From Algoriphagus pacificus (GTDB taxonomy: Bacteria; Bacteroidota; Bacteroidia; Cytophagales; Cyclobacteriaceae): a DNA stretch of 64,000 nt. The stretch covers positions 1,509,048 to 1,573,047 of the forward strand of contig NZ_JAFKCU010000001.1 in NCBI RefSeq assembly GCF_017254845.1. Direction: 5' to 3'. The translations under genes were made by a program, and so were the position numbers. The notes below the pieces were generated by a model. It made no database searches. It had not been told where the DNA came from and saw only the letters and a list, made by a program, of their open reading frames with translations. Shown piece by piece: positions 1-64,000 of the stretch (the first letter of the stretch is position 1; every line of letters starts with the position of its first letter).

Positions 1-1998
1 CCAGGTAGAATTATTGGCGTTTCAGTAGATAGAGCTGGTAATAAAGCTTACAGAATGGCTCTTCAGACAAGAGAGCAGCATATTAAAAGAGAAAAAGCAA
101 CTTCCAATATCTGTACAGCACAGGTTCTTTTGGCAGTAATGTCAAGTTTTTATGCGGTATATCATGGTCCTCAAGGCTTGAAAAATATTGCTTTAAGAAC
201 ACATGGATTAGCGAAACTGACTGCGAAAGGGCTTAAGGAATTAGGCTTTGAAGTAGGAGAAGGAGCTTTCTTCGATACCATTAAAGTGACTCTAAGCTCA
301 CATGACCAAGCGCATTTTTCTGCGATGGCAGTTGGAGCTGGAATGAACTTCAGATATGCTAAAGATGAAGTTTTCATCGCTTTTGATGAGACTAAATCTC
401 TTCTGGATGCACAAGCTATTGTAAATGTATTTGCGACAGCTGCTGGAAAAGACACTGTTTCTTTGGAAAAACTATCTGATGGATTAAAGCTTGAGCTTCC
501 ACAGGAACTCAACAGAACATCTGAATTCTTGACCCATCCAGTTTTCAATAGTTATCATTCGGAGCATGAGATGCTTCGATACATCAAGAGATTGGAAGCT
601 AAAGATCTTTCATTGGTTCATTCGATGATTTCATTGGGCTCTTGTACCATGAAACTGAATGCAACAGCTGAAATGATACCTGTTACTTGGCCAGAATTCG
701 GACAAATGCACCCATTTGCTCCAATGGATCAAACTGCAGGGTATCAGGAGTTATTTGCCAATCTGGAAAGATGGTTGACGGAAATCACTGGATTCGCAGG
801 AACTTCCCTTCAGCCAAACTCTGGAGCTCAAGGAGAATTTGCTGGTTTGATGGTGATCAGAGCCTATCATCAAAATAGGGGAGAATCCCACAGAAATGTG
901 GCTTTGATCCCAACTTCTGCGCATGGAACTAACCCAGCATCTGCCGTCATGGCGGGTATGAAAGTGGTTTTGGTGAAGTGTGATGAAAAAGGAAATATTG
1001 ATCTGGATGATTTAAAGGCGAAAGCTGAAGCCCATGCTAGCGATCTTTCTTGTTTGATGGTGACTTATCCATCTACACATGGTGTTTTCGAGGAGGCAAT
1101 TAAAGATATCTGCGCTACTATTCACCAATACGGTGGTCAAGTATACATGGATGGAGCTAATATGAATGCTCAGGTAGGTCTGACAAGTCCAGGTAATATT
1201 GGGGCTGACGTTTGTCACCTTAACCTACATAAAACCTTCTGTATTCCTCACGGTGGAGGTGGACCTGGTATGGGACCTATTTGCGTTGCAAGCCATTTGG
1301 TTCCTTTCTTGCCGGGTAATCCATTAGTGAAAACCGGAGGAGAAAATGCAGTTTCTTCTATTTCTGCTGCACCATATGGTAGTGCTAGTATTTTGCCAAT
1401 TTCTTATGCTTACATCGCGATGATGGGCGGAGATGGATTGACAAATGCTACGAAGATGGCGATCCTAAATGCTAACTATATCAAAGAAAGATTGAGTGGT
1501 CATTATCCAATTCTTTATACAGGAACCAAAGGAAGAGCAGCACACGAAATGATTGTGGACTGTAGAGCTTTCAAAGAAGTAGGTGTAGAGGTAGAGGATA
1601 TCGCAAAAAGATTGATGGACTATGGATACCATGCTCCAACGGTGTCATTCCCGGTAGCTGGAACTTTGATGATCGAACCAACAGAATCTGAGACAAAAGC
1701 TGAATTGGATAAATTCTGTGATGCATTGATTTCTATTAGAGCTGAAATCAGAGAAATCGAGGAAGGCAAGGCAGATAAAGTTGAGAACGTTCTTAAAAAC
1801 GCTCCTCATACTGCAACCATGGTGCTTACTGGAGAATGGACTATGCCATATTCCAGAGAAAAAGCAGTATTCCCGATTGCTTATGTGAAAGAGAATAAGT
1901 TTTGGCCATCTGTCAGAAGAATTGATTCTGCTTATGGAGACAGAAACTTAGTGTGTAGCTGTATTCCTGTAGAGGAATATGCGACAGAATCTGTTTAA
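1..1998 (+). CDS. gcvP: Glycine dehydrogenase (decarboxylating), P protein; 5' end outside window
   Basis: P protein of the glycine cleavage system, a PLP enzyme that decarboxylates glycine and passes the aminomethyl group to the lipoyl arm of GcvH. The frame is open from base 1 (first residues [20 protein letters not shown]), so the gene starts upstream. About 666 residues remain of a family usually near 950-970, so mainly the C-terminal half is seen. The PLP-lysine motif [21 protein letters not shown] is present with its Lys codon at 1231-1233. The Gly-rich loop and the C-terminal region ([18 protein letters not shown]) are typical. A hairpin follows the stop. lipA, which supplies lipoate to this system, is about 450 bp away on the other strand. 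The ATG at 55 is internal, not the start. Confidence 0.97.
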
Positions 1999-2020
1999 TA
2001 ATACTTATTGAAAATTTAGA

Positions 2021-2048
2021 AAGGGCTTCCAATTGGATGCCCTTTTTT
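2021..2048 (+). terminator. Terminator after gcvP
   Basis: AAGGGC (2021-2026) pairs with GCCCTT (2039-2044). An inner CCAATTGG continues the stem after a mismatch, and a T-run follows. It sits 23 nt after the gcvP stop and just before the end of a convergent gene. Confidence 0.8.
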
Positions 2049-2050
2049 AT

Positions 2051-2359
2051 TTAATCCGCCGGATAGGAATTTGGCTCACTTAGTTCTATTTCAAGCCCTC
2101 CAGTTTTTTTGGCAACTAGGTTATAGACCCATGCAAAGAGAGCTCCGAATATGAAGCCCATTAAACCATAAATTACTGGAACAAAAATGATCATAAGTAT
2201 TGGAAATGCAGATCCAAAAGGTAATCCAGACTCACTTAAACCTAATGTGGCTCCAAAGAAAAGCCCATAGGGAATCGCGATAATGACGCCAAATCCCGCT
2301 AATGTTAATCCATAGACTCTTGCGGCGGAGCCTACGCCGATTTTTTTAATTACTTGCAT
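2051..2359 (-). CDS. Small membrane protein with two transmembrane segments, function unknown
   Basis: A 102-residue protein not assigned to a named family. After a short basic N-terminus (MQVIKKIGVGSAARVYG) there are two long hydrophobic stretches, about residues 17-42 and 52-82. They are rich in Gly and aromatics and linked by a short loop containing SESGLPFGSAFP. A polar acidic tail (ELSEPNSYPAD) follows. The pattern fits a small integral inner-membrane protein. It is convergent with gcvP and lies downstream of lipA on the same strand, but a strong terminator separates it from lipA, so it is probably transcribed alone. Confidence 0.7.
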   Translation of the reverse strand: MQVIKKIGVGSAARVYGLTLAGFGVIIAIPYGLFFGATLGLSESGLPFGSAFPILMIIFVPVIYGLMGFIFGALFAWVYNLVAKKTGGLEIELSEPNSYPAD

Positions 2360-2394
2360 AAAAAAGCTATTGTTTTAGTTTTCAAAATATAGGC

Positions 2395-2424
2395 AAAAAA
2401 AAAGCACATTGAAAAATGTGCTTT
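2395..2424 (-). terminator. Terminator after lipA
   Basis: AAAGCACATT (2401-2410) and AATGTGCTTT (2415-2424) form a perfect 10-bp stem with a 4-nt loop. On the minus strand it is followed by an unbroken U tract (plus-strand A run ending at 2400). It lies just downstream of the lipA stop. Confidence 0.88.
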
Positions 2425-2446
2425 AATTATTTCGTTCAAATATTAA

Positions 2447-3325
2447 TTAGACGTTGACGTGTCTTTCTGCATGGTAAGAGGATCGTACTAATGGACCAGA
2501 CTCAACATATTTTAGGCCCCTTTTCAAACCTTCTTCTTGATACATTGCAAACATATCAGGATGGATGAATTCAGCTACCTCAATATGCATTTTTGTTGGT
2601 TGTAAATATTGACCCAATGTCAGGATATCACAGCCATGAGCTACTAGATCATCCATTGCTTTGAAAACCTCTTCTTTAGTTTCTCCAAGTCCAAGCATAA
2701 TGCCTGTTTTGGTGCGTTTTCCGTATTCTTTGGTCAGTTTGATCTGCTCCAGAGATCTTTCGTATTTCGCCTGAGGTCTTACTCTTCGATATAAGCTTCC
2801 TACAGTTTCCATGTTATGGGAAACTACTTCCTGACCTCCATCGATCATTCTGTAAAGCGCATCCCAGTTTGATTTGACATCTGGGATTAATGTTTCAATA
2901 GTTGTACTTGGAGAGAGCTCTTTTGTCTGAACTACCGTTTGGTACCAGATTTCTGCTCCACGGTCTTTGAGTTCATCTCTATTGACAGAAGTGATTACAG
3001 CATGTTTAACACCCATAAGTTTGATTGCTTCTGCAACTCTTCTTGGCTCATCTTGATCGTACTCAGGCGGTCTTCCTGTTGCTACGGCACAGAAAGAACA
3101 TGAGCGAGTACAAACATTACCAAGGATCATGAAAGTCGCTGTGCCAGCTCCCCAGCACTCTCCCATGTTGGGACAATTACCACTTTCACAGATGGTATGT
3201 AATTTATGTTCGTCAACCAGTTTCCTGACTTTCGCATATTCTTTTCCAATAGGAAGTTTTACTCTCAGCCAATCAGGTTTTTTTCTGCGAGTAGCCTCTT
3301 CGGAAATGACAGGTAATTCGATCAT
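2447..3325 (-). CDS. lipA: Lipoyl synthase
   Basis: Radical-SAM enzyme that inserts two sulfurs into protein-bound octanoyl groups to form lipoyl cofactors, used here by the glycine cleavage system and 2-oxoacid dehydrogenases. The auxiliary-cluster motif [12 protein letters not shown] and the radical-SAM motif CTRSCSFC are both intact, and the family C-terminus [11 protein letters not shown] is present. I start at the ATG at 3325 ([11 protein letters not shown], 292 aa) rather than an in-frame start at 3373. The reason is that a good promoter (TTG-N20-TAACTTTG) occupies 3343-3373, inside the longer reading frame, and the 16 extra residues look unrelated to the family. It is a monocistronic unit with its own terminator. 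Confidence 0.95.
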
Positions 3326-3342
3326 GAAATTGTGATTTTTTG

Positions 3343-3373
3343 CAAAGTTACAGCAGTAGGTTTGAAAACCCAA
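3343..3373 (-). promoter_or_regulatory. Promoter for lipA (Bacteroidota type)
   Basis: On the minus strand, the -33 element TTG (plus 3371-3373) is followed after 20 nt by a -7 element TAACTTTG (plus 3343-3350), an exact match to TAnnTTTG. It lies 17 nt before the lipA ATG and rules out the longer start. Confidence 0.65.
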
Positions 3374-3379
3374 TTTCTA

Positions 3380-4108
3380 TTACTTCCTAAAGCCGTAATA
3401 GAAAGTGAAATAAACAGATTGAAATAATTGTTTATTTTCTGCGGTAGGGATTAAAGGAATTTCTTTGGTAAACCCTTCAAGCATGTATCCTAGTTCCAAT
3501 CCGGTTACATTACTTCGAAAAACACCGAATTCAAAGTTTAAAGCAGCTTTTATATTTGCTCCAATTGCCAAATCTGATTGTCCAATTCCCTGGAAAAGGC
3601 TACCAGTTCCTAAAATATTAAACCTACTTTGATGTACTTCAGGGTCGTATTGCTCAGTAACAGTTTCTACCCGGTTCAAAGCATATTCTATGTAATATGG
3701 AGCAATTAATCCTATACTAGGCCCCACAGCTGCCAAAGCGGAAACTTGAACTCCTTGATTTGGAGCTTTTTTAAACAGGATCATTTCCCGACCATATTGG
3801 GGACGTATAGAATAGAGATAATTGGATTTGCCAAAAATGTAGCTGTTCCCCAAAACGGTGTTATATCTAACTTCCTTCGGGTTTTTTACATTGGAAAGTT
3901 CAATCGACCAAAAACTAAACTGATCATCAGAAATTCTTGTTCCAGCTTTGAAGACAAAGCCTCCAATCAAACCGCCATTGGTGTTTTTGTTGACTCCAAA
4001 GATGTATTCTTTGTCATATTCATAATTGCCAATGTCCTCTCGCTGAGCGAAAGTATCAATCGCGAAACCTATGAAAAGTAGAGGAAGAAGTAATTTCAGC
4101 TTGTTCAT
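3380..4108 (-). CDS. Secreted or outer-membrane protein of unknown function
   Basis: A 242-residue protein with a clear signal peptide (MNKLKLLLPLLFIGFAIDTFAQ, cleavage likely after AQ). The mature part has alternating hydrophobic and polar residues, many aromatics, and the C-terminal end YFTFYYGFRK. These suggest a small outer-membrane beta-barrel or periplasmic beta protein. I recognise no catalytic motif. It lies just upstream of the lipA promoter on the same strand, and divergent from the OsmC gene across a gap of about 70 bp. Confidence 0.75.
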   Translation of the reverse strand: MNKLKLLLPLLFIGFAIDTFAQREDIGNYEYDKEYIFGVNKNTNGGLIGGFVFKAGTRISDDQFSFWSIELSNVKNPKEVRYNTVLGNSYIFGKSNYLYSIRPQYGREMILFKKAPNQGVQVSALAAVGPSIGLIAPYYIEYALNRVETVTEQYDPEVHQSRFNILGTGSLFQGIGQSDLAIGANIKAALNFEFGVFRSNVTGLELGYMLEGFTKEIPLIPTAENKQLFQSVYFTFYYGFRK

Positions 4109-4178
4109 TCGATAAGGTCGAAAATATTGCCCTATTTTTGGCTTTTAGTATTTAAACTGATTTTAAAAGTAAGGGTTT

Positions 4179-4583
4179 ATGCCAACTATAAAAAGTTCAT
4201 ATTTAGGAAATTTGAGGACTGAGTCAGAACATGTTCAGTCAGGAACCACAATTTTAACAGATGCACCTGTTGATAACAATGGAAAAGGTGAAAAATTTTC
4301 CCCTACAGATTTGGTTTCCAGTGCATTAGGAAGCTGCATGGTTACAATAATGGGTATTGTAGCAGCCAGAGATTCTGTAGAATTAACTGGTTTGACTTGG
4401 GAAGTGACGAAAATTATGCAAGCTTCACCTAGAAAAATCCAGGAAATAGTAGTTGATTTTCATTGGGAGACTCCAGTGGAAGATGAGGTTATGATCAAAA
4501 AACTGAAAAATGCTGCTAGAACATGCCCTGTGGCATTGAGTTTGGACCCAGCAATCAAGCAGACTATAAACTTTAATTTCTAA
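4179..4583 (+). CDS. OsmC/Ohr-family peroxide reductase-like protein
   Basis: A 134-residue OsmC-family protein. In known members two cysteines reduce organic or hydrogen peroxides. Both are here, in the family contexts LGSCMVTIMGIVA and ARTCPVALSLDPAI, along with the FSPTDLVSSALGSC stretch. The length is normal for the cytoplasmic YhfA/OsmC type. It is followed after 37 nt by sdaA on the same strand, so co-transcription is possible. Whether its substrate is an organic hydroperoxide cannot be told from sequence. Confidence 0.9.
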   Translation: MPTIKSSYLGNLRTESEHVQSGTTILTDAPVDNNGKGEKFSPTDLVSSALGSCMVTIMGIVAARDSVELTGLTWEVTKIMQASPRKIQEIVVDFHWETPVEDEVMIKKLKNAARTCPVALSLDPAIKQTINFNF

Positions 4584-4620
4584 TTAAAGATTTTATAGCA
4601 ACCATTTAAACCCAAATAGT

Positions 4621-5529
4621 ATGTCTTATCTTTTTGAATCATTCAAGGAATGGAAAACCTATTGTGAAGAGCAAAAGGTTTCATTGCCAGAATCTGTCAT
4701 AGAATACGAAGTTGACCAGAAGAATGCGGTTTCCGATGAAATCAAAGCAGGGATTCTTCAGGCTTTTCAGGTGATGAAAGATGCTGTTAAGACAGGTTTG
4801 GAAGAAGAAATGACTTCTAGATCAGGGATGATCAATAACGGAGCAAAAAAGGTTTTCAATCATCCTCTTGCTGTTTTGTCTCCCGAATTCCAAAAACTGA
4901 TTGCGAGGGCATTAGCTGCAAAAGAAGTGAATTCTTGTATGGGCAGAGTAGTGGCTGCACCTACTGCAGGGGCATCCGGCATTTTGCCAGGTACTTTGGT
5001 GACACTTCAAGAAATCCATGGGATTTCAGATGATAAAATAGTTGAAGGTTTATTGGTTGGTGCTGGTATTGCATTGATTATTGAAGAAAAAGCAAGCTTA
5101 GCTGGAGCAGTGGGAGGTTGTCAGGCAGAAACCGGTTCTGCCGCGGCAATGGCTGCTGGAGCCATGGTTTATTGTTTGGGAGGGTCCACAGATCAAGTGT
5201 TTAATGCAGTTGCGATCACGATCCAATGTATGTTGGGATTGGTTTGTGATCCTGTAGCAGGACTTGTAGAAGTGCCATGTGTGGTTCGAAACGCAAGTGC
5301 CGCTTCCATTGCTTTTAGCTCAACTCAAATTGCTTTGGCAGATGTAAGTTCTGTAATTCCAGTAGATGAATGTATTGAGGCCATGGGAGAGATTGGAGCC
5401 TCTATGGAAAGCCGATATAAAGAAACAGCTATGGGAGGCTTAGCAGCTACTTTGACTGGTCAGAGTATTTCGAAAAGAGTATTGATTCAGGATATAGAAA
5501 TTTTGCCTGACAGCGAATTACCCGAGTAA
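4621..5529 (+). CDS. sdaAA: L-serine ammonia-lyase, iron-sulfur-dependent, alpha subunit
   Basis: Catalytic subunit of the [4Fe-4S] L-serine dehydratase, which converts L-serine to pyruvate and ammonia. Diagnostic stretches are SRSGMINNGA, CMGRVVAAPTAGASGILPG, GGCQAETGSAAAMAAGA and CDPVAGLVEVPC. The last two carry the cysteines expected to ligate the cluster. At 302 residues it has only the alpha domain. One-chain enzymes such as E. coli SdaA carry the beta domain at the N-terminus, and no beta-subunit gene is adjacent, so a separate partner gene is expected elsewhere. The 3' end overlaps the convergent membrane-protein gene by 12 nt. Confidence 0.93.
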   Translation: MSYLFESFKEWKTYCEEQKVSLPESVIEYEVDQKNAVSDEIKAGILQAFQVMKDAVKTGLEEEMTSRSGMINNGAKKVFNHPLAVLSPEFQKLIARALAAKEVNSCMGRVVAAPTAGASGILPGTLVTLQEIHGISDDKIVEGLLVGAGIALIIEEKASLAGAVGGCQAETGSAAAMAAGAMVYCLGGSTDQVFNAVAITIQCMLGLVCDPVAGLVEVPCVVRNASAASIAFSSTQIALADVSSVIPVDECIEAMGEIGASMESRYKETAMGGLAATLTGQSISKRVLIQDIEILPDSELPE

Positions 5530-5976
5530 ATTGCTGAAAAAGGGGATCTGAAGTATTTGATCTATTGATAGGCAAAAAACTGTTGCCCAAAATAGACTAC
5601 TTAAGAGCATATTTAAATAAATATGCCTTTTTTTTGCGCCAAAGGAAACCATGATTAAGGTACCTCCGATGGGAGTTAAAACCAGAGGAGTGATGATTGC
5701 AATCCCAACTTCCCCATACTTTTTCCATACTTTAACCAAGGTTCTGTTTTTCTTAGAAAAGATCGGTTTTTCCTTGTCAAACCTGAGTTTGAGGAATTTT
5801 TTGAATTTGCTACCTATCAATGTGAAAAGGAAAACACTTGTCATCATACCACCGACAGTAACCATGATGGAACCTAATACGCCATATCCGGCTGCAGAAC
5901 CCAATACAGGTCCTGCAATAAATTTAAATAAGCTTAGAAAGTAAATGCCTAGGAAGGTGATCAAAGACTCACTCAT
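5518..5976 (-). CDS. Small multi-pass membrane protein, function unknown
   Basis: A 152-residue integral membrane protein with about four hydrophobic segments: residues 5-32, 36-53, 93-111 and 120-140. A basic loop (KFKKFLKLRFDKEKPIFSKKNRTLVKVWKK) separates the two halves. The VLTPIGGTLIMVSFGAKKR region resembles small efflux-like or SNARE-associated membrane proteins, but I do not assign it. Its start overlaps the stop of the antiporter gene by 4 nt (ATGA), so the two are very likely translated from one mRNA. Confidence 0.75.
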   Translation of the reverse strand: MSESLITFLGIYFLSLFKFIAGPVLGSAAGYGVLGSIMVTVGGMMTSVFLFTLIGSKFKKFLKLRFDKEKPIFSKKNRTLVKVWKKYGEVGIAIITPLVLTPIGGTLIMVSFGAKKRHIYLNMLLSSLFWATVFCLSIDQILQIPFFSNLLG

Positions 5977-6911
5977 AATAAGAAATACAAATACGCCCCA
6001 TATCCAACGATGAGGATTAATCCTTCAACGAAAGATATTCTCATTTTTGTTCTGATCAATGGGAAAAGAATAAGTGTGAATCCTATCATCCAAAGGAAAT
6101 CTGAATTTAAAAAGTCATCAGAAACTCCAATTGGTTTAATAATGGCTGTGATCCCGATGATTGAAAGAATATTCATGATATTGCTTCCTAGGATATTCCC
6201 AATGGCCATGTCTGTGTTCTTAGAAAGAGCAGCCATAATCGAGGTAATCAATTCTGGCAAACTAGTTCCAATAGCAATAATTGTTACTCCGATTACTCTT
6301 TCAGAAACACCAAATTCACGGGAAATTTTGATGGCATTATTCACAAGAAGTTCTGATCCAAAGTAAAGCCCAACAATGCCTCCAAAAAACAAGGAAATAG
6401 CAACCAACCAGCTATATCCTTTGACTTGCTCCACCTCTTCAATAACTTCAGACTCATCTGCTAACCCTTGACCAGAATTTCTAAATAGGAAAATGTTAAA
6501 TGCGATAAAAAGAGAAAACAATAATATCCCTTCCCATAATTCAATCATTCCATTGTAGCTCAGGCCATAAAATAAAAGGGTGACTAAAAGGGTCATGGAA
6601 TAATCGAACCGTAAAGCCGATTTTCGGATCAAAATCGGATAGAATAGACCGCTGATTCCCAGTACCATTCCAATGTTTGCTATATTGGATCCCACCACAT
6701 TTCCGATGGATATATCGCTATTTCCCTTTAATGCGGCATTGACACTTACTAGCAGTTCTGGAGCTGATGTGCCAAATGCAACAATGGTCAATCCGATCAA
6801 TCCTGCACTCATTCCTAATTTTACTGCAATGGCTGAAGCGCCATCCACCAAAATCTTTCCTCCATACAGTAAAATGACTAGGCCTAAGCCCAAAAGGATA
6901 TAATCCATCAT
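5973..6911 (-). CDS. Calcium/sodium antiporter, CaCA family (YrbG-like)
   Basis: Inner-membrane exchanger of the cation/Ca2+ superfamily. The two inverted alpha repeats that bind the ions are clear: VAFGTSAPELLVSVNAAL in the N-terminal half and IAIGTSLPELITSIMAAL in the C-terminal half. Each is followed by a GN(V/I)xGSN motif. About ten hydrophobic segments surround a central acidic loop (DESEVIEEVEQ). The length of 312 aa is normal. Two consecutive ATG codons (6911 and 6908) could serve as start. It lies directly downstream of upp (6-nt gap) and overlaps the following membrane-protein gene by 4 nt, so upp, the antiporter and that gene look like one operon. Confidence 0.92.
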   Translation of the reverse strand: MMDYILLGLGLVILLYGGKILVDGASAIAVKLGMSAGLIGLTIVAFGTSAPELLVSVNAALKGNSDISIGNVVGSNIANIGMVLGISGLFYPILIRKSALRFDYSMTLLVTLLFYGLSYNGMIELWEGILLFSLFIAFNIFLFRNSGQGLADESEVIEEVEQVKGYSWLVAISLFFGGIVGLYFGSELLVNNAIKISREFGVSERVIGVTIIAIGTSLPELITSIMAALSKNTDMAIGNILGSNIMNILSIIGITAIIKPIGVSDDFLNSDFLWMIGFTLILFPLIRTKMRISFVEGLILIVGYGAYLYFLL

Positions 6912-6917
6912 AATTAT

Positions 6918-7565
6918 TTAAAGTTTCGGTCCAAATGCAAGGTCTCCTGCATCTCCAAGACCAGGCACGATATAAGAAAGGTGATTCAGCTTTTCGTCTA
7001 GATCACCTAGCCAAAAAGTATAATCAATGTCTTTTAAGTTGTTTTGAATATAGGCTATTCCTTCTGGGGCAGCAATAGCCGCCGAGATGTGAATTCTTTT
7101 AGGAGTTCCATGGGACTGGATCGCTTCAATGGTTTGAACGATAGACTTTCCTGTTGCTAACATTGGATCAGCTATAATTACTTCTTTTCCTTCTAAAGAA
7201 GGGCTTGCCTGATAGCCTAAATTGATGGAAATTTTTCCATCAATGCTTTCTTCTCTAAAGGCGCCAATAAAACCACTTTCGGCTTGGTCAAAAATATTTA
7301 GAAAGCCTTGATAAAAAGGGATTGAAGCTCTTAAGATAGCAATGATAACTGGCTGCTCTTTAAAGCAGTTGATGTTTGTTTTGGCTAGAGGAGTTTCAAT
7401 TTTTTTGGGACTATACGAAAAAGACTTTGAGATTTCATATGCCAAAATTTCGCCAAGCCTTTCCAGATTCTTTCTAAACAGCATTCTGTTTTGTTGAACA
7501 GTGACATCTCTAAGCTCTGCTAAGAAGTGATTGGCAACTGATGAAGTTTTGGAAAGAATAAACAT
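6918..7565 (-). CDS. upp: Uracil phosphoribosyltransferase
   Basis: Salvage enzyme making UMP from uracil and PRPP. The PRPP-binding loop is seen as IIADPMLATGKS (DPMLATGKS, residues 133-141), and the uracil-binding C-terminus as VPGLGDAGDLAFGPKL. At 215 residues it is of normal length. It is the first gene of a likely three-gene minus-strand operon with the Ca2+/Na+ antiporter and a small membrane protein. A terminator directly upstream separates it from the OmpA gene. Confidence 0.96.
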   Translation of the reverse strand: MFILSKTSSVANHFLAELRDVTVQQNRMLFRKNLERLGEILAYEISKSFSYSPKKIETPLAKTNINCFKEQPVIIAILRASIPFYQGFLNIFDQAESGFIGAFREESIDGKISINLGYQASPSLEGKEVIIADPMLATGKSIVQTIEAIQSHGTPKRIHISAAIAAPEGIAYIQNNLKDIDYTFWLGDLDEKLNHLSYIVPGLGDAGDLAFGPKL

Positions 7566-7581
7566 ACCACGAAGATAAAAT

Positions 7582-7610
7582 AAAACCCGGCTCTTTGGAA
7601 ACCGGGTTTT
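7582..7610 (-). terminator. Terminator after the downstream OmpA gene
   Basis: AAAACCCGG (7582-7590) and CCGGGTTTT (7602-7610) form a 9-bp stem with an 11-nt loop. On the minus strand the stem is followed by an A/T-rich tail rich in T. It separates the OmpA gene at 7627-8919 from upp. Confidence 0.85.
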
Positions 7611-7626
7611 GATCAGATAAAGAAAA

Positions 7627-8919
7627 TCATTTGACTTCGAAACTCACTCTTCTTGCCATTTGTCTGGCATCAGCAGAAGTCTTATCTACGCTTGTGTCTT
7701 CTCCATATCCTTTGAATGTCAATCTTGATGCGTCTATTCCTGAAGAAATAAGTAAATCATAAACAGCTTTAGCCCTCTTTTCAGACAATTTGATGTTATA
7801 ATCTTCAGCTCCTAATTCATCTGCATATCCTTTGATTTCAACAGAAACTCCTGGGTTCCTTTTCATAAAATTAGAAAGATAATTTGCTGCGGAAGTGGAA
7901 TAGGAAATTGGTTGAGCACTATCGAAAGCAAAATAGACATTCACATACCCATTATTTATTGCTTTTTTCAAGTAGTCAACTGGTTCTTTAACTTCTTTTA
8001 CAGGACATCCTTCAGCAGATGCTGATCCAGGTATAAAAGGGCATTTGTCTAAATGGTCTGGAGTTCCATCTCCATCAGAATCTAGTGTTGTTCCCTGAGT
8101 ATTGACTCTTGCTCCCACAGGAGTATTTGCTTCTTTGTCAAGATAATCTGGAACACCGTCTCCATCAGAGTCTTTAAGCATGTCCTTAATGCCATTAATC
8201 TGAGAAGTTAATTCATCTTTAGTTGCATATTTGTCAGCAGCAATGTACCAATCTGCATGTTCTTCTTGCTTTCCTAAATAGAAATTCAAACCCAAAGTAG
8301 TGGTCCACCATGTACCTGGTGCGTGCACAAATGGGTTTTGATTTGGGCCATCAGGTTGCACAGGAGCATTATAATAATTGCCGTCAAATGTATAGGTCTG
8401 TCTTCCATTATAGATCATGGATAAATCGCCTGAAAGAGCCACTCTTGGACTAATTTTAAATAGCCCTGTTAATCCAGATAGAATATTATAATGGTAATCT
8501 GGTTCTGTTGATAAAACCGAATTCTTAAAATCCATTCTGCCAAAACCTGCCCCCAAGTGACCTAGAAGGCCAATTTTTCTGGAGAATGACTCAAAATTCA
8601 TGATTCTTCCAAGATTAAAAATATTTTTAACATCTACTCTTTTGTAATTAGTCGTAAACTCGGGACTCTCTCCTTTTTTTTCTGAAAAAGAACCAAATCC
8701 AAAATCCATTTTTAATCCATACTTTTCATTAAACATGTATCTAGCACCCAAATCAATATGACCTAAATTAAGACTTGGAGTATAATACCCAGGAGTTAGA
8801 GGAGCCATGGCCTTATTAAATCCAAAATTTGTCTCAATCGACCATCTATTGAAATCAGTTTGGGCAAAAGAAGAGAATGCAAGGCTTACAGCAAGCAAAG
8901 CCAAGAGTGATTTTTTCAT
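7627..8919 (-). CDS. OmpA-family outer-membrane protein with TSP3 repeats (copy 1)
   Basis: A 430-residue protein with signal peptide MKKSLLALLAVSLAFSSFAQ. Residues of about 21-215 form an OmpA-like beta-barrel. Next come two calcium-binding thrombospondin type-3 repeats (DSDGDGVPDYLDKE, DSDGDGTPDHLDKC) and a C-terminal OmpA peptidoglycan-binding domain. That domain carries the signature VEIKGYADELGAEDYNIKLSEKRAKAVYDLL. Its likely role is tethering the outer membrane to peptidoglycan. It is a tandem paralogue of the next gene (9041-10321) with nearly the same domain order. The C-terminal halves are close and the barrels more diverged. It has its own terminator. Confidence 0.93.
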   Translation of the reverse strand: MKKSLLALLAVSLAFSSFAQTDFNRWSIETNFGFNKAMAPLTPGYYTPSLNLGHIDLGARYMFNEKYGLKMDFGFGSFSEKKGESPEFTTNYKRVDVKNIFNLGRIMNFESFSRKIGLLGHLGAGFGRMDFKNSVLSTEPDYHYNILSGLTGLFKISPRVALSGDLSMIYNGRQTYTFDGNYYNAPVQPDGPNQNPFVHAPGTWWTTTLGLNFYLGKQEEHADWYIAADKYATKDELTSQINGIKDMLKDSDGDGVPDYLDKEANTPVGARVNTQGTTLDSDGDGTPDHLDKCPFIPGSASAEGCPVKEVKEPVDYLKKAINNGYVNVYFAFDSAQPISYSTSAANYLSNFMKRNPGVSVEIKGYADELGAEDYNIKLSEKRAKAVYDLLISSGIDASRLTFKGYGEDTSVDKTSADARQMARRVSFEVK

Positions 8920-8990
8920 GAAATATTTAATTATAGGATGATGGGGTAAATGTAGAAAAAATCATTCCAAACTATCCTAAAAAAAATAGG

Positions 8991-9021
8991 GCATAAAAAA
9001 AGCCCGGAATTTCCGGGCTTT
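8991..9021 (-). terminator. Terminator between the two OmpA genes
   Basis: AAAGCCCGGAA (8999-9009) and TTCCGGGCTTT (9011-9021) form a perfect 11-bp inverted repeat around one base, with a minus-strand U run formed by the A run ending at 9001. It lies just after the stop of the upstream OmpA gene. Confidence 0.88.
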
Positions 9022-9040
9022 AAATATTAATCAAGTAAAC

Positions 9041-10321
9041 TTACTTTACTTCGAAGCTTGCTCTTCTTGCTAATTGTCTAGCATCTGCAGAAGATTTGTC
9101 TACACTAGTATCTTCGCCATAACCTTTGTAAGAAAGTCTAGAAGCATCTACTCCTGAAGCAATCAATAAATCATAAACTGCTTTAGCTCTTCTTTCAGAT
9201 AGTTTGATGTTATAATCTTCAGGACCGATTTCATCAGCATATCCTTTAATTTCTACATTAACACCTGGATTTCTCTTCATAAAATTTGCAACATAATTTG
9301 CTGCACTTGTAGAGTATCCTAGTGGCTTAGCGCTATCAAAAGCATAGTAAACGTTGATGTAACCATCATTGATAGCTTTCTTCAAGAAATCAACTTCTTC
9401 TTTAACTTCTTCTACTGGACATCCATTGGTAGATGCTGGGCCAGGAAGGAATGGGCACTTATCCATGTGATCCGGAGTTCCGTCACCGTCAGAGTCCATA
9501 GTGGTTCCTTGAGAGTTAACTCTTGCTCCAGCTGGAGTGTTAGGCTCTTTGTCCAAATAATCAGGAACACCATCACCATCAGAATCCTTCAACATATCTT
9601 TGATACCGTTGATTTGAGAAGCTAATTCTTCTTTAGTTGCATACTTGTCAGCAGCAATATACCAGTCAGCATGCTCTTCAGCAGAACCAAGGTAGAATTG
9701 AAGACCTAAAGTACCAGTCCACCAAACACCGTTTGCTCCGTAGAAACCATTATCCAAATCAGGTCTGATTGCAGTAGCACCATCCCAAGTAACTGTTTGA
9801 CGACCGTTTATGATAGCACTGATATCACCAACTAATGCGATGCTTTTACCCAGTTTTAATTGTGGAGTAAATCCTACAATAAAATTGTAAACATCATCAG
9901 TGAAATCATTATAAAGATTTTCTTCTGGATTAACATTTCCGATACCTGCTCCACCATGAACAAGAAGTCCAAATGATCTTGTGAATGATTCAAAATTCAT
10001 GATTCTTCCAGCATTCATCACACCTTGTAGATCAAGTCTGTAATATTTAGTGTTGAATGAAGGAGATTCGCCATCCACTTCCTTCATGGAACCAAATCCA
10101 TAATCAAGCTTAAGACCGAATTTTTCGTTAAACATGTAACGAGCACCGAAATCAACATGACCAAAATTAGCTGTAGGAGATAAATATCCTCCAGTAAGTG
10201 GGGCCATCGGTTTATTGACACCTCCGTTGATTTCCAAAGAGAATTTATCAAATTCCTTTTGAGCGTTGGCGCTGAAAGCCATAGCTCCAGCAATTAGTGT
10301 TGATAGTATTAGTTTTTTCAT
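9041..10321 (-). CDS. OmpA-family outer-membrane protein with TSP3 repeats (copy 2)
   Basis: A 426-residue protein with signal peptide MKKLILSTLIAGAMAFSANAQ, an N-terminal beta-barrel region, and two TSP3 Ca2+ repeats (DSDGDGVPDYLDKE, DSDGDGTPDHMDKC). The C-terminal OmpA domain has VEIKGYADEIGPEDYNIKLSERRAKAVYDLL. It ends in Lys (SFEVK), like its neighbour. A strong Bacteroidota promoter lies upstream at 10369-10398 and a strong terminator downstream, so it is an independent and probably highly expressed gene. The paralogue at 7627-8919 indicates a tandem duplication. Confidence 0.94.
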   Translation of the reverse strand: MKKLILSTLIAGAMAFSANAQKEFDKFSLEINGGVNKPMAPLTGGYLSPTANFGHVDFGARYMFNEKFGLKLDYGFGSMKEVDGESPSFNTKYYRLDLQGVMNAGRIMNFESFTRSFGLLVHGGAGIGNVNPEENLYNDFTDDVYNFIVGFTPQLKLGKSIALVGDISAIINGRQTVTWDGATAIRPDLDNGFYGANGVWWTGTLGLQFYLGSAEEHADWYIAADKYATKEELASQINGIKDMLKDSDGDGVPDYLDKEPNTPAGARVNSQGTTMDSDGDGTPDHMDKCPFLPGPASTNGCPVEEVKEEVDFLKKAINDGYINVYYAFDSAKPLGYSTSAANYVANFMKRNPGVNVEIKGYADEIGPEDYNIKLSERRAKAVYDLLIASGVDASRLSYKGYGEDTSVDKSSADARQLARRASFEVK

Positions 10322-10368
10322 AACAAAAAATTTTTGTTCAAATTTTAAGTGTTTGATTGATGTGATTA

Positions 10369-10398
10369 CAAATTTATAAACTTTTAACTTACTGCAAA
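10369..10398 (-). promoter_or_regulatory. Promoter for OmpA copy 2
   Basis: On the minus strand, TTTG (plus 10395-10398) is followed after 18 nt by TAAATTTG (plus 10369-10376). Both elements match the Bacteroidota housekeeping consensus, including the fuller TTTG form of the -33 box. Confidence 0.7.
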
Positions 10399-10493
10399 TC
10401 TAGATGAATTATTTAAATCGCAATTCCACAAATCAAATATTTCCATAGATTTTTAGGGTCTATTGACGATTTATTAACACAATTAATGCCAAA

Positions 10494-11402
10494 ATGAAAT
10501 TATTATACGATTTGCTTGAACTTTCTGGAGTGTCAAGCAATGAATCCGATACTGCAAATTTCTTATTGGAATTTATACAAAAACGAAAGTCTTCTTGGAA
10601 TGTTTTACCAAAAATCTATTCTGGTGAAAATTTTCATGATTGTATACTTTTGAAATTCGGAAATCCATCAACAGCCGTTTTTGCTCATATGGACACAATT
10701 GGTTTTATGGCAAGATACCAAAATCAATTGATTCCTGTAGGTGGTCCAGAGATTATTTCTGGCACTTGGTTAACGGGAAAGGACAGTCTAGGTCAAATCA
10801 GGTGTCAATTATTGGGGGATGAGGAGGAATTGTCACATAATTTTCCTAGAAAGGTTGATCCGGGAACCTGTTTTTCATTTGAGCAAAATATTAGGGTTGA
10901 TGAGGAGTTTATCCAAGCAGCCTATTTGGATAATAGAGTAGGATTATATAATGCCTTAAAACTCTGTGAGACAATAGAAAACGGTTGGATAGTCTTCTCC
11001 ACCTATGAAGAGCATGGAGGTGGAAGCATGCCTTTTCTATTGAAATTTATCCAAGAAAATTCACCTATAAAGCAAGCCTTAATATCAGATATTACTTGGA
11101 TTACTGATGGAGTTCGTCATCATGAAGGAGTCGTGATTTCTATCCGTGACAAATTTATCCCAAGACGTAAATTTTTGGATAGAATAATTTCACTCGCAAA
11201 CCAAAGCAATATACCATTTCAATTGGAGGTGGAAGCGTATGGAGGTAGTGACGGTAGGGAAGTGCAATTCTCTCCGTATGCTATAGATTGGTGTTTCATT
11301 GGCGCTGCCGAAGATCATGTGCATACTCCAAATGAAAAAGTGTCATTGGCTGATATCCATTCCATGATTGAAATGTATAAATATCTACTTGCCAACTTTT
11401 GA
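10494..11402 (+). CDS. M42-family-like metallopeptidase (aminopeptidase)
   Basis: A 302-residue protein with the dinuclear-zinc peptidase pattern of the M42/M20 clan. It shows AHMDTIGFM (first His ligand and Asp), YLDNRVGL (bridging Asp), TYEEHGGG (catalytic Glu pair), SDITWITDG, and DHVHTPNEKVSLADI (last His ligand). Order and spacing fit M42 aminopeptidases. The protein is somewhat short (family about 340-360) and TYEEHGGG departs from the usual QEEVG, so it may be a divergent branch. It ends exactly where the hpt-adk frame opens, suggesting co-transcription. The peptide substrate is unknown. Confidence 0.8.
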   Translation: MKLLYDLLELSGVSSNESDTANFLLEFIQKRKSSWNVLPKIYSGENFHDCILLKFGNPSTAVFAHMDTIGFMARYQNQLIPVGGPEIISGTWLTGKDSLGQIRCQLLGDEEELSHNFPRKVDPGTCFSFEQNIRVDEEFIQAAYLDNRVGLYNALKLCETIENGWIVFSTYEEHGGGSMPFLLKFIQENSPIKQALISDITWITDGVRHHEGVVISIRDKFIPRRKFLDRIISLANQSNIPFQLEVEAYGGSDGREVQFSPYAIDWCFIGAAEDHVHTPNEKVSLADIHSMIEMYKYLLANF

Positions 11403-11413
11403 AAATAGACCTT

Positions 11414-12538
11414 ATGAATATTCAGATAAAAGATAAATTTTTTAGGCCTTTTTTAAAGGAACAACAACTAAAGGATAGAATTGCCCAAGTTGGGGCTGAT
11501 ATTACAGAGAAGTATAAAGGAAAAGACTTGGTTTTGCTCGGCGTTCTCAATGGGTCCTTCATCTTCTTAGCCGATTTATGTAGATCTATCCACATTCCCT
11601 TGACTTGTACTTTTGTTAAGATCAGCTCTTATGAAGGGACTCAAAGCACGGGTAAAATAAAAAACTTGATAGGGATTGGAGAAAATTTAAATGGGAAAGA
11701 TGTCCTAATTGTTGAAGACATAATTGACACAGGAAACAGCATGAAACACATGCTTGAGCAGCTTTCTGACTTAAATCCTGCAAGTGTTTCTATTGTAACA
11801 TTGCTGTACAAGCCAGAAGCTTTTCGCTTTAATTATGCAATTGATTATGTGTGTTTTGAAATTCCCAATAAATTTGTCGTCGGCTATGGCCTCGATTATG
11901 ACAGCTTGGGTAGAAATTTAACTGAAATCTACCAGCTTGATACTCCTCAATTAACAAAATCAGGAATGTATAATATCGTACTATTTGGCCCTCCGGGTGC
12001 GGGCAAAGGCACTCAAAGTGAAAAATTAATCCAACAATATGGATTGACTCATCTTTCTACAGGAGACTTGTTTAGAAAGCATTTGGGAGAAGGAACTGAA
12101 TTAGGTCTTCTTGCCAAAAAATATATGAATGAAGGTCATCTTGTGCCGGATGAAGTGGTGATCAAGATGGTTGAAGAAAAAATCAGCGAAACGAAAGATT
12201 CAAAAGGGTTTATTTTTGACGGGTTTCCAAGAACTACCGCGCAAGCAGAAGCATTAGATCAAATGCTCGCAAAACATGGACTTGAAATCTCCGGCATGAT
12301 AGCTTTGGATGTGCCTCAGGATATTCTTAGAGAGCGGATCAAAGAAAGAGGTAAAACTTCCAATCGTGTCGATGATCAAGATGATGAAAAAATCACTACC
12401 CGTATCCAGGTTTACCTAAATGAGACCTTGCCTGTGGCAGCTTACTACGAAAAGCAAGGTAAGTTTCAAAATATCAACGGAGTAGGAGCAATTGATGAGA
12501 TCTTTGGACAGATCACTTCCGTCATCGATAGCTACTGA
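11414..12538 (+). CDS. Fused hypoxanthine phosphoribosyltransferase - adenylate kinase
   Basis: Two purine-salvage enzymes in one 374-residue chain. Residues of about 1-175 are a hypoxanthine phosphoribosyltransferase with the PRPP motif VLIVEDIIDTGNSM near residues 97-110. From about residue 187 to the end is a complete adenylate kinase: P-loop GPPGAGKGTQ (192-201), LSTGDLFR, FDGFPRTTAQAE and ERGKTSNRVDDQ. The LID is the short form without zinc cysteines. The first domain makes IMP and the second equilibrates AMP, ADP and ATP. I start at the ATG at 11414. A TTG at 11399 overlaps the previous stop codon. A terminator hairpin follows. I recall similar fusions in other Bacteroidota. Confidence 0.93.
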   Translation: MNIQIKDKFFRPFLKEQQLKDRIAQVGADITEKYKGKDLVLLGVLNGSFIFLADLCRSIHIPLTCTFVKISSYEGTQSTGKIKNLIGIGENLNGKDVLIVEDIIDTGNSMKHMLEQLSDLNPASVSIVTLLYKPEAFRFNYAIDYVCFEIPNKFVVGYGLDYDSLGRNLTEIYQLDTPQLTKSGMYNIVLFGPPGAGKGTQSEKLIQQYGLTHLSTGDLFRKHLGEGTELGLLAKKYMNEGHLVPDEVVIKMVEEKISETKDSKGFIFDGFPRTTAQAEALDQMLAKHGLEISGMIALDVPQDILRERIKERGKTSNRVDDQDDEKITTRIQVYLNETLPVAAYYEKQGKFQNINGVGAIDEIFGQITSVIDSY

Positions 12539-12574
12539 TTGGGTTTAATTTCCTAATTTTGCAATCCACAATTT

Positions 12575-12600
12575 GGCTAAGCATGAAGCTTAGCCTTTTT
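12575..12600 (+). terminator. Terminator after hpt-adk
   Basis: GGCTAAGC (12575-12582) and GCTTAGCC (12588-12595) form a perfect 8-bp stem with a 5-nt loop, followed by TTTTTCTTT. It ends 10 nt before the obg ATG, so it could also tune read-through into obg. Confidence 0.8.
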
Positions 12601-12609
12601 CTTTAAAAA

Positions 12610-13605
12610 ATGGCCGACTCAAATTTCATTGATTACGTAAAGTTTTGTTCACGCTCAGGTGCTGGAGGCGCAGGCTCTCTTCATTTCCGAAGGGAAAAGC
12701 ACGTGCCAAAAGGAGGGCCGGATGGAGGCGATGGAGGCCGTGGCGGTCACATTATTTTGCGTGGCAATACTCAGCATTGGACTTTGCTTCACCTGAAATA
12801 TAAAAAACATGTGATTGCAGAGTCAGGAAAAGGAGGAGAAGGAGGAAGAAGAAAAGGTGCTGATGGGAAAGATATGATTTTGGATGTTCCATTAGGGACA
12901 GTTGCCAAGAACGCTGAGACTGGAGAAAAATTATTTGAAATCACAGAGGACGGACAAGAGATTATCTTGACCAAAGGAGGTAGAGGAGGTTTAGGAAATG
13001 AAAATTTCAAAACTTCAACTAACCAAGCTCCACATTACGCACAGCCTGGTGAACCAGGAATTGAAGAGTGGATCATATTAGAATTAAAACTTCTGGCAGA
13101 TGTTGGCCTTGTGGGTTTCCCAAATGCAGGAAAGAGTACCTTGCTATCTGCGATCTCAGCCGCCAAACCTGAAATTGGAGATTATCCTTTTACCACTTTA
13201 GTCCCAAATCTGGGGGTAGTTAGCTATAGAGATGACAAATCTTTTGTGATGGCGGATATCCCAGGGATTATCGAAGGTGCATCCGAAGGAAAAGGTTTGG
13301 GAATCAGATTTTTAAGACATATTGAGAGAAACTCGATCTTGCTATTTATGATTCCTGCAGATGCGCCTAGCATCAAAGAACAATACGATATACTCTTAGG
13401 CGAACTGGAAAAATATAATCCAGAGCTTCTAGATAAGCAGAGGCTTTTGGCAGTTTCAAAAGTAGATATGCTGGATGAGGATTTGATGAAAGAAATGGAG
13501 GCAGATCTCCCCGCAAATATTCCTTTTGTATTTATCTCCTCTGTCAGTCAATATAATCTCGACAAGCTGAAAGATCTTATTTGGCAGGCTATACACAAAG
13601 CTTGA
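12610..13605 (+). CDS. obg: GTPase Obg/CgtA
   Basis: Essential ribosome-associated GTPase involved in 50S maturation and stress control. The N-terminal Obg fold (about residues 1-158) has the glycine-rich runs [12 protein letters not shown] and [14 protein letters not shown]. The G domain has G1 GFPNAGKST (169-177), G3 DIPGIIEGA and G4 SKVD. At 331 residues the protein ends after the G domain, so it lacks the extra C-terminal OCT domain of some Gram-positive Obg proteins. It precedes grpE-dnaJ on the same strand. Confidence 0.96.
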
Positions 13606-13680
13606 GGTGTCAGATTGTCAGTTTAATGAGGATGGCAACAATATTGATGCGAGGCAGGTGCCAACTATTGCAATATTTAT

Positions 13681-14247
13681 ATGAAAAATAAAGAACAAGT
13701 GGATAAAGAATTAGACCAGTCTGAGGAGCAGTTAGTAAAAGAGACTCCTGAATCTGAAGAATCTAAGGAGCAGGAAACGCAAGAAGAAGTAGTTTCTGCT
13801 GAAGAAAAGCTTGCGGCAGAAGTTGCAGATTTAAAAGATAAGTATCTAAGACTCTATTCTGATTTTGAGAATTTCAGAAAAAGAACTTCCAAAGAGCGTT
13901 TGGACTTAATTACGACAGCCTCTGAAGAAGTATTGCGTGATTTGATTCCTGTGGTGGATGATTTTGAGAGAGCTTTCAAAGTCAATGAAAACCAAGAGGA
14001 GGCAGGAAAAATCAGAGAAGGAAATCAGTTGATTTTTCACAAACTGTTGAAAATTCTTGAGAATAAAGGGCTGAAGCCTATGGAGGATTTAGTAGGAAAG
14101 CCTTTTGATGCAGATACGCAAGAGGCAATCACTCAGATCCCTGCTCCAAGTGAGGAATTGAAGGGAAAGGTAATCGATGTAGTAGAAAAAGGTTATACAC
14201 TTGGCGATAAGGTAGTAAGATTCGCTAAGGTCGTAACAGGAGCTTAA
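13681..14247 (+). CDS. grpE: Nucleotide exchange factor GrpE
   Basis: Co-chaperone that releases ADP from DnaK. The 188-residue protein starts with a very acidic Glu-rich region (about 1-50) and continues into the long dimerising coiled coil (DLKDKYLRLYSDFENFRKRTSKER). It ends with the beta-domain signature, including NKGLKPMEDLVGKPFDADTQEA split across that region and VVEKGYTLGDKVVRFAKVVT. It lies 7 nt upstream of dnaJ, its functional partner, so the two are surely co-transcribed. dnaK is not in the window. The 75-nt leader upstream is repeat-rich (see findings). Confidence 0.96.
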   Translation: MKNKEQVDKELDQSEEQLVKETPESEESKEQETQEEVVSAEEKLAAEVADLKDKYLRLYSDFENFRKRTSKERLDLITTASEEVLRDLIPVVDDFERAFKVNENQEEAGKIREGNQLIFHKLLKILENKGLKPMEDLVGKPFDADTQEAITQIPAPSEELKGKVIDVVEKGYTLGDKVVRFAKVVTGA

Positions 14248-14254
14248 TTAAATT

Positions 14255-15367
14255 ATGGCAAAAAGAGATTATTACGAAATATTAGGTGTCTCCAAATCTG
14301 CAACTGCAGAGGAAATCAAAAAAGCTTACCGAAAGCTTGCGATCCAGTTTCACCCAGATAAAAATCCTGACAATCCAGAGGCAGAGGAAAAGTTTAAAGA
14401 AGCTGCTGAAGCCTATGAGGTGTTGAGCAATCAGGAAAAGCGCCAACGTTATGATCAATTTGGTCATCAGGGAGTAACTGGAAACGGTGGCTTCGGTGGT
14501 GGAGGCATGAATATGGAAGATATCTTCTCCCAATTCGGCGATATTTTTGGTGGAGGGGGCGGTTTTGGATCCTTCTTCGGTGGAGGAGGCGGAGGTGGCC
14601 GTAGAACCAAAAAAGGCACTAACCTTCGTGTGAAGTTGAAATTGAACCTTGCTGAAGTTGCAAATGGTGTCGAGAAAAAAATCAAAGTAAAGCGTCACGT
14701 CGTTGCCGCTGGAGTTACTTTCAAAAGCTGTTCTGCTTGTCAGGGTACTGGCCAAATAAAAAAAGTTGTCAATACTATGCTAGGCCAAATGGTCTCTTCT
14801 AGTACTTGTGGAGTCTGCGGTGGAAGCGGTCAAATAGTAGATAAGAAACCAGCTGAAGCTGATGCAAGAGGCTTAGTGGTGAAAGAGGAAGTGATCTCTA
14901 TCAATATTCCAGGAGGAGTTGCAGAAGGAATGCAGCTTAGCATGTCCGGTAAAGGAAATGAAATTCCTGGTGGAATTGCAGGTGACTTGTTAATTGTCAT
15001 CGAGGAAATCGAAGACCAGGTTTTACAAAGGGATGGGAATAATGTTATTTATGACCTTTATGTTTCTTTTGTGGATGCTGCTTTAGGATCTTCTATCGAA
15101 GTTCCGACGATTGATGGAAAGGTAAAAATAAAGATTGATGCCGGTACCCAAAGTGGAAAGATGCTCCGCTTAAAAGGGAAAGGAATTAAAGACATCAATG
15201 GATATAGTAAAGGAGACCAATTGATCATGGTTAATGTCTGGACTCCAACTCAACTCTCAAAAGAAGAAAGAACGACGCTGGAAAACCTGAGAGAATCTGA
15301 GAATTTCAAGCCAGATCCAGGGAAATCCGAAAAAACATTCTTCGATAAAATGAAGGAGTTCTTTTAA
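14255..15367 (+). CDS. dnaJ: Chaperone DnaJ (Hsp40) with a reduced zinc domain
   Basis: Hsp40 partner of DnaK. The J domain (1-70) has the HPD motif at 33-35 ([10 protein letters not shown]). A Gly/Phe-rich linker (about 73-120) follows, then the substrate-binding beta domains. The zinc domain is unusual. Type I DnaJ has four CxxCxGxG motifs building two zinc sites, but only two remain here, CSACQGTG (159-166) and CGVCGGSG (185-192). The positions of the outer two motifs read [11 protein letters not shown] and [10 protein letters not shown], with no cysteines in them. Zinc centre II should therefore be kept and centre I lost. The length of 370 aa is near normal and there is no sign of decay. 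Confidence 0.95.
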
Positions 15368-15377
15368 AATTAAAATT

Positions 15378-15403
15378 AGCCAGAAGCAATTCTGGCTTTT
15401 TTT
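15378..15403 (+). terminator. Terminator after grpE-dnaJ
   Basis: AGCCAGAA (15378-15385) and TTCTGGCT (15390-15397) form an 8-bp stem with loop GCAA, followed by seven T. It starts 11 nt after the dnaJ stop. Confidence 0.9.
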
Positions 15404-15448
15404 ATATTTTTAAAAAACCTTTTTAAAGTCGCCCCGTAACCTATCCGT

Positions 15449-16336
15449 ATGCTTAGAAAATTGTGTCTACTGTTTCTGGGAATCATTGGATGGGTAGGTG
15501 TGAGCAAGGCACAGCTTGTTAAAGAGTTCAAAGTCAATGAGAAGAAAGGATTTGAGATGGTTCATCTTGAATTTTCATCTTATAAAAGTACCACTCAAGT
15601 CAAGCGGATAAGGACGATGGATCCAATCTACATTCATGGTCACCTCCAGAAAACCAATATTCTTCCTGTATTTTCCTATGAAATCAAGGATAATATCCTG
15701 GAATCTTCTCTTGTACATAAAAATGTAGAAGCTGATAATCTTGGTAAAAGTATCACCTCCAAGATCTTTTCAGGTAGCGATACAGATTTTGATCACACCT
15801 GGGATTTAGGATTGGCTTCTAATTTCCTTTATAATCTGGATTTTAATTTAGGTATGGGTCGAACAGATATCGACCTTGCAAACCTTCCTGTCAGTAAGCT
15901 TTTAGTAAAAAGTGCCAGTGCAGATGTTTATGTGAATTACAGCTGCGATGATCCTAATAGTGTTCAAATGGACACATTATTAGTTACGTTAAACATGGGC
16001 ACCGTCGAACTAGACGATGTAAATTATACCAATGCCAAAAAAATGATCTTTGAGGTGAATTACGGTTCCCTAGAAGTGAATTTTTCTGATGCCATGCCTT
16101 CTAAATGTCAGGTAATCGCAGCAGTAGGTGCAGGATCTCTTAAGCTAAAGCTCCCGGATGATTCTTTTCCTATCAAAATTCGGATGAAGACTACTGCCAT
16201 GTGTAGAACCACTCTTCCTAAATATTTGAAATCTGTCGATAAACACACTTATATTACAAAGGGCTTTAAAGAATCTGATCCACGACTCCTGGAGTTTATT
16301 CTAGACGTAGGTGTTGGTTCTTTGACTATTGAATAG
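15449..16336 (+). CDS. Secreted beta-repeat protein, function unknown
   Basis: A 295-residue protein with signal peptide MLRKLCLLFLGIIGWVGVSKAQ. The mature part has short repeated beta elements of the form GxGxxxIxL: NLGMGRTDIDLANLP, LNMGTVELDDVNY, NYGSLEVNFSD, GAGSLKLKLPDD and a terminal GVGSLTIE. This pattern recalls toast-rack/DUF4097-type beta-helical envelope proteins, but I assign no function. It sits about 18 nt ahead of an ABC exporter and may be co-transcribed with it. Confidence 0.75.
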   Translation: MLRKLCLLFLGIIGWVGVSKAQLVKEFKVNEKKGFEMVHLEFSSYKSTTQVKRIRTMDPIYIHGHLQKTNILPVFSYEIKDNILESSLVHKNVEADNLGKSITSKIFSGSDTDFDHTWDLGLASNFLYNLDFNLGMGRTDIDLANLPVSKLLVKSASADVYVNYSCDDPNSVQMDTLLVTLNMGTVELDDVNYTNAKKMIFEVNYGSLEVNFSDAMPSKCQVIAAVGAGSLKLKLPDDSFPIKIRMKTTAMCRTTLPKYLKSVDKHTYITKGFKESDPRLLEFILDVGVGSLTIE

Positions 16337-16354
16337 AATCGTTTTTTGCCTTTT

Positions 16355-17248
16355 ATGCTTCAGATAAAAAATCTCAATAAATCTTACGGTCCCAATAGGG
16401 CTCTCACAGCTATTGATTTATCCGTTCCTAAAGGAGTGATTTTTGGATTGCTCGGGCCCAATGGTGCTGGCAAAACCACCCTGATTCGGATCATTAATCA
16501 GATTATTGAAGGTGATTCAGGAGAGATTTTAATTGATAAACAAAAATTGAACCCCTCTCATATTTCTAAAATTGGCTATTTGCCGGAGGAAAGAGGTCTT
16601 TATAAAAAGATGAAGGTTTGGGATCAGTTGATCTATTTTGCCCGGTTGAAAGGATTAAGCAACTATGAAGCAAAATCCAGAATCAATCAATGGCTTGAAA
16701 AATTAGAAATTGGTAGCTGGAAAGAAAAAAAGATTGAAGACCTCTCCAAAGGGATGGCTCAAAAAGTCCAGTTTATTTCCACGATTATCCACGAACCTCC
16801 ACTTTTGATCCTCGATGAACCATTTTCTGGTTTTGATCCAGTCAATGCTGAGTTGATTAAGAATGAGATCTTGGAATTGAAGGAAAATGGCACCACCGTC
16901 ATTCTAAGTACACATCGAATGGAATCGGTAGAGTTGTTATGTGATCAAGTAGCAATGATCAATCGCTCCAAGAAGATTTTGGATGGTACGATCAAAGAAG
17001 TTAAAAAAAGCTTTCGACCTGAAGTTTACAGTATCGCAATTGAAGAACCGCATCAATTGATTCCTCAAGAATGGACTGCCAAAGAAGATGATGGGACTTA
17101 TTATTTCACATTGCCACTTAGCGGTAAATCACCAAATGAATTACTGAATGAGCTGATGCAATACGGCCAGGTCAAGAAGTTTCAGGAAGTTATTCCAAGT
17201 ATGGAAGAAATTTTTATTCACCAAGTTAAAACCGCACAGAATGGATAA
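16355..17248 (+). CDS. ABC transporter ATP-binding protein (NatA-like)
   Basis: ATPase subunit of an ABC-2 type exporter. Walker A is GPNGAGKTT (residues 34-42), the signature is LSKGMAQKVQF (a variant of LSGGQ), Walker B is LLILDEPFSGFDP and the switch His lies in STHRME. A roughly 80-residue C-terminal extension follows, as in NatA-type exporters. I start at the ATG at 16355 (MLQIKNLNKS, 297 aa); an upstream TTG is less likely. The gene overlaps the permease gene by 8 nt, so the two form one transporter. NatAB of Bacillus exports Na+, but the substrate here is not known. Confidence 0.93.
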   Translation: MLQIKNLNKSYGPNRALTAIDLSVPKGVIFGLLGPNGAGKTTLIRIINQIIEGDSGEILIDKQKLNPSHISKIGYLPEERGLYKKMKVWDQLIYFARLKGLSNYEAKSRINQWLEKLEIGSWKEKKIEDLSKGMAQKVQFISTIIHEPPLLILDEPFSGFDPVNAELIKNEILELKENGTTVILSTHRMESVELLCDQVAMINRSKKILDGTIKEVKKSFRPEVYSIAIEEPHQLIPQEWTAKEDDGTYYFTLPLSGKSPNELLNELMQYGQVKKFQEVIPSMEEIFIHQVKTAQNG

Positions 17249-18548
17249 GATTTGGTTAGTGATCAAGCGGGAGTATTTAGCCAGAGTCAAAAAGAAATCA
17301 TTCCTTTTGGCAACGCTTCTTACACCATTGATTTTCCCAGCGATCATGGGAGTTTTCGTCTGGATTTCTTTGGAAGAAAAAGATACCCAAGCTTTGAGAA
17401 TCATCGAAGTAGTGGATGAAAATAAAATGTTCTTTTTAGAGAGTTCGGATCAATATGCTTTTTCATTTTCAGATACTGATCGGGAAGAAGCCAAACAAAT
17501 GGTTCAAGAAGGAGATCGCTATGGATTCTTATTCATTCCAGAATTTGATCTGGAAAATCCGCAAGGCATCGTTTTTTATGGTGAGGATAATCCAAGTATG
17601 AACTTGATCAATTACCTCGAAAATAACCTTAAGAAGAAAATCGAAGAGCAAAGACTCTTTGAAAGTGGAATTGATCCGAAAATCATCAATGAAGTCCGGA
17701 CCACGGTTGATATTAAATCCATCACGCTAGATGAAAAAGGTGATGAAACAATCAATAATGCGACAGTCAATTACGCATTGGGATTTTTGACTGGGTTTTT
17801 GATTTACATCTTCATTTTCGTGTACGGTAATCAGATTATGCAAGGTGTAATAGAGGAAAAATCGAGTAGGATCGTAGAAATTCTGGTTTCTTCCTTAAAA
17901 CCCTTTCAGCTGATGCTGGGTAAAATTGTGGGAATCGGAGCTGTCGGTTTAACTCAATTCCTAATCTGGGTAGTGTTGATTGGGACACTTTCTACCATCG
18001 TGATGGGCTACTTGGGGATGCAAATGCCGCAACAAACTGCGATGGAAATGGCAAATCCCGAATTGGCCAATAGCATGCCTCAAAGTGATGTTTCTGAAAT
18101 AATACAGGTGATTTCCGGAATTGATTTTATTGGGCTGGTATTGAGTTTCTTGTTTTACTTTTTAGGAGGATATCTCCTTTACGGAGCTTTATTTGCCGCA
18201 ATTGGATCTGCTGTTGAGGCTCCTTCAGAAGCTCAGCAATTCATGTTTCCAGTGACAATTCCTTTGATTGTGGCCTACATGGGTTTGTTTGTTTTTGTTT
18301 TGAATGACCCGAATAGCAATACTTCCTTCTGGCTTTCAATTATTCCATTGACCTCGCCAATCGCTATGATGGGTAGAGTGAGTTATGGTGTTCCCTGGAC
18401 CGATTTAGTGCTTTCCATGGGGTTACTGATAGGAGGCTTTTTATTTACCACCTGGATGGCAGGAAAAATTTATCGAATCGGAATTTTGATGCATGGAACG
18501 AAGCCGTCTTACAAGACACTTTGGAAATGGATTAGAACCAGCCAATAA
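17241..18548 (+). CDS. ABC-2 type transporter permease (NatB-like)
   Basis: Membrane partner of the preceding ATPase, 435 residues. The layout is typical of NatB-type permeases: one N-terminal membrane segment (FLLATLLTPLIFPAIMGVFVWI), a periplasmic domain of about 140 residues, and five or six more segments toward the C-terminus. The conserved cytoplasmic stretch VIEEKSSRIVEILVSSLKPFQLMLGKI follows the second segment. It overlaps the ATPase gene by 8 nt and is followed by a terminator. Confidence 0.92.
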   Translation: MDKIWLVIKREYLARVKKKSFLLATLLTPLIFPAIMGVFVWISLEEKDTQALRIIEVVDENKMFFLESSDQYAFSFSDTDREEAKQMVQEGDRYGFLFIPEFDLENPQGIVFYGEDNPSMNLINYLENNLKKKIEEQRLFESGIDPKIINEVRTTVDIKSITLDEKGDETINNATVNYALGFLTGFLIYIFIFVYGNQIMQGVIEEKSSRIVEILVSSLKPFQLMLGKIVGIGAVGLTQFLIWVVLIGTLSTIVMGYLGMQMPQQTAMEMANPELANSMPQSDVSEIIQVISGIDFIGLVLSFLFYFLGGYLLYGALFAAIGSAVEAPSEAQQFMFPVTIPLIVAYMGLFVFVLNDPNSNTSFWLSIIPLTSPIAMMGRVSYGVPWTDLVLSMGLLIGGFLFTTWMAGKIYRIGILMHGTKPSYKTLWKWIRTSQ

Positions 18549-18553
18549 GTTGG

Positions 18554-18591
18554 AAAAACCTTCACTTGAAAAATCGGGTGAAGGTTTTTTT
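18554..18591 (+). terminator. Terminator after the ABC exporter
   Basis: AAAAACCTTCAC (18554-18565) and GTGAAGGTTTTT (18578-18589) form a 12-bp stem with a T-run. It begins 6 nt after the permease stop. Confidence 0.88.
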
Positions 18592-18763
18592 GTGTCTTTT
18601 CTAAAAACTGGAGTAAAGCAATTTTACCGCATTTTTTTGCTCTGATTGATTAAAGCATAAATTTACATGTAGTCTGAGCGAAGTGCCATCCATAATTATC
18701 TAGGCGATGTTTATACGATCTGCCAAAATATGTAGTTGGTAACTTTAGTACCTGAATTCGATC

Positions 18764-19999
18764 ATGAAAAAAAGTTTTCAAGACCTTACCACCTTAGATC
18801 TTTACAAAAACCGGAAACAAGTGAAGTGGCTGGTCATCGTTGTATCGATCATCATTGGTGGAGGCTCTATATTTTATACCAATATCCTAGTAGAAGAACT
18901 CCGGGAAAGAGAGCGCAGACAAATCGAACTTTTGTCCTCGGCGCTGGAATATGCAGCTTCCACTGCTGAAAACCTCACTTTTATCAATCAGGAGATCATT
19001 CAGCAGAATTACTCCATTCCCATTATTATGGTGGACAAAAATGGAGATCCTATTGAATTCAGAAACATCCCATTTAAAAACAATGCAAATGCTGCCGACT
19101 CAGTCAAAACCCTCCAGATGGAATTGGCGGAAATGCAGGAGGAATATGAGCCAATTTTACTGCTAGAAGCTGATATTAATGTGTATTACAGGAATTCGGA
19201 GTTATTGACAAATCTGAAATACTATCCATATGTCCAGCTAGCAGTGATTTTATTGTTTGGAGTGTTGGCATATGCGCTTTTTAACCAAAGTAAAATCTCT
19301 GAGCAAAATCGGGTTTGGGCAGGTTTGACAAAGGAAACAGCACATCAATTAGGTACACCGATAGCATCTTTGATGGCTTGGATTGATTATTTGAGAAACT
19401 CTCCTGTTTGGGAAGAAAATAAGGAGATCATCACTGAGATGGACAAGGATGTGGTGAAGCTGAGAATGGTAACCGAGCGCTTTAGCAGCATAGGAAGTAA
19501 ACCTGTGATCCAAACTGAGAATCTCTACGAAAGTATTGAGGAAACCATCAATTACCTCCGCCCTAGGATTTCCACCAAAGTGGATTTGATCATCAACGCA
19601 GATTCCAAAGACCTGGATGCCATGATGAATAAGCCACTTTTTGAATGGGTCATCGAGAATATTTGTAAAAATGCTGTAGATGCTATGAAAGGCAAAGGGA
19701 CGATTACGATCGATGTGATTCAAGACTCAGATAAGTTTGTGATTGTGGATATCACAGATACTGGGAAGGGTATGGAAAAACGCATGTATAAAAAAGTGTT
19801 TAACCCTGGTTTTTCTACGAGACAAAGAGGATGGGGACTTGGATTGACATTAGCAAAAAGAATCATTGAAGGATATCATGGAGGTAAGATTTTTGTAAAG
19901 CAATCCGAAGTTGGGGTTGGTACCACTTTTAGAATCGTCCTTCATTGCAGCATCGAGGGAGCGTCCCAGTTTATTACCGAAGGAATCCTTGAATATTAA
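18764..19999 (+). CDS. Orphan sensor histidine kinase
   Basis: A 411-residue membrane sensor kinase. Transmembrane segments lie at about residues 24-45 (VKWLVIVVSIIIGGGSIFYT) and 149-170 (YVQLAVILLFGVLAYALF), flanking an extracytoplasmic domain of about 105 residues. The H-box is TKETAHQLGTPIASLMAW with the phospho-acceptor His at 194. The ATPase domain has N-box ENICKNAVDAM, G1 DTGKGM and G2 GWGLGLTLAKRI. No response regulator gene is adjacent, so its partner must lie elsewhere. The signal sensed is unknown. Confidence 0.92.
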   Translation: MKKSFQDLTTLDLYKNRKQVKWLVIVVSIIIGGGSIFYTNILVEELRERERRQIELLSSALEYAASTAENLTFINQEIIQQNYSIPIIMVDKNGDPIEFRNIPFKNNANAADSVKTLQMELAEMQEEYEPILLLEADINVYYRNSELLTNLKYYPYVQLAVILLFGVLAYALFNQSKISEQNRVWAGLTKETAHQLGTPIASLMAWIDYLRNSPVWEENKEIITEMDKDVVKLRMVTERFSSIGSKPVIQTENLYESIEETINYLRPRISTKVDLIINADSKDLDAMMNKPLFEWVIENICKNAVDAMKGKGTITIDVIQDSDKFVIVDITDTGKGMEKRMYKKVFNPGFSTRQRGWGLGLTLAKRIIEGYHGGKIFVKQSEVGVGTTFRIVLHCSIEGASQFITEGILEY

Positions 20000-20237
20000 A
20001 GTTGGAAATACGATTTACGAAATTCGAGCTAATTAGAAGTTCGAGTATTTTGGATAACAAGTAACTTTTTAATGATGAAGTTTGAAAAAGCTTAACTCCC
20101 AATATTGACTTCATTATTCACAAAGCCACTGTTGTAGAACGATGTTACCGCTATCAAAAATCTCGTATATCGTATTTCGTAATTCATAATTAAAATCTCA
20201 ACTTCTAACTTTACGTTCTTCTAACTCATTTTTTCCC
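20000..20237. repeat. Intergenic TTCGTA/TACGAA repeat region
   Basis: No coding signal. Two clusters of related short words lie in opposite orientation at its ends: AAATACGATTTACGAAATTC near 20006-20027 and ATCGTATTTCGTAATTC near 20168-20190. A second inverted pair is TTAGAAGTTCGAG near 20031 and CTCAACTTCTAA near 20198. The order of the units differs between the ends, so this is not one simple hairpin. It may be a dispersed non-coding repeat of this genome. Confidence 0.4.
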
Positions 20238-20245
20238 TACCTTTG
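20238..20245 (+). promoter_or_regulatory. Candidate -7 element upstream of prfC
   Basis: TACCTTTG matches TAnnTTTG exactly, 13 nt before the first ATG of prfC. No good TTG at the usual distance was seen. Its position argues that the TTG at 20243 is promoter sequence and not a start codon. Confidence 0.4.
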
Positions 20246-20257
20246 CCCCCTAATTTG

Positions 20258-21847
20258 ATGTTTTCCATGAGTTTGAAAGAAGAAATCCAGAAGCGTAGAA
20301 CCTTTGCCATCATTGCTCACCCTGATGCTGGAAAGACCACATTGACAGAAAAATTATTGCTTTTTGGTGGTGCAATTCAAACGGCAGGAGCCGTAAAGTC
20401 GAATAAAATCGATACGGCAACCAAGTCCGACTGGATGGCAATTGAGAAGCAAAGAGGTATCTCTGTGGCCACTTCTGTCATGGGATTTGAATACAAAAAC
20501 ATCAAAATCAATTTACTTGATACACCTGGTCACCAGGACTTTGCTGAAGATACTTACCGAACTTTAACGGCGGTTGACTCTGTAATCATGGTTATTGACT
20601 GTGTGAAAGGCGTGGAGATTCAGACTGAGAAATTGATGGAAGTTTGCCGGATGAGAAATACTCCTGTGATCTGTTTTATCAATAAGCTGGATAGAGAAGG
20701 TCGTGACCCTTATGAGTTAATTGAGGAAGTAGAGCAGAAACTCAACATTCAATGTCATCCGCTTTCCTGGCCGATAGGAATGGGAAAAAGCTTCAAAGGT
20801 GTTTACAATCTCTTCGATCATAAGCTCAATCTTTTCACTCCTTCTCAAAGAAAACTGAGCGATGTGCGGCAAGAATTTGAGGACTTGGAAGACCCTGAAT
20901 TGGAAGAATTGATTGGAAAGAATTTTGCCAATCAACTGAGAGATGATGTGGAATTGATCGAAGGAGTTTATCCTGAGTTCGATACCAAGGAATATTTAGA
21001 AGGCAAAGTGGCTCCAGTTTTCTTTGGTTCTGCAGTGAATAACTTCGGGATTAATGAAATGCTGGATACTTTTATCAAAATAGCGCCATCCCCGAAAAGC
21101 AGAAAAACGGAAGACCGGGAAGTATTGCCTGACGAGAATAAGTTCTCGGGTTTTATTTTTAAGATCCACGCCAATATGGATCCTAATCACCGAAATAGAA
21201 TTGCCTTTTTGAGAATTTGCTCTGGGAAATTTGAGCGTAATAAACCTTACAACCACGTTCGTGGGCCGAAACCTCTGCGCTTCTCAAATGTGACCCAGTT
21301 TATGGCGCAGGATAAGGAAATGATCGACGAGGCATTTCCAGGGGATATTGTGGGATTGTACGATACGGGGAACCTGAAAATAGGTGATACACTGACTGAG
21401 GGTGAAAACATGCAGTTTGTAGGAATCCCAAGTTTCTCTCCTGAGATCTTCCGAGAGGTGGTGAATAAGGATGCCATGAAAACCAAGCAATTGGAGAAAG
21501 GGCTTCAGCAGTTGATGGAAGAAGGAGTAGCTCAGCTATTTACCTTCGATATGGGATCCAGAAAAGTAGTCGGTACGGTTGGTCAACTTCAGTTTGAGGT
21601 TATCCAGTTCCGACTGAAAAACGAATACAATGCGACGGTGGAGTTTCATCCTATGAATCTTTATAAAGCTTGTTGGATTACCAGTAAGGATAAAAAGAAA
21701 CTGGAGGAGTTTGTCCGTTCCAAAAATCGTCATATCGCCCATGACAAGGATGGCAAGCTGGTTTTTATGGCCGAGTCAAAAGCCTGGCTTCAAATGGTAA
21801 TGGATAATTATCCGGAGATAGAATTCCACTTTACTTCGGATATTTGA
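20258..21847 (+). CDS. prfC: Peptide chain release factor 3
   Basis: Translational GTPase that recycles RF1/RF2 after peptide release. The N-terminus [23 protein letters not shown] (G1, split here only for reading) is followed by [20 protein letters not shown] (G3) and [10 protein letters not shown] (G4). Domain II and the C-terminal RF3-specific domain follow, as seen in [10 protein letters not shown]. The length of about 529 aa is normal. The start is uncertain between the ATG at 20258 (MFSMSLKEE) and the ATG at 20267 (MSLKEE), and the second matches the family better. A longer frame from a TTG at 20243 overlaps a -7 promoter element and is rejected. Confidence 0.95.
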
Positions 21848-21851
21848 TAAT

Positions 21852-21893
21852 AAATCCTGCAGACATTCTAAATCTGCAGGATTTTACTTTTTT
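21852..21893 (+). terminator. Terminator after prfC
   Basis: AAATCCTGCAGA (21852-21863) and TCTGCAGGATTT (21873-21884) form a perfect 12-bp stem with a 9-nt loop, followed by TACTTTTTT. It lies between the convergent prfC and lipoprotein genes and may serve both. Confidence 0.88.
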
Positions 21894-21895
21894 GC

Positions 21896-22954
21896 CTAAT
21901 TAAGTTCATAGCGTATCAAATTAGGTTTGCCATTATCATGATAAGAAATTAAATATTTGTCATCTGGGGAAACAGCGATTTGATTTACCTCTTGATCAAG
22001 TTTTATTTTCTTAATTGGTTTTCCACTCCAATCATAAACCCATATTTGGTTTGAATATTTTTCATTTCCTTGATTTCGAGTTTTTCCTGAGTAAAGCAGA
22101 TAAATATAATTTTCTGTAGTGCTGCTGCTGATAAACCCATAAATGTTTTCGTCAGTCATAATAGCACTCATACCGCTTGGGCTGTCAGAACCATTGAAGT
22201 CAGGGGCTTCCCCTTCCCATCGAAATTTTAGGGTAATTTTTCCTTTATCAACTTCCAGAATATCAAAAAATGGGTTTGACCCATGGGTAAATAAAACTGC
22301 TTTTCCATCTGGCTTGATTCTAAATTTCCCTTGCTGGGACATAGGTATTGAATTAGGAACATGAGTTATCTCAGCTGGTAGGTATGGGTATTCAATATCT
22401 AGTTCTTCATATCCTTCTTGTCCAGATTGGTATAAGGCATATTTTTTTTGAAAGATCCCTGTTCCAATAAACATTGAATCTGAAACTTTGACATAATTCA
22501 TGAAATCAAAAGGTATTTTATCTACTCTGTTTTTACAATCCTGCTCTTCAGAGTTTTTTGTTATTTCCAGAGACATCTCTTGGAAACCAAATGATGACTT
22601 CATTACCAATCCTATCGCTTTATCATCAGAAGGTATGGGTTGCAAAAAGGTAGGAAACCCGATCTCACATGGGCCTTCACCGATCTTTCCTAGAGGGCCA
22701 TCAAAAGTCATTTTGTTGATATTAAAGACTTTAAAATAAAAATCATCTTCTCTGTCGCTAATAATCAATTTGTCTTTAACAAATAGTATGTCAGAAGAAC
22801 GGTTTATTTCACCCGATATGGATAGAGGCTTTCCTTCATGTATGGGGGAAATTTCTTGAAATTCTGATTTACTAATTTCCCTATTTGGCTTTCCAGCACA
22901 AGAAATAAATAATACAAATGCAATCGGTAAAAGAATTGGTTGTGTTTTAAACAT
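21896..22954 (-). CDS. BF3164-type lipoprotein (predicted beta-propeller)
   Basis: A 352-residue lipoprotein. The signal peptide has a lipobox ending FISC with Cys near residue 19 (VLFISCAGK). The mature part fits the BF3164/TolB-like six-bladed propeller family of Bacteroidota. It has an early LGKIGEGPCEIGFPTFLQP stretch, several D-x-hydrophobic strand motifs, and a final repeat DWSGKPIKKIKLDQEVNQIA followed by SPDDKYLISYHDN. No enzymatic residues are known for this family. It is a single gene, convergent with prfC. Confidence 0.8.
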   Translation of the reverse strand: MFKTQPILLPIAFVLFISCAGKPNREISKSEFQEISPIHEGKPLSISGEINRSSDILFVKDKLIISDREDDFYFKVFNINKMTFDGPLGKIGEGPCEIGFPTFLQPIPSDDKAIGLVMKSSFGFQEMSLEITKNSEEQDCKNRVDKIPFDFMNYVKVSDSMFIGTGIFQKKYALYQSGQEGYEELDIEYPYLPAEITHVPNSIPMSQQGKFRIKPDGKAVLFTHGSNPFFDILEVDKGKITLKFRWEGEAPDFNGSDSPSGMSAIMTDENIYGFISSSTTENYIYLLYSGKTRNQGNEKYSNQIWVYDWSGKPIKKIKLDQEVNQIAVSPDDKYLISYHDNGKPNLIRYELN

Positions 22955-22988
22955 GTTTCAATAACGGATTGAGCGTAGAATTTTTCAA

Positions 22989-24614
22989 TTAAAACTTAAA
23001 CACCTCCTCAAACTCAAACTTCTGCCCATTAAACAATCCCTTATCACTCAACTTCAAATCCGGAATAACTAGCAATGCCATAAAGCTCAAAGTCATAAAA
23101 GGTGAGTTGAGAGTCGAGCCCATTTCTTTGGCAAGTCGATCGATTCTTGTGTAGGCAGCCGCTACTTCATAGCCATCAGAGGCTGACATAATTCCTCCAA
23201 CTGGAAGTGGAAGTATTTCTTCCTGATCTTCAGAAACAGCCGATACTCCTCCTTTCGCTTCTATAATTAGATTCACTGCCTTGCAAATCGACTCATCATC
23301 GATTCCTACTGCAATGATATTATGTGAATCATGGCCGACAGAAGAAGCGATAGCTCCTTTTTTTAAGCCAAAGTTCTTGATAAAAGCTACAGCTGGTGGA
23401 GCATCTTCATAGCGGTTGACCACAGTAATTTTTAAAATATCATTTGAAGGATTTGATTCAGCAAACCCGTCTTTGATCAGGACTTCACCAGAAATTTCAG
23501 GTGTGATCAATTGCCCATCCAAAGCCTCGATGACTCGCACTTTGGCACCATTTGCTTGGATACGAAAGTCTTCTGGTTGCTTTAGCGAAGTGTGAAAGTT
23601 GTTGATGATTTCATTTTTAATGGGCTGAATCAAAGTCTTTCCATTTTCAGCAACTTTCTCACCATTAATATAAGTGCTGATGACTTGGAACTCCTTCAGA
23701 TCCTTAACCAAGATAAAATCAGCAGGATCACCTTCTCTCAGTCGTCCAACATTTAAAGAATAATGATCAATCGGATTCAGACAAGCAGCTTGAAGCACCT
23801 GAAATAAATCTTTTCCTTTTGCCACTGCCCTAGCAGCCAACTCATTGATATGAGAAATGGCAAGATTATCGGGATGCTTATCATCCGAGCAAAACATAAT
23901 CATGTGAGGAAACTCATCGATTAAATCGATAAGAGCCTCAAAGTTTTTCGCAGCCGATCCTTCACGGATAGCTATTTTCATCCCGAGTTTTAATTTTCCC
24001 AAAGCTTCTTCGGCCGTAAAGCACTCATGATCTGTGCTTGGGCCTGCTGAAACATATTTCTCTGCCAATTCTCCTTTCAATCCTGGGGCATGACCATCGA
24101 TGGGTTTACCATATTTCTGCGAAATCCGGATTTTCTCCATGACCAATTCGTCCCGATTCACAGTCCCCGGCCAGTTCATCATTTCCGCCAGGTAATGAAT
24201 CTCAGGGCGAGACATGAGGTTTTCTATATCTGCCGCATTGATTTCTCCTCCAGCTGTCTCAAAAGGAGTAGCCGGAACGCAGGAAGGTGCTCCAAAGTAA
24301 AATTTGAAAGGAACCTTCTTGCCATTTTCGATCATGTATTCTACTCCTTCCATCCCGCAGACATTCGCGATTTCGTGAGGGTCAGAAATAGTCGCGACTG
24401 TGCCATGGACTACTGCTAGCCTAGCAAATTCAGAAGGGACAAGCATGGAGCTTTCCACATGCACATGAGCATCAATAAATCCAGGCATCAAAAAAGGTAA
24501 ATTCTTGTCTTCTTCTATTGATTTGATTTCATGGATTTTTCCGTCTTTGATTTCAACGGAAACACTTGAAATGGACTTTTTGAGGATGTCAACAAATTGA
24601 CCTTTAATAATCAT
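22989..24614 (-). CDS. ade: Adenine deaminase
   Basis: Amidohydrolase that converts adenine to hypoxanthine, which could feed the hypoxanthine phosphoribosyltransferase encoded at 11.4 kb. The metal-binding start of the barrel is [27 protein letters not shown]. Next come [37 protein letters not shown] and [14 protein letters not shown]. The C-terminal adenine-deaminase domain has the typical [13 protein letters not shown]. At 541 residues it is full length. It is monocistronic and divergent from cmk. Confidence 0.96.
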
Positions 24615-24678
24615 GGGATAGCTTTTAAAAATATCCTAAAGTGAAGTGCAAATCTGCAGGACTTTAGGGTTCTGGGGA

Positions 24679-24706
24679 TTGGTTTAGATTAAAACTACTA
24701 TATTTG
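24679..24706 (+). promoter_or_regulatory. Promoter for cmk-ispH
   Basis: TTG (24679-24681), 17 nt, then TATATTTG (24699-24706), an exact -7 match. Transcription would start near 24712, about 33 nt before the cmk ATG. The last G of the element coincides with a GTG that could otherwise be taken as a start codon. Confidence 0.65.
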
Positions 24707-24744
24707 TGCCTGAAATAAAAAGCGGATTTAAGCAGGTTTATTGG

Positions 24745-25449
24745 ATGGGTAAAATCGTCATCGCTATCGATGGATATTCAGGTTGTGGTAAGAGTTCGAC
24801 AGCTAAGGCAGTTGCCAAAGAATTAGGCTACACCTATATCGATACGGGGGCAATGTATCGGGCGGCGACTTTACATTTTTTGAATCAATATGTCACCTTG
24901 ACCAATCCGCAGGAAGTAGAGAAAGCCCTTCAAAATCTAGAGATTTCATTCCATTTAAATCCAGATACAGGAGTTCAAGAAACCTATCTGAATGGGTTGA
25001 ATGTGGAGGAACAAATCAGGAAAATGAAAATCTCATCTAGAGTCAGTGATGTAGCGGCCATAAAGGCTGTTAGAAAAAAGTTGGTCGCTCAACAACAGCA
25101 GCTTGGAAAGAAAAAAGGTGTTGTAATGGATGGAAGAGATGTGGGATCGGTTGTATTCCCAGGTGCAGAATTGAAGGTCTTCATGACTGCAGATTTGGAT
25201 ACTCGAGCAGGAAGACGCCAAGCCGAACTGCTTCAAAAAGGCGAAATGATTCCTTTGGAAGAAATAAAAGCAAATCTTTCTAGCAGAGATAAGATTGATT
25301 CTTCGAGAGAGGTAGGACCGCTGAAGAAAATGGACGATGCCTTAGAGGTAGACACGAGTAATGTTACCTTTGTGGAGCAAGTGGCGAAGATTGTAGAGAA
25401 GGCCAAAGAAATCATAGAAAACGAAAGTAGCTATGCAGGTAACCATTGA
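24745..25449 (+). CDS. cmk: Cytidylate kinase
   Basis: Phosphorylates CMP and dCMP. The P-loop is GYSGCGKSS (residues 10-18), followed by YIDTGAMYRA and the VMDGRDVGSVVFPGAELKVF region. I start at the ATG at 24745 (MGKIVIAIDG, 234 aa). The longer frame begins at a GTG at 24706 inside the -7 promoter element, so it is not likely. Its 3' end overlaps ispH by 17 nt, so the two are co-transcribed, as often seen for this gene pair. Confidence 0.95.
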   Translation: MGKIVIAIDGYSGCGKSSTAKAVAKELGYTYIDTGAMYRAATLHFLNQYVTLTNPQEVEKALQNLEISFHLNPDTGVQETYLNGLNVEEQIRKMKISSRVSDVAAIKAVRKKLVAQQQQLGKKKGVVMDGRDVGSVVFPGAELKVFMTADLDTRAGRRQAELLQKGEMIPLEEIKANLSSRDKIDSSREVGPLKKMDDALEVDTSNVTFVEQVAKIVEKAKEIIENESSYAGNH

Positions 25450-26329
25450 TAAAAATTCGGGTTATTGCTTCGGAGTAGAATTTGCCATCAAAATGGCAGA
25501 AGACGAAATGGAGCAAAGCGAAAAACTGTATTGCCTTGGTGATATTGTGCACAACGATATGGAGGTAAATAGGCTCAGTGAAAAAGGCCTTGTGGTGATA
25601 GACCGGGAGCAATTACAGGATTTAAGTGATTGCAAGGTCTTGATTAGAGCCCATGGTGAGCCACCTGAAACCTATCGTACTGCTATAGAAAATAATATCG
25701 AGCTGATCGATGCTTCTTGCCCTGTTGTACTCAAACTTCAGCATCGAGTTAAGACTGCGTTTGATAGAATGGAGAGAGAAAATGGCCAGATTGTCATTTA
25801 TGGCAAGAAAGGACATGCAGAGGTGATCGGATTGACAGGACAGACACTTGAGAAGGCAATTGTGGTGATGGAGGAAAGTGATTTGGATAAAATCGATTAC
25901 AAAAGACCTGTGACTTTGTTTAGTCAGACGACAAAAAGTACAAAGGGATTTTATGAATTATCGGAGAAAATCGAGGATCGGATAAAAAAATCCAATTCAG
26001 AATTTGAAGAAGTTCCATTTAATGCCAATGATTCTATTTGCCGTCAGGTTTCCAATAGAGAACCACAGCTTCAACGCTTTTCGAGAGAAAATGACGTGAT
26101 TTTGTTTGTTTCCGGTAAGAAGAGTTCCAATGGAAAAGCCCTTTACCAAGTTTGCTTAAACGAAAATCCAAGAAGTTATTTCATTGAAAATGAGACAGAA
26201 CTAAATCCGGAATGGTTTAATTCTGAGGATAAAGTTGGCGTGTGTGGAGCAACTTCTACACCGATGTGGCTGATGGAGCAAGTAAAAACTTATTTAGAAT
26301 CAATGGAAGAAAATGCTTTGCCGATCTGA
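25433..26329 (+). CDS. ispH: 4-Hydroxy-3-methylbut-2-enyl diphosphate reductase
   Basis: Last enzyme of the MEP isoprenoid pathway, a [4Fe-4S] reductase that gives IPP and DMAPP. The three cluster cysteines are seen at C12 (SGYCFGV), C96 (DASCPVV) and C203 (NDSICRQVSNR). The GKKGHAEVIGLTGQ region and QTTKST are also typical. The length of 298 aa is normal. It overlaps cmk by 17 nt. ispE of the same pathway is at 50.3-51.1 kb in this window. Confidence 0.96.
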   Translation: MQVTIDKNSGYCFGVEFAIKMAEDEMEQSEKLYCLGDIVHNDMEVNRLSEKGLVVIDREQLQDLSDCKVLIRAHGEPPETYRTAIENNIELIDASCPVVLKLQHRVKTAFDRMERENGQIVIYGKKGHAEVIGLTGQTLEKAIVVMEESDLDKIDYKRPVTLFSQTTKSTKGFYELSEKIEDRIKKSNSEFEEVPFNANDSICRQVSNREPQLQRFSRENDVILFVSGKKSSNGKALYQVCLNENPRSYFIENETELNPEWFNSEDKVGVCGATSTPMWLMEQVKTYLESMEENALPI

Positions 26330-26422
26330 ATCAAATATCACCTTCAGAAATAATTGGCAACCATTCTCTTAAAAAGTGAAACATAATATTCCCATAACTC
26401 CCTAAATAAAATTTGTATTTAT

Positions 26423-26430
26423 TAGATTTG
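26423..26430 (+). promoter_or_regulatory. Candidate -7 element for the nqr operon
   Basis: TAGATTTG matches TAnnTTTG and lies 36 nt before the nqrA ATG. I saw no TTG at the normal distance, so support is partial. Confidence 0.35.
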
Positions 26431-26466
26431 GGGCGTTTTTCAAAGGCTCATAGTTCAAAAACAGAT

Positions 26467-27819
26467 ATGTCTAAAATAGTGAAGCTTAAGAAGGGTTTTG
26501 ACATCAAACTGGTAGGAAAGGCTAATCAGGAATTAGCTGATTTCGCTCCAGCTCAGACCTTCGCGATTAAGCCGACGGACTTTATTGGCCTTCAAAGGCC
26601 GAAAGTACTTGTCAACGAAGGAGATACCGTAAAGGCAGGTACTCCAATCATGTTCGATAAAGCCATGGATCAGGTCATTTACGCATCTCCTGTTTCTGGA
26701 GAGGTAGTAGAGATCAAAAGAGGAGAGAAGCGAAAGCTGCTCGAAATCAAGATCCTTGCTGATCAAACCGTATCCCACGAAGATCTTGGCAAAGCTGATT
26801 TGGCGTCTCTTGATAGAGAGGCTTTAGTAGCTAAAATCGCTTCTAGCGGTGTTTGGCCAAATATTATTCAGAGACCATACGGTATTGTAGCAAATCCTGC
26901 TGATACTCCAAAAGCGATCTTCATTTCTGGATTTGATACGCATCCTTTGGCTCCGGATTATGGTTTTGCACTACAGGGGGAAGAAAAATACTTCCAGGCA
27001 GGTATCGACGCCTTGGCTAAAATGACAACTGGTAAAGTTCATCTCAATGTAGATGGATCTACTTCAACTCCAGCAGTATTTGCCAATGTTAAGAATGCCG
27101 AAATCAATAAGTTTTCCGGTCCTCACCCTGCTGGTAACGTAGGTGTTCAGATCCACCACATTGATCCAATCAATAAAGGTGAAATCGCTTGGACAATCAG
27201 CCCATACGGTGTAGTTCAAATAGGAAAACTGCTTTTAGAAGGCGTTTATGATTCTTCTAAGCTAGTTGCCTTGACAGGATCTGAGTTGACCAAAGCTGCC
27301 TATATAAAAACATATACAGGTGCTTGCGTTTCCACTTTCGTGAAAGGAAACCTTAATTCAGGACATGTTAGAGTTGTTTCTGGTAATGTTTTGACCGGTG
27401 AGAAAATCTCTTTAGATGGCTTCATTGGTTTTTACCATTCACAAATCACTGTAATTCCTGAAGGAGATTACTATGAATTCTTAGGCTGGGCACTTCCAAG
27501 CAAAAGATTGAGCTTTCACCGAGCACTTGGATTACTTTCATTCTTGAATCCTAACAAGGAGCATGTAATGGATTCCAATGCGAGAGGTGAAGAAAGAGCC
27601 TTTGTACAAACTGGCGTTTTCGAATCAGTGACGCCGATGGATATTCTTCCTGTTTATTTATTGAAAGCCATCATGGCAGAAGATTTCGATGAAATGGAAG
27701 AGTTGGGTATCTATGAGATTGTAGAAGAAGATTTGGCACTTTGCGAATTTGTGGATGTGTCTAAACACCCGGTGCAGCAAATGGTTAGAAAAGGTATAGA
27801 ATTAATCCAATACAGTTAA
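26467..27819 (+). CDS. nqrA: Na+-translocating NADH:quinone reductase subunit A
   Basis: Cytoplasmic subunit of the Na+-NQR complex, implicated in quinone binding. The start MSKIVKLKKGFDIKLVGKA matches the family, so I use the ATG at 26467 (450 aa); a TTG at 26413 is far upstream and improbable. Family stretches include DTHPLAPDYGFAL, HPAGNVGVQIHHIDPINKGE, and GFYHSQITVIPEGDYYEFLGW split across the same region. It is the first gene of nqrABCDE, followed by nqrB after 5 nt. Confidence 0.95.
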   Translation: MSKIVKLKKGFDIKLVGKANQELADFAPAQTFAIKPTDFIGLQRPKVLVNEGDTVKAGTPIMFDKAMDQVIYASPVSGEVVEIKRGEKRKLLEIKILADQTVSHEDLGKADLASLDREALVAKIASSGVWPNIIQRPYGIVANPADTPKAIFISGFDTHPLAPDYGFALQGEEKYFQAGIDALAKMTTGKVHLNVDGSTSTPAVFANVKNAEINKFSGPHPAGNVGVQIHHIDPINKGEIAWTISPYGVVQIGKLLLEGVYDSSKLVALTGSELTKAAYIKTYTGACVSTFVKGNLNSGHVRVVSGNVLTGEKISLDGFIGFYHSQITVIPEGDYYEFLGWALPSKRLSFHRALGLLSFLNPNKEHVMDSNARGEERAFVQTGVFESVTPMDILPVYLLKAIMAEDFDEMEELGIYEIVEEDLALCEFVDVSKHPVQQMVRKGIELIQYS

Positions 27820-27824
27820 TCCAT

Positions 27825-29042
27825 ATGAAGTTTCTAAGAGATTTGATGGACAAGCAGAAGCCTCTTTTTCAAAAAGGAGGAAAGCTTGAAAACCTATATT
27901 ATTTATTTGAGGCAGGGGAGACATTTCTCTTCAGTCCAAACCACACGACAGGAATCAAAGGCGCTCAAGTAAAAGATGCTATTGACCTGAAGCGAATGAT
28001 GATCACAGTAGTGATCGCAATGATCCCTTGTTTGTTGTTTGGTATGTATAATACCGGACATCAGCATTTATTGGCTACTGGCGGAACTACTGGGCTTTGG
28101 GAAAATTTCGGTGAGAAATTAGGAACCGGAGCTTTATTAGTATTACCAATCGTACTAGTCGCTTACGCAGCTGGTGGTTTGGTAGAGGCAATTTTCGCAG
28201 TTGTGAGAAAGCACCCAATCAATGAAGGTTTCTTGGTAACAGGGATGTTGATTCCTTTGGTTGTACCAGCTACAACACCTTTATGGCAAGTTGCATTAGC
28301 GACAGTTTTCGCTGTTGTGATCGCAAAAGAAGTATTTGGTGGTACTGGAATGAACGTGTTGAACGTAGCAATGACTGCAAGAGCATTCTTGTATTTTGCT
28401 TACCCAGCGCAAATTTCCGGTGATCAGGTTTGGACTTACCTAGGCGATGCTGCCGCAGTGGATGGTTTCTCAGGCGCTACAGCACTTTCAGTAGCTTATA
28501 CTGCTGGTGTAGAAGGAACGCAAACTGTGGTTCAGGCTTTAGCCGCTCACAACTCAGTATTAGGAGCTGACTTATTCAGCTTTACAAATATGTTTATCGG
28601 ATGGATCCCTGGATCTATCGGAGAAACTTCTACCTTGATGGCATTAGTTGGAGCCTTGATTTTGGTAGCAACTGGTGTAGCAAGTTGGAAAATCATCGTT
28701 TCTGGTTTTGCAGGAGCTTATATCATGGGAACAGTGATGAATCTTTTTGCTGTAAACGAATACATGGCAATGCCTCCTCAGTACCATTGGGTAATGGGTG
28801 GTCTAGCTTTTGGTATCGTATTTATGGCTACAGACCCTGTATCTGCTGCGCAGACTGAAACAGGAAAGTGGATTTATGGATTATTGATCGGTTTCCTTAC
28901 TGTCATCATCAGAGTAACAAACCCAGCTTATCCAGAAGGAATCATGCTAGCAGTATTGTTTATGAACGTATTTGCTCCGCTGATCGATTATTATGTAGTA
29001 AAAGCTAACAAAACAAGGAGGTTACAACGTGCAACAGTCTAA
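27825..29042 (+). CDS. nqrB: Na+-translocating NADH:quinone reductase subunit B
   Basis: Integral membrane subunit with around nine to ten hydrophobic segments. It carries a covalently bound FMN on the Thr of DGFSGATALS, which is Thr219 here. The N-terminal cytoplasmic part (HTTGIKGAQVKDAIDLKRMM) and EVFGGTGMNVLNVAMTARAFLY are typical, the latter shown here in part as GTGMNVLNVAMTARAF. The length of 405 aa is normal. It overlaps nqrC by 14 nt. Confidence 0.95.
   Translation: MKFLRDLMDKQKPLFQKGGKLENLYYLFEAGETFLFSPNHTTGIKGAQVKDAIDLKRMMITVVIAMIPCLLFGMYNTGHQHLLATGGTTGLWENFGEKLGTGALLVLPIVLVAYAAGGLVEAIFAVVRKHPINEGFLVTGMLIPLVVPATTPLWQVALATVFAVVIAKEVFGGTGMNVLNVAMTARAFLYFAYPAQISGDQVWTYLGDAAAVDGFSGATALSVAYTAGVEGTQTVVQALAAHNSVLGADLFSFTNMFIGWIPGSIGETSTLMALVGALILVATGVASWKIIVSGFAGAYIMGTVMNLFAVNEYMAMPPQYHWVMGGLAFGIVFMATDPVSAAQTETGKWIYGLLIGFLTVIIRVTNPAYPEGIMLAVLFMNVFAPLIDYYVVKANKTRRLQRATV
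29015..29021 (+). promoter_or_regulatory. Strong Shine-Dalgarno site before nqrC
   Basis: AAGGAGG lies 7 nt before a GTG at 29029, inside the end of nqrB. Shine-Dalgarno sites are uncommon in Bacteroidota, and this one is near-perfect. It supports the GTG as the nqrC start and suggests independent loading of ribosomes there. Confidence 0.7.
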
Positions 29043-29793
29043 CGCTTATATCATTACTTTTTCTGTTATCCTAACAGTCGTATTGGGATTATTGCTTTCT
29101 GGAACTGCCCAAGTATTGGGTCCAAGACAGCAAGAAGCCATCGCTTTGGATAAGAAGAAGCAGATTCTAGGAGCTGTAATCAGCGGTGAGGAAATCGCTG
29201 CAATGTCTCCTCAGGAAGTAAATGAGTACTACAGCAGCCATGTTGGTTCAACTGTAGTTGATATCAATGGAAAAGAAGTAACTGAGCAAGGTGGTGTAGC
29301 TGTTTCTGCTGAAAATGTAGATGTGGCTAAGAACTACAAAAAGCCTGCTGAAGAAAGACTTTATCCGGTATTTATCTATCATGAAGAAGGTGACCCTTCT
29401 GCTGTGAAATCTTACATTCTTCCACTTTACGGTGCTGGACTTTGGGATGCTATCTGGGGCTATATGGCTTTGGATACTGACATGAACACAGTAGGCGGTG
29501 TTACTTTGGCACACGCTGGTGAAACTCCAGGTCTAGGTGCTAGAATCACAACTCCTGAAGTTCAGGCTAGATACCAAGGCAAAGAGATCTTTGATGAGTC
29601 TGGAGATCTTGTGGGTGTTCAGATGCAAAAAGGAGAAGGAAAAGATTATTCTTCTGATCCTCATAAAATAGATGGGATGTCTGGAGCAACTATCACAGGT
29701 ACCGGAGTAAACAACATGGTGAAAAGCTACTTGGATCATTACAAGGCTTACATTGAGTCTAAAAAATCATCCTCGGCTGTAGCCGCACTTTAA
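29029..29793 (+). CDS. nqrC: Na+-translocating NADH:quinone reductase subunit C
   Basis: Membrane-anchored flavoprotein. It has one N-terminal transmembrane segment (YIITFSVILTVVLGLLLSG) and a large periplasmic domain. The covalent FMN site is the Thr of SGATITGTG, which is Thr221 here. The GTG start is preceded by AAGGAGG at 7 nt spacing and overlaps nqrB by 14 nt. The 254-residue length is normal. Confidence 0.94.
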   Translation: MQQSNAYIITFSVILTVVLGLLLSGTAQVLGPRQQEAIALDKKKQILGAVISGEEIAAMSPQEVNEYYSSHVGSTVVDINGKEVTEQGGVAVSAENVDVAKNYKKPAEERLYPVFIYHEEGDPSAVKSYILPLYGAGLWDAIWGYMALDTDMNTVGGVTLAHAGETPGLGARITTPEVQARYQGKEIFDESGDLVGVQMQKGEGKDYSSDPHKIDGMSGATITGTGVNNMVKSYLDHYKAYIESKKSSSAVAAL

Positions 29794-29823
29794 CCGAAAC
29801 TCAACTCACTGAAATTAATCAAT

Positions 29824-30507
29824 ATGAGTGCTGAAACTTTAGAAAAAGCGATTGAAAAGAAGCCAGCTGAGGCACTTCTTTCCAAGCGCCGCAAAAAATT
29901 AGTAACTGACCCATTGGTAGATGAAAACCCGATTACCATTCAGGTATTGGGTATCTGTTCTGCCTTGGCCGTAACAACTCAGATGAAGCCTACGCTTGTA
30001 ATGGCTATCTCGGTTATTTTCGTTGTTGCGATGTCCAACTTCGTGATCTCAATCATGAGAAACACGATTCCTTCTCGAGTACGTATCATTGTGCAGCTTG
30101 CAGTTGTAGCTACTTTGGTTACTCTTGTAAGTGAAGTATTGAAAGCTTTCGCTTACGATATGTATAAGGAGCTTTCTGTATTCGTAGGTTTGATCATCAC
30201 CAACTGTATTGTAATGGGTAGACTTGAAGCATTTGCTTTGGGTAACAAACCTTATGATTCAGTTTTGGATGGTTTGGGATCTGCTCTTGGATATTCTTGG
30301 ATCATTTTGACAGTAGCTTTCTTCAGAGAGCTATGGGGTTCTGGATCTGTTTTTGGAATTCCGGTATTCGATACTATTTCTGGTATTTTCGGTCCAGACT
30401 TCAAATTGGCTACCAACGGCCTAATGGTTTCTCCTGTGGGTGCATTTATCATCCTTGGCTTGATCATCTGGGTACAGCGTACCAAAACAGGATATGTAGA
30501 ACACTAA
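29824..30507 (+). CDS. nqrD: Na+-translocating NADH:quinone reductase subunit D
   Basis: Integral membrane subunit homologous to NqrE and RnfE, with about six hydrophobic segments. Together with NqrE it forms the site of an intramembrane iron centre. The motif [21 protein letters not shown] holds the conserved Cys; a second Cys sits early in [15 protein letters not shown]. The length of 227 aa includes a polar N-terminal extension of about 30 residues. nqrE follows after 16 nt. Confidence 0.94.
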
Positions 30508-30523
30508 AAACCAGCAAAGAAAA

Positions 30524-31135
30524 ATGGAATTATTTAGCTTAGGAATTCGGTCGATCTTTATCGACAATATGATTTTCGCTTACTTCCTTGGAATGTGTTC
30601 TTTCCTGGCGGTTTCGAAAAAAGTAAGTACAGCCATCGGTTTGGGTGCTGCAGTTATCTTCGTATTGACTGTAACAGTGCCTGTCAACTGGCTTTTGAAT
30701 GAATATGTATTGAAAGAAGGTGCTTTGTCTTGGGCAATGGCGGATCTTGCATCTGTTGACCTTTCTTTTTTGAGATTCATCATGTTCATCGCTATTATCG
30801 CTGCCATGGTTCAGCTTGTGGAAATGGTAGTTGAGAAATTTGCTCCTGCACTTTATGGTGCCTTGGGTATCTTCCTTCCTTTGATCGCGGTAAACTGTGC
30901 GATTTTGGGTGGATCTTTATTCATGGCTCAAAGAGATTATACTTTAGCTGAAGCCAGTGTTTATGGTTTCGGTTCAGGTACAGGCTTCTGCTTGGCGATT
31001 GTAGCTTTGGCTGCAATCCGTGAGAAATTGAAATACTCAAATGTTCCTAATGGATTAAAAGGTTTGGGTATTACCATGCTTTTGACAGGTTTGATGGGTA
31101 TTGCCTTCATGTCCTTTATGGGAATTGATTTGTAA
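30524..31135 (+). CDS. nqrE: Na+-translocating NADH:quinone reductase subunit E
   Basis: Integral membrane subunit (203 aa) paired with NqrD. The [15 protein letters not shown] segment holds one conserved Cys, and [16 protein letters not shown] holds the other, both expected at the intramembrane iron centre. It has about six transmembrane segments. It is the last nqr gene here. A strong terminator follows 32 nt after the stop, and nqrF, which encodes the NADH-oxidising FAD/2Fe-2S subunit, is not present. Confidence 0.95.
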
Positions 31136-31167
31136 GAATCAGGCAATAGCTTACATTCAAAATACTT

Positions 31168-31199
31168 AAAGCCCGAAGAAATAAATCTTCGGGCTTTTT
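31168..31199 (+). terminator. Terminator after nqrE
   Basis: AAAGCCCGAAG (31168-31178) and CTTCGGGCTTT (31187-31197) form a perfect 11-bp stem with an 8-nt loop, followed by more T. It closes the nqr operon at nqrE. Confidence 0.9.
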
Positions 31200-31269
31200 A
31201 TTTTAGGAGTAGGGGATTATTCAGCAATTGGCTTTAAATTTCAGTTCTAACCCATTAAATACTATTACT

Positions 31270-31893
31270 ATGAAAAATCTATTTTCACTAATTGCCTGTT
31301 TTTTAATTTCCATGTCTCTTTCAGCACAGAGTGGAGAATGGATTGAGCTTTTCAATGGAAAGAATTTTGACGGATGGAAAATTTCCGAAAACCCAGGCTC
31401 ATTTTCAATCGAAGATGGTCTTCTGAAAGTAAATGGTCCAAGAGGACATATGTTTTACGAAGGTGCAGTAGGAGATCACGACTTCAATAATTTTGAACTG
31501 CAAGTGGAATTGAAAACCATGCCTCAGGCTAACTCAGGAATTTTTATCCATACAGAGTTTCAAGAGAAAGGATGGCCAAATATCGGTCATGAAATCCAGG
31601 TGAATCAAAGCCATGGAGATTGGAGAAAAACCGGTAGTGTTTATTCTTTTAAAGATGTAAAAGAAACTTTTGTGAAGGATGACGAATGGTATACTGAAAC
31701 AATCATTGTTAAGGGAGATCAGGTGACTGTTTTGGTTAATGGTAAAGTCATTAACGAATATGATGAAAGTGAAGATAGAGAGGGTGATCTTGGTACCAAA
31801 AAACTAGATCACGGAACCATTGCTTTGCAAGCACATGATCCAAACTCAGTAGTATATTACAAAAGTGTCAAGGTGAAAATTTTGCCAGACTGA
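31270..31893 (+). CDS. Secreted DUF1080-domain protein (3-keto-disaccharide hydrolase-like)
   Basis: A 207-residue protein with signal peptide MKNLFSLIACFLISMSLSAQ. The rest is one DUF1080 domain, a concanavalin-like beta-sandwich: WIELFNGKNFDGWKI at the start, FNNFELQVELKTMPQANSGIFIHTEF in the middle, and GTIALQAHDPNSVVYYKSVKVKIL at the end. Some family members hydrolyse 3-keto-glycosides; whether this one does is unknown. I use the ATG at 31270; a TTG at 31228 would spoil the signal peptide. A terminator hairpin follows. Confidence 0.88.
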   Translation: MKNLFSLIACFLISMSLSAQSGEWIELFNGKNFDGWKISENPGSFSIEDGLLKVNGPRGHMFYEGAVGDHDFNNFELQVELKTMPQANSGIFIHTEFQEKGWPNIGHEIQVNQSHGDWRKTGSVYSFKDVKETFVKDDEWYTETIIVKGDQVTVLVNGKVINEYDESEDREGDLGTKKLDHGTIALQAHDPNSVVYYKSVKVKILPD

Positions 31894-31926
31894 TTTGAAA
31901 AAATTGATCTAATCTAAATTCGAACA

Positions 31927-31963
31927 AAAATCCTGATTATTATTGAGCAATAATCAGGATTTT
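31927..31963 (+). terminator. Hairpin between the DUF1080 and DUF502 genes
   Basis: AAAATCCTGATTATT (31927-31941) and AATAATCAGGATTTT (31949-31963) form a perfect 15-bp stem with a 7-nt loop, ending 12 nt before the next ATG. The T-rich end makes it a likely terminator of the DUF1080 gene. It also excludes the TTG at 31943, in its loop, as a start. Confidence 0.75.
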
Positions 31964-31975
31964 AAATTTATACCC

Positions 31976-32530
31976 ATGGCTTTCACGTACAAGCGTATTC
32001 TCTCTTATTTCTTGAGAGGTTTATTATTTGTCACCCCGGTAGTGGTTACTATCTATATTATTTTCCAGACCATTCTTTTTTTAGATAATCTGATACCTGT
32101 TCCGATTCCTGGAATTGGGATTTTGATGGTCTTGGCCCTGATTACATTTGTTGGATATTTGGCAAGTTTGTTCTTCGCAAAACCTCTTTTTGATTGGCTA
32201 GAAAGAGGCCTAATCAGAATTCCTTTAGTGAATCTTATCTATACCAGTATCAAGGATTTGATGGGGGCTTTTGTAGGAGATAAAAAGAAATTTTCTTCCC
32301 CGGTGAAAGTTCAGATCAGCGATACCCTGATGAGACTGGGATTTATCACACAAGAGGATATGTCTATTATCGGAGAAGCTGATTTGGTAGCTGTTTACTT
32401 CCCTCATAGCTACAATGTGTCTGGAAATGTATTCTTGGTGCCAAAAGAAAAAGTAACTCCTCTGACAGGAGTAAAAAGCTCCGATGTAATGAAGTTTATG
32501 GTAAGTGGAGGTGTTTCCCCATTGGTTTAA
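31976..32530 (+). CDS. DUF502-family membrane protein
   Basis: A 184-residue protein with two transmembrane segments near the N-terminus (LRGLLFVTPVVVTIYIIFQT and IPGIGILMVLALITFVGYLA). A soluble domain with the DUF502 stretches RIPLVNLIYTSIKDLMGAFVG, ADLVAVYFPHSYNVSGNVFLVP and SGGVSPL follows. The function of DUF502 proteins is not known. I use the ATG at 31976; the upstream TTG lies in a hairpin loop. It is convergent with selD, with a shared terminator between them. Confidence 0.85.
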   Translation: MAFTYKRILSYFLRGLLFVTPVVVTIYIIFQTILFLDNLIPVPIPGIGILMVLALITFVGYLASLFFAKPLFDWLERGLIRIPLVNLIYTSIKDLMGAFVGDKKKFSSPVKVQISDTLMRLGFITQEDMSIIGEADLVAVYFPHSYNVSGNVFLVPKEKVTPLTGVKSSDVMKFMVSGGVSPLV

Positions 32531-32552
32531 TTTTATTCAAACTATAAAAAGT

Positions 32553-32581
32553 AAAGCCAGCTAGATTTGCTGGCTTTTTTT
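32553..32581 (+). terminator. Terminator after the DUF502 gene
   Basis: AAAGCCAGC (32553-32561) and GCTGGCTTT (32569-32577) form a 9-bp stem with a 7-nt loop, then T to 32581. The stop codon of the convergent selD lies in the T-run. An A-rich left flank may let it work for selD too. Confidence 0.85.
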
Positions 32582-33620
32582 ATTTGACTTCAACGACAAA
32601 CTCTCCTTTTTTTATAAACTTTCCGATTTCCCAAATGACTTGGCCTTGTTGCTTCATCGCATCCCTAAACCAAGCTTGATTTGCTGGATCTACTGCCAGC
32701 ATGAGCCCGCCACTGGTCTGTGGATCACAAAGCTTTACAAGATCCATTCCTACTACACCTTTTGTTTTAGCGCTGTAAGCATTCCAGTTTCGATAGGTAT
32801 TATCAGGAAAAATAAACTGATTGATATATTCCTGAATTCCCTCTATCAAGGGAAGTTTATGCAATTCTATTTCTGCAGAAACTTCTGCAGCTTCACACAT
32901 TTCTGTAAGGTGACCAAGTAACCCAAATCCAGTCACATCAGTCATTGCATGAACTTCCTCGTGGTTTCCAATGATTTCCCCTATCGAATTTAATCTACAG
33001 GCAGTATCCAGCAAGTTGAGGTAATCTGGCTCCTTGATTTTTTGTCTTTTTAATGCAGTTGCCAAAACTCCGATTCCCAATGGTTTGGTCAGGTAAATAA
33101 TATCGCCAGCTTTTGCACCTTTGTTGGTTTTGATTTTTCTAGGATGAACGATGCCATTAACTGATAGCCCAAAAATAGGGTCTTTGGCAGCAATGGAATG
33201 TCCACCTGCCAGTTCGATTCCAGCAGCTTTGCAAATACTTTTTGCTCCTTCCATGACCTTTGCTGCAAGTTCGGGTGCAAGCTTCTCTACCGGCCAGCTT
33301 AATATAGCGTTGGCAAAAACAGGTTTTCCGCCCATGGCATAAACATCCGAGATTGCATTAGCTGCTGCGATTCTTCCAAAATCAAAAGGGTCATCGACAA
33401 TCGGAGTGAAAAAATCTACAGTATTTATAAATGCGATATCCTCCGAAACCTGATAAACTGCCGCATCATCTTTCCCTGAATTTCCTACCAAAAGATTTGG
33501 GTCAGCTTGAGAAAATGATCCACTGGCGGATAAAATCTGGTCGAGGATTGCTGGTGCTATTTTACATCCACATCCTGATCCTTCACTCCATTCAGTGAGT
33601 CGGGTTGGTAAGTTTTCCAT
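32580..33620 (-). CDS. selD: Selenide, water dikinase
   Basis: Makes selenophosphate from selenide and ATP. The catalytic motif is GSGCGCKIAP with Cys17 and Lys20, the same numbering as the E. coli enzyme, so this is the cysteine form with no selenocysteine. Further family stretches are GKDDAAVYQ, TVDFFTPIVDDPFDFGRIAAANAISDVYAMGG (in parts), AGGHSI, TDVTGFGLLGH and DPQTSGGL. The length of 346 aa is normal. Its start overlaps the end of mnmH by 29 nt, so the two are translated from one mRNA, and selenophosphate made here is presumably used by MnmH. Confidence 0.96.
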   Translation of the reverse strand: MENLPTRLTEWSEGSGCGCKIAPAILDQILSASGSFSQADPNLLVGNSGKDDAAVYQVSEDIAFINTVDFFTPIVDDPFDFGRIAAANAISDVYAMGGKPVFANAILSWPVEKLAPELAAKVMEGAKSICKAAGIELAGGHSIAAKDPIFGLSVNGIVHPRKIKTNKGAKAGDIIYLTKPLGIGVLATALKRQKIKEPDYLNLLDTACRLNSIGEIIGNHEEVHAMTDVTGFGLLGHLTEMCEAAEVSAEIELHKLPLIEGIQEYINQFIFPDNTYRNWNAYSAKTKGVVGMDLVKLCDPQTSGGLMLAVDPANQAWFRDAMKQQGQVIWEIGKFIKKGEFVVEVK

Positions 33621-34647
33621 TGATTTGGTTTTTGGTATTCAATAATAGTTGGCAAGATTCTGATAAGTCTTTTCCGGAAAGATCGAGTATTTCCACCATG
33701 GATGGCTCATGTCTTTCTAGGTCAAATTGGTAAGTCTTATCGTAATAAATCAAGAGGTTTGCGATCCAAGAAGTATGATTTTCATTTATAATATCTTCAA
33801 TCGCCTCGGTAGTCCTCAATCCTCCCAATTTCTTTTTAAGTCTATTAACAGCTGCAATAAGCTCTTCTTTGGGAAGCATTGAATATTCCTCCTGAATCAG
33901 CTGGATCCTTTCTTCATCGGACTTTCTAATGTCCAGAATAGGGGAGCTTTCCATCAAATGGAAAAAATGGTCATTGATGACAATCTTGCCTATTCTTCTA
34001 CTTTCGTTTTCTACCCAGATTATTTGCTCAGGATCTTTGTTTCTAAGCTCTTCAGCCATTAGGTTTTCAAATTGCTCCACACTTGGTTGAGGTTTCTGAC
34101 CGATAGCTCCAAAAGCTGAACCTCTGTGATTCGCTAAATTCTCCAAATCAAGAATTTGCTCTCCTTGTTTTTCAAGCTCTTTGAGGATTCGAGTTTTTCC
34201 AACTCCAGTTTTACCTCCTAAGAGCAAAAGACTCCAGTTTTTTCTGACTTCTTCAAACGTAAAAGTCCTGTAGGTTTTGTATCCACCTTTTAGTCGAAAC
34301 ACTTCAAATCCAATCATGCTTAATAGCCAGGAAAGGATTTGGCTTCTCATACCACCTCTCCAGCAATAGACTATTATTTGACCTTTTTCAAACTGTTGGA
34401 TTGCTGACTTTTGAATTTCATGAAATCTGGGTCCAACTAATTCAAAACCTTTAACTGTTGCAGCCAAAGATCCTTTTTCTTTGTAAAGAGTACCCACAAT
34501 TACCCTTTCCTCATTGGTTAAAATGGGGAGGTTAGTGGCTTCAGGAATATGACTTTGTAAAAATTCCCCTTCACTTCTTGCATCGACGACAGGTATACTT
34601 TTACGAAGCTCCCAAAACTCTTCCAGTGAAATCAGTTTTTCTTGCAT
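33592..34647 (-). CDS. mnmH: tRNA 2-selenouridine synthase
   Basis: Replaces sulfur by selenium in the wobble 2-thiouridine of some tRNAs, using selenophosphate and a geranylated intermediate. The N-terminal rhodanese domain has VYCWRGGMRSQ with the active Cys at 95. The C-terminal half has a P-loop, GGKTGVGKT (144-152), and the MnmH signature LANHRGSAFGAIGQKPQPS. The length of 351 aa is normal. It is upstream of selD, overlapping by 29 nt. No selA or selB is present, so selenium use here points to tRNA, not selenoproteins. Confidence 0.95.
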   Translation of the reverse strand: MQEKLISLEEFWELRKSIPVVDARSEGEFLQSHIPEATNLPILTNEERVIVGTLYKEKGSLAATVKGFELVGPRFHEIQKSAIQQFEKGQIIVYCWRGGMRSQILSWLLSMIGFEVFRLKGGYKTYRTFTFEEVRKNWSLLLLGGKTGVGKTRILKELEKQGEQILDLENLANHRGSAFGAIGQKPQPSVEQFENLMAEELRNKDPEQIIWVENESRRIGKIVINDHFFHLMESSPILDIRKSDEERIQLIQEEYSMLPKEELIAAVNRLKKKLGGLRTTEAIEDIINENHTSWIANLLIYYDKTYQFDLERHEPSMVEILDLSGKDLSESCQLLLNTKNQINGKLTNPTH

Positions 34648-34661
34648 CAGAGCATTAAGAT

Positions 34662-34690
34662 AAAAAAAGCCGCAAGGTTTTCCTTGCGGC
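34662..34690 (-). terminator. Terminator after trxA
   Basis: GCCGCAAGG (34669-34677) and CCTTGCGGC (34682-34690) form a 9-bp stem with loop TTTT. On the minus strand a seven-U tail follows. It separates trxA from mnmH. Confidence 0.9.
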
Positions 34691-34716
34691 CTCTAAAGGT
34701 ATTGTGTAATTAATAA

Positions 34717-35037
34717 TTACAGTTGTGCATCTAGCTTCTGAGCCAAAACGGCTTTAGGCACTGCACCTACTTGTTTGTCTACGATTTGGCCTCCTTTGAA
34801 GAAAAGAAGGGTAGGAATAGATCTGATACCGAAAGCCTGCGCTACAGATGGGTTTGCATCCACATCCACTTTGCCAATTACAGCTTTTCCGTCATAATCA
34901 CCAGCTAGTTCTTCTACTACTGGACCAATCATTTTACAAGGTCCACACCACTCTGCCCAGAAATCTACCAAGATTGGTTGTTCGGATTTGATAATTTCTT
35001 CGAAGTTAGCATCAGTGATTTCAATTGCTTTTCCCAT
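34717..35037 (-). CDS. trxA: Thioredoxin
   Basis: Classic 106-residue cytoplasmic thioredoxin. The redox motif is WAEWCGPCKM with Cys31 and Cys34, and the cis-Pro loop is seen in RSIPTLLFFKGG. No signal peptide is present, so it acts in the cytoplasm as a general disulfide reductant. It is a single gene with its own terminator, and a likely -7 element lies at 35070-35077. Confidence 0.96.
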   Translation of the reverse strand: MGKAIEITDANFEEIIKSEQPILVDFWAEWCGPCKMIGPVVEELAGDYDGKAVIGKVDVDANPSVAQAFGIRSIPTLLFFKGGQIVDKQVGAVPKAVLAQKLDAQL

Positions 35038-35069
35038 TGTATGTTTAGTTTAGATTTGCTTTATTTTTT

Positions 35070-35077
35070 CAAATATA
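35070..35077 (-). promoter_or_regulatory. Candidate -7 element for trxA
   Basis: On the minus strand the sequence reads TATATTTG, an exact TAnnTTTG match, 32 nt before the trxA ATG. No TTG at the usual spacing was found. Confidence 0.4.
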
Positions 35078-35202
35078 TGAGCAAAAGCCGATTGAAGAAT
35101 AATAAGTTCCGAGTGATTTGAATTTTTTGTCTATGACTTATAGAAGAAATTAATATTCTATTAGAAATATTAAGAAATACCGCCTTATCGATAATAAATG
35201 CT

Positions 35203-35973
35203 TTAATCATAATACGTGTAGTTAGCTTTTCCAATTTCCTGTTGTCCAAAATGTAAATCGAAATATATCTCTTCTTTTATTCTTCCCATTTCATCATAGA
35301 AATATTTTAATACTTCTGAGTTTTCTTTTTCAGAAACTGTCTTTGAAATAATTCTACCCATTTCATCGTAGTTAATCTGATAGTTATAATAAGGTGATCC
35401 CGCCGTTTTATCCCAATAGAAATATTCCTTAACCACTTTTTCGCTTCCTGGATTTTCGTAAACCAATTCAATTTTTTCACCAGCAAAAGGTAATCTGCCA
35501 ATCATCATTATCTTTCGTTTGTTTTCATCAAAAAAGAATTCAAGGATTTGAGTAAAGGAATCATTATTTACTCTGCTGATACTGGCAATTTCGTTGAAGT
35601 CTGTATATTGATATTGGGTCGAGTTAAAATATTTCAAAAGCCCATTATCAGTAAAATAGTTTTTTGAATAAATGATGTGCCCCTGATCATTGTAATGGTG
35701 AACTGAATAGGTATAATTGACATTGGGTTCATATGTTTTGATAGTCAGAATGGAATCTCCTGCATTGTTATAATAAAATTCCTCCAAGCTAATGTTGTTT
35801 TGCAATTGCATTGTTTTGGATTTCAATTTTCCAGATGGATTTTTTACTATATGATTTAAAAGTGAATCGAGATTGAGAATATCAAAATCTTCCTGAACTG
35901 CTACAGGATTTTCTTCTTCAGTACAAGCAATTAGGTAGAGCAAACTAAAAAGTAATATGAGATATTTTTTCAT
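35203..35973 (-). CDS. Lipoprotein with YD/RHS-like repeats, function unknown
   Basis: A 256-residue lipoprotein with signal peptide MKKYLILLFSLLYLIACTEEE, lipobox LIAC. The mature part consists of tyrosine-rich beta units, several of the YD/RHS type: YYNNAGDSI, HHYNDQGHIIYSKNYF, NYDEMGRIISKTV and YFYDEMGRIKEEIYF. Such repeats build beta-rich surface proteins. It is too short to be an RHS toxin, and no C-terminal toxin domain is seen. It is a single gene with no recognised partner. Confidence 0.75.
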   Translation of the reverse strand: MKKYLILLFSLLYLIACTEEENPVAVQEDFDILNLDSLLNHIVKNPSGKLKSKTMQLQNNISLEEFYYNNAGDSILTIKTYEPNVNYTYSVHHYNDQGHIIYSKNYFTDNGLLKYFNSTQYQYTDFNEIASISRVNNDSFTQILEFFFDENKRKIMMIGRLPFAGEKIELVYENPGSEKVVKEYFYWDKTAGSPYYNYQINYDEMGRIISKTVSEKENSEVLKYFYDEMGRIKEEIYFDLHFGQQEIGKANYTYYD

Positions 35974-36018
35974 TTTGATTTAGTTTTCAGGTAGTTAAGA
36001 TAACTAAACTATCTAGTG

Positions 36019-36055
36019 AAAAAAATAGCTGAGGTAGAATTCTTCTGCCTCAGCT
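36019..36055 (-). terminator. Terminator after dnaE
   Basis: AGCTGAGGTAGAA (36027-36039) pairs with TTCTGCCTCAGCT (36043-36055) with one G-T wobble and a 3-nt loop. A minus-strand U run follows (plus-strand A run 36019-36025). Confidence 0.82.
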
Positions 36056-36081
36056 TTAATTTTGAATATAAAGATCTTGGT

Positions 36082-39000
36082 TTAAATCACCTTATAAATC
36101 ACTTCTGGAATCTCTTTCAGCTCTTTAATCATATCAGCACTTGGATCAATTGAAAATTTCTTTGAAAACAGCTCCAAAGCAATATTTTCTTTACGGTCCA
36201 CTACATCAAAATACAGTTTTGCGTCTCCTTTATATTTTTCTGTGATAGCTTCTAGTTTTTCCATTAGATCCAATGACAAATCGTCTAAGTCTATATTTAC
36301 ACGGAGACCTTTGACCATCTTTCCTCTGACCTCACTCAATAGCATGATATTGGTAATCTTGAATTCCAATTCATTTTCTGCCCATTTCTTTCCTACAACC
36401 TGACCAGAAAGGAAGAGAAACCATCCAGTCATAAAGTATTCTTTAAACTTGACGTAATCTTCGCCAAAAAGGAAAAAGGTAAATCCTCCATGGTAATCTT
36501 CCAAAGTCAAAGTGCCAAAGGGTTTACCATTTTTGGTTGTTCGGTGAGCAAAACTGCTGACAGAACCAGCAATCTTTAACTCCTTTTTGTTTTTGAGGCT
36601 TTCCAGATCGTTAAGTTCTGGCAGATTCGCATTGGTAAAAGACTCGATCTCAAGGCGATATTGGTCTAAAGGATGGCCTGAAATATAAAGCCCCACCACT
36701 TCCTTTTCTATATTGAGCTGCTGCAATTGGGAAAAAGGCTCCATGGGTGCAACTGAAGGTAAAGGAATATCCATACTTCCTCCGCCACCTCCGAAGAGAC
36801 TCACTTGAGCGCTTTCTTCTTCTTGTTGTACCTTTTGAGCGTATTTGGTCGCTTTTTCGATCAATGTCAAATCTCCGTCCGGTGCCTCCAGATATTGTCT
36901 CCTGTGATGCTCTTTGAAGCAATCAAAACCTCCAGCCATGGCAAGTGCTTCCATGGTTTTCTTATTTAATGCTTTGGAGCTAACTCGCTTCGCAAAGTCA
37001 AAGATGTTTTTAAACGGTCCGTTTGCTTCTCGCTCTTTGATTATTTCTTCGACAGCAGCTGATCCAGCACCTTTGATAGCAGCCATTCCAAAGCGGATTT
37101 CGCCAGCGGCATTCACCGTAAAACCACTTTTTGATTCATTGACATCAGGTCCCAAAACAGGAATGTTTGCCCGCTTACATTCCTCCATAAAGAATGTGAC
37201 TTGAGAAATATCATTCATGTTGTTACTCAAAACCGAAGCAAGGTACTCAGCTGGATAATGAGCTTTTAAATAGGCTGTTTGATAGGCTATCCAAGCATAA
37301 CAAGTTGAATGGGATTTGTTGAAAGCATAGGATGCGAATGCTTCCCAGTCAGTCCAGATTTTGGCAAGCTTTTTAGCATCGTGTCCTTTTGCAGAAGCCT
37401 GTTCGATAAATTTAGGCTTCATTTTATCCAACACGTCTTTTTGTTTTTTACCCATAGCCTTACGCAATACGTCGGCTTCACCTTTGGTAAATCCCGCCAA
37501 CTTCTGGGATAGAAGCATAACCTGTTCCTGATAAACCGTAATTCCATAGGTTTCTTCAAGGTATTCCTTCATGTCTTCCAGATCGTATTCGATCGGCTCA
37601 GTCCCATGCTTTCTCTTAATAAATGAAGGAATGTATGCCAATGGGCCTGGACGGTAAAGTGCATTCATGGCAATCAAATCTGCAAATACCGTCGGTTTCA
37701 GCTCACGCATGTATTTCTGCATACCGGCAGATTCGTATTGGAAAATACCAACTGTTTCTCCTCGCTGGAAAAGCTCATAGGTCTTATCATCGTCAATAGG
37801 AAAATTGTCAGCATCCAGTTCAATTCCATGCCTTTCCTTGACAATCTTGATGGCAGTTTTGATCAAAGTCAGGGTTTTTAAACCCAAAAAGTCCATTTTC
37901 AAAAGTCCAGCTGACTCTACCACGGAGTTGTCAAACTGAGTACAAACCATATCCGAGTCCTTTGCAAGTGCCACCGGAACGAAATTGGTGATGTCATCAG
38001 GAGTGATGATTACACCGCAGGCGTGGATTCCAAGATTTCGTACAGAGCCCTCAAGCATGGTCGCCTGATTGATTGTTTTTGCAGATTCATCCTGACCTTT
38101 TGAAATCCGGATCAATTCATCTGCTTTTGCAATCAGCTCACCTTGACCTTTGAGTTTGTCTGAGAGGGCAGCTCGATTTCCAGCCAACCCAAAAAGTGCT
38201 TTTAACTTGATGTCAGGAACAAGGTTTGCCAATCTTCCAGCTTCTGCAAGTGGTAAATTTAAAACTCGGGCAGTATCACGGATAGCTGATTTTGCTGCCA
38301 TGGTACCGTAAGTGATGATTTGAGCTACTTGATTTGAGCCATATTTTTTGATTACATAATCAATAACTGACTGGCGCCCTTCATCATCAAAGTCAATATC
38401 AATATCGGGAAGTGAAACCCGGTCCGGATTTAGGAATCTCTCAAAAAGGAGATCGTACGCAATCGGATCAACATTAGTGATTCCTACACAATAGGCTACG
38501 GCTGATCCCGCTGCAGATCCACGGCCAGGACCAACTGATACACCCATTTCTCTAGCGGCTCGAGTGAAATCCTGTACAATCAAAAAGTAACCAGGGTATC
38601 CAGTATTTTGAATTGTTGCTAACTCAAAATCCAATCGCTCTTGGATCTCAGGAGTTATTTCCTTGTACCTTTTCTTGGCACCTTCATAAGTCAAATGCCT
38701 CAAGTAAGCATTTTCTCCACGCTTTCCTCCATCTACATCATCCTCTGGATGCTTGAATTCATCTGGGATATCGAATTTCGGTAGGAGTACTTCTCGGGCT
38801 AGCTTGTACCCCTCGATCTTTTCTACAATTTCCTGAGTGCATTCAATTGCTTCAGGCAGGTCTGCGAAGAGTTTTTTCATTTCTTCTGGACTCTTGATGT
38901 AGAACTCATCATTTGGGAATCCATATCTAAACTCGCGCCCTCTTTTCCCTATGTATTTTTTCGGCTTTTCTACAAGCTCTCCATCCTTTACACAAAGGAG

Positions 39001-40368
39001 CACATCATGAGCTTTTGCATCAGATTTTTCAGTGTAATAGGAGTTATTGGCAGCAAAGTATTTTACATCATATTTCTTGGCAAACTCAAGTAAAACCTCA
39101 TTTACTTTTTCCTCTTCTGGGATTCCATGTCTACTCAATTCCACATAAAAATCTTCTCCAAACTGTTCCTTCCACCAGAGAAAAGCCTCTTCAGCTTGAG
39201 TTTCGCCGACGTTAAGAATCAGAAATGGAATTTCCCCCCAAAGACCACCTGTGGTGGCAATAAGGTTTTCTTTGTATTGAACTAAGACATCTCTATCGAT
39301 ACGAGGGACATAGTAAAACCCTTCAATATTCGCATAAGAAGCAAGTTTTGCTAGGTTATGATACCCGGCTTTGTTTTTTGCCAAGAGTACAGTTTGGAAG
39401 CCATCGTCTTTGTTTGCTTTGTTTTTTCTATCTCTGCAAAGGTTAAATTCACAACCCAGAATAGGCTTGATTTCTTTGCCCATAGCCTCTTTCACAAAGT
39501 GAAAAGCTCCCATCATATTGCCATGATCTGTCATTGCAATAGCCTGCATTCCAAGCTCTTTTGCTCTGGATACCAATGCTGGGATTTCCGAAGTAGCCTG
39601 AAGAACTGAGTACTGACTGTGTACATGAAGATGTGTAAATGGCACATCTGTCAAATCAGAAATATCAGCTTTTCCAGCTTGCTTTAGGACTTCTTTGGCA
39701 GCTGCCTTTTGGGAGTCTTTTGCTTGGGCAAAGTTGGCTTCTGCTAGTTTAGGAGCCTCATAGACCACATCTTTGATCGCAATTCCCGGTTCAGGTGCCT
39801 GAACTCCATGTGTGATCAACCCAAAGAAACATCGTGCAGTGGCATCCACATCATAGGCTGCATCGTGTGCATCCCCAAAACCTTTTCCGAAAAGTTTCTG
39901 ATGAAGTTCGGTCAGTGTAGGCCACTTGAACTTGCCGCCTCTACCTCCGGGTATTGCACAGAATTCAGTGGAAATATCCTTGGTATCAAGAGGATCAGCT
40001 GTCAAAGGCATTGTCGCCTCAGCTCTCAAGTACTCAGAGCCCACTACATTGATATCGAATTCAATGTTATGGCCAACCAGATACTTTGCTTGTCTTACGG
40101 CCCCTTCAAAGATCCCTAGAATTTGTTTCAGGTCATGACCTTCTTTTAATGCCCGTTTGGTTGAAATCCCATGGACTTTCTCCGCATTATAAGGGATGGT
40201 AAACCCTTCCGGACGGATGATGTAATTATGATTTGAAATCAGATTCCCCTTCTCATCATGCAGTTGCCAAGCAAGCTGAACCAGTCTAGGCCAGTTGTCC
40301 ACATCTGACATGGGAGCATTGTAATCGCGGGGAAGACCGGTTGTTTCGGTATCAAAAATTAAGTACAT
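36082..40368 (-). CDS. dnaE: DNA polymerase III alpha subunit with N-terminal proofreading exonuclease
   Basis: Replicative DNA polymerase of 1428 residues. Residues of about 1-185 are a complete DnaQ-type 3'-5' exonuclease: Exo I FDTETTG (Asp6, Glu8), Exo II VGHNIEFD, and Exo III with HDAAYDVDA. A linker of about 55 residues follows. The alpha subunit then starts with a PHP domain near residue 244 (FTHLHVHSQYS, AMTDHGNMMG). The palm has the catalytic PDIDIDFDD near residues 652-661. Finger and tandem HhH regions follow, then an OB fold near 1260-1290 (KIAGSVSSFAHRTTKNGKPF). Standard DnaE is about 1160-1200 aa without the exonuclease, which is then the separate epsilon subunit. It is monocistronic with its own terminator. 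Confidence 0.95.
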   Translation of the reverse strand: MYLIFDTETTGLPRDYNAPMSDVDNWPRLVQLAWQLHDEKGNLISNHNYIIRPEGFTIPYNAEKVHGISTKRALKEGHDLKQILGIFEGAVRQAKYLVGHNIEFDINVVGSEYLRAEATMPLTADPLDTKDISTEFCAIPGGRGGKFKWPTLTELHQKLFGKGFGDAHDAAYDVDATARCFFGLITHGVQAPEPGIAIKDVVYEAPKLAEANFAQAKDSQKAAAKEVLKQAGKADISDLTDVPFTHLHVHSQYSVLQATSEIPALVSRAKELGMQAIAMTDHGNMMGAFHFVKEAMGKEIKPILGCEFNLCRDRKNKANKDDGFQTVLLAKNKAGYHNLAKLASYANIEGFYYVPRIDRDVLVQYKENLIATTGGLWGEIPFLILNVGETQAEEAFLWWKEQFGEDFYVELSRHGIPEEEKVNEVLLEFAKKYDVKYFAANNSYYTEKSDAKAHDVLLCVKDGELVEKPKKYIGKRGREFRYGFPNDEFYIKSPEEMKKLFADLPEAIECTQEIVEKIEGYKLAREVLLPKFDIPDEFKHPEDDVDGGKRGENAYLRHLTYEGAKKRYKEITPEIQERLDFELATIQNTGYPGYFLIVQDFTRAAREMGVSVGPGRGSAAGSAVAYCVGITNVDPIAYDLLFERFLNPDRVSLPDIDIDFDDEGRQSVIDYVIKKYGSNQVAQIITYGTMAAKSAIRDTARVLNLPLAEAGRLANLVPDIKLKALFGLAGNRAALSDKLKGQGELIAKADELIRISKGQDESAKTINQATMLEGSVRNLGIHACGVIITPDDITNFVPVALAKDSDMVCTQFDNSVVESAGLLKMDFLGLKTLTLIKTAIKIVKERHGIELDADNFPIDDDKTYELFQRGETVGIFQYESAGMQKYMRELKPTVFADLIAMNALYRPGPLAYIPSFIKRKHGTEPIEYDLEDMKEYLEETYGITVYQEQVMLLSQKLAGFTKGEADVLRKAMGKKQKDVLDKMKPKFIEQASAKGHDAKKLAKIWTDWEAFASYAFNKSHSTCYAWIAYQTAYLKAHYPAEYLASVLSNNMNDISQVTFFMEECKRANIPVLGPDVNESKSGFTVNAAGEIRFGMAAIKGAGSAAVEEIIKEREANGPFKNIFDFAKRVSSKALNKKTMEALAMAGGFDCFKEHHRRQYLEAPDGDLTLIEKATKYAQKVQQEEESAQVSLFGGGGGSMDIPLPSVAPMEPFSQLQQLNIEKEVVGLYISGHPLDQYRLEIESFTNANLPELNDLESLKNKKELKIAGSVSSFAHRTTKNGKPFGTLTLEDYHGGFTFFLFGEDYVKFKEYFMTGWFLFLSGQVVGKKWAENELEFKITNIMLLSEVRGKMVKGLRVNIDLDDLSLDLMEKLEAITEKYKGDAKLYFDVVDRKENIALELFSKKFSIDPSADMIKELKEIPEVIYKVI

Positions 40369-40530
40369 ACAGCTTCGGGAATTGAGACTTCAAATTAGGG
40401 CTAATCTCCGAAACAGGGCAAGGGAAAAGAAGGTAATTGTCAGAGAAAATTGAATAAAAAAACTCTAAGTCGGACTTAATCTAGGGTAAGTGTTTAGAAG
40501 AGTTCTCCTTATGTCCATTTCTCAAACTTT

Positions 40531-41274
40531 TTAATATCGAATTTCCCACATCCAAGCTCTTTTGCTGTCAGTGGAAGTCTGGATAAACTCTTGAATTAGT
40601 TCCTGATATTTTGCACCCGATACTTCCCTACCTTTCATTTTTTTAGGTAGAGAAATGATTTCTTCCGGTTCTCCAAATGTAATTTTCTCAGCTTCTACGA
40701 TTAGCATTCCGTCATTGACATCATAAGCTAAAATCAACCCAGGTAATCCAAATTGTTCCTCTGGACCTGTTGGAACAGGTATGTCGGAGGCGAACCAAGC
40801 GGTAATCTTTTGCCCTCTAATTTTATCTTCTGTCACGGCTTTCATACACATATGTCCAAGAATATCTCGGATTTCGTTCATAACTCTCCATTTTGGAGCA
40901 TTTAAGCTATCAGTGACAATAAAAGTTTTACCCATTTGATCCATGTATTTTAGATAGGTCTGATCATTTAGGTTGTTTTCTATGAAGTAATCCTCTACCT
41001 GATAAGAGTAGCTTTGTACCTCATAGGGAGCACCAAAGGTATATAGACTTTTTTCAGGCCAGAATTGAAGTTTCATTCGGGTGCTATAGCCTTCAGGATT
41101 ATTCCAAGTAAGGAGAATTCTGTCTTTTTCTTGCTGGGTAAGGTGAGGCATGCTAGAATAAATTTTATCATAGAAAATCCGGTACCTATATTCTACCTCT
41201 CCTACAATGTTTTGGGCCCTAAGTCCAGTAGTAATCAGGATCAGTGCTAGGATATTGAGAAGTTTCAATTTCAT
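40531..41274 (-). CDS. GLPGLI-family secreted protein
   Basis: A 247-residue protein with signal peptide MKLKLLNILALILITTGLRAQ. It contains the family-defining GLPGLI sequence in EEQFGLPGLILAYDVNDG, preceded by the usual ITAWFASDIPVPTGP. The family is common in Bacteroidota and of unknown function, often beside a TonB-dependent receptor. That is the case here, since the barrel protein gene ends 28 nt upstream on the same strand. The two probably form an operon. Confidence 0.9.
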   Translation of the reverse strand: MKLKLLNILALILITTGLRAQNIVGEVEYRYRIFYDKIYSSMPHLTQQEKDRILLTWNNPEGYSTRMKLQFWPEKSLYTFGAPYEVQSYSYQVEDYFIENNLNDQTYLKYMDQMGKTFIVTDSLNAPKWRVMNEIRDILGHMCMKAVTEDKIRGQKITAWFASDIPVPTGPEEQFGLPGLILAYDVNDGMLIVEAEKITFGEPEEIISLPKKMKGREVSGAKYQELIQEFIQTSTDSKRAWMWEIRY

Positions 41275-41302
41275 TGTTTTTAGTGTTGATAGTTAATTAA
41301 AG

Positions 41303-44119
41303 TTATCTTCTGCTTTTAATTTCGATTCCTCGCATATTGTAAGTCACGCCTAGAAGGAAATACCTTGACAAGGTTTCGATCATTCCAGTTGAAACGAAAT
41401 TTTGTCCCGCATACTGGCTGATTGTTTGATTTTGTTTGAAGATATCATAAGCAGAGAGTCTCACTTCCCATTTTTTTGCCTCGCCAATCAGTTTATATAC
41501 AAACGCATTCAGGATTGGTACATTTTGGTCAAATCCAAAACTTTCATTTTTATATCGGCTATAATTGAATTTTACATCAAAGTAAAAATCTTTTGGAAGC
41601 TTGATGTTCATGTTACTGTAGGCACTCCAGTTGATTATATCCTGATTTTGGGAAGGGTTTTGTTCGTATTTAGTTTTACTAAGACGGTATGAAGAGCCTG
41701 TATTGAGACTGAACCAATCTATAGGAGTCAGGTTGAAATTGACTGCAAAGTTGTGACTATAGGTGTCTGTTTCAGTTTCTATCGAATTTATCAGAGCAAG
41801 GCTTTTAGAATAAGATGGATTTGCAGATATATAGGCAGTGGCTTTAGTCTTTACAATTGGGAAGCCGAAACCCAGATATGGAAAAAAGCGCTGTCCACCG
41901 GAAACATTGCCGGGCTTATAGGTTGTAACTAATGTTTCTGGATCAATGGTTTGGTTTTGAACTACCTGGCTTTGATAGAACGTTGAATTAAATGAAAATT
42001 GTAAACTCACAAATGTCGCAGGGTCGTACATGTTGAAGCCTGTATTAAATGTATGGGATACTTGAGGCTCCAGATCAGGATTTCCCTCCCGGACGTATAG
42101 CGGATTGGAAATGTCTTTGTATGGCTGCAAATCTGAAATATTAGGAGGGGTAACACCAGTAGCATAACTAGCATTGAATCTCTTGTTACCTTTCATTGTT
42201 TTCCAGTATGTCACATTAGGAGTAAAATTCAGGTAGCTTTTATCTACAGTTCCTAAAACCTCACTGTCTTTTAATACTGAGAACTGCCCGTTTAATCGGT
42301 AGTTTGAAGCAGCTAATCCCACACTTAAGTTTGATCCTTTATTTGCATATCTGATGCTGGACCCAAACCTGTTGTAAGTAATTTTATTGTCAAAAAATCG
42401 GCTTAGATTAGGGTTTAGTTCATTCGTATCTCTTGATTCCACGTCGTAAACTTGGCGATCTGTTTCACTCTTTGATTGGCTGAAGTTGTAAAAAGTCTCT
42501 ACAAAGAATTTGTTTTTGATAGGCTCCACATAAAGGAGACTTGACTTGATCAGGTTTGAACCATTAAGGGCCTGGATTATTTGATCCAAATTTCTGAAAT
42601 AGGTATTTGGATCAGTAGAGTTCATCAAATCCACGACTGATTTTTGGATTCCATCCTGATCTGCTTTACTCCATGTATCACTGATGCTAGCAGCAAAGTT
42701 TCGCCCACTCTTTTTGAATTTATGCCTGTAGATTGCAGTTCCTTGGAATGCACCAGACCATTTATCTGATTGATTGTTCCGATCCATTTGGCTCTGCTCC
42801 ATATTGCTGCGAATCAGCTCTTGGTGGCTAAGCAGGTTAGTACTTAGTGAGCTTAATCTTCCTTTTGCATTTATTGTGATTGTATTCGCACTGTCTAATT
42901 CGTTTTGAAAGCGAAGGTTTACCCGATGGTGACCCACTACATTATTTTGTAAATTTTCATCGGTCGACGTGAAAGAGGAATTGTCTGGCAGAAAGGTAGT
43001 TCTACTGTTAAAACTCCTTTGAATTTGATCGCTTCGGCTGAAAAAGTAATTGCTGCTGAAGTCCTTTTTATCTTTTAAATAATTATAATTTATTCCTAAA
43101 GCTTGATTTTTGGAATAGCCTGAATTGAGATTATTGAAGGGTATTTCGAAAGATTCTTCACCATCTCCTCCGGAAATAATGATGACATTTGATCCACCGC
43201 TTCCATTAAACCCAAAATCTCCGGTATCCCCCCATTGGAAGGCATTGCTTCCCCTAAACTCCTGTAAATCATCAAAACTAAGGCCTGATTGATTGACATT
43301 ATTGCCATACCCTATGATCGAAAATTGGTTTACTTTATCAAACTTATTGAAAGAAGCATTAGCATTCCACCTGTCATCGGTGCCTCCCGCTGCGGAAATC
43401 TTACCAAACCCTCCATTTTTTGCATCTTCTTTCAACTCAACGTTTAAGGTCTTCTCTTTCACCCCATCTTCTACCCCGGTGAGTTTTGACTGTTCTGATT
43501 TGTCATCAAAAAGCTGAAGCTTGCTTATCGACTCAGCATTCAAATTTTGGGTGGCCATTTTTGTATTTCCTCCAAAAAAACGCCTTCCATCTATTGTTAC
43601 CTTTTGGACCTGTTGTCCTTGGGCTACAATATTCCCATCCTTATCTATTTCTATTCCTGGTAGTTTTCGGAGCAATTCTTCTAAAGTTGCTCCAGGTGGT
43701 ACTTTGAATTTGCTAGCATCATATTCGATAGTGTCTCCCCGCATCATCAAAGGCGCTTTTGCTGCCTTAACTACCACCTCATAAAGTTCCTGTAAAATAG
43801 GCATCAACTGAATCTCCTCAACCTCCAAATCACCTGTTTCAGGGAGGACCAATTCTTTTTGAAGAGGAAGATATCCCATATAGGTGGCTTTGATCAGTAA
43901 CGGCTGCCGATCAACGTTTTTGAATATATATTCCCCATCTTTATTCGTAAGCGTATATGCCACCAACGCAGAGTCCTTGGGCGTAAGAAGAAGCACAGAG
44001 GTGTAATCTAGGGGGCTATTTGTTGTGTCTTTCACCACGCCACTGATATTAAGTTTGGATTGGGCATGGGTAGAAAAAGTGATGGCAGCCAGGAGAAGGC
44101 ATGAAATGAGAAATTTCAT
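41303..44119 (-). CDS. TonB-dependent receptor-like outer-membrane beta-barrel protein
   Basis: A 938-residue outer-membrane protein. Signal peptide MKFLISCLLLAAITFSTHAQ is followed by a carboxypeptidase-regulatory-like beta-sandwich (about 22-110), with DTTNSPLDYTSVLLLTPKDS and NKDGEYIFKNV. A plug-like domain comes next (MMRGDTIEYDASKFKVPPGA, LEELLRKLPGIEIDKDG, KVTIDGRRFFGG). A large barrel of the outer-membrane-barrel type 3 kind, rich in aromatic beta strands, fills the rest. The cargo is unknown. It is transcribed ahead of a GLPGLI gene. A 573-bp region without genes lies upstream. Confidence 0.88.
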   Translation of the reverse strand: MKFLISCLLLAAITFSTHAQSKLNISGVVKDTTNSPLDYTSVLLLTPKDSALVAYTLTNKDGEYIFKNVDRQPLLIKATYMGYLPLQKELVLPETGDLEVEEIQLMPILQELYEVVVKAAKAPLMMRGDTIEYDASKFKVPPGATLEELLRKLPGIEIDKDGNIVAQGQQVQKVTIDGRRFFGGNTKMATQNLNAESISKLQLFDDKSEQSKLTGVEDGVKEKTLNVELKEDAKNGGFGKISAAGGTDDRWNANASFNKFDKVNQFSIIGYGNNVNQSGLSFDDLQEFRGSNAFQWGDTGDFGFNGSGGSNVIIISGGDGEESFEIPFNNLNSGYSKNQALGINYNYLKDKKDFSSNYFFSRSDQIQRSFNSRTTFLPDNSSFTSTDENLQNNVVGHHRVNLRFQNELDSANTITINAKGRLSSLSTNLLSHQELIRSNMEQSQMDRNNQSDKWSGAFQGTAIYRHKFKKSGRNFAASISDTWSKADQDGIQKSVVDLMNSTDPNTYFRNLDQIIQALNGSNLIKSSLLYVEPIKNKFFVETFYNFSQSKSETDRQVYDVESRDTNELNPNLSRFFDNKITYNRFGSSIRYANKGSNLSVGLAASNYRLNGQFSVLKDSEVLGTVDKSYLNFTPNVTYWKTMKGNKRFNASYATGVTPPNISDLQPYKDISNPLYVREGNPDLEPQVSHTFNTGFNMYDPATFVSLQFSFNSTFYQSQVVQNQTIDPETLVTTYKPGNVSGGQRFFPYLGFGFPIVKTKATAYISANPSYSKSLALINSIETETDTYSHNFAVNFNLTPIDWFSLNTGSSYRLSKTKYEQNPSQNQDIINWSAYSNMNIKLPKDFYFDVKFNYSRYKNESFGFDQNVPILNAFVYKLIGEAKKWEVRLSAYDIFKQNQTISQYAGQNFVSTGMIETLSRYFLLGVTYNMRGIEIKSRR

Positions 44120-44692
44120 CTTATTTAGTTTTATTTTTTAACTATATTTTTTTTAACAGACCTCCTTATCAAAAAAATAACTACCGTTGAACCATTATAT
44201 GTAGCGTCTTTCTTTAAGGTGTTTAGACAGAGTATTGGGAAAAAAAGTATTGAATTAAGTTCAGTTGAAAATTATTGTACTTTACTTCCAAATCTCTTTG
44301 TGTACTTTTATTATATGTATTTGTTTACTTCTAATTTGCAGAGGATGAGCCTATTAGTTTCTCTTCTGCATCTAGAGTAGTTTTTAAACGAATCAAAAAT
44401 TCTTTAAATCAAGTAGTTTCAGCCTTTGAAAAATTGGCAATTACCTAATTATTTAACAATTGAAAATTTTAACACTGCTAGTATAATAATCCTTTAACTA
44501 AAAATCGAATACTAACTTGTTAAATGATGTTATTTCGATTGAAATAGATGTGGGTCTCAGTTGGAAAGGAGAAAATAACCATCGTAAAAACTTGCACAAA
44601 AAGTCAATTTCCAAGGAAATGGATTCTTTCTATACCGAACTCAAAAAGTAGCAATTGTGGCTTTTAATAATTGATTTTAGATTCGATAAAAT
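44120..44692. other. 573-bp gene-free region
   Basis: A/T-rich stretch between the start of the barrel-protein gene and the end of rsmG. I found no ORF with coding character, no tRNA-like cloverleaf and no clear terminator. It must hold the promoter of the barrel-protein operon, but no clean TTG/TAnnTTTG pair stands out. An AAGGAGG-like stretch near 44158-44165 on the minus strand is too far from the ATG to act on it. Confidence 0.5.
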
Positions 44693-45337
44693 TTATCTCT
44701 TATCCTCCCAAGGCATGTAAACAACCTTTTTTGTCTCAAAAAAATCTTCCTTGAAATAGTCTTCTAAATGGTAGACAACATAGGATTTTCCAAGTTCTTC
44801 CATTTCTTCATCCACATCTCCACCTTTGAGATAAAGAATTCCATTAGGGTATTCGTTGATGTCTTCTTTGCGGATTTTGTTTTTTACCCAAGGATAAAAA
44901 TTTGCCATGCGTGTCACGGCTCTACTGACTACAAAATCATATTTACGCACCAATTCTTCAGCTCGAGCTTGCTGAGCTTCCACATTGCTGAGCTTCAGTT
45001 GTTTCGCAACGTCTTTTACCACGGTGATTTTCTTGCCAATTGAATCCACCAAATGGAAATGACAATCTGGAAATAAAATCGCCAAAGGAATTCCTGGAAA
45101 GCCTCCTCCAGTTCCAATATCCAAGATTTTGGTGCCTGGCTGAAACTGCATCACTTTAGAAATTCCCAAAGAGTGAAGCACATGATGAACATAGAACTGC
45201 TCCATGTCTTTCCTGCTGATCACATTGATTTTGGAATTCCAATCGCTATATAAATCAGCTAATTTGGAGAATTGCTCCACTTGCTTTTCTGTCAACGCAG
45301 GAAAGTAACCTTGAATAATTTCTACACCTGGATTCAT
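44693..45337 (-). CDS. rsmG: 16S rRNA (guanine-527-N7) methyltransferase
   Basis: Methylates G527 of 16S rRNA, a position linked to streptomycin sensitivity. The SAM site is KILDIGTGGGFPGIPLAI followed by FHLVDSIGKKITVV. The family segment FVVSRAVTRMANFYPW is present. The length of 214 aa is normal. Its ATG overlaps the stop codon of the sigma-factor gene by one nucleotide (TAATG), so it is translationally coupled to it and read from the same mRNA as the glycosyltransferase gene further upstream. Confidence 0.95.
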   Translation of the reverse strand: MNPGVEIIQGYFPALTEKQVEQFSKLADLYSDWNSKINVISRKDMEQFYVHHVLHSLGISKVMQFQPGTKILDIGTGGGFPGIPLAILFPDCHFHLVDSIGKKITVVKDVAKQLKLSNVEAQQARAEELVRKYDFVVSRAVTRMANFYPWVKNKIRKEDINEYPNGILYLKGGDVDEEMEELGKSYVVYHLEDYFKEDFFETKKVVYMPWEDKR

Positions 45338-45948
45338 TAGATATGTTTTTCTTTCCCGGAGGCTATTTCATACAAAAGCTCGCGAGATCTATGAAGCTGA
45401 GCTTTGACAGTGCCGAGTGGCTTGTCCAGTTCCTGAGCGATTTCCTCATAGGAAAGTTCGTCGAAATAGCGGAGCTGAACCAGTTTTCTATATTTCGCAG
45501 GGAGCTTATCCACAAAAATCCTAACCATCTCGATTCGTTGGGTTCTGATGTATTCATCCTGAGGATTATTGTCATCGTCTTCCACATCGATATTCACAGA
45601 GTTCCCTCCATCATCGGTCAATGTATTATTCAAACTCATGGTTTTGAGTTTTTTCTTACGGATGAAGTCAATGGTATTATTGGTGGCGATTCTAAAAAGC
45701 CAGGTACTGAAGGTGTAGTCTTTCTTGAAGCGCTCTAGATTTTTGAATGCTTTTGCAAAAGCCTCCATGGTCAAATCCTCGGCATCATCTGCATCCCTGA
45801 TCATTTTCAAAATCATGAAATAAACGGCTTTCTTATACCGCTTCATTAAGCTGGCATACGCTTGCTGGTCTTTGTCCTGAACCGCTTTATCGATTAGGGC
45901 AAAGTCCTCTAATGCTTTATTTGAAAAACCTCTTTCGTTTATTTCCAT
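45337..45948 (-). CDS. RNA polymerase sigma factor, ECF type (sigma-70 family)
   Basis: A 203-residue alternative sigma factor with only regions 2 and 4. Region 2 has DADDAEDLTMEAFAKAFKNL and YTFSTWLFRIATNNTIDFIRKKK. A Glu/Asp-rich linker (VDIEVEDDDNN-like, DVEDDDNNPQDE) precedes region 4, KYRKLVQLRYFDELSYEEIAQELDKPLGTVKAQLHRSRELL. No anti-sigma factor gene is next to it, which is unlike most ECF factors. It sits between a glycosyltransferase gene (10-nt overlap) and rsmG (1-nt overlap). Confidence 0.93.
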   Translation of the reverse strand: MEINERGFSNKALEDFALIDKAVQDKDQQAYASLMKRYKKAVYFMILKMIRDADDAEDLTMEAFAKAFKNLERFKKDYTFSTWLFRIATNNTIDFIRKKKLKTMSLNNTLTDDGGNSVNIDVEDDDNNPQDEYIRTQRIEMVRIFVDKLPAKYRKLVQLRYFDELSYEEIAQELDKPLGTVKAQLHRSRELLYEIASGKEKHI

Positions 45949-47075
45949 TGGATGTCTTTAGCCTGGTGCGAGATAGTGCCCAATATCCAAAAGTAACCTA
46001 AATACAAGAAATCGTGCATCCAGCTGTTTTTTGGGGCATTGGTGCCTTGGATCTTTTTACTAGCTGACGCAAATATGGCAACTACTATAACAGACCTTAA
46101 AAGAATAATACCGAAAACAATGAAAAATTGTTCCCAACTCTGATCAATTCCGAAATAAATAAGTAAACCAAAGCCTCCTAACCAGAATAATGCATGAGAA
46201 AGTGAGAAAAAACCAATTTTTTGTTTGTCCTCAGCTCTGTAAAATTTCCCTGCGTGAAGATGTCTCTTTTTTTGCACTAAATATTCTTTGAAAGTCAATT
46301 TGGGTTTCGAAACAGTATTTGCTTCTGGATCTAACACAATAGCTGTGTTTTTACCAGTAGCATACTGGTTTACAAAAAGATCATCATCTCCTCCTTCGAT
46401 ATGCCAAAACCCTTTAAAAGCTTTGACCTCCATGAAAAAGCTTCTACGATAACATAGGTTTCTTCCCACGCCCATGAAAGGAGCTTTCCATAGTCCGAAT
46501 GACAGGTAATACATTGCTGTCAAGAGGGTTTCATATTGAATCCAGCTGTTAAGAAAACCTTTTACTTTCTCATATCCCGAAAATCCCAAAGCAAAGGTTT
46601 TTCCATTTTCTCGCACAGGAGCAGTCATTTTTCGGATCCACTGATTTGAATTCGGAACACAATCGGCATCTGTAAGCAAAATGACATCATTTTTCGAGAC
46701 TTTGATGCCTAGCGTCATGGCAAACTTTTTGGAAGTCACATGGTCAGGGGTGTATTTCACCGTGACTGACCTCAAGCGAGGATAAATAGCCATCATTTCC
46801 TCAAGCAATCTCTTGGTGCGATCAGTAGACCTATCATTGACTACCATCACATCAAATTTAGGATAATCCTGTTCGAAGAGTTTGGGGATCAGTGTTTTGA
46901 GGTTTTGAAACTCATTATGAGCTGCTACCAAAACAGTCACACCTTCTTCATTTTGAGAATTTGAGGAGGACTTAGATAACTTATAAAAGGCGGTACGGCC
47001 AAATATGATCAACAGGTATATGATCTGAATCAATATTCCGACACCGAAGAAAAACCAAAGTAAAAATAGGCCCAT
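45939..47075 (-). CDS. Membrane-bound glycosyltransferase, family 2
   Basis: A 378-residue GT-A fold transferase. One N-terminal membrane segment (LWFFFGVGILIQIIYLLIIF) is followed by the GT2 domain: VTVLVAAHNEFQNLKTLIP, VMVVNDRSTDRTKRLLEE and ILLTDADCVPNSNQWI (the DxD-like metal site). About three C-terminal membrane segments follow. It probably adds a sugar to a lipid or polymer at the inner membrane; donor and acceptor are unknown. It is the first gene of a tight three-gene operon with the sigma factor and rsmG. Confidence 0.88.
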   Translation of the reverse strand: MGLFLLWFFFGVGILIQIIYLLIIFGRTAFYKLSKSSSNSQNEEGVTVLVAAHNEFQNLKTLIPKLFEQDYPKFDVMVVNDRSTDRTKRLLEEMMAIYPRLRSVTVKYTPDHVTSKKFAMTLGIKVSKNDVILLTDADCVPNSNQWIRKMTAPVRENGKTFALGFSGYEKVKGFLNSWIQYETLLTAMYYLSFGLWKAPFMGVGRNLCYRRSFFMEVKAFKGFWHIEGGDDDLFVNQYATGKNTAIVLDPEANTVSKPKLTFKEYLVQKKRHLHAGKFYRAEDKQKIGFFSLSHALFWLGGFGLLIYFGIDQSWEQFFIVFGIILLRSVIVVAIFASASKKIQGTNAPKNSWMHDFLYLGYFWILGTISHQAKDIQWK

Positions 47076-47092
47076 AGGTCAATTTTGCTGGG

Positions 47093-47100
47093 CAAATATA
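47093..47100 (-). promoter_or_regulatory. Candidate -7 element for the glycosyltransferase-sigma-rsmG operon
   Basis: On the minus strand the sequence reads TATATTTG, an exact TAnnTTTG match, 17 nt before the glycosyltransferase ATG. No well-placed -33 TTG was found. Confidence 0.35.
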
Positions 47101-47197
47101 AAATCAAATTCAGCAAGTCATTTAAGAATAAGCGTATATTTTTGTAGCCTAGATCATACAATTTGCGGATTGTGTCAACAATCGCGTTCATAACACT

Positions 47198-48328
47198 ATG
47201 AAGTTCACCTTATCACAGCAAGATTCAAAAAGTAAAGCACGTGCCGGAGTAGTTAAAACGGATCATGGAGATATCCAGACTCCGATTTTTATGCCGGTGG
47301 GCACAGCTGGTTCGGTCAAAGCTGTTCATCAGAGAGAGTTGATGTATGATGTAAAGGCTGAAATCATTCTTGGAAATACCTATCACCTTTATCTACGGCC
47401 GGGACTGGATATTCTGGAGAAAGCAGGTGGCTTACATAAATTCAACGGCTGGACAAAACCTATTTTGACTGATAGTGGAGGGTATCAGGTTTTTTCTTTG
47501 TCAGGTACAAGAAAGATCAAAGAGGATGGCGTGATGTTCAAATCCCATATTGATGGGTCAAAGCATCATTTTACACCTGAGAATGTCATGGATATCCAGC
47601 GAACGATAGGAGCAGATATCATCATGGCATTTGATGAATGTACTCCTTATCCATGCGAATACGGTTATGCCAGGAATTCTATGGAAATGACCCATCGCTG
47701 GCTAAAAAGGTGTATCGATCGATTCGAAGAGACGGAAGGGAAGTATGGCTACAGCCAGACCTTGTTTCCAATTGTTCAGGGCTCTGTTTACAAGGACTTA
47801 CGAAAGCAAAGCGCTGAGTTTATTGCCTCAACCAATCAAGAAGGAAATGCAATTGGTGGTCTGTCTGTAGGGGAACCCGCAGAAATGATGTACGAAATGA
47901 CTGAGTTGGTCACAGATATTTTACCTGCAGAAAAACCTCGCTATTTAATGGGAGTAGGAACTCCTGCCAATATCCTCGAATGCATCGCGCTGGGAGTGGA
48001 TATGTTTGATTGCGTCATGCCAACAAGGAATGCAAGAAATGGGATGTTGTTTACCTCTGAAGGGATTATCAACATCCGAAATGAGAAGTGGAAAGATGAT
48101 TTTTCTGCAATTGACCCAGCTATTGGTGGCCATGTCAGTACTTTCTACTCCAAAGCTTATTTGAGACATTTGGTCATCAGTAAAGAGATATTGGCGGCAC
48201 AAATTGCGAGCATTCATAACCTAAGTTTTTATCTTTGGTTGGTGAAACAAGCTAGAGAACATATCCTTGCTGGAGATTTTGCCGTTTGGAAAGATCAAAT
48301 GGTAAAAAAAGTAAGTACCAGACTCTAA
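47198..48328 (+). CDS. tgt: Queuine tRNA-ribosyltransferase, zinc cysteines missing
   Basis: Exchanges guanine 34 of certain tRNAs for the queuosine precursor preQ1. Active-site regions are intact: LTDSGGYQVFSLS, ADIIMAFDECTPYP, GGLSVGEP, RYLMGVGTP and FDCVMPTRNARNG. The family's structural zinc site normally reads CxCxxC followed later by His. At the equivalent place here the sequence is DPAIGGHVSTFYSKAYL (residues 306-322), with Ile309, Gly311 and Ser314 in place of the three Cys; the distal His in SIHNLSFY remains. The length of 376 aa is normal and there is no sign of decay. The next gene follows after 3 nt. Confidence 0.95.
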   Translation: MKFTLSQQDSKSKARAGVVKTDHGDIQTPIFMPVGTAGSVKAVHQRELMYDVKAEIILGNTYHLYLRPGLDILEKAGGLHKFNGWTKPILTDSGGYQVFSLSGTRKIKEDGVMFKSHIDGSKHHFTPENVMDIQRTIGADIIMAFDECTPYPCEYGYARNSMEMTHRWLKRCIDRFEETEGKYGYSQTLFPIVQGSVYKDLRKQSAEFIASTNQEGNAIGGLSVGEPAEMMYEMTELVTDILPAEKPRYLMGVGTPANILECIALGVDMFDCVMPTRNARNGMLFTSEGIINIRNEKWKDDFSAIDPAIGGHVSTFYSKAYLRHLVISKEILAAQIASIHNLSFYLWLVKQAREHILAGDFAVWKDQMVKKVSTRL

Positions 48329-48331
48329 TTC

Positions 48332-49405
48332 ATGAAACTTCTCGACAAACTGATCATCAAGGATTTTTTAAAGACCTACTTCTTTGTAGTGGTCATGTTG
48401 ATTCTGATTGTATTGGTGCTGGATTTTACAGAGAAGAATGACACCTACATCAGGAATAGTGTTCCTACCCCTGAGGTTCTAAAGTACATGGCCAATTATG
48501 GCTTGTATTTGAACAATCTATTGACGCCAATTACTGTTTTTATATCTGTCATTTTCATTACTTCCAAAATGGCAGGACGAACGGAAATCATTGCAATTTT
48601 GAGTAGTGGAGTGAGTTTCCCTAGGTTACTACGACCTTTTATTTTTGCTGCGATGATGATTGGAGGAGTGAGTTTTCTATTGAATGGATGGGTTTTACCT
48701 GTAGCTACAGAAGGTGTTACCAAGTTCAGGTTAAACTATTTGGAAAAGAATAAGACTTCCTCTGATCCTAATCCTCATATCAAAGTAGGACCAGAATCTT
48801 ATGCCTATATGAGTAGGTTCTATAAGACTGGTAATACAGGTTATTATTTTACTCTGGAAACAATAAAAGACGGGGAGTTGCTTGCGAAATTATCATCTGA
48901 TCGCATCGAATGGGATACGGCTAAAAATGCCTGGACCCTTATTAACTGGAGGCTTAGAGAATTAAAAGAAGACCGAGAGATCTATACAACGGGTGAGAAA
49001 TTAGACACCACTTTATCTATCACTCCTGCGGATTTTGATCTACCTCCTAATCATCATGAAACTTTGAAACTTCCTGAACTTGGCAGGCAGATCAGGATTT
49101 TGGAAGACCGAGGAGCGGATAATGTGGCCTTTTATAAGATAGAGCGTTATGTGCGATTTATGTCGCCATTTGCGGCAATAATCCTGACTTTTATAGGTGT
49201 GATCATGTCTGCTCGCAAAACCAGAGGCGGATCAGGTTTCCAAATTGCCATGGGATTCTTGCTGGCATTCATATACATTTTGCTTTTTATTCTTTCCCGG
49301 ACATTTGCTGAAAATGGATCCAGCTATCCAATTCTAGCTGTTTGGCTGCCAAATATATTATTTGCGCTTACTGGGCTAGTTTTATACAAAACCGTCCCTC
49401 GCTAA
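48332..49405 (+). CDS. LptF/LptG-family permease
   Basis: A 357-residue inner-membrane protein of the YjgP/YjgQ family. These proteins form the membrane part of the LptB2FG ABC transporter that extracts lipopolysaccharide. Segments: LLDKLIIKDFLKTYFFVVVM at the start, two more hydrophobic segments by residue 125, then a periplasmic beta-jellyroll region of about 140 residues. Three further membrane segments lie from about residue 275. The sequence alone does not say whether it is the F or the G subunit. It is packed between tgt (3-nt gap) and the EamA transporter gene (no gap). Confidence 0.9.
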   Translation: MKLLDKLIIKDFLKTYFFVVVMLILIVLVLDFTEKNDTYIRNSVPTPEVLKYMANYGLYLNNLLTPITVFISVIFITSKMAGRTEIIAILSSGVSFPRLLRPFIFAAMMIGGVSFLLNGWVLPVATEGVTKFRLNYLEKNKTSSDPNPHIKVGPESYAYMSRFYKTGNTGYYFTLETIKDGELLAKLSSDRIEWDTAKNAWTLINWRLRELKEDREIYTTGEKLDTTLSITPADFDLPPNHHETLKLPELGRQIRILEDRGADNVAFYKIERYVRFMSPFAAIILTFIGVIMSARKTRGGSGFQIAMGFLLAFIYILLFILSRTFAENGSSYPILAVWLPNILFALTGLVLYKTVPR

Positions 49406-50320
49406 ATGACAGGTTCGCTGAAAGACTACCTGATGCTTCATTTTATAGTCCTGATTTGGGGTTTTACTGCCATTTTGGGATTGCTGATCAGTTTGCCAGC
49501 TATTGAACTGGTGTTTTATCGCACATTGATAGCGTCTATTGGAGTGGCTTTTCTTTTTTTATTTAAGAAAGAGTCCTTGCTGATTTCTCCAAGGCAGATG
49601 GTGAAAGTGACAGCAACGGGTTTGATCATTTCTTTGCATTGGATTCTTTTCTTTTGGTCTGCCAGAGTTTCCACTGCATCCGTTTGCCTAGCCGGGATGG
49701 CCACGACTTCGCTCTGGACTGCATTTGTGGAGCCGGTTTTCAATAAATCAAAAATCAAATGGTACGAAGTGGGTTTGGGGCTGCTGGTTATTTCAGGGCT
49801 TTTGGTGATTTTCAGCTTTGAAAGCGGATATTGGTTAGGCTTGTTTATGGCCTTGGGATCTGCATTTTTGGCAGCTACTTTTTCGGTCATCAATGGGAAA
49901 CTCACACAGCAGCATAGTCCGTATCAAATTACTTTTTATGAAATGGCGGGAGCCTGTCTTTTCTCTGCTCTCTTTATGCCTTTTTATTCCTATTTCTTGT
50001 CAGAAGATGGATTGAAAATGAATTGGGAAGGCTATGATTGGTTTTGGTTATTGATTCTGGGAGGAGTTTGCACTGTTTATGCCTTTTCAGTTTCGGTTGA
50101 GTTAATGAAACGGCTGTCAGTTTTTTCCATCAATCTGACTATTAATCTAGAGCCAGTTTATGGGATTATTTTGGCTGTTTTGGTTTTTGGAGAAAGCGAA
50201 AAAATGACACCGCAGTTTTATTTGGGCACAACCATTATCCTGATTTCTGTGCTTTCTTATCCAGTCCTTAATTTTTTCAACAAAAGAAGGAAAGCCAAGC
50301 GATTATCAGGAATTAATTAG
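49406..50320 (+). CDS. EamA-family (DMT superfamily) transporter
   Basis: A 304-residue membrane protein with ten hydrophobic segments in two EamA repeats, as in drug/metabolite exporters. Typical stretches are LIWGFTAILGLLISLPAIELVFYRT at the start and LEPVYGIILAVLVFGESEKM near the end, each seen in part. The substrate cannot be inferred. Its ATG directly follows the stop of the LptF/G gene, and its end overlaps the convergent ispE by 4 nt. Confidence 0.88.
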   Translation: MTGSLKDYLMLHFIVLIWGFTAILGLLISLPAIELVFYRTLIASIGVAFLFLFKKESLLISPRQMVKVTATGLIISLHWILFFWSARVSTASVCLAGMATTSLWTAFVEPVFNKSKIKWYEVGLGLLVISGLLVIFSFESGYWLGLFMALGSAFLAATFSVINGKLTQQHSPYQITFYEMAGACLFSALFMPFYSYFLSEDGLKMNWEGYDWFWLLILGGVCTVYAFSVSVELMKRLSVFSINLTINLEPVYGIILAVLVFGESEKMTPQFYLGTTIILISVLSYPVLNFFNKRRKAKRLSGIN

Positions 50321-51126
50321 AGAAGAGATTCGAAATAGAAGTAATCAGAATTTCGATTCGATAATTCAGGTTTGCTATCAAATAATCCAAAAACTGTAGA
50401 TCCAGATCCTGACATGGCAGCATAGAATGCCCCTGACTGATACAGTTGAGATTTGATCTGGCCGATCTCTGGATATGCCGAGAACACACTTGGCTCAAAA
50501 TCATTGATCAATTCATCTTTCCACCTGGATTTGTCTTGGATCAGTTCCTTTAAGCTCACTTCTGGCTTTTTAGGCTTCACACCTGCGTAAGCCTCTTTTG
50601 TGCCTACGTGGATTCCCGGATTAATTAAGACAAGGTATGTTCCTTTTAAATTCAGGTCTACAGCTTCGAGTATTTCACCACGGCCAGTGGCGATTTTTGG
50701 TGTGTTTTCAACAAAGAAAGGACAATCACTACCAAGTTTTGCGGCATATTCCTCTAAAAAGAAGTCGTCTAGAATCAGGTCAAAAAGGTTGTTCATCAGA
50801 TTCAATGCAAAGCCTGCATCTGCAGATCCTCCTCCCAGTCCAGCACCCATAGGGATATTTTTATGCAGGTGAATCGAAACCTGAGGTAGACTTGGGAAAT
50901 CCTTTTTCAAAAGCTGGTATGCTTGAATGATCAGATTGTCTTTTGGGTCTCCAGGAATCGCAATACCTGTACTGTTCCATTGAAATCTTTTCGGGTCAAT
51001 AATAATTTCCAAAGCATCAAAAAGTGGAATAGGATACATGCAGGTTTCAATCTCGTGATACCCATCATTTCTTTTAGAGGTAATGTGTAGTCCTAAATTG
51101 ATTTTGGCATTGGGGAAGCAAATCAT
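50317..51126 (-). CDS. ispE: 4-Diphosphocytidyl-2-C-methyl-D-erythritol kinase
   Basis: GHMP kinase of the MEP isoprenoid pathway. The start CFPNAKINLGLHITSKRNDGYHEIETCM has the family Lys and Asn. The ATP loop is PMGAGLGGGSADAGFALNLMN, seen in part, and the third motif is SGSGSTVFGLF. The length of 269 aa is normal. It acts two steps after IspD, and IspH of the same pathway is encoded at 25.4 kb. It is a single gene, convergent with the EamA transporter gene. Confidence 0.95.
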   Translation of the reverse strand: MICFPNAKINLGLHITSKRNDGYHEIETCMYPIPLFDALEIIIDPKRFQWNSTGIAIPGDPKDNLIIQAYQLLKKDFPSLPQVSIHLHKNIPMGAGLGGGSADAGFALNLMNNLFDLILDDFFLEEYAAKLGSDCPFFVENTPKIATGRGEILEAVDLNLKGTYLVLINPGIHVGTKEAYAGVKPKKPEVSLKELIQDKSRWKDELINDFEPSVFSAYPEIGQIKSQLYQSGAFYAAMSGSGSTVFGLFDSKPELSNRNSDYFYFESLL

Positions 51127-51445
51127 GGGTGATCTTGTAGTTTGGTCAAAAATAGAAGATAATTTTTCAGGGAGGAATAGGAGCAGAGTTTTTTAGATTT
51201 TTTACAAAAATGTTTCTTTTGAATCAAATGATGCTTTATTTCGAATTCATTAAAAAAGAACCGAGAGTTTTTTCAAAAATTTTAAAATATATCGAAATCA
51301 GTACAAAATTTTGAATTTTGAAAAAACGGCAAATCTATTTGTTAAAAAACGGTGCATTGCTGGCCAATGTTGAAATTAAATACTGATAATTTCTAAAATA
51401 CTTATATAAAATATCTTACAATTGCTCTTCAGGTAAAATTAAATA
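51127..51445. other. A/T-rich intergenic region upstream of the ilv promoter
   Basis: About 320 bp between the start of ispE and the ilv promoter. It is very A/T-rich, with many T and A runs and no ORF of coding character. It should contain the ispE promoter on the minus strand, but I could not pick out a convincing one. Nothing else is seen. Confidence 0.45.
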
Positions 51446-51476
51446 TTGTAAGTCTGAATTTTCAGTTTTAAGTTTG
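51446..51476 (+). promoter_or_regulatory. Promoter of the ilv-leu operon
   Basis: -33 TTG (51446-51448), 20 nt, then -7 TAAGTTTG (51469-51476), an exact TAnnTTTG match. The start of transcription would be near 51481-51484, giving a leader of about 170 nt that contains the leader peptide and attenuator. Confidence 0.7.
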
Positions 51477-51518
51477 TCTTGTAATACGAATCGAATCAAA
51501 GAAACCTTCGACATAACT

Positions 51519-51569
51519 ATGTATAAAGTAGTCATTTTGCTAAGCTTAATTATTCTCATTGGATGTTAA
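51519..51569 (+). CDS. Candidate ilv leader peptide (16 aa)
   Basis: ATG at 51519 to TAA at 51567-51569 encodes MYKVVILLSLIILIGC. Ten of the 16 residues are branched-chain amino acids: two Val (GTA, GTC), four Ile (all ATT) and four Leu (TTG, CTA, TTA, CTC). The ORF starts about 37 nt after the predicted transcription start and ends 1 nt before the first strand of a three-part attenuator. That is the arrangement of a ribosome-sensing leader for Ile, Leu and Val supply. It also resembles a lipoprotein signal peptide ending in Cys, but the stop codon follows at once, so a secreted product is unlikely. There is no Shine-Dalgarno site, as is usual in this phylum. Confidence 0.75.
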   Translation: MYKVVILLSLIILIGC

Positions 51570-51570
51570 A

Positions 51571-51644
51571 AGTGAGGCACTAGACTATTTATAATGAATT
51601 AACAAAATCTAAAGTGCCTCACTAAACCTGAGGCACTTTTTTTT
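51571..51644 (+). promoter_or_regulatory. Transcription attenuator of the ilv-leu operon
   Basis: Three segments: 1 AGTGAGGCACT (51571-51581), 2 AAAGTGCCTCACT (51611-51623) and 3 TGAGGCACTTT (51629-51639). Segment 1 pairs with 51613-51623 over 11 perfect base pairs (antiterminator, 31-nt loop). Segment 3 pairs with 51611-51621 over 11 perfect base pairs with a 7-nt loop and is followed by T to 51644, eight T in all (terminator). The two folds exclude each other. A ribosome reaching the leader stop codon would cover segment 1 and allow termination. One stalled at early Val/Ile/Leu codons would leave it free and let transcription go on into ilvD, whose ATG is 11 nt after the last T. Confidence 0.82.
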
Positions 51645-51654
51645 ACACACCAAT

Positions 51655-53334
51655 ATGACCCTGAAAAAACACAGTTGGGAAATCAGTGAAAATCCGGAAC
51701 ATCCGGCCGGAATGGCTATGTTGTATGCCACCGGAATGAGCGATAAAAAGATGAAACAGCCTTTTGTAGGGATAGCGAGTTGTGGCTATGAAAGTAACCC
51801 CTGCAATATGCACCTCAACGACTTTGCCGGTCTGATCAAAGCCTCCTCTCAGGAGCACGATCTGACCGGTTTGGTTTTTAATACCATTGGCATTTCTGAT
51901 GGAACTACCATGGGTACTTTAGGAATGCGTTACTCTTTGGTTTCCAGAGAGATCATTGCAGATTCAATTGAATCTTTTATCGTAGGACATTCTTTTGACG
52001 GTTGCGTGGCTGTCGCAGGTTGTGACAAAAACATGCCAGGTGCCTTAATGGGCATGATCAGAACTGATAGACCATCTATCTTATTATATGGAGGAACAAT
52101 TGCCTCCGGACATTACAAAGGTGAGAAGCTGAATATTGTTTCCGCTTTTGAAGCTTTTGGCAAAAGAGTTAATGGGAATATTTCTGATGAGGATTATGAT
52201 GGCGTGATCCGAAATGCTTGCCCTGGAAAGGGAGCTTGTGGAGGAATGTACACGGCAAACACCATGTCTTCTGCAATTGAAGCAATGGGGATGTCTTTGC
52301 CTTATTCTGCATCATATCCAGCTAATTCACCAGAGAAGTTGAGAGAATGTGCCGAGGTCAATAAATACATGCGTATTCTTCTTGAGAAGGATATTAAGCC
52401 AAGTGATATCATTACCAGAAAAAGTATTGAAAATGCTGTCACTTGTGTCATTGCACTTGGAGGTAGCACTAATGCAGTGATGCATATTATCGCAATTGCA
52501 AGGACTGCTGGAGTTGATTTCACGATTGATGATTTTAAAGCAATCAATGCTAAAACTCCAATGATCGGTGACTTCAAACCATCTGGAAAGTTTATGATGG
52601 AAGATCTTCATGAGCAAGGCGGTTTGCCAGCATTCATGAAATACATGTTGAATAAGGGTTTCTTGCATGGAGATTGCCTTACTGTAACCGGTAAGACTTT
52701 GGCAGAGAATCTAAAAGATGTTGAGCCAGTGACTGTTTCTATGGTCAATGTGATTCATCCTTTGGAAACTCCAATCAAAGCAACAGGGCATTTGTGCATT
52801 CTGTCAGGCAATCTAGCCCCAGAAGGAGCTGTTGCAAAAATCACCGGGAAAGAGGGAAGTTCATTTACAGGTCCAGCTCATGTTTTTGACTCTGAGCAGG
52901 ATGCCAATGATGCGATCCGTGATCATAAGATCGAAAAAGGTGAAGTAATCGTCATTAGAAATATTGGACCGAAAGGTGGTCCTGGTATGCCAGAAATGTT
53001 GAAGCCAACTTCCATGATCATTGGTGCTGGTTTAGGTTCTGACGTTGCCTTGATTACTGATGGAAGATTTTCCGGAGGAACGCACGGATTTGTTGTAGGA
53101 CACGTTACTCCAGAAGCATTCAGTGGAGGACCAATCGGATTGGTTCAAAATGGAGATATCATTACCATTGATGCTGATAATTTAAAGCTTTCTGTGGCAG
53201 TTTCTGAAGAGGAGTTTGCAGAGAGGAAGAAAACCTGGAAACCAAAAGAAATTTCTGGTTTGCAGGGAACATTGAAAAAATACAATAAACTTGTTGCTAC
53301 AGCATCTGAAGGTTGTGTAACAGATAAATTTTAA
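51655..53334 (+). CDS. ilvD: Dihydroxy-acid dehydratase
   Basis: Iron-sulfur enzyme that dehydrates the dihydroxy acids of the valine and isoleucine pathways. The cluster cysteines are in [24 protein letters not shown] and [18 protein letters not shown]; the C-terminal [20 protein letters not shown] is also typical. The length of 559 aa is normal. It is the first structural gene of the operon. The ATG lies 10 nt after the attenuator T-run, and ilvB follows after 4 nt. Confidence 0.97.
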
Positions 53335-53338
53335 GCCT

Positions 53339-55033
53339 ATGAAAGACTTGATGATCCGAGGAGCTGATATCGTAGTCAAAACACTCATAGAGGAAAATGC
53401 CGAAATTATTTTCGGATATCCCGGAGGTGCAATCATGCCAGTGTACGATGCACTGTATGATTACCACGATAGAATCAAACATGTACTTACCCGACATGAG
53501 CAAGGAGCAATCCACGCAGCGCAGGGGTATGCACGAGTCTCAGGAAAAGTCGGTGTCTGTTTGGCTACTTCAGGGCCAGGTGCCACCAACCTAATTACAG
53601 GTTTAGCAGATGCATTGATCGATAGTACACCTTTGGTATGTATTACCGGTCAAGTTGCGGCTCATTTGTTAGGTACGGATGCATTTCAGGAAACTGATAT
53701 CCTAGGCATGTCTATGCCTTCGACCAAATGGAATATTCAGGTTAGAAGAGCAGAAGATATTGCTCCGGCTATCGCAAAAGCATTCTTTATTGCAAGATCT
53801 GGCAGACCTGGACCGGTATTGATAGACATTACTAAAAATGCCCAAACTGATTTTGGGGAATTCAATTATGTCCCATGTTTAGGCTTTAGATCTTATCAGA
53901 CTAAAATTGAAATCAACAAAACTGATGTTGAGAGGGCAGCTGCTGTGATTGACGCAGCAGAAAGACCTTATGTCTTATTTGGTCAAGGTGTAGTTTTGGG
54001 AAAAGCAGAGGCGGAGTTTAAAGCCTTTTTGGACAAAACGGGAATTCCTGCAGCTTCTACCTTATTGGGTTCAGGAGCACTTCCGCAAGATCATCCAAAC
54101 TTTGTAGGAAAGCTTGGGATGCATGGAAACTATGCACCAAATATGCTTACCAACCAATGCGATGTTTTGATTGCAGTTGGGATGAGATTTGATGACCGTG
54201 TTACTGGAGATGTGAAAAGATATGCCAAGCAGGCTAAAATCATTCATTTAGAATTAGATCCGGCAGAAATCAGTAAAACGGTAAAATGCCACCATTCAAT
54301 TCTGGGTGATTGTAAAGACAGTTTGGCCTTATTGACGGAAGCTGTATCGCAGAAGTCTCACAAAGAGTGGATGGAAAGATTCCGCGAATTGGAAAGAGAA
54401 GAAAATGCTGCGGTTGTACAGCATGACATCACTCCAACCAAAGTTGGACTTACCATGGGTGAAGTAATTCATCAAGTGAATCAATACAAAGCAGATGACG
54501 CAGTTTTGGTGACTGACGTAGGTCAGCATCAGATGATTGCGTGGAGATATTTTAATTACAAAAAATCCCGAACTCAGGTTACTTCAGGTGGCTTGGGAAC
54601 CATGGGGTTTGCGTTGCCAGCGGCATTAGGAGCCCAGATGTTTGATTTTTCCAGACAAGTAGTTTGTGTAGTTGGAGATGGAGGAATCCAGATGACTATT
54701 CAAGAACTTGGAACGATCATGCAGACTAAAGCTCCTGTGAAAATTATTTTGCTCAATAATAATTACTTGGGCATGGTAAGACAATGGCAGCAAATGTTTT
54801 TCGATAAGCGCTATTCATTTACAGAATTGGATAATCCGGATTTTGTGAAAATTTCTGAAGCGTACGGCATCAAATCCCAAAAGGTGACCGATCGCGCAGA
54901 TTTGAATGAAGCCATCGAAGACATGTTGATACATGACGGACCATACTTCCTAGAAGTAGTAGTGGAAAAAGAAGACAATGTCTTCCCAATGATCGCTACG
55001 GGATGTTCTGTAGAAGAGGTAAGACTTAGTTAA
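53339..55033 (+). CDS. ilvB: Acetolactate synthase, large (catalytic) subunit
   Basis: ThDP-dependent enzyme that condenses two pyruvates to acetolactate, or pyruvate and 2-oxobutyrate to acetohydroxybutyrate. The N-terminal domain has FGYPGGAIMPVYDAL and the catalytic Glu in LTRHEQGAIHAAQGYAR. The central FAD-binding region follows, and the ThDP motif is GDGGIQMTIQELGTI followed by LLNNNYLGMVRQWQ. The length of 564 aa is normal. It stands between ilvD (4-nt gap) and its regulatory partner ilvN (9-nt gap). Confidence 0.97.
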   Translation: MKDLMIRGADIVVKTLIEENAEIIFGYPGGAIMPVYDALYDYHDRIKHVLTRHEQGAIHAAQGYARVSGKVGVCLATSGPGATNLITGLADALIDSTPLVCITGQVAAHLLGTDAFQETDILGMSMPSTKWNIQVRRAEDIAPAIAKAFFIARSGRPGPVLIDITKNAQTDFGEFNYVPCLGFRSYQTKIEINKTDVERAAAVIDAAERPYVLFGQGVVLGKAEAEFKAFLDKTGIPAASTLLGSGALPQDHPNFVGKLGMHGNYAPNMLTNQCDVLIAVGMRFDDRVTGDVKRYAKQAKIIHLELDPAEISKTVKCHHSILGDCKDSLALLTEAVSQKSHKEWMERFRELEREENAAVVQHDITPTKVGLTMGEVIHQVNQYKADDAVLVTDVGQHQMIAWRYFNYKKSRTQVTSGGLGTMGFALPAALGAQMFDFSRQVVCVVGDGGIQMTIQELGTIMQTKAPVKIILLNNNYLGMVRQWQQMFFDKRYSFTELDNPDFVKISEAYGIKSQKVTDRADLNEAIEDMLIHDGPYFLEVVVEKEDNVFPMIATGCSVEEVRLS

Positions 55034-55042
55034 CTCAGGCCT

Positions 55043-55543
55043 ATGAAACGTTACACCATTTTTGTGATTACCGAAAACTTTATCGGTATTCTCAATCGCA
55101 TCACGATCATCTTCACTAGAAGAGGAATCAATATCGATGCACTTACTGCCTCTGAAAGCAGAATTGAAGGGATTCATCGCATCACCATCGAAGTGACGGC
55201 AAGTGAAGATACCGTCATTCAACTCGTCAATCAGATTGAAAAAATCATTGATGTGATCAAGGCATTTTATCATGAAGATGAAGGGGTGGTTTATCAAGAG
55301 ATTGCGCTCTATAAAATTCCAGTTTCAAAATTGGATGGAGGCCTTGAAAAAATAATCCGTCAGCATAATGCGAAAATCATTGCAGCTGAACCTGAATTCG
55401 TGGTTTTGGAGCTTTCAGGACATAAAGAACAAACTCAAGAACTGCTTGAAATATTGAAAGGATATGGACTTTTGGAATTTGCCCGCTCTGGTAGAGTGGC
55501 CGTAGCCAAAAGAATGCATACCATCGATAGTTACGTCAAATAA
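55043..55543 (+). CDS. ilvN: Acetolactate synthase, small (regulatory) subunit
   Basis: A 166-residue regulatory subunit that confers feedback control, commonly by valine, on IlvB. The N-terminal ACT domain reads YTIFVITENFIGILNRITII, then GINIDALTASES. The second half (about 85-160) holds the C-terminal regulatory domain, with the typical AKIIAAEPEFVVLELSG. The gene follows ilvB by 9 nt. Confidence 0.95.
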   Translation: MKRYTIFVITENFIGILNRITIIFTRRGINIDALTASESRIEGIHRITIEVTASEDTVIQLVNQIEKIIDVIKAFYHEDEGVVYQEIALYKIPVSKLDGGLEKIIRQHNAKIIAAEPEFVVLELSGHKEQTQELLEILKGYGLLEFARSGRVAVAKRMHTIDSYVK

Positions 55544-55733
55544 GAAAAATCAAATCGTAAACCTATGAAATCGAGATGTTCAAGAGGCTTCTCTGAGGCT
55601 TTCTTGTCTGTTTAGATTCCATGAGATCATTCAATAAATAATAAACTCATGAAATGACCTCTCTTGGTTGTCGCCTAATCAAATCAAACCTAGCGACCTC
55701 CAATTGGCCATTAAAAATCAAATTACTAAGCAC
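55544..55733 (+). other. 190-nt gap inside the operon, with a small ORF and competing stems
   Basis: This is the longest gap in an otherwise tightly packed operon. It contains a 16-codon ORF from the ATG at 55565, without special amino-acid bias. A foldable stretch at about 55619-55662 follows. In it CATGAG can pair with CTCATG, or GAGATCATT can pair with AATGACCTC, the two overlapping. No T-run follows, so it is not a plain terminator. Confidence 0.35.
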
Positions 55734-56777
55734 ATGAAATTAAAATTCGGCACAGTAGAAGAAAACGTAGTAACCAGAGAAGAATTTCCTTTGGAAAAAG
55801 CTAGAGAAGTCCTAAAGGACGAAGTGATTGCAGTTTTGGGTTACGGAGTACAAGGACCAGGACAAGCTTTGAACCTGAAAGACAATGGTTTCAATGTTAT
55901 CGTGGGTCAAAGAAAAGGATCTAAAACTTGGGACAAAGCTGTATCAGACGGTTGGGTTCCTGGTGAAACTTTATTTGAACTGGAAGAAGCTTGTGAAAAA
56001 GGTACTATTCTTCAGTTCCTTCTTTCTGATGCTGGTCAAATTGCTCTTTGGCCAACTGTGAAAAAACATCTGACTCCAGGGAAAGCATTGTATTTCTCTC
56101 ACGGATTCGGTGTTACCTACAAAGAAAAAACCGGAATTATTCCTCCAGCGGATATTGATGTGATCTTGGTTGCACCAAAAGGTTCTGGAACATCTTTGAG
56201 AAGAATGTTTGTAGAAGGAAGAGGCTTGAATTCTTCTTTTGCGATCTATCAGGATGGAACTGGAAAGGCTAAAGACAGAGTTGTAGCACTAGGTATTGGT
56301 GTTGGATCTGGATACTTGTTCGAAACTGATTTCTACAGAGAAGTGACTTCAGATTTGACGGGTGAAAGAGGAACTTTGATGGGTGCTATCCAAGGAATTT
56401 TCGCAGCACAGTATGAAGTGTTGAGAGCAAATGGACATACTCCATCTGAAGCTTTCAACGAAACTGTAGAAGAATTGACTCAGTCATTGATGCCGTTGGT
56501 AGCAGAAAATGGAATGGACTGGATGTATGCAAACTGCTCCACCACTGCCCAGAGAGGTGCTTTGGATTGGTGGAAGCCTTTCAGAGATGCTACTAAGCCG
56601 GTGTTTGAAGAATTATATAACAGTGTGAAAACTGGTAAGGAGGCTCAAAAGTCAATCGACTCTAACTCCAAAGAAGATTACAGAGTGAAATTGGAAGCTG
56701 AACTGAAAGAATTGAGAGATTCTGAAATGTGGCAGGCAGGCGCCGTCGTCAGACAGTTGAGACCAGAAAACAATTAA
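55734..56777 (+). CDS. ilvC: Ketol-acid reductoisomerase
   Basis: NADPH-dependent isomerase and reductase acting after acetolactate synthase in the Ile/Val pathway. The nucleotide site is VLGYGVQGPGQALNLKDNG. Other blocks are VAPKGSGTSLRRMFVEGRG, LTGERGTLMGAIQGIFAAQ, HTPSEAFNETVEELTQSL and the end VRQLRPENN. I use the ATG at 55734 (MKLKFGTVEEN, 347 aa) rather than a TTG at 55668. The protein departs from the common bacterial form (GYGSQGHAHALNLRDSG type). As I recall them, its blocks are closest to fungal mitochondrial Ilv5. Confidence 0.95.
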   Translation: MKLKFGTVEENVVTREEFPLEKAREVLKDEVIAVLGYGVQGPGQALNLKDNGFNVIVGQRKGSKTWDKAVSDGWVPGETLFELEEACEKGTILQFLLSDAGQIALWPTVKKHLTPGKALYFSHGFGVTYKEKTGIIPPADIDVILVAPKGSGTSLRRMFVEGRGLNSSFAIYQDGTGKAKDRVVALGIGVGSGYLFETDFYREVTSDLTGERGTLMGAIQGIFAAQYEVLRANGHTPSEAFNETVEELTQSLMPLVAENGMDWMYANCSTTAQRGALDWWKPFRDATKPVFEELYNSVKTGKEAQKSIDSNSKEDYRVKLEAELKELRDSEMWQAGAVVRQLRPENN

Positions 56778-56795
56778 ACTTAAAACCCAAGAACT

Positions 56796-58304
56796 ATGAG
56801 TGAAAAGCTATGGATATTTGACACAACCCTAAGAGACGGGGAGCAAGTGCCAGGGTGTCAGCTGAATACCCAGGAGAAAATTGTGGTGGCGAAAGCTTTG
56901 GAAGAACTAGGTGTAGATATCATCGAAGCCGGCTTTCCAATTTCCAGCCCGGGGGATTTTAACTCGGTAGTGGAAATTTCAAAGGCAGTTTCAAACCCAA
57001 TCATTTGTGCCCTCTCGAGAGCCGTTGAAAAGGATATCGAAGTAGCAGCCCAAGCACTCAAATATGCTAAGAAAGGGCGAATCCACACCGGAATCGGTGT
57101 TTCACCTTACCATATTCAATTCAAGCTGAGATCCACGCCTGATGATATCATCAAGCGTGGTGTCGCAGCTGTGAAATTTGCGAAAAGATTCGTGGAGGAT
57201 GTGGAATTCTATGCAGAAGATGCAGGTCGATCCGAACCGGATTTCCTTTGCAAAATTATTGAAGAGGTTATCAAAGCGGGTGCTACTGTAGTGAATATTC
57301 CTGATACGACTGGATATTGCCTTCCGGAACAATACGGTGCCATCATTGCTAGTTTGAAAAACAATGTTCCAAACATTGATAAAGCAATTATTGCGACTCA
57401 CTGCCATAATGACTTAGGCATGGCAACAGCTAATACTGTGGCAGGTGTGCAGCATGGAGCGAGACAAGTAGAGGTGACTATCAACGGAATCGGTGAACGC
57501 GCAGGAAATACATCCATGGAAGAAGTGGTGATGGCTATTAAGTGCCATAAATCAATTCCTGTTCATACAGAAATCGTAACGCCTAGAATCTATAAGACTA
57601 GCCGTTTGGTTTCCAAGTTAATGAATATGCCAGTACAGCCTAACAAAGCAATTGTGGGTAGAAATGCATTTGCGCATTCTTCCGGCATCCACCAAGACGG
57701 TGTATTGAAGCATAGAGAAAACTATGAGATCATCGATCCGAAAGAAGTGGGAGTCGATGAATCAACAATTGTATTAACAGCAAGATCTGGAAGAGCAGCT
57801 TTGAAGCACCATTTAGATGCTTTGGGAGTGGAACTAGAAGGCGATGCTTTGCGAGAAGTTTATGAGGCATTTTTGATTCTAGCTGATTCTAAAAGAGATA
57901 TAGGAAGAAAAGACCTGATGGGACTTGTCGGAAAATACATGGAGGAATCCAATTTCATCGAACTGGGAACAGTGACTTATTCTTCCAATGGAAGCATTCA
58001 GGCACAGGTTTCATTGAAAATAGGAGACGAGCCTCATACAGCAACTTCCCATGGAAATGGACCAGTTGATGCTGTTTTGAAAGCCATCGATAAAATTGTG
58101 AAACCACAGGTTGACCTAGAAGAATTCCTAATCCAGGCCATCACACATGGAAGTGATGATGTGGCCAAAGTTCACATGAGATTGATCAAAGGTGAAAAGC
58201 CTTACTATGGATTTTCTTCCAACACAGACATTGTCTTAGCATCTGCTCAGGCTTTTGTTGATGCCCTAAACAAAATACCAGTCAAAGAATATACGACTGC
58301 TTAA
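56796..58304 (+). CDS. leuA: 2-Isopropylmalate synthase
   Basis: First committed enzyme of leucine synthesis, condensing acetyl-CoA with 2-oxoisovalerate. The start [22 protein letters not shown] holds the metal-binding Asp and catalytic Arg. The HxH metal site is [19 protein letters not shown], and [15 protein letters not shown] follows. The C-terminal leucine-feedback domain spans about residues 380-500. At 502 residues it is the complete form. It precedes leuC by 4 nt. A second, related synthase in the operon (60354-61940) resembles citramalate synthase instead. Confidence 0.95.
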
Positions 58305-58308
58305 AATC

Positions 58309-59715
58309 ATGGAAAAGACAACATTATTTGATAAAATCTGGGATGCTCACGTGGTACGATCAGTACCTTCTGGACCAGATGTATTCTTCATCGATAAGCA
58401 TTTTATCCATGAAGTAACATCTCCTGTGGCATTCCTAAACTTGGAGAAAAGAGGTGTGACTGTGAAATATCCGCATCGCACCATCGCTACTCCAGATCAC
58501 AACGTGCCTACAGTAGATCAAGATCAGACGATCAAAGACAAGCTTTCTCGAATGCAAGTGGAGAGACTTCGTGAAAACTGTAAGAAATACGGCATCGAAT
58601 TGCATGATTTGGGATCTGCCCATCATGGAATCGTTCACGTGATTGGACCTGAATTGGGTATTACCCAGCCAGGTATGACCATCGTTTGCGGAGATAGCCA
58701 TACCTCGACACATGGAGCTTTTGGAGCAATTGCCTTTGGAATCGGTACTTCAGAAGTGGAAATGGTTTTGGCTACCCAGTGTATCATGCAATCCAAGCCA
58801 AAGAAAATGAGAATCACCGTGGATGGTGAACTTGGTTCTGGTGTGACTTCGAAAGACATCATTCTTTACATTATTGCTAAAATTTCTGCTGCAGGAGCAA
58901 CTGGATATTTTGTGGAATACGCTGGTTCAGCAATTCAAAGTCTATCTATGGAAGCTAGAATGACCATTTGTAATATGTCTATCGAGATGGGTGCAAGAGG
59001 TGGGTTGATCGCTCCAGATGAAACAACTTTCAATTATTTGAAAGGCAAACAATATTCTCCAGCTGGCGAAGCTTGGGATCAGGCAGTAGCAGAATGGTCC
59101 GCTTTGAAAACTGACGAAGGAGCTGTTTTTGACAAAGAATACACTTTTGAAGCGGCTGATATTGAACCAATGATCACTTATGGTACCAACCCAGGTATGG
59201 GCATCAAAGTGAAAGGAAATATTCCGACTACAGAAGGTATGGAAGGAAGCAACAAAATTTCTTATCTGAAATCATTGGAGTACATGGGCTTTGCCCCAGG
59301 GGAACCAGTGAAGGGTAAAAAAGTGGATTATGTATTTGTGGGTTCTTGTACCAATGGTAGAATTGAAGACATTCGTTCGGTAGCATCTTTTGTAAAAGGG
59401 CATAAGAAAGCAGATAACATAACTGCTTGGATTGTTCCTGGTTCTAAAGAAGTCGAGAAAATGGCTCATGAAGAAGGATTGGTTAAAATCCTGGAAGAGG
59501 CTGGATTTGAATTAAGACAACCGGGATGCTCTGCATGCCTTGCTATGAATGATGATAAAATCCCATCAGGCAAGTATGCGGTATCAACTTCAAACAGAAA
59601 CTTTGAAGGTCGCCAGGGACCAGGAGCGAGAACGATGCTCGCATCTCCTTTGACAGTAGCAGCTGTAGCCGTGAGAGGCGAAATCTGTGATCCTAGGGAA
59701 GTATTTGAAAATTAA
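58309..59715 (+). CDS. leuC: 3-Isopropylmalate dehydratase, large subunit
   Basis: Aconitase-family Fe-S subunit that isomerises isopropylmalate and, in the citramalate route, citramalate to 3-methylmalate. The cluster cysteines lie in [14 protein letters not shown] and [39 protein letters not shown], seen in parts, is a family block. The length of 468 aa is normal. It works with LeuD, encoded 41 nt downstream. Confidence 0.97.
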
Positions 59716-59756
59716 TTTTTCAGTCTTCTAATCTTTCAATTTTACAATTCGAAAAA

Positions 59757-60347
59757 ATGGCTTACGATAAATTTACCGTTTTGACCAGCACGGCAGTTCC
59801 TTTGCCGGCTGAAAACGTAGATACTGACCAGATCATCCCTGCTCGTTTCCTTAAGGCAACAGAGCGTGAAGGATTTGGTGACAACTTATTCCGTGACTGG
59901 AGATATGATGTGGAAGGAAATCCTAAAAAGGATTTTGTACTAAATGATCCAACTTACTCTGGAAAAATTTTAGTTGCAGGAAAGAATTTTGGATCAGGTT
60001 CCAGCCGTGAACATGCGGTTTGGGCGATCTATGATTATGGCTTCAGATGCGTTGTTTCAAGTTTCTTCGCAGATATTTTCAAGAATAACTGTCTGAATAT
60101 TGGCGTTTTGCCAGTGACAGTTTCTCCTGAATTTGCAGAGAAACTATTCAATGCAATTGCCAGCGACCCTTCTACTGAAATTGAAGTGAGCATTCCTGCT
60201 CAGACAATCACACTTCTGACTACAGGAGAATCAGAATCATTTGACATCAATTCTTACAAAAAGGATAACATGCAGAATGGTTTTGACGATATCGACTACC
60301 TATTAAACATGGAGTCGGAAATCGATAAGTTTGAAAAAACGAGATAA
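59757..60347 (+). CDS. leuD: 3-Isopropylmalate dehydratase, small subunit
   Basis: Swivel-domain partner of LeuC, 196 residues. The family blocks are PLPAENVDTDQIIPARFLK, LVAGKNFGSGSSREHAVWAI and SFFADIFKNNCLNIGVLPV. It is of normal length. It lies 41 nt after leuC, and the citramalate synthase-like gene starts 6 nt after its stop. Confidence 0.96.
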   Translation: MAYDKFTVLTSTAVPLPAENVDTDQIIPARFLKATEREGFGDNLFRDWRYDVEGNPKKDFVLNDPTYSGKILVAGKNFGSGSSREHAVWAIYDYGFRCVVSSFFADIFKNNCLNIGVLPVTVSPEFAEKLFNAIASDPSTEIEVSIPAQTITLLTTGESESFDINSYKKDNMQNGFDDIDYLLNMESEIDKFEKTR

Positions 60348-60353
60348 TATTTG

Positions 60354-61940
60354 ATGGATAATCAGAGACGCATAGAAATAATGGATACAACCCTGAGGGA
60401 TGGCGAACAGACCTCAGGAGTTTCCTTTTTGCCTTCTGAAAAGCTACAGATTGCGAAACTGCTTTTGGAAGAACTCCGGGTAGACCGCATTGAAGTTGCT
60501 TCAGCTCGCGTTTCTGATGGGGAGTTGGAAGGAGTACAAAAAATCACCCATTGGGCAGCTGAAAAAGGCTATTTGGACCGAGTGGAGGTGTTAGGCTTTG
60601 TCGATACGCCAGCATCAGTCAATTGGCTGATTCAAGCAGGTGCCAAAGTCATGAATCTATTGACGAAAGGTTCTCTGAACCATCTTGTCCATCAACTCAA
60701 AAAAACGCAAGAGCAGCATTTCGCCGATATAGCGAAAAGTATTGCGCATGCCCAAGAAAACGAGATTGATGTAAATATCTACTTGGAGGACTGGAGCAAT
60801 GGCATGAGAAATTCTCCTGAGTATACCCTTGATTTGATTGAGTTTCTTTCGAAGCAACCGATCAAGCGCATTATGCTGCCAGATACTTTGGGCTTGCTTT
60901 CTCCTGAAGAAACGAAGGAATATTTTATTCAAATCACAGAGAAATACCCCCAAGTTCATTTTGATTTCCATGCGCACAATGACTATGATTTGTCTGTGGC
61001 TAATGTCATGGAAGCAATTTTGCATGGGGCTTCAGGAATTCATACCACGATCAATGGATTAGGAGAAAGAGCTGGAAATGCTCCTCTGGAATCAGTGATT
61101 GCTGTGATCAAAGACTTTACAGATCTTGAAATTAATGTTCAGGAACAGAAGATTTACAGAGTCAGTAAGTTGGTAGAGCAGTTTTCTGGTCAGCATATTC
61201 CTGCCAATAAACCAGTGGTTGGGGAGAATGTATTTACCCAGACAGCTGGAATCCATGCCGATGGTGATAATAAAAAGAATCTTTATTTTAATGATTTGCT
61301 TCCAGAGCGATTTGGAAGGCAGAGAAAATATGCTTTGGGCAAAACATCAGGGAAAGCCAATATTCTGAAGAATTTGGAGGAGTTAGGTATTTCTTTGGAG
61401 AAAGAGGAATTGACTAAAGTGACTCAGCGAATTATCGAACTTGGAGATAAAAAAGAGCGCGTCACAACGGAGGATTTGCCTTATATCATCTCTGACGTTC
61501 TTCAGAATAATTCCATTGAAAAGAATATCCATATTGAAGGATATCACATGACGCATTCCAAAGGTCTGAAACCAACGGTTCAGCTGCGAATGAAGATTCA
61601 TGGAAAAATGTATGATGAAAGTGCTACCGGTGACGGGCAGTACGATTCTTTTATGAGAGCTTTGAGAAAGATTTATAAATCCTTGAAAAAAGAGCTTCCA
61701 AAACTGATTGACTATCATGTATCCATTCCTCCAGGAGGGAAAACCGATGCCTTTGTGGAAACGGTGATTACCTGGGATTATGGAAAAATATTCAAAACAA
61801 AAGGACTTGATCCTGATCAAACAGTGGCAGCGATGATGGCCACGGAAAAAATGCTTAACATCGTCGAATCATTTAATCAAAATCCAACCCAAGAAGAATC
61901 CAAATTCTATGGAAATGAATATCGCGCTGTTGCCGGGTGA
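60354..61940 (+). CDS. cimA: Citramalate synthase-like enzyme (Leptospira CimA type)
   Basis: A 528-residue member of the isopropylmalate/homocitrate/citramalate synthase family. The catalytic start is [21 protein letters not shown] and the metal site is [19 protein letters not shown]. Against Leptospira (R)-citramalate synthase as I remember it, long blocks agree: [70 protein letters not shown] and [15 protein letters not shown]. The real LeuA of the operon is different. It probably condenses pyruvate with acetyl-CoA to start isoleucine synthesis. The C-terminal regulatory domain is present. The start is the ATG at 60354, and the 3' end overlaps leuB by 32 nt. Confidence 0.85.
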
Positions 61941-62976
61941 TGGCATCGGCCCAGAAGTAATCGACCAGGCTGTCAAAGTAGTTAAAGCTATTGGCCAAAA
62001 ATTCGGACATAAAATCACTTTTAAAGAAGCAGTAGTAGGTGCAGCCGCCATTGATGCGACAGGTTTACCTTACCCGGATTCTACACATGAGATCGCAGCA
62101 GCATCAGATGCAGTCCTTTTCGGTGCTATAGGTGATCCAAAATATGATAATGATCCTAAAGCAAAGGTTAGACCTGAGCAAGGTTTGCTTTTGATGAGAC
62201 AAAAATTGGGTTTGTTTGCCAACGTTAGACCTACTTTCACTTTCCCTTCTTTGGTGCACAAATCTCCATTGAAATTGGATAGAGTTGAAGGCGTGGATTT
62301 CGTGTTTTTCAGAGAATTGACTGGAGGTATTTATTTCGGTGAACCAAGAGGAAGAAACGAGCAAGGCACAAAAGCTTTTGATACTAACGTTTATAGCAAG
62401 GAGGAAATCACCCGTTTGGCGAGAATGGGGTTTGAAGCAGCTCAGAAAAGAAGAAAATTGTTGACTTGCGTGGACAAAGCAAATGTGATGGCAACTTCCA
62501 GACTTTGGAGAGAAACTGTTCAGGAATTAGCTCCTGAATATCCAGATGTGAAAGTTGAATATGAATTTGTAGATGCTGTGGCAATGCGTTTGATCCAGTG
62601 GCCAAAGGCATACGATGTTTTGATTACTGAAAACTTATTTGGAGATATTTTGACAGATGAAGCTTCTGTAATCTCAGGATCTATGGGCTTGATGCCATCT
62701 GCTTCCTTGGGTACATCAATCAAATTGTTTGAACCAATCCACGGTTCTTATCCTCAAGCAGCTGGAAAAGACATTGCCAATCCATTGGCGACAGTTCTTT
62801 CTGCAGCCATGATGTTTGATTATGCATTTGACTTGAAAGAAGAGGCTCAACTGATTTCTGATGTGGTGAACCAATCCCTTGCAGAAGGATATGTGACCGA
62901 GGATATCGCAGATGGAGGACCATCTTATAAAACTTCTCAAGTTGGTGACTGGCTAGCAGCTAAGATTTTAGCTTAG
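61909..62976 (+). CDS. leuB: 3-Isopropylmalate dehydrogenase
   Basis: NAD-dependent oxidative decarboxylase of the leucine pathway, also used for 3-methylmalate in the citramalate route. The start [18 protein letters not shown] is typical. It also has [15 protein letters not shown], the catalytic Lys in [16 protein letters not shown], the metal-binding Asp residues of [25 protein letters not shown] (in part), and [19 protein letters not shown]. The length of 355 aa is normal. The ATG at 61909 overlaps cimA by 32 nt; an ATG at 61915 is also possible. It is the last gene of the operon, before a terminator. Confidence 0.96.
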
Positions 62977-62998
62977 TTTAAAGTCAATAAATAAACTT

Positions 62999-63027
62999 AA
63001 AACCACCTCAGGAATGGGGTGGTTTTT
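62999..63027 (+). terminator. Terminator of the ilv-leu operon
   Basis: AAAACCACC (62999-63007) and GGTGGTTTT (63018-63026) form a 9-bp stem with a 10-nt loop, then further T. It follows the leuB stop by 22 nt and closes an operon of about 11.5 kb. Confidence 0.85.
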
Positions 63028-63135
63028 ACTTTTTAGATGAAACCGAGGATTTAAAGAAAAATCATGAATTCTTAATCCAAACCAGACGGTCCTACTTTGT
63101 GAGTAGGTTATATTAGAGTTTCAAAGCAAGACATC

Positions 63136-64000
63136 ATGAAGTTCCAAAAAATCATTCTTCCTGTTTTAGTTCTCCTTTTTGCTTCCTGTGCCTCCAGTAA
63201 ATTCAATTCCAAAGGTGCGAACTGGTACAAAGGGAACCTACATACGCATTCTTATTGGTCAGATGGAGATGATTACCCTGAAATGATCATGGATTGGTAT
63301 AAAACTCATGACTATGATTTTGTGGTTTTATCTGATCATAATACACTTGCAGAAGGAGAAAAGTGGAAGCTAATCCCGAAATCTCCTTCTCACGAATCGG
63401 GGTTTCAAAAATATTTGAAGAAATACGGAGATCAGGTAATTTATCGAGAGGATTCATTGGGAAGAATAGAAGTCAAATTGAAGACTTTGGCGGAATATGC
63501 ACCGATGTTTGAAAAGGAAGGGGAATTTTTGATTATTCAATCGCAGGAATTAACAGAGAGTTTTGAAAAGAAACCTCTTCATATGAATGTGACGAATATT
63601 CAGAAATTGATTCCAGCCGAAGGAGGAAACTCAATTCCTGAAATTTTACAGAATGGTTTGGATAGTGTCAAAGCTCAACGTGATTCCACTGGAGTTCCCA
63701 TGTTTTTACATATCAATCATCCGAATTTTGTCTGGGCGATTACGCCTGAGGATATAATTGAGTTGAATGGAGAGCGGTTTTTCGAAGTTTACAACGGACA
63801 TCCTCAAGTGAATAATTATGGAGATTCCCTTCGGCCTAGTATGGAAGTTTTGTGGGACAAAGTCCAAGCAGCGTATTTACAGGCTGGCAAACCCATACTT
63901 TATGGATTGGCAGTAGATGATGCACATAATTACCATGTTTTTGATCAAAACAGTAGCAATCCTGGTAGAGGATGGGTCATGGTTTTGTCTGAAAGCTTAG
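63136..64000 (+). CDS. PHP-domain lipoprotein, 3' end outside window
   Basis: ATG at 63136; the frame is still open at base 64000 (288 codons seen). Signal peptide MKFQKIILPVLVLLFASCASS has lipobox FASC. The mature protein begins with a PHP-type metal site: GNLHTHSYWSDGDDYPEM, then FVVLSDHNTLAEGEKW. Later come a possible Glu ligand in IQSQELTESF, His ligands in LHINHPNFVWAI, and a final DDAHNYH. This fits a metal-dependent phosphoesterase/hydrolase anchored in the envelope. The substrate is unknown. It is separated from leuB by a terminator. Confidence 0.85.
   Translation, partial: MKFQKIILPVLVLLFASCASSKFNSKGANWYKGNLHTHSYWSDGDDYPEMIMDWYKTHDYDFVVLSDHNTLAEGEKWKLIPKSPSHESGFQKYLKKYGDQVIYREDSLGRIEVKLKTLAEYAPMFEKEGEFLIIQSQELTESFEKKPLHMNVTNIQKLIPAEGGNSIPEILQNGLDSVKAQRDSTGVPMFLHINHPNFVWAITPEDIIELNGERFFEVYNGHPQVNNYGDSLRPSMEVLWDKVQAAYLQAGKPILYGLAVDDAHNYHVFDQNSSNPGRGWVMVLSESL

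Follow-up and report, generated by a model that had tools for sequence, protein, structure and literature searches.

A putative Val/Ile/Leu leader-peptide attenuator upstream of the ilv-leu operon of Algoriphagus pacificus and its counterparts in related genomes

The ilv-leu operon of Algoriphagus pacificus is in all probability controlled by a ribosome-mediated transcription attenuator, in which the position of a ribosome on a short Val/Ile/Leu-rich leader would select between a terminator and an antiterminator in front of ilvD. The support at hand consists of the sequence itself, its conservation in relatives, paired changes in the helices, and the agreement between modelled ribosome positions and the predicted folds of the window, by which we mean the whole stretch of 64,000 nucleotides analysed here (positions 1509048-1573047 of its contig within a 5.28 Mb genome). 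On these grounds the leader element is real and conserved, and its mechanism very likely of the attenuator class. Algoriphagus is placed in the Cyclobacteriaceae, order Cytophagales, phylum Bacteroidota, and the IlvD protein of the window shares 97% identity with its Algoriphagus aestuarii counterpart and 96% with the one from A. iocasae.

The ilv-leu operon

A profile scan of the window gave the gene order ilvD, ilvB, ilvN, ilvC, leuA, leuC, leuD, a citramalate-synthase-like gene and leuB, all on the forward strand. The first gene, ilvD (dihydroxy-acid dehydratase, 51655-53334), matched TIGR00110 with 716.1 bits against a cut-off of 618.15. Matches above the respective cut-offs were also obtained for ilvB (acetolactate synthase large subunit, 53339-55033, TIGR00118), ilvN (acetolactate synthase small subunit, 55043-55543, TIGR00119), ilvC (ketol-acid reductoisomerase, 55734-56777, TIGR00465), leuA (2-isopropylmalate synthase, 56796-58304, TIGR00973), leuC (58309-59715, TIGR00170), leuD (59757-60347, TIGR00171) and leuB (3-isopropylmalate dehydrogenase, 61909-62976, TIGR00169). 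The start of ilvC was set at the ATG at 55734 (the listed ORF begins at a TTG, 55668), and its profile scan ran from codon 2 at 55737. The remaining gene, a cimA/leuA paralogue at 60351-61940, had NF042433 as its top match, with 703 bits where the cut-off is 950; judging from this gene content, the operon may provide for isoleucine synthesis via the citramalate route. The listed leuB ORF begins before the citramalate-synthase-like gene has ended, the two sharing 32 bases (61909-61940), which may reflect either a later true start or coupled translation. A 12-pair terminator-like site at 62999-63026 on the same strand, downstream of leuB, probably marks the end of the operon. The products of the operon match the amino acids enriched in the leader peptide, namely Val, Leu and Ile.

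Parts of the leader region

An earlier sequence-only reading of this DNA had described a promoter, a Val/Ile/Leu leader ORF, two alternative pairings, a run of eight T and the ilvD start codon. All of these are present where it placed them, and its observation of attenuator parts upstream of ilvD is confirmed. The promoter, on the forward strand at 51446-51476, has the form TTG-N20-TAAGTTTG, with boxes at 51446-51448 and 51469-51476, and agrees with the consensus TTG-N18..21-TANN[TA]TTG, which we take to be the Bacteroidota promoter. Translation initiation in Bacteroidota proceeds mostly without Shine-Dalgarno pairing. The leader ORF occupies 51519-51569 (ATG at 51519, TAA at 51567-51569) and encodes in 16 codons the peptide MYKVVILLSLIILIGC, ten of whose 16 residues are Val, Ile or Leu. 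Its four Leu codons include the rare CTC (4.6%) and CTA (9%), according to codon usage in 11 genes of the window.

Directly downstream begins segment 1, whose 5' part (51571-51581) has a perfect reverse complement at 51613-51623; the sequence at 51611-51621 in turn has one in segment 3 (51629-51639), the 3' arm of the terminator. Segment 2 (51611-51623) is thus common to two helices, the antiterminator 1:2 and the terminator 2:3, which have 51613-51621 in common. The eight-T run covers 51637-51644, and ten bases separate it from the ilvD ATG at 51655. The terminator scan of the window listed 51611-51639 as an 11-pair site, and a predicted intrinsic terminator (51611-51644) accordingly stands between the leader ORF and ilvD.

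Such an arrangement did not arise in shuffled sequence. Our own detector found a leader ORF followed by a terminator in none of 2000 dinucleotide shuffles of 51446-51654, and an exact 11-mer complement of segment 2 arose in none of 20000 shuffles of 51446-51610. The fold of the leader RNA 51465-51646 had a z of -3.23 relative to shuffles, with one of 200 equally good.

Conservation in Cyclobacteriaceae

Relatives were chosen by ilvD alone, taking the 30 best ilvD-protein loci, own genome included, from a search of 148 genomes, 136 of which gave a match. A Val/Ile/Leu-rich ORF followed by the three segments is present in all 30. The alignment A1 comprises 29 of these loci (L009, nearly equal to L008, was omitted), and within it segment 2 is strongly conserved. 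Upstream of a conserved pair of codons, ATT-CTC, the ORF differs in length by 3 bases in five rows and by 9 bases in one of the 29. The CTC codon (51555-51557; A1 columns 61-63) is kept in 24 of the 29 rows, though no Leu codon is rarer in the 11 window genes; its role may be to slow decoding, to pair with segment 1, or both. Another recurrent feature is the motif CAACCAT between segments 1 and 2 (A1 columns about 109-120), present in 17 of 29 rows and in 21 when one-letter variants are counted; the window is without it.

A covariance model, R1, built from the 29 A1 loci was run on 78 named ilvD loci and matched all 78, a count that is not independent for several loci because they lie on the same contigs as model rows. 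The remaining 22 sources of that scan were the window and relatives already examined, with L188 and L211, which come without upstream DNA, omitted. In a search of the family, R1 matched 102 of 295 genomes, belonging to 36 of 84 genera, at E <= 0.01, and 78 of the 295 by hand count at the stronger level of E <= 5.5e-7. Outside the family there was no R1 match better than E 1.2e-4.

The near set of 100 loci was reduced to 91 distinct cores by counting duplicates once. In 89 of these the ATG is at the same place and opens an ORF of 15-23 codons with 7-13 Val, Ile or Leu (mean fraction 0.535). The two other cores (L106 and L107, one genus) have their ATG just outside the model, with 5 and 8 Val/Ile/Leu of 21, and having no ATG at the expected place they were excluded from the recoding, ribosome-folding and promoter counts. 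All 89 near cores carry the motif TTG-N18..21-TANN[TA]TTG ahead of the leader, with a spacer of 20 in 86 of them, compared with 8 hits in 1780 letter shuffles.

Paired changes in the helices

The sequence-only reading had held that a conserved Val/Ile/Leu-rich ORF and compensatory changes in relatives would speak for attenuation, and in the near family the short ORF and both pairings are indeed kept, with pairs changed on both sides. Changes were counted in A1 and in A2, a set of 94 distinct rows fitted to the covariance model, four antisense matches included. Helix 1:2 has 91.4% of its cells paired in A1 (10 pairs) and 90.3% in A2 (11 pairs). The terminator helix 2:3 reaches 95.9% and 96.4%, respectively, with C-G to U-A exchanges, whereas slid versions of the structure pair in just 31-55% of cells. 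In three of 29 A1 rows, two from one genus (L028 and L030) and one from another (L029), segments 1, 2 and 3 change jointly from G-C-G to A-U-A, and both helices are kept.

In A2, 49 cells of helix 1:2 are changed on both sides, a number reached by none of 500 shuffles, and three pairs of helix 2:3 have 14, 4 and 1 cells of this kind. Other counts were less discriminating. In A1, both-side changes occur at 5 pairs (7 cells) of the true structure, but at 9 pairs (21 cells) when it is slid by -1, and the number of further pair types was matched by 144 of 500 controls. For 1:2 in A1, 169 of 500 shuffles had as many changed pairs and 245 as many pair types; in A2 the corresponding numbers were 307 and 467.

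Segment 0 and the 0:1 helix

The three segments of the sequence-only reading stand, but the set was incomplete: a fourth, segment 0 (51526-51533), lies inside the leader ORF and had been overlooked. It reads AAGTAGTC and falls within codons Lys3-Val4-Val5. The optimal (MFE) fold of the leader RNA pairs it with 51583-51590, and inner pairs also involve 51570-51573 and 51576-51579. The 3' part of segment 1 (51582-51590) is thus the strand that pairs with segment 0, as seen in the MFE fold and in relatives. The complete scheme is a 0:1 anti-antiterminator, a 1:2 antiterminator and a 2:3 terminator, in classical order.

Synonymous recoding of the window leader weakens the 0:1 hairpin (p = 0.017). 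The same test in hairpin form gave z < 0 in 85 of 89 near sequences, which are kin and not independent, and in 42 of 48 distant units (described below), with p <= 0.05 in 42 and 15 of them, respectively. The duplex form of the test was weaker, with z < 0 in 76 of 89 and 32 of 48, and p <= 0.05 in 33 and 11. The outer 0:1 helix has 75-78.5% of its cells paired across A1 and A2, with both-side changes at 8 of 9 pairs in A2; an example is L031, where UAGUC/GACUA is exchanged for UAGUU/AACUA. The 0:1 helix is less well supported than 1:2 and 2:3, and RNAalifold applied to A1 recovered the terminator alone, not 0:1 or 1:2.

How 0:1 would act is constrained by two observations. The outer 0:1 helix of the window uses bases beside the 1:2 helix and not within it; exclusion of 1:2 by 0:1 would rest on the inner 0:1 pairs or on topology. 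In addition, folding of a window RNA that ends at segment 2, without a ribosome, favoured 1:2 over 0:1 (0.99 versus 0.00). Since 1:2 thus beats 0:1 before segment 3 exists, any effect of 0:1 must be a kinetic one or one exerted jointly with segment 3.

Ribosome position and predicted folding

A ribosome covers positions -17 to +12 around its A site, and this footprint was blocked from folding while the A site was moved along the leader. In the window, the predicted P(1:2) was 0.53-0.92 with A-site codons 4-8 and 10-13. It was at most 0.18, with P(2:3) of 0.65-0.80, without a ribosome and with A-site codons 2, 3, 9 (Ser9) and 14-17 (Ile14 to stop). The expectation of the sequence-only reading, that an early or middle stall would favour the antiterminator and a ribosome at the stop codon the terminator, with the last Ile codon borderline, is reproduced by this model.

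Across the 89 relatives, the mean P(1:2) was about 0.25 with the ribosome in mid-ORF and 0.01 with the ribosome at the end or absent; mid-ORF values were the same for codons other than Val/Leu/Ile and for Val/Leu/Ile codons (0.24 and 0.25). In the modelled folds, the position effect of the window recurs in relatives, weaker and not specific for Val, Leu or Ile codons. At equilibrium 1:2 exceeded 2:3 in just 27-28% of the mid-ORF cells of these relatives, and 2:3 won in about 72%, so that kinetics must be invoked.

More distant loci and tandem units

Because R1 gives just matches of E >= 1.2e-4 outside the family, we wrote a generic detector for a leader ORF followed by a terminator. Of 72 more distant loci, 46 held a similar unit built from different stem sequences, compared with 7 of 72 on the antisense strand and 7 of 360 shuffles. 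By group, detections amounted to 27 of 32 further loci of the family and 7 of 20 from the order outside it; of 20 loci from the class and phylum 12 were detected, three of which look false by their long gap in our judgement. Six of the family loci L108-L139 (L108-L110 and L135-L137) had been picked with a known weak model match, while the 40 loci beyond the family were taken by ilvD alone. Eight detections were discarded by eye, and 48 units entered the recoding and complementarity tests.

The distant units stand upstream of ilvD or of an ilvE-like (branched-chain aminotransferase) gene, recognised by eye, in front of ilvD. In L109, for example, the leader holds CACCATTC, segment 1 is GAATGGTG and segment 2 is GCCATTCC, which is the same scheme in other letters. 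Complementarity of segments 1 and 2 had p <= 0.05 in 32 of the 48 units; in several of the 16 misses, segment 1 lies, by eye, inside the ORF and outside the stretch tested. Two units of branched-chain amino acid-rich leader ORF and terminator stand in tandem before ilv genes in L114, L122, L126, L244 and L254, which belong to family, class and phylum genomes. These could constitute a two-step attenuation; some second units failed one of the pairing tests (1:2 p = 0.47 in L244; 0:1 z 0.89 in L114). We consider it plausible, if not quite probable, that leader-peptide attenuation is the common control of branched-chain amino acid synthesis across Bacteroidota, with stems repeatedly rebuilt and tandem two-step gates in several lineages. 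On that phylum-wide reading, the rebuilding of stem sequences would account for the absence of the element from Rfam.

Other candidate attenuators in the same genome

Two further loci of the A. pacificus genome resemble attenuators of other pathways. Upstream of a chorismate-binding trpE-like gene (L262) there is a leader ORF, MKTIKANIWWWHLNSFQGKAQKARA, with three consecutive Trp codons, and a 13-pair terminator lies just before the gene; from these features, L262 is likely a Trp attenuator. Upstream of hisG (L260), a His-rich ORF, MKNSTPNIAFSTTALHSHVQHHFHHSS, begins 190 bases before the gene, and downstream of it a small stem-loop, ATTCCTC-CTGA-GAGGAAT, trailed by a weak run of T, was noted by eye, where the detector listed no terminator. 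For thrA of the same genome, 1801 bases were covered and contained no terminator.

Proposed mechanism and alternative explanations

We infer translation of the leader, stalling upon it, termination and a response to amino acids, in the following order. Transcription would start shortly past the -7 box, at about 51482, and a ribosome would start on the leader. With ample charged Val-, Leu- and Ile-tRNA, the ribosome would reach the stop codon, where it covers the 5' half of the segment 1 sequence (51571-51581), and then depart. The ribosome at first, and 0:1 pairing onto the leader ORF afterwards, would prevent segment 1 from pairing with segment 2, leaving segments 2 and 3 to form the terminator, so that transcription would stop near 51644. 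If Val, Leu or Ile is short, the ribosome would stall on the corresponding codons in mid-ORF and disrupt the 0:1 hairpin, and the freed segment 1 would pair with segment 2 as the latter is made. No terminator would then form, and ilvD to leuB would be transcribed. The attenuator interpretation of the sequence-only reading is supported by the comparison with relatives and by the folding of the window.

The best surviving alternative, though a very improbable one, is an RNA that senses a metabolite or tRNA (a riboswitch or T-box), with the small ORF incidental. A structured element with a terminator before a branched-chain amino acid operon would suit such an RNA, as would the recurrence of CAACCAT between segments 1 and 2 in the 17 A1 rows, and the available portions of one study describe structured RNAs linked to ilvD or ilvB in Veillonella and Leptospira whose mechanism is not known (PMC8632094). 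However, no Rfam family, T-box or described riboswitch was found in the window at the gathering threshold, the Val/Ile/Leu-rich ORF persists in lineages with wholly different stem sequences, and ahead of the conserved codons the ORF varies in length in steps of three bases.

Still less probable is a terminator governed by a protein-mediated antiterminator, with the ORF as a by-product. The helices 1:2 and 2:3 alone would suffice for such a switch, and CAACCAT could be a binding site, but the richness of the ORF in Val, Ile and Leu and the pairing between leader codons and segment 1 would be left unexplained. It is just as improbable that the ORF is a gene for a small hydrophobic peptide or a lipoprotein with a function of its own, and the hairpin that gene's ordinary terminator: the window peptide ends in LIGC, which we take to resemble a lipobox, but a Cys end occurs in only 7 of the 89 near leaders, the 11-base complementarity between segment 1 and the terminator arm would have no role, and the location before ilvD is constant in 30 loci.

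Comparison with known systems

A scan of the window with Rfam 15 gave no match at the gathering threshold, leader families included. The best match below it, a weak full-length one to RF01859 (Phe_leader), a family for another amino acid, covered 51518-51643 with 26.3 bits (E 0.018), where the gathering threshold is 55.

Surveys by Vitreschak (2004) and Lopatovskaya (2010) reportedly deal with attenuators of Bacteroidetes/Chlorobi or of bacteria at large. The Algoriphagus ilvD leader is, as the evidence well supports, a newly described case of a long-known switch, and priority for ilv attenuation in the phylum may lie with these older surveys. The sequence-only reading knew of no experimental work on such a leader in the phylum. 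For this particular leader that holds, in that among the literature matches listed (titles and beginnings of abstracts) none describes it; the phylum, however, is not without precedent: in Flavobacterium psychrophilum the regions ahead of amino-acid operons are reported to hold 'strong clues' for attenuation by leader peptides (PMC9723704). As far as the available parts of that paper go, the leaders there are similar to ours in phylum, in their association with amino-acid biosynthesis operons and in having a short leader, in our case a putatively translated one. In Bacteroides thetaiotaomicron, small ORFs in 5' UTRs have been called 'reminiscent of leader peptides' (PMC7366714); the phylum and the idea are the same, but the example given in the accessible text is a hypothetical protein gene and not ilv.

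The closest likeness in topology is the ilvBNC operon of Corynebacterium glutamicum, for which the accessible part of one report describes a three-hairpin attenuator model tested by mutation (PMC11857589). There too a branched-chain amino acid operon is preceded by a terminator, an antiterminator and an anti-antiterminator, equivalent to 2:3, 1:2 and 0:1; the phylum is a different one, and the model was subjected to mutational tests. We file the leader under a known mechanism because of the F. psychrophilum clues and this C. glutamicum topology.

Bacteroidota are abundant, and our comparison indicates that the position of the ribosome on a short leader is coupled to termination in them, much as in enterobacteria. 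The element is short, and stems that differ between lineages offer a natural set of compensatory mutants. The enterobacterial ilvGMEDA, ilvBN and leu attenuators combine a leader peptide in which the regulated amino acids abound with alternative hairpins and an intrinsic terminator. The Algoriphagus leader resembles them in its Val/Ile/Leu-rich peptide, its alternative hairpins and the terminator before the operon, and differs in being shorter, with 16 codons, and in having segment 1 just past the stop codon.
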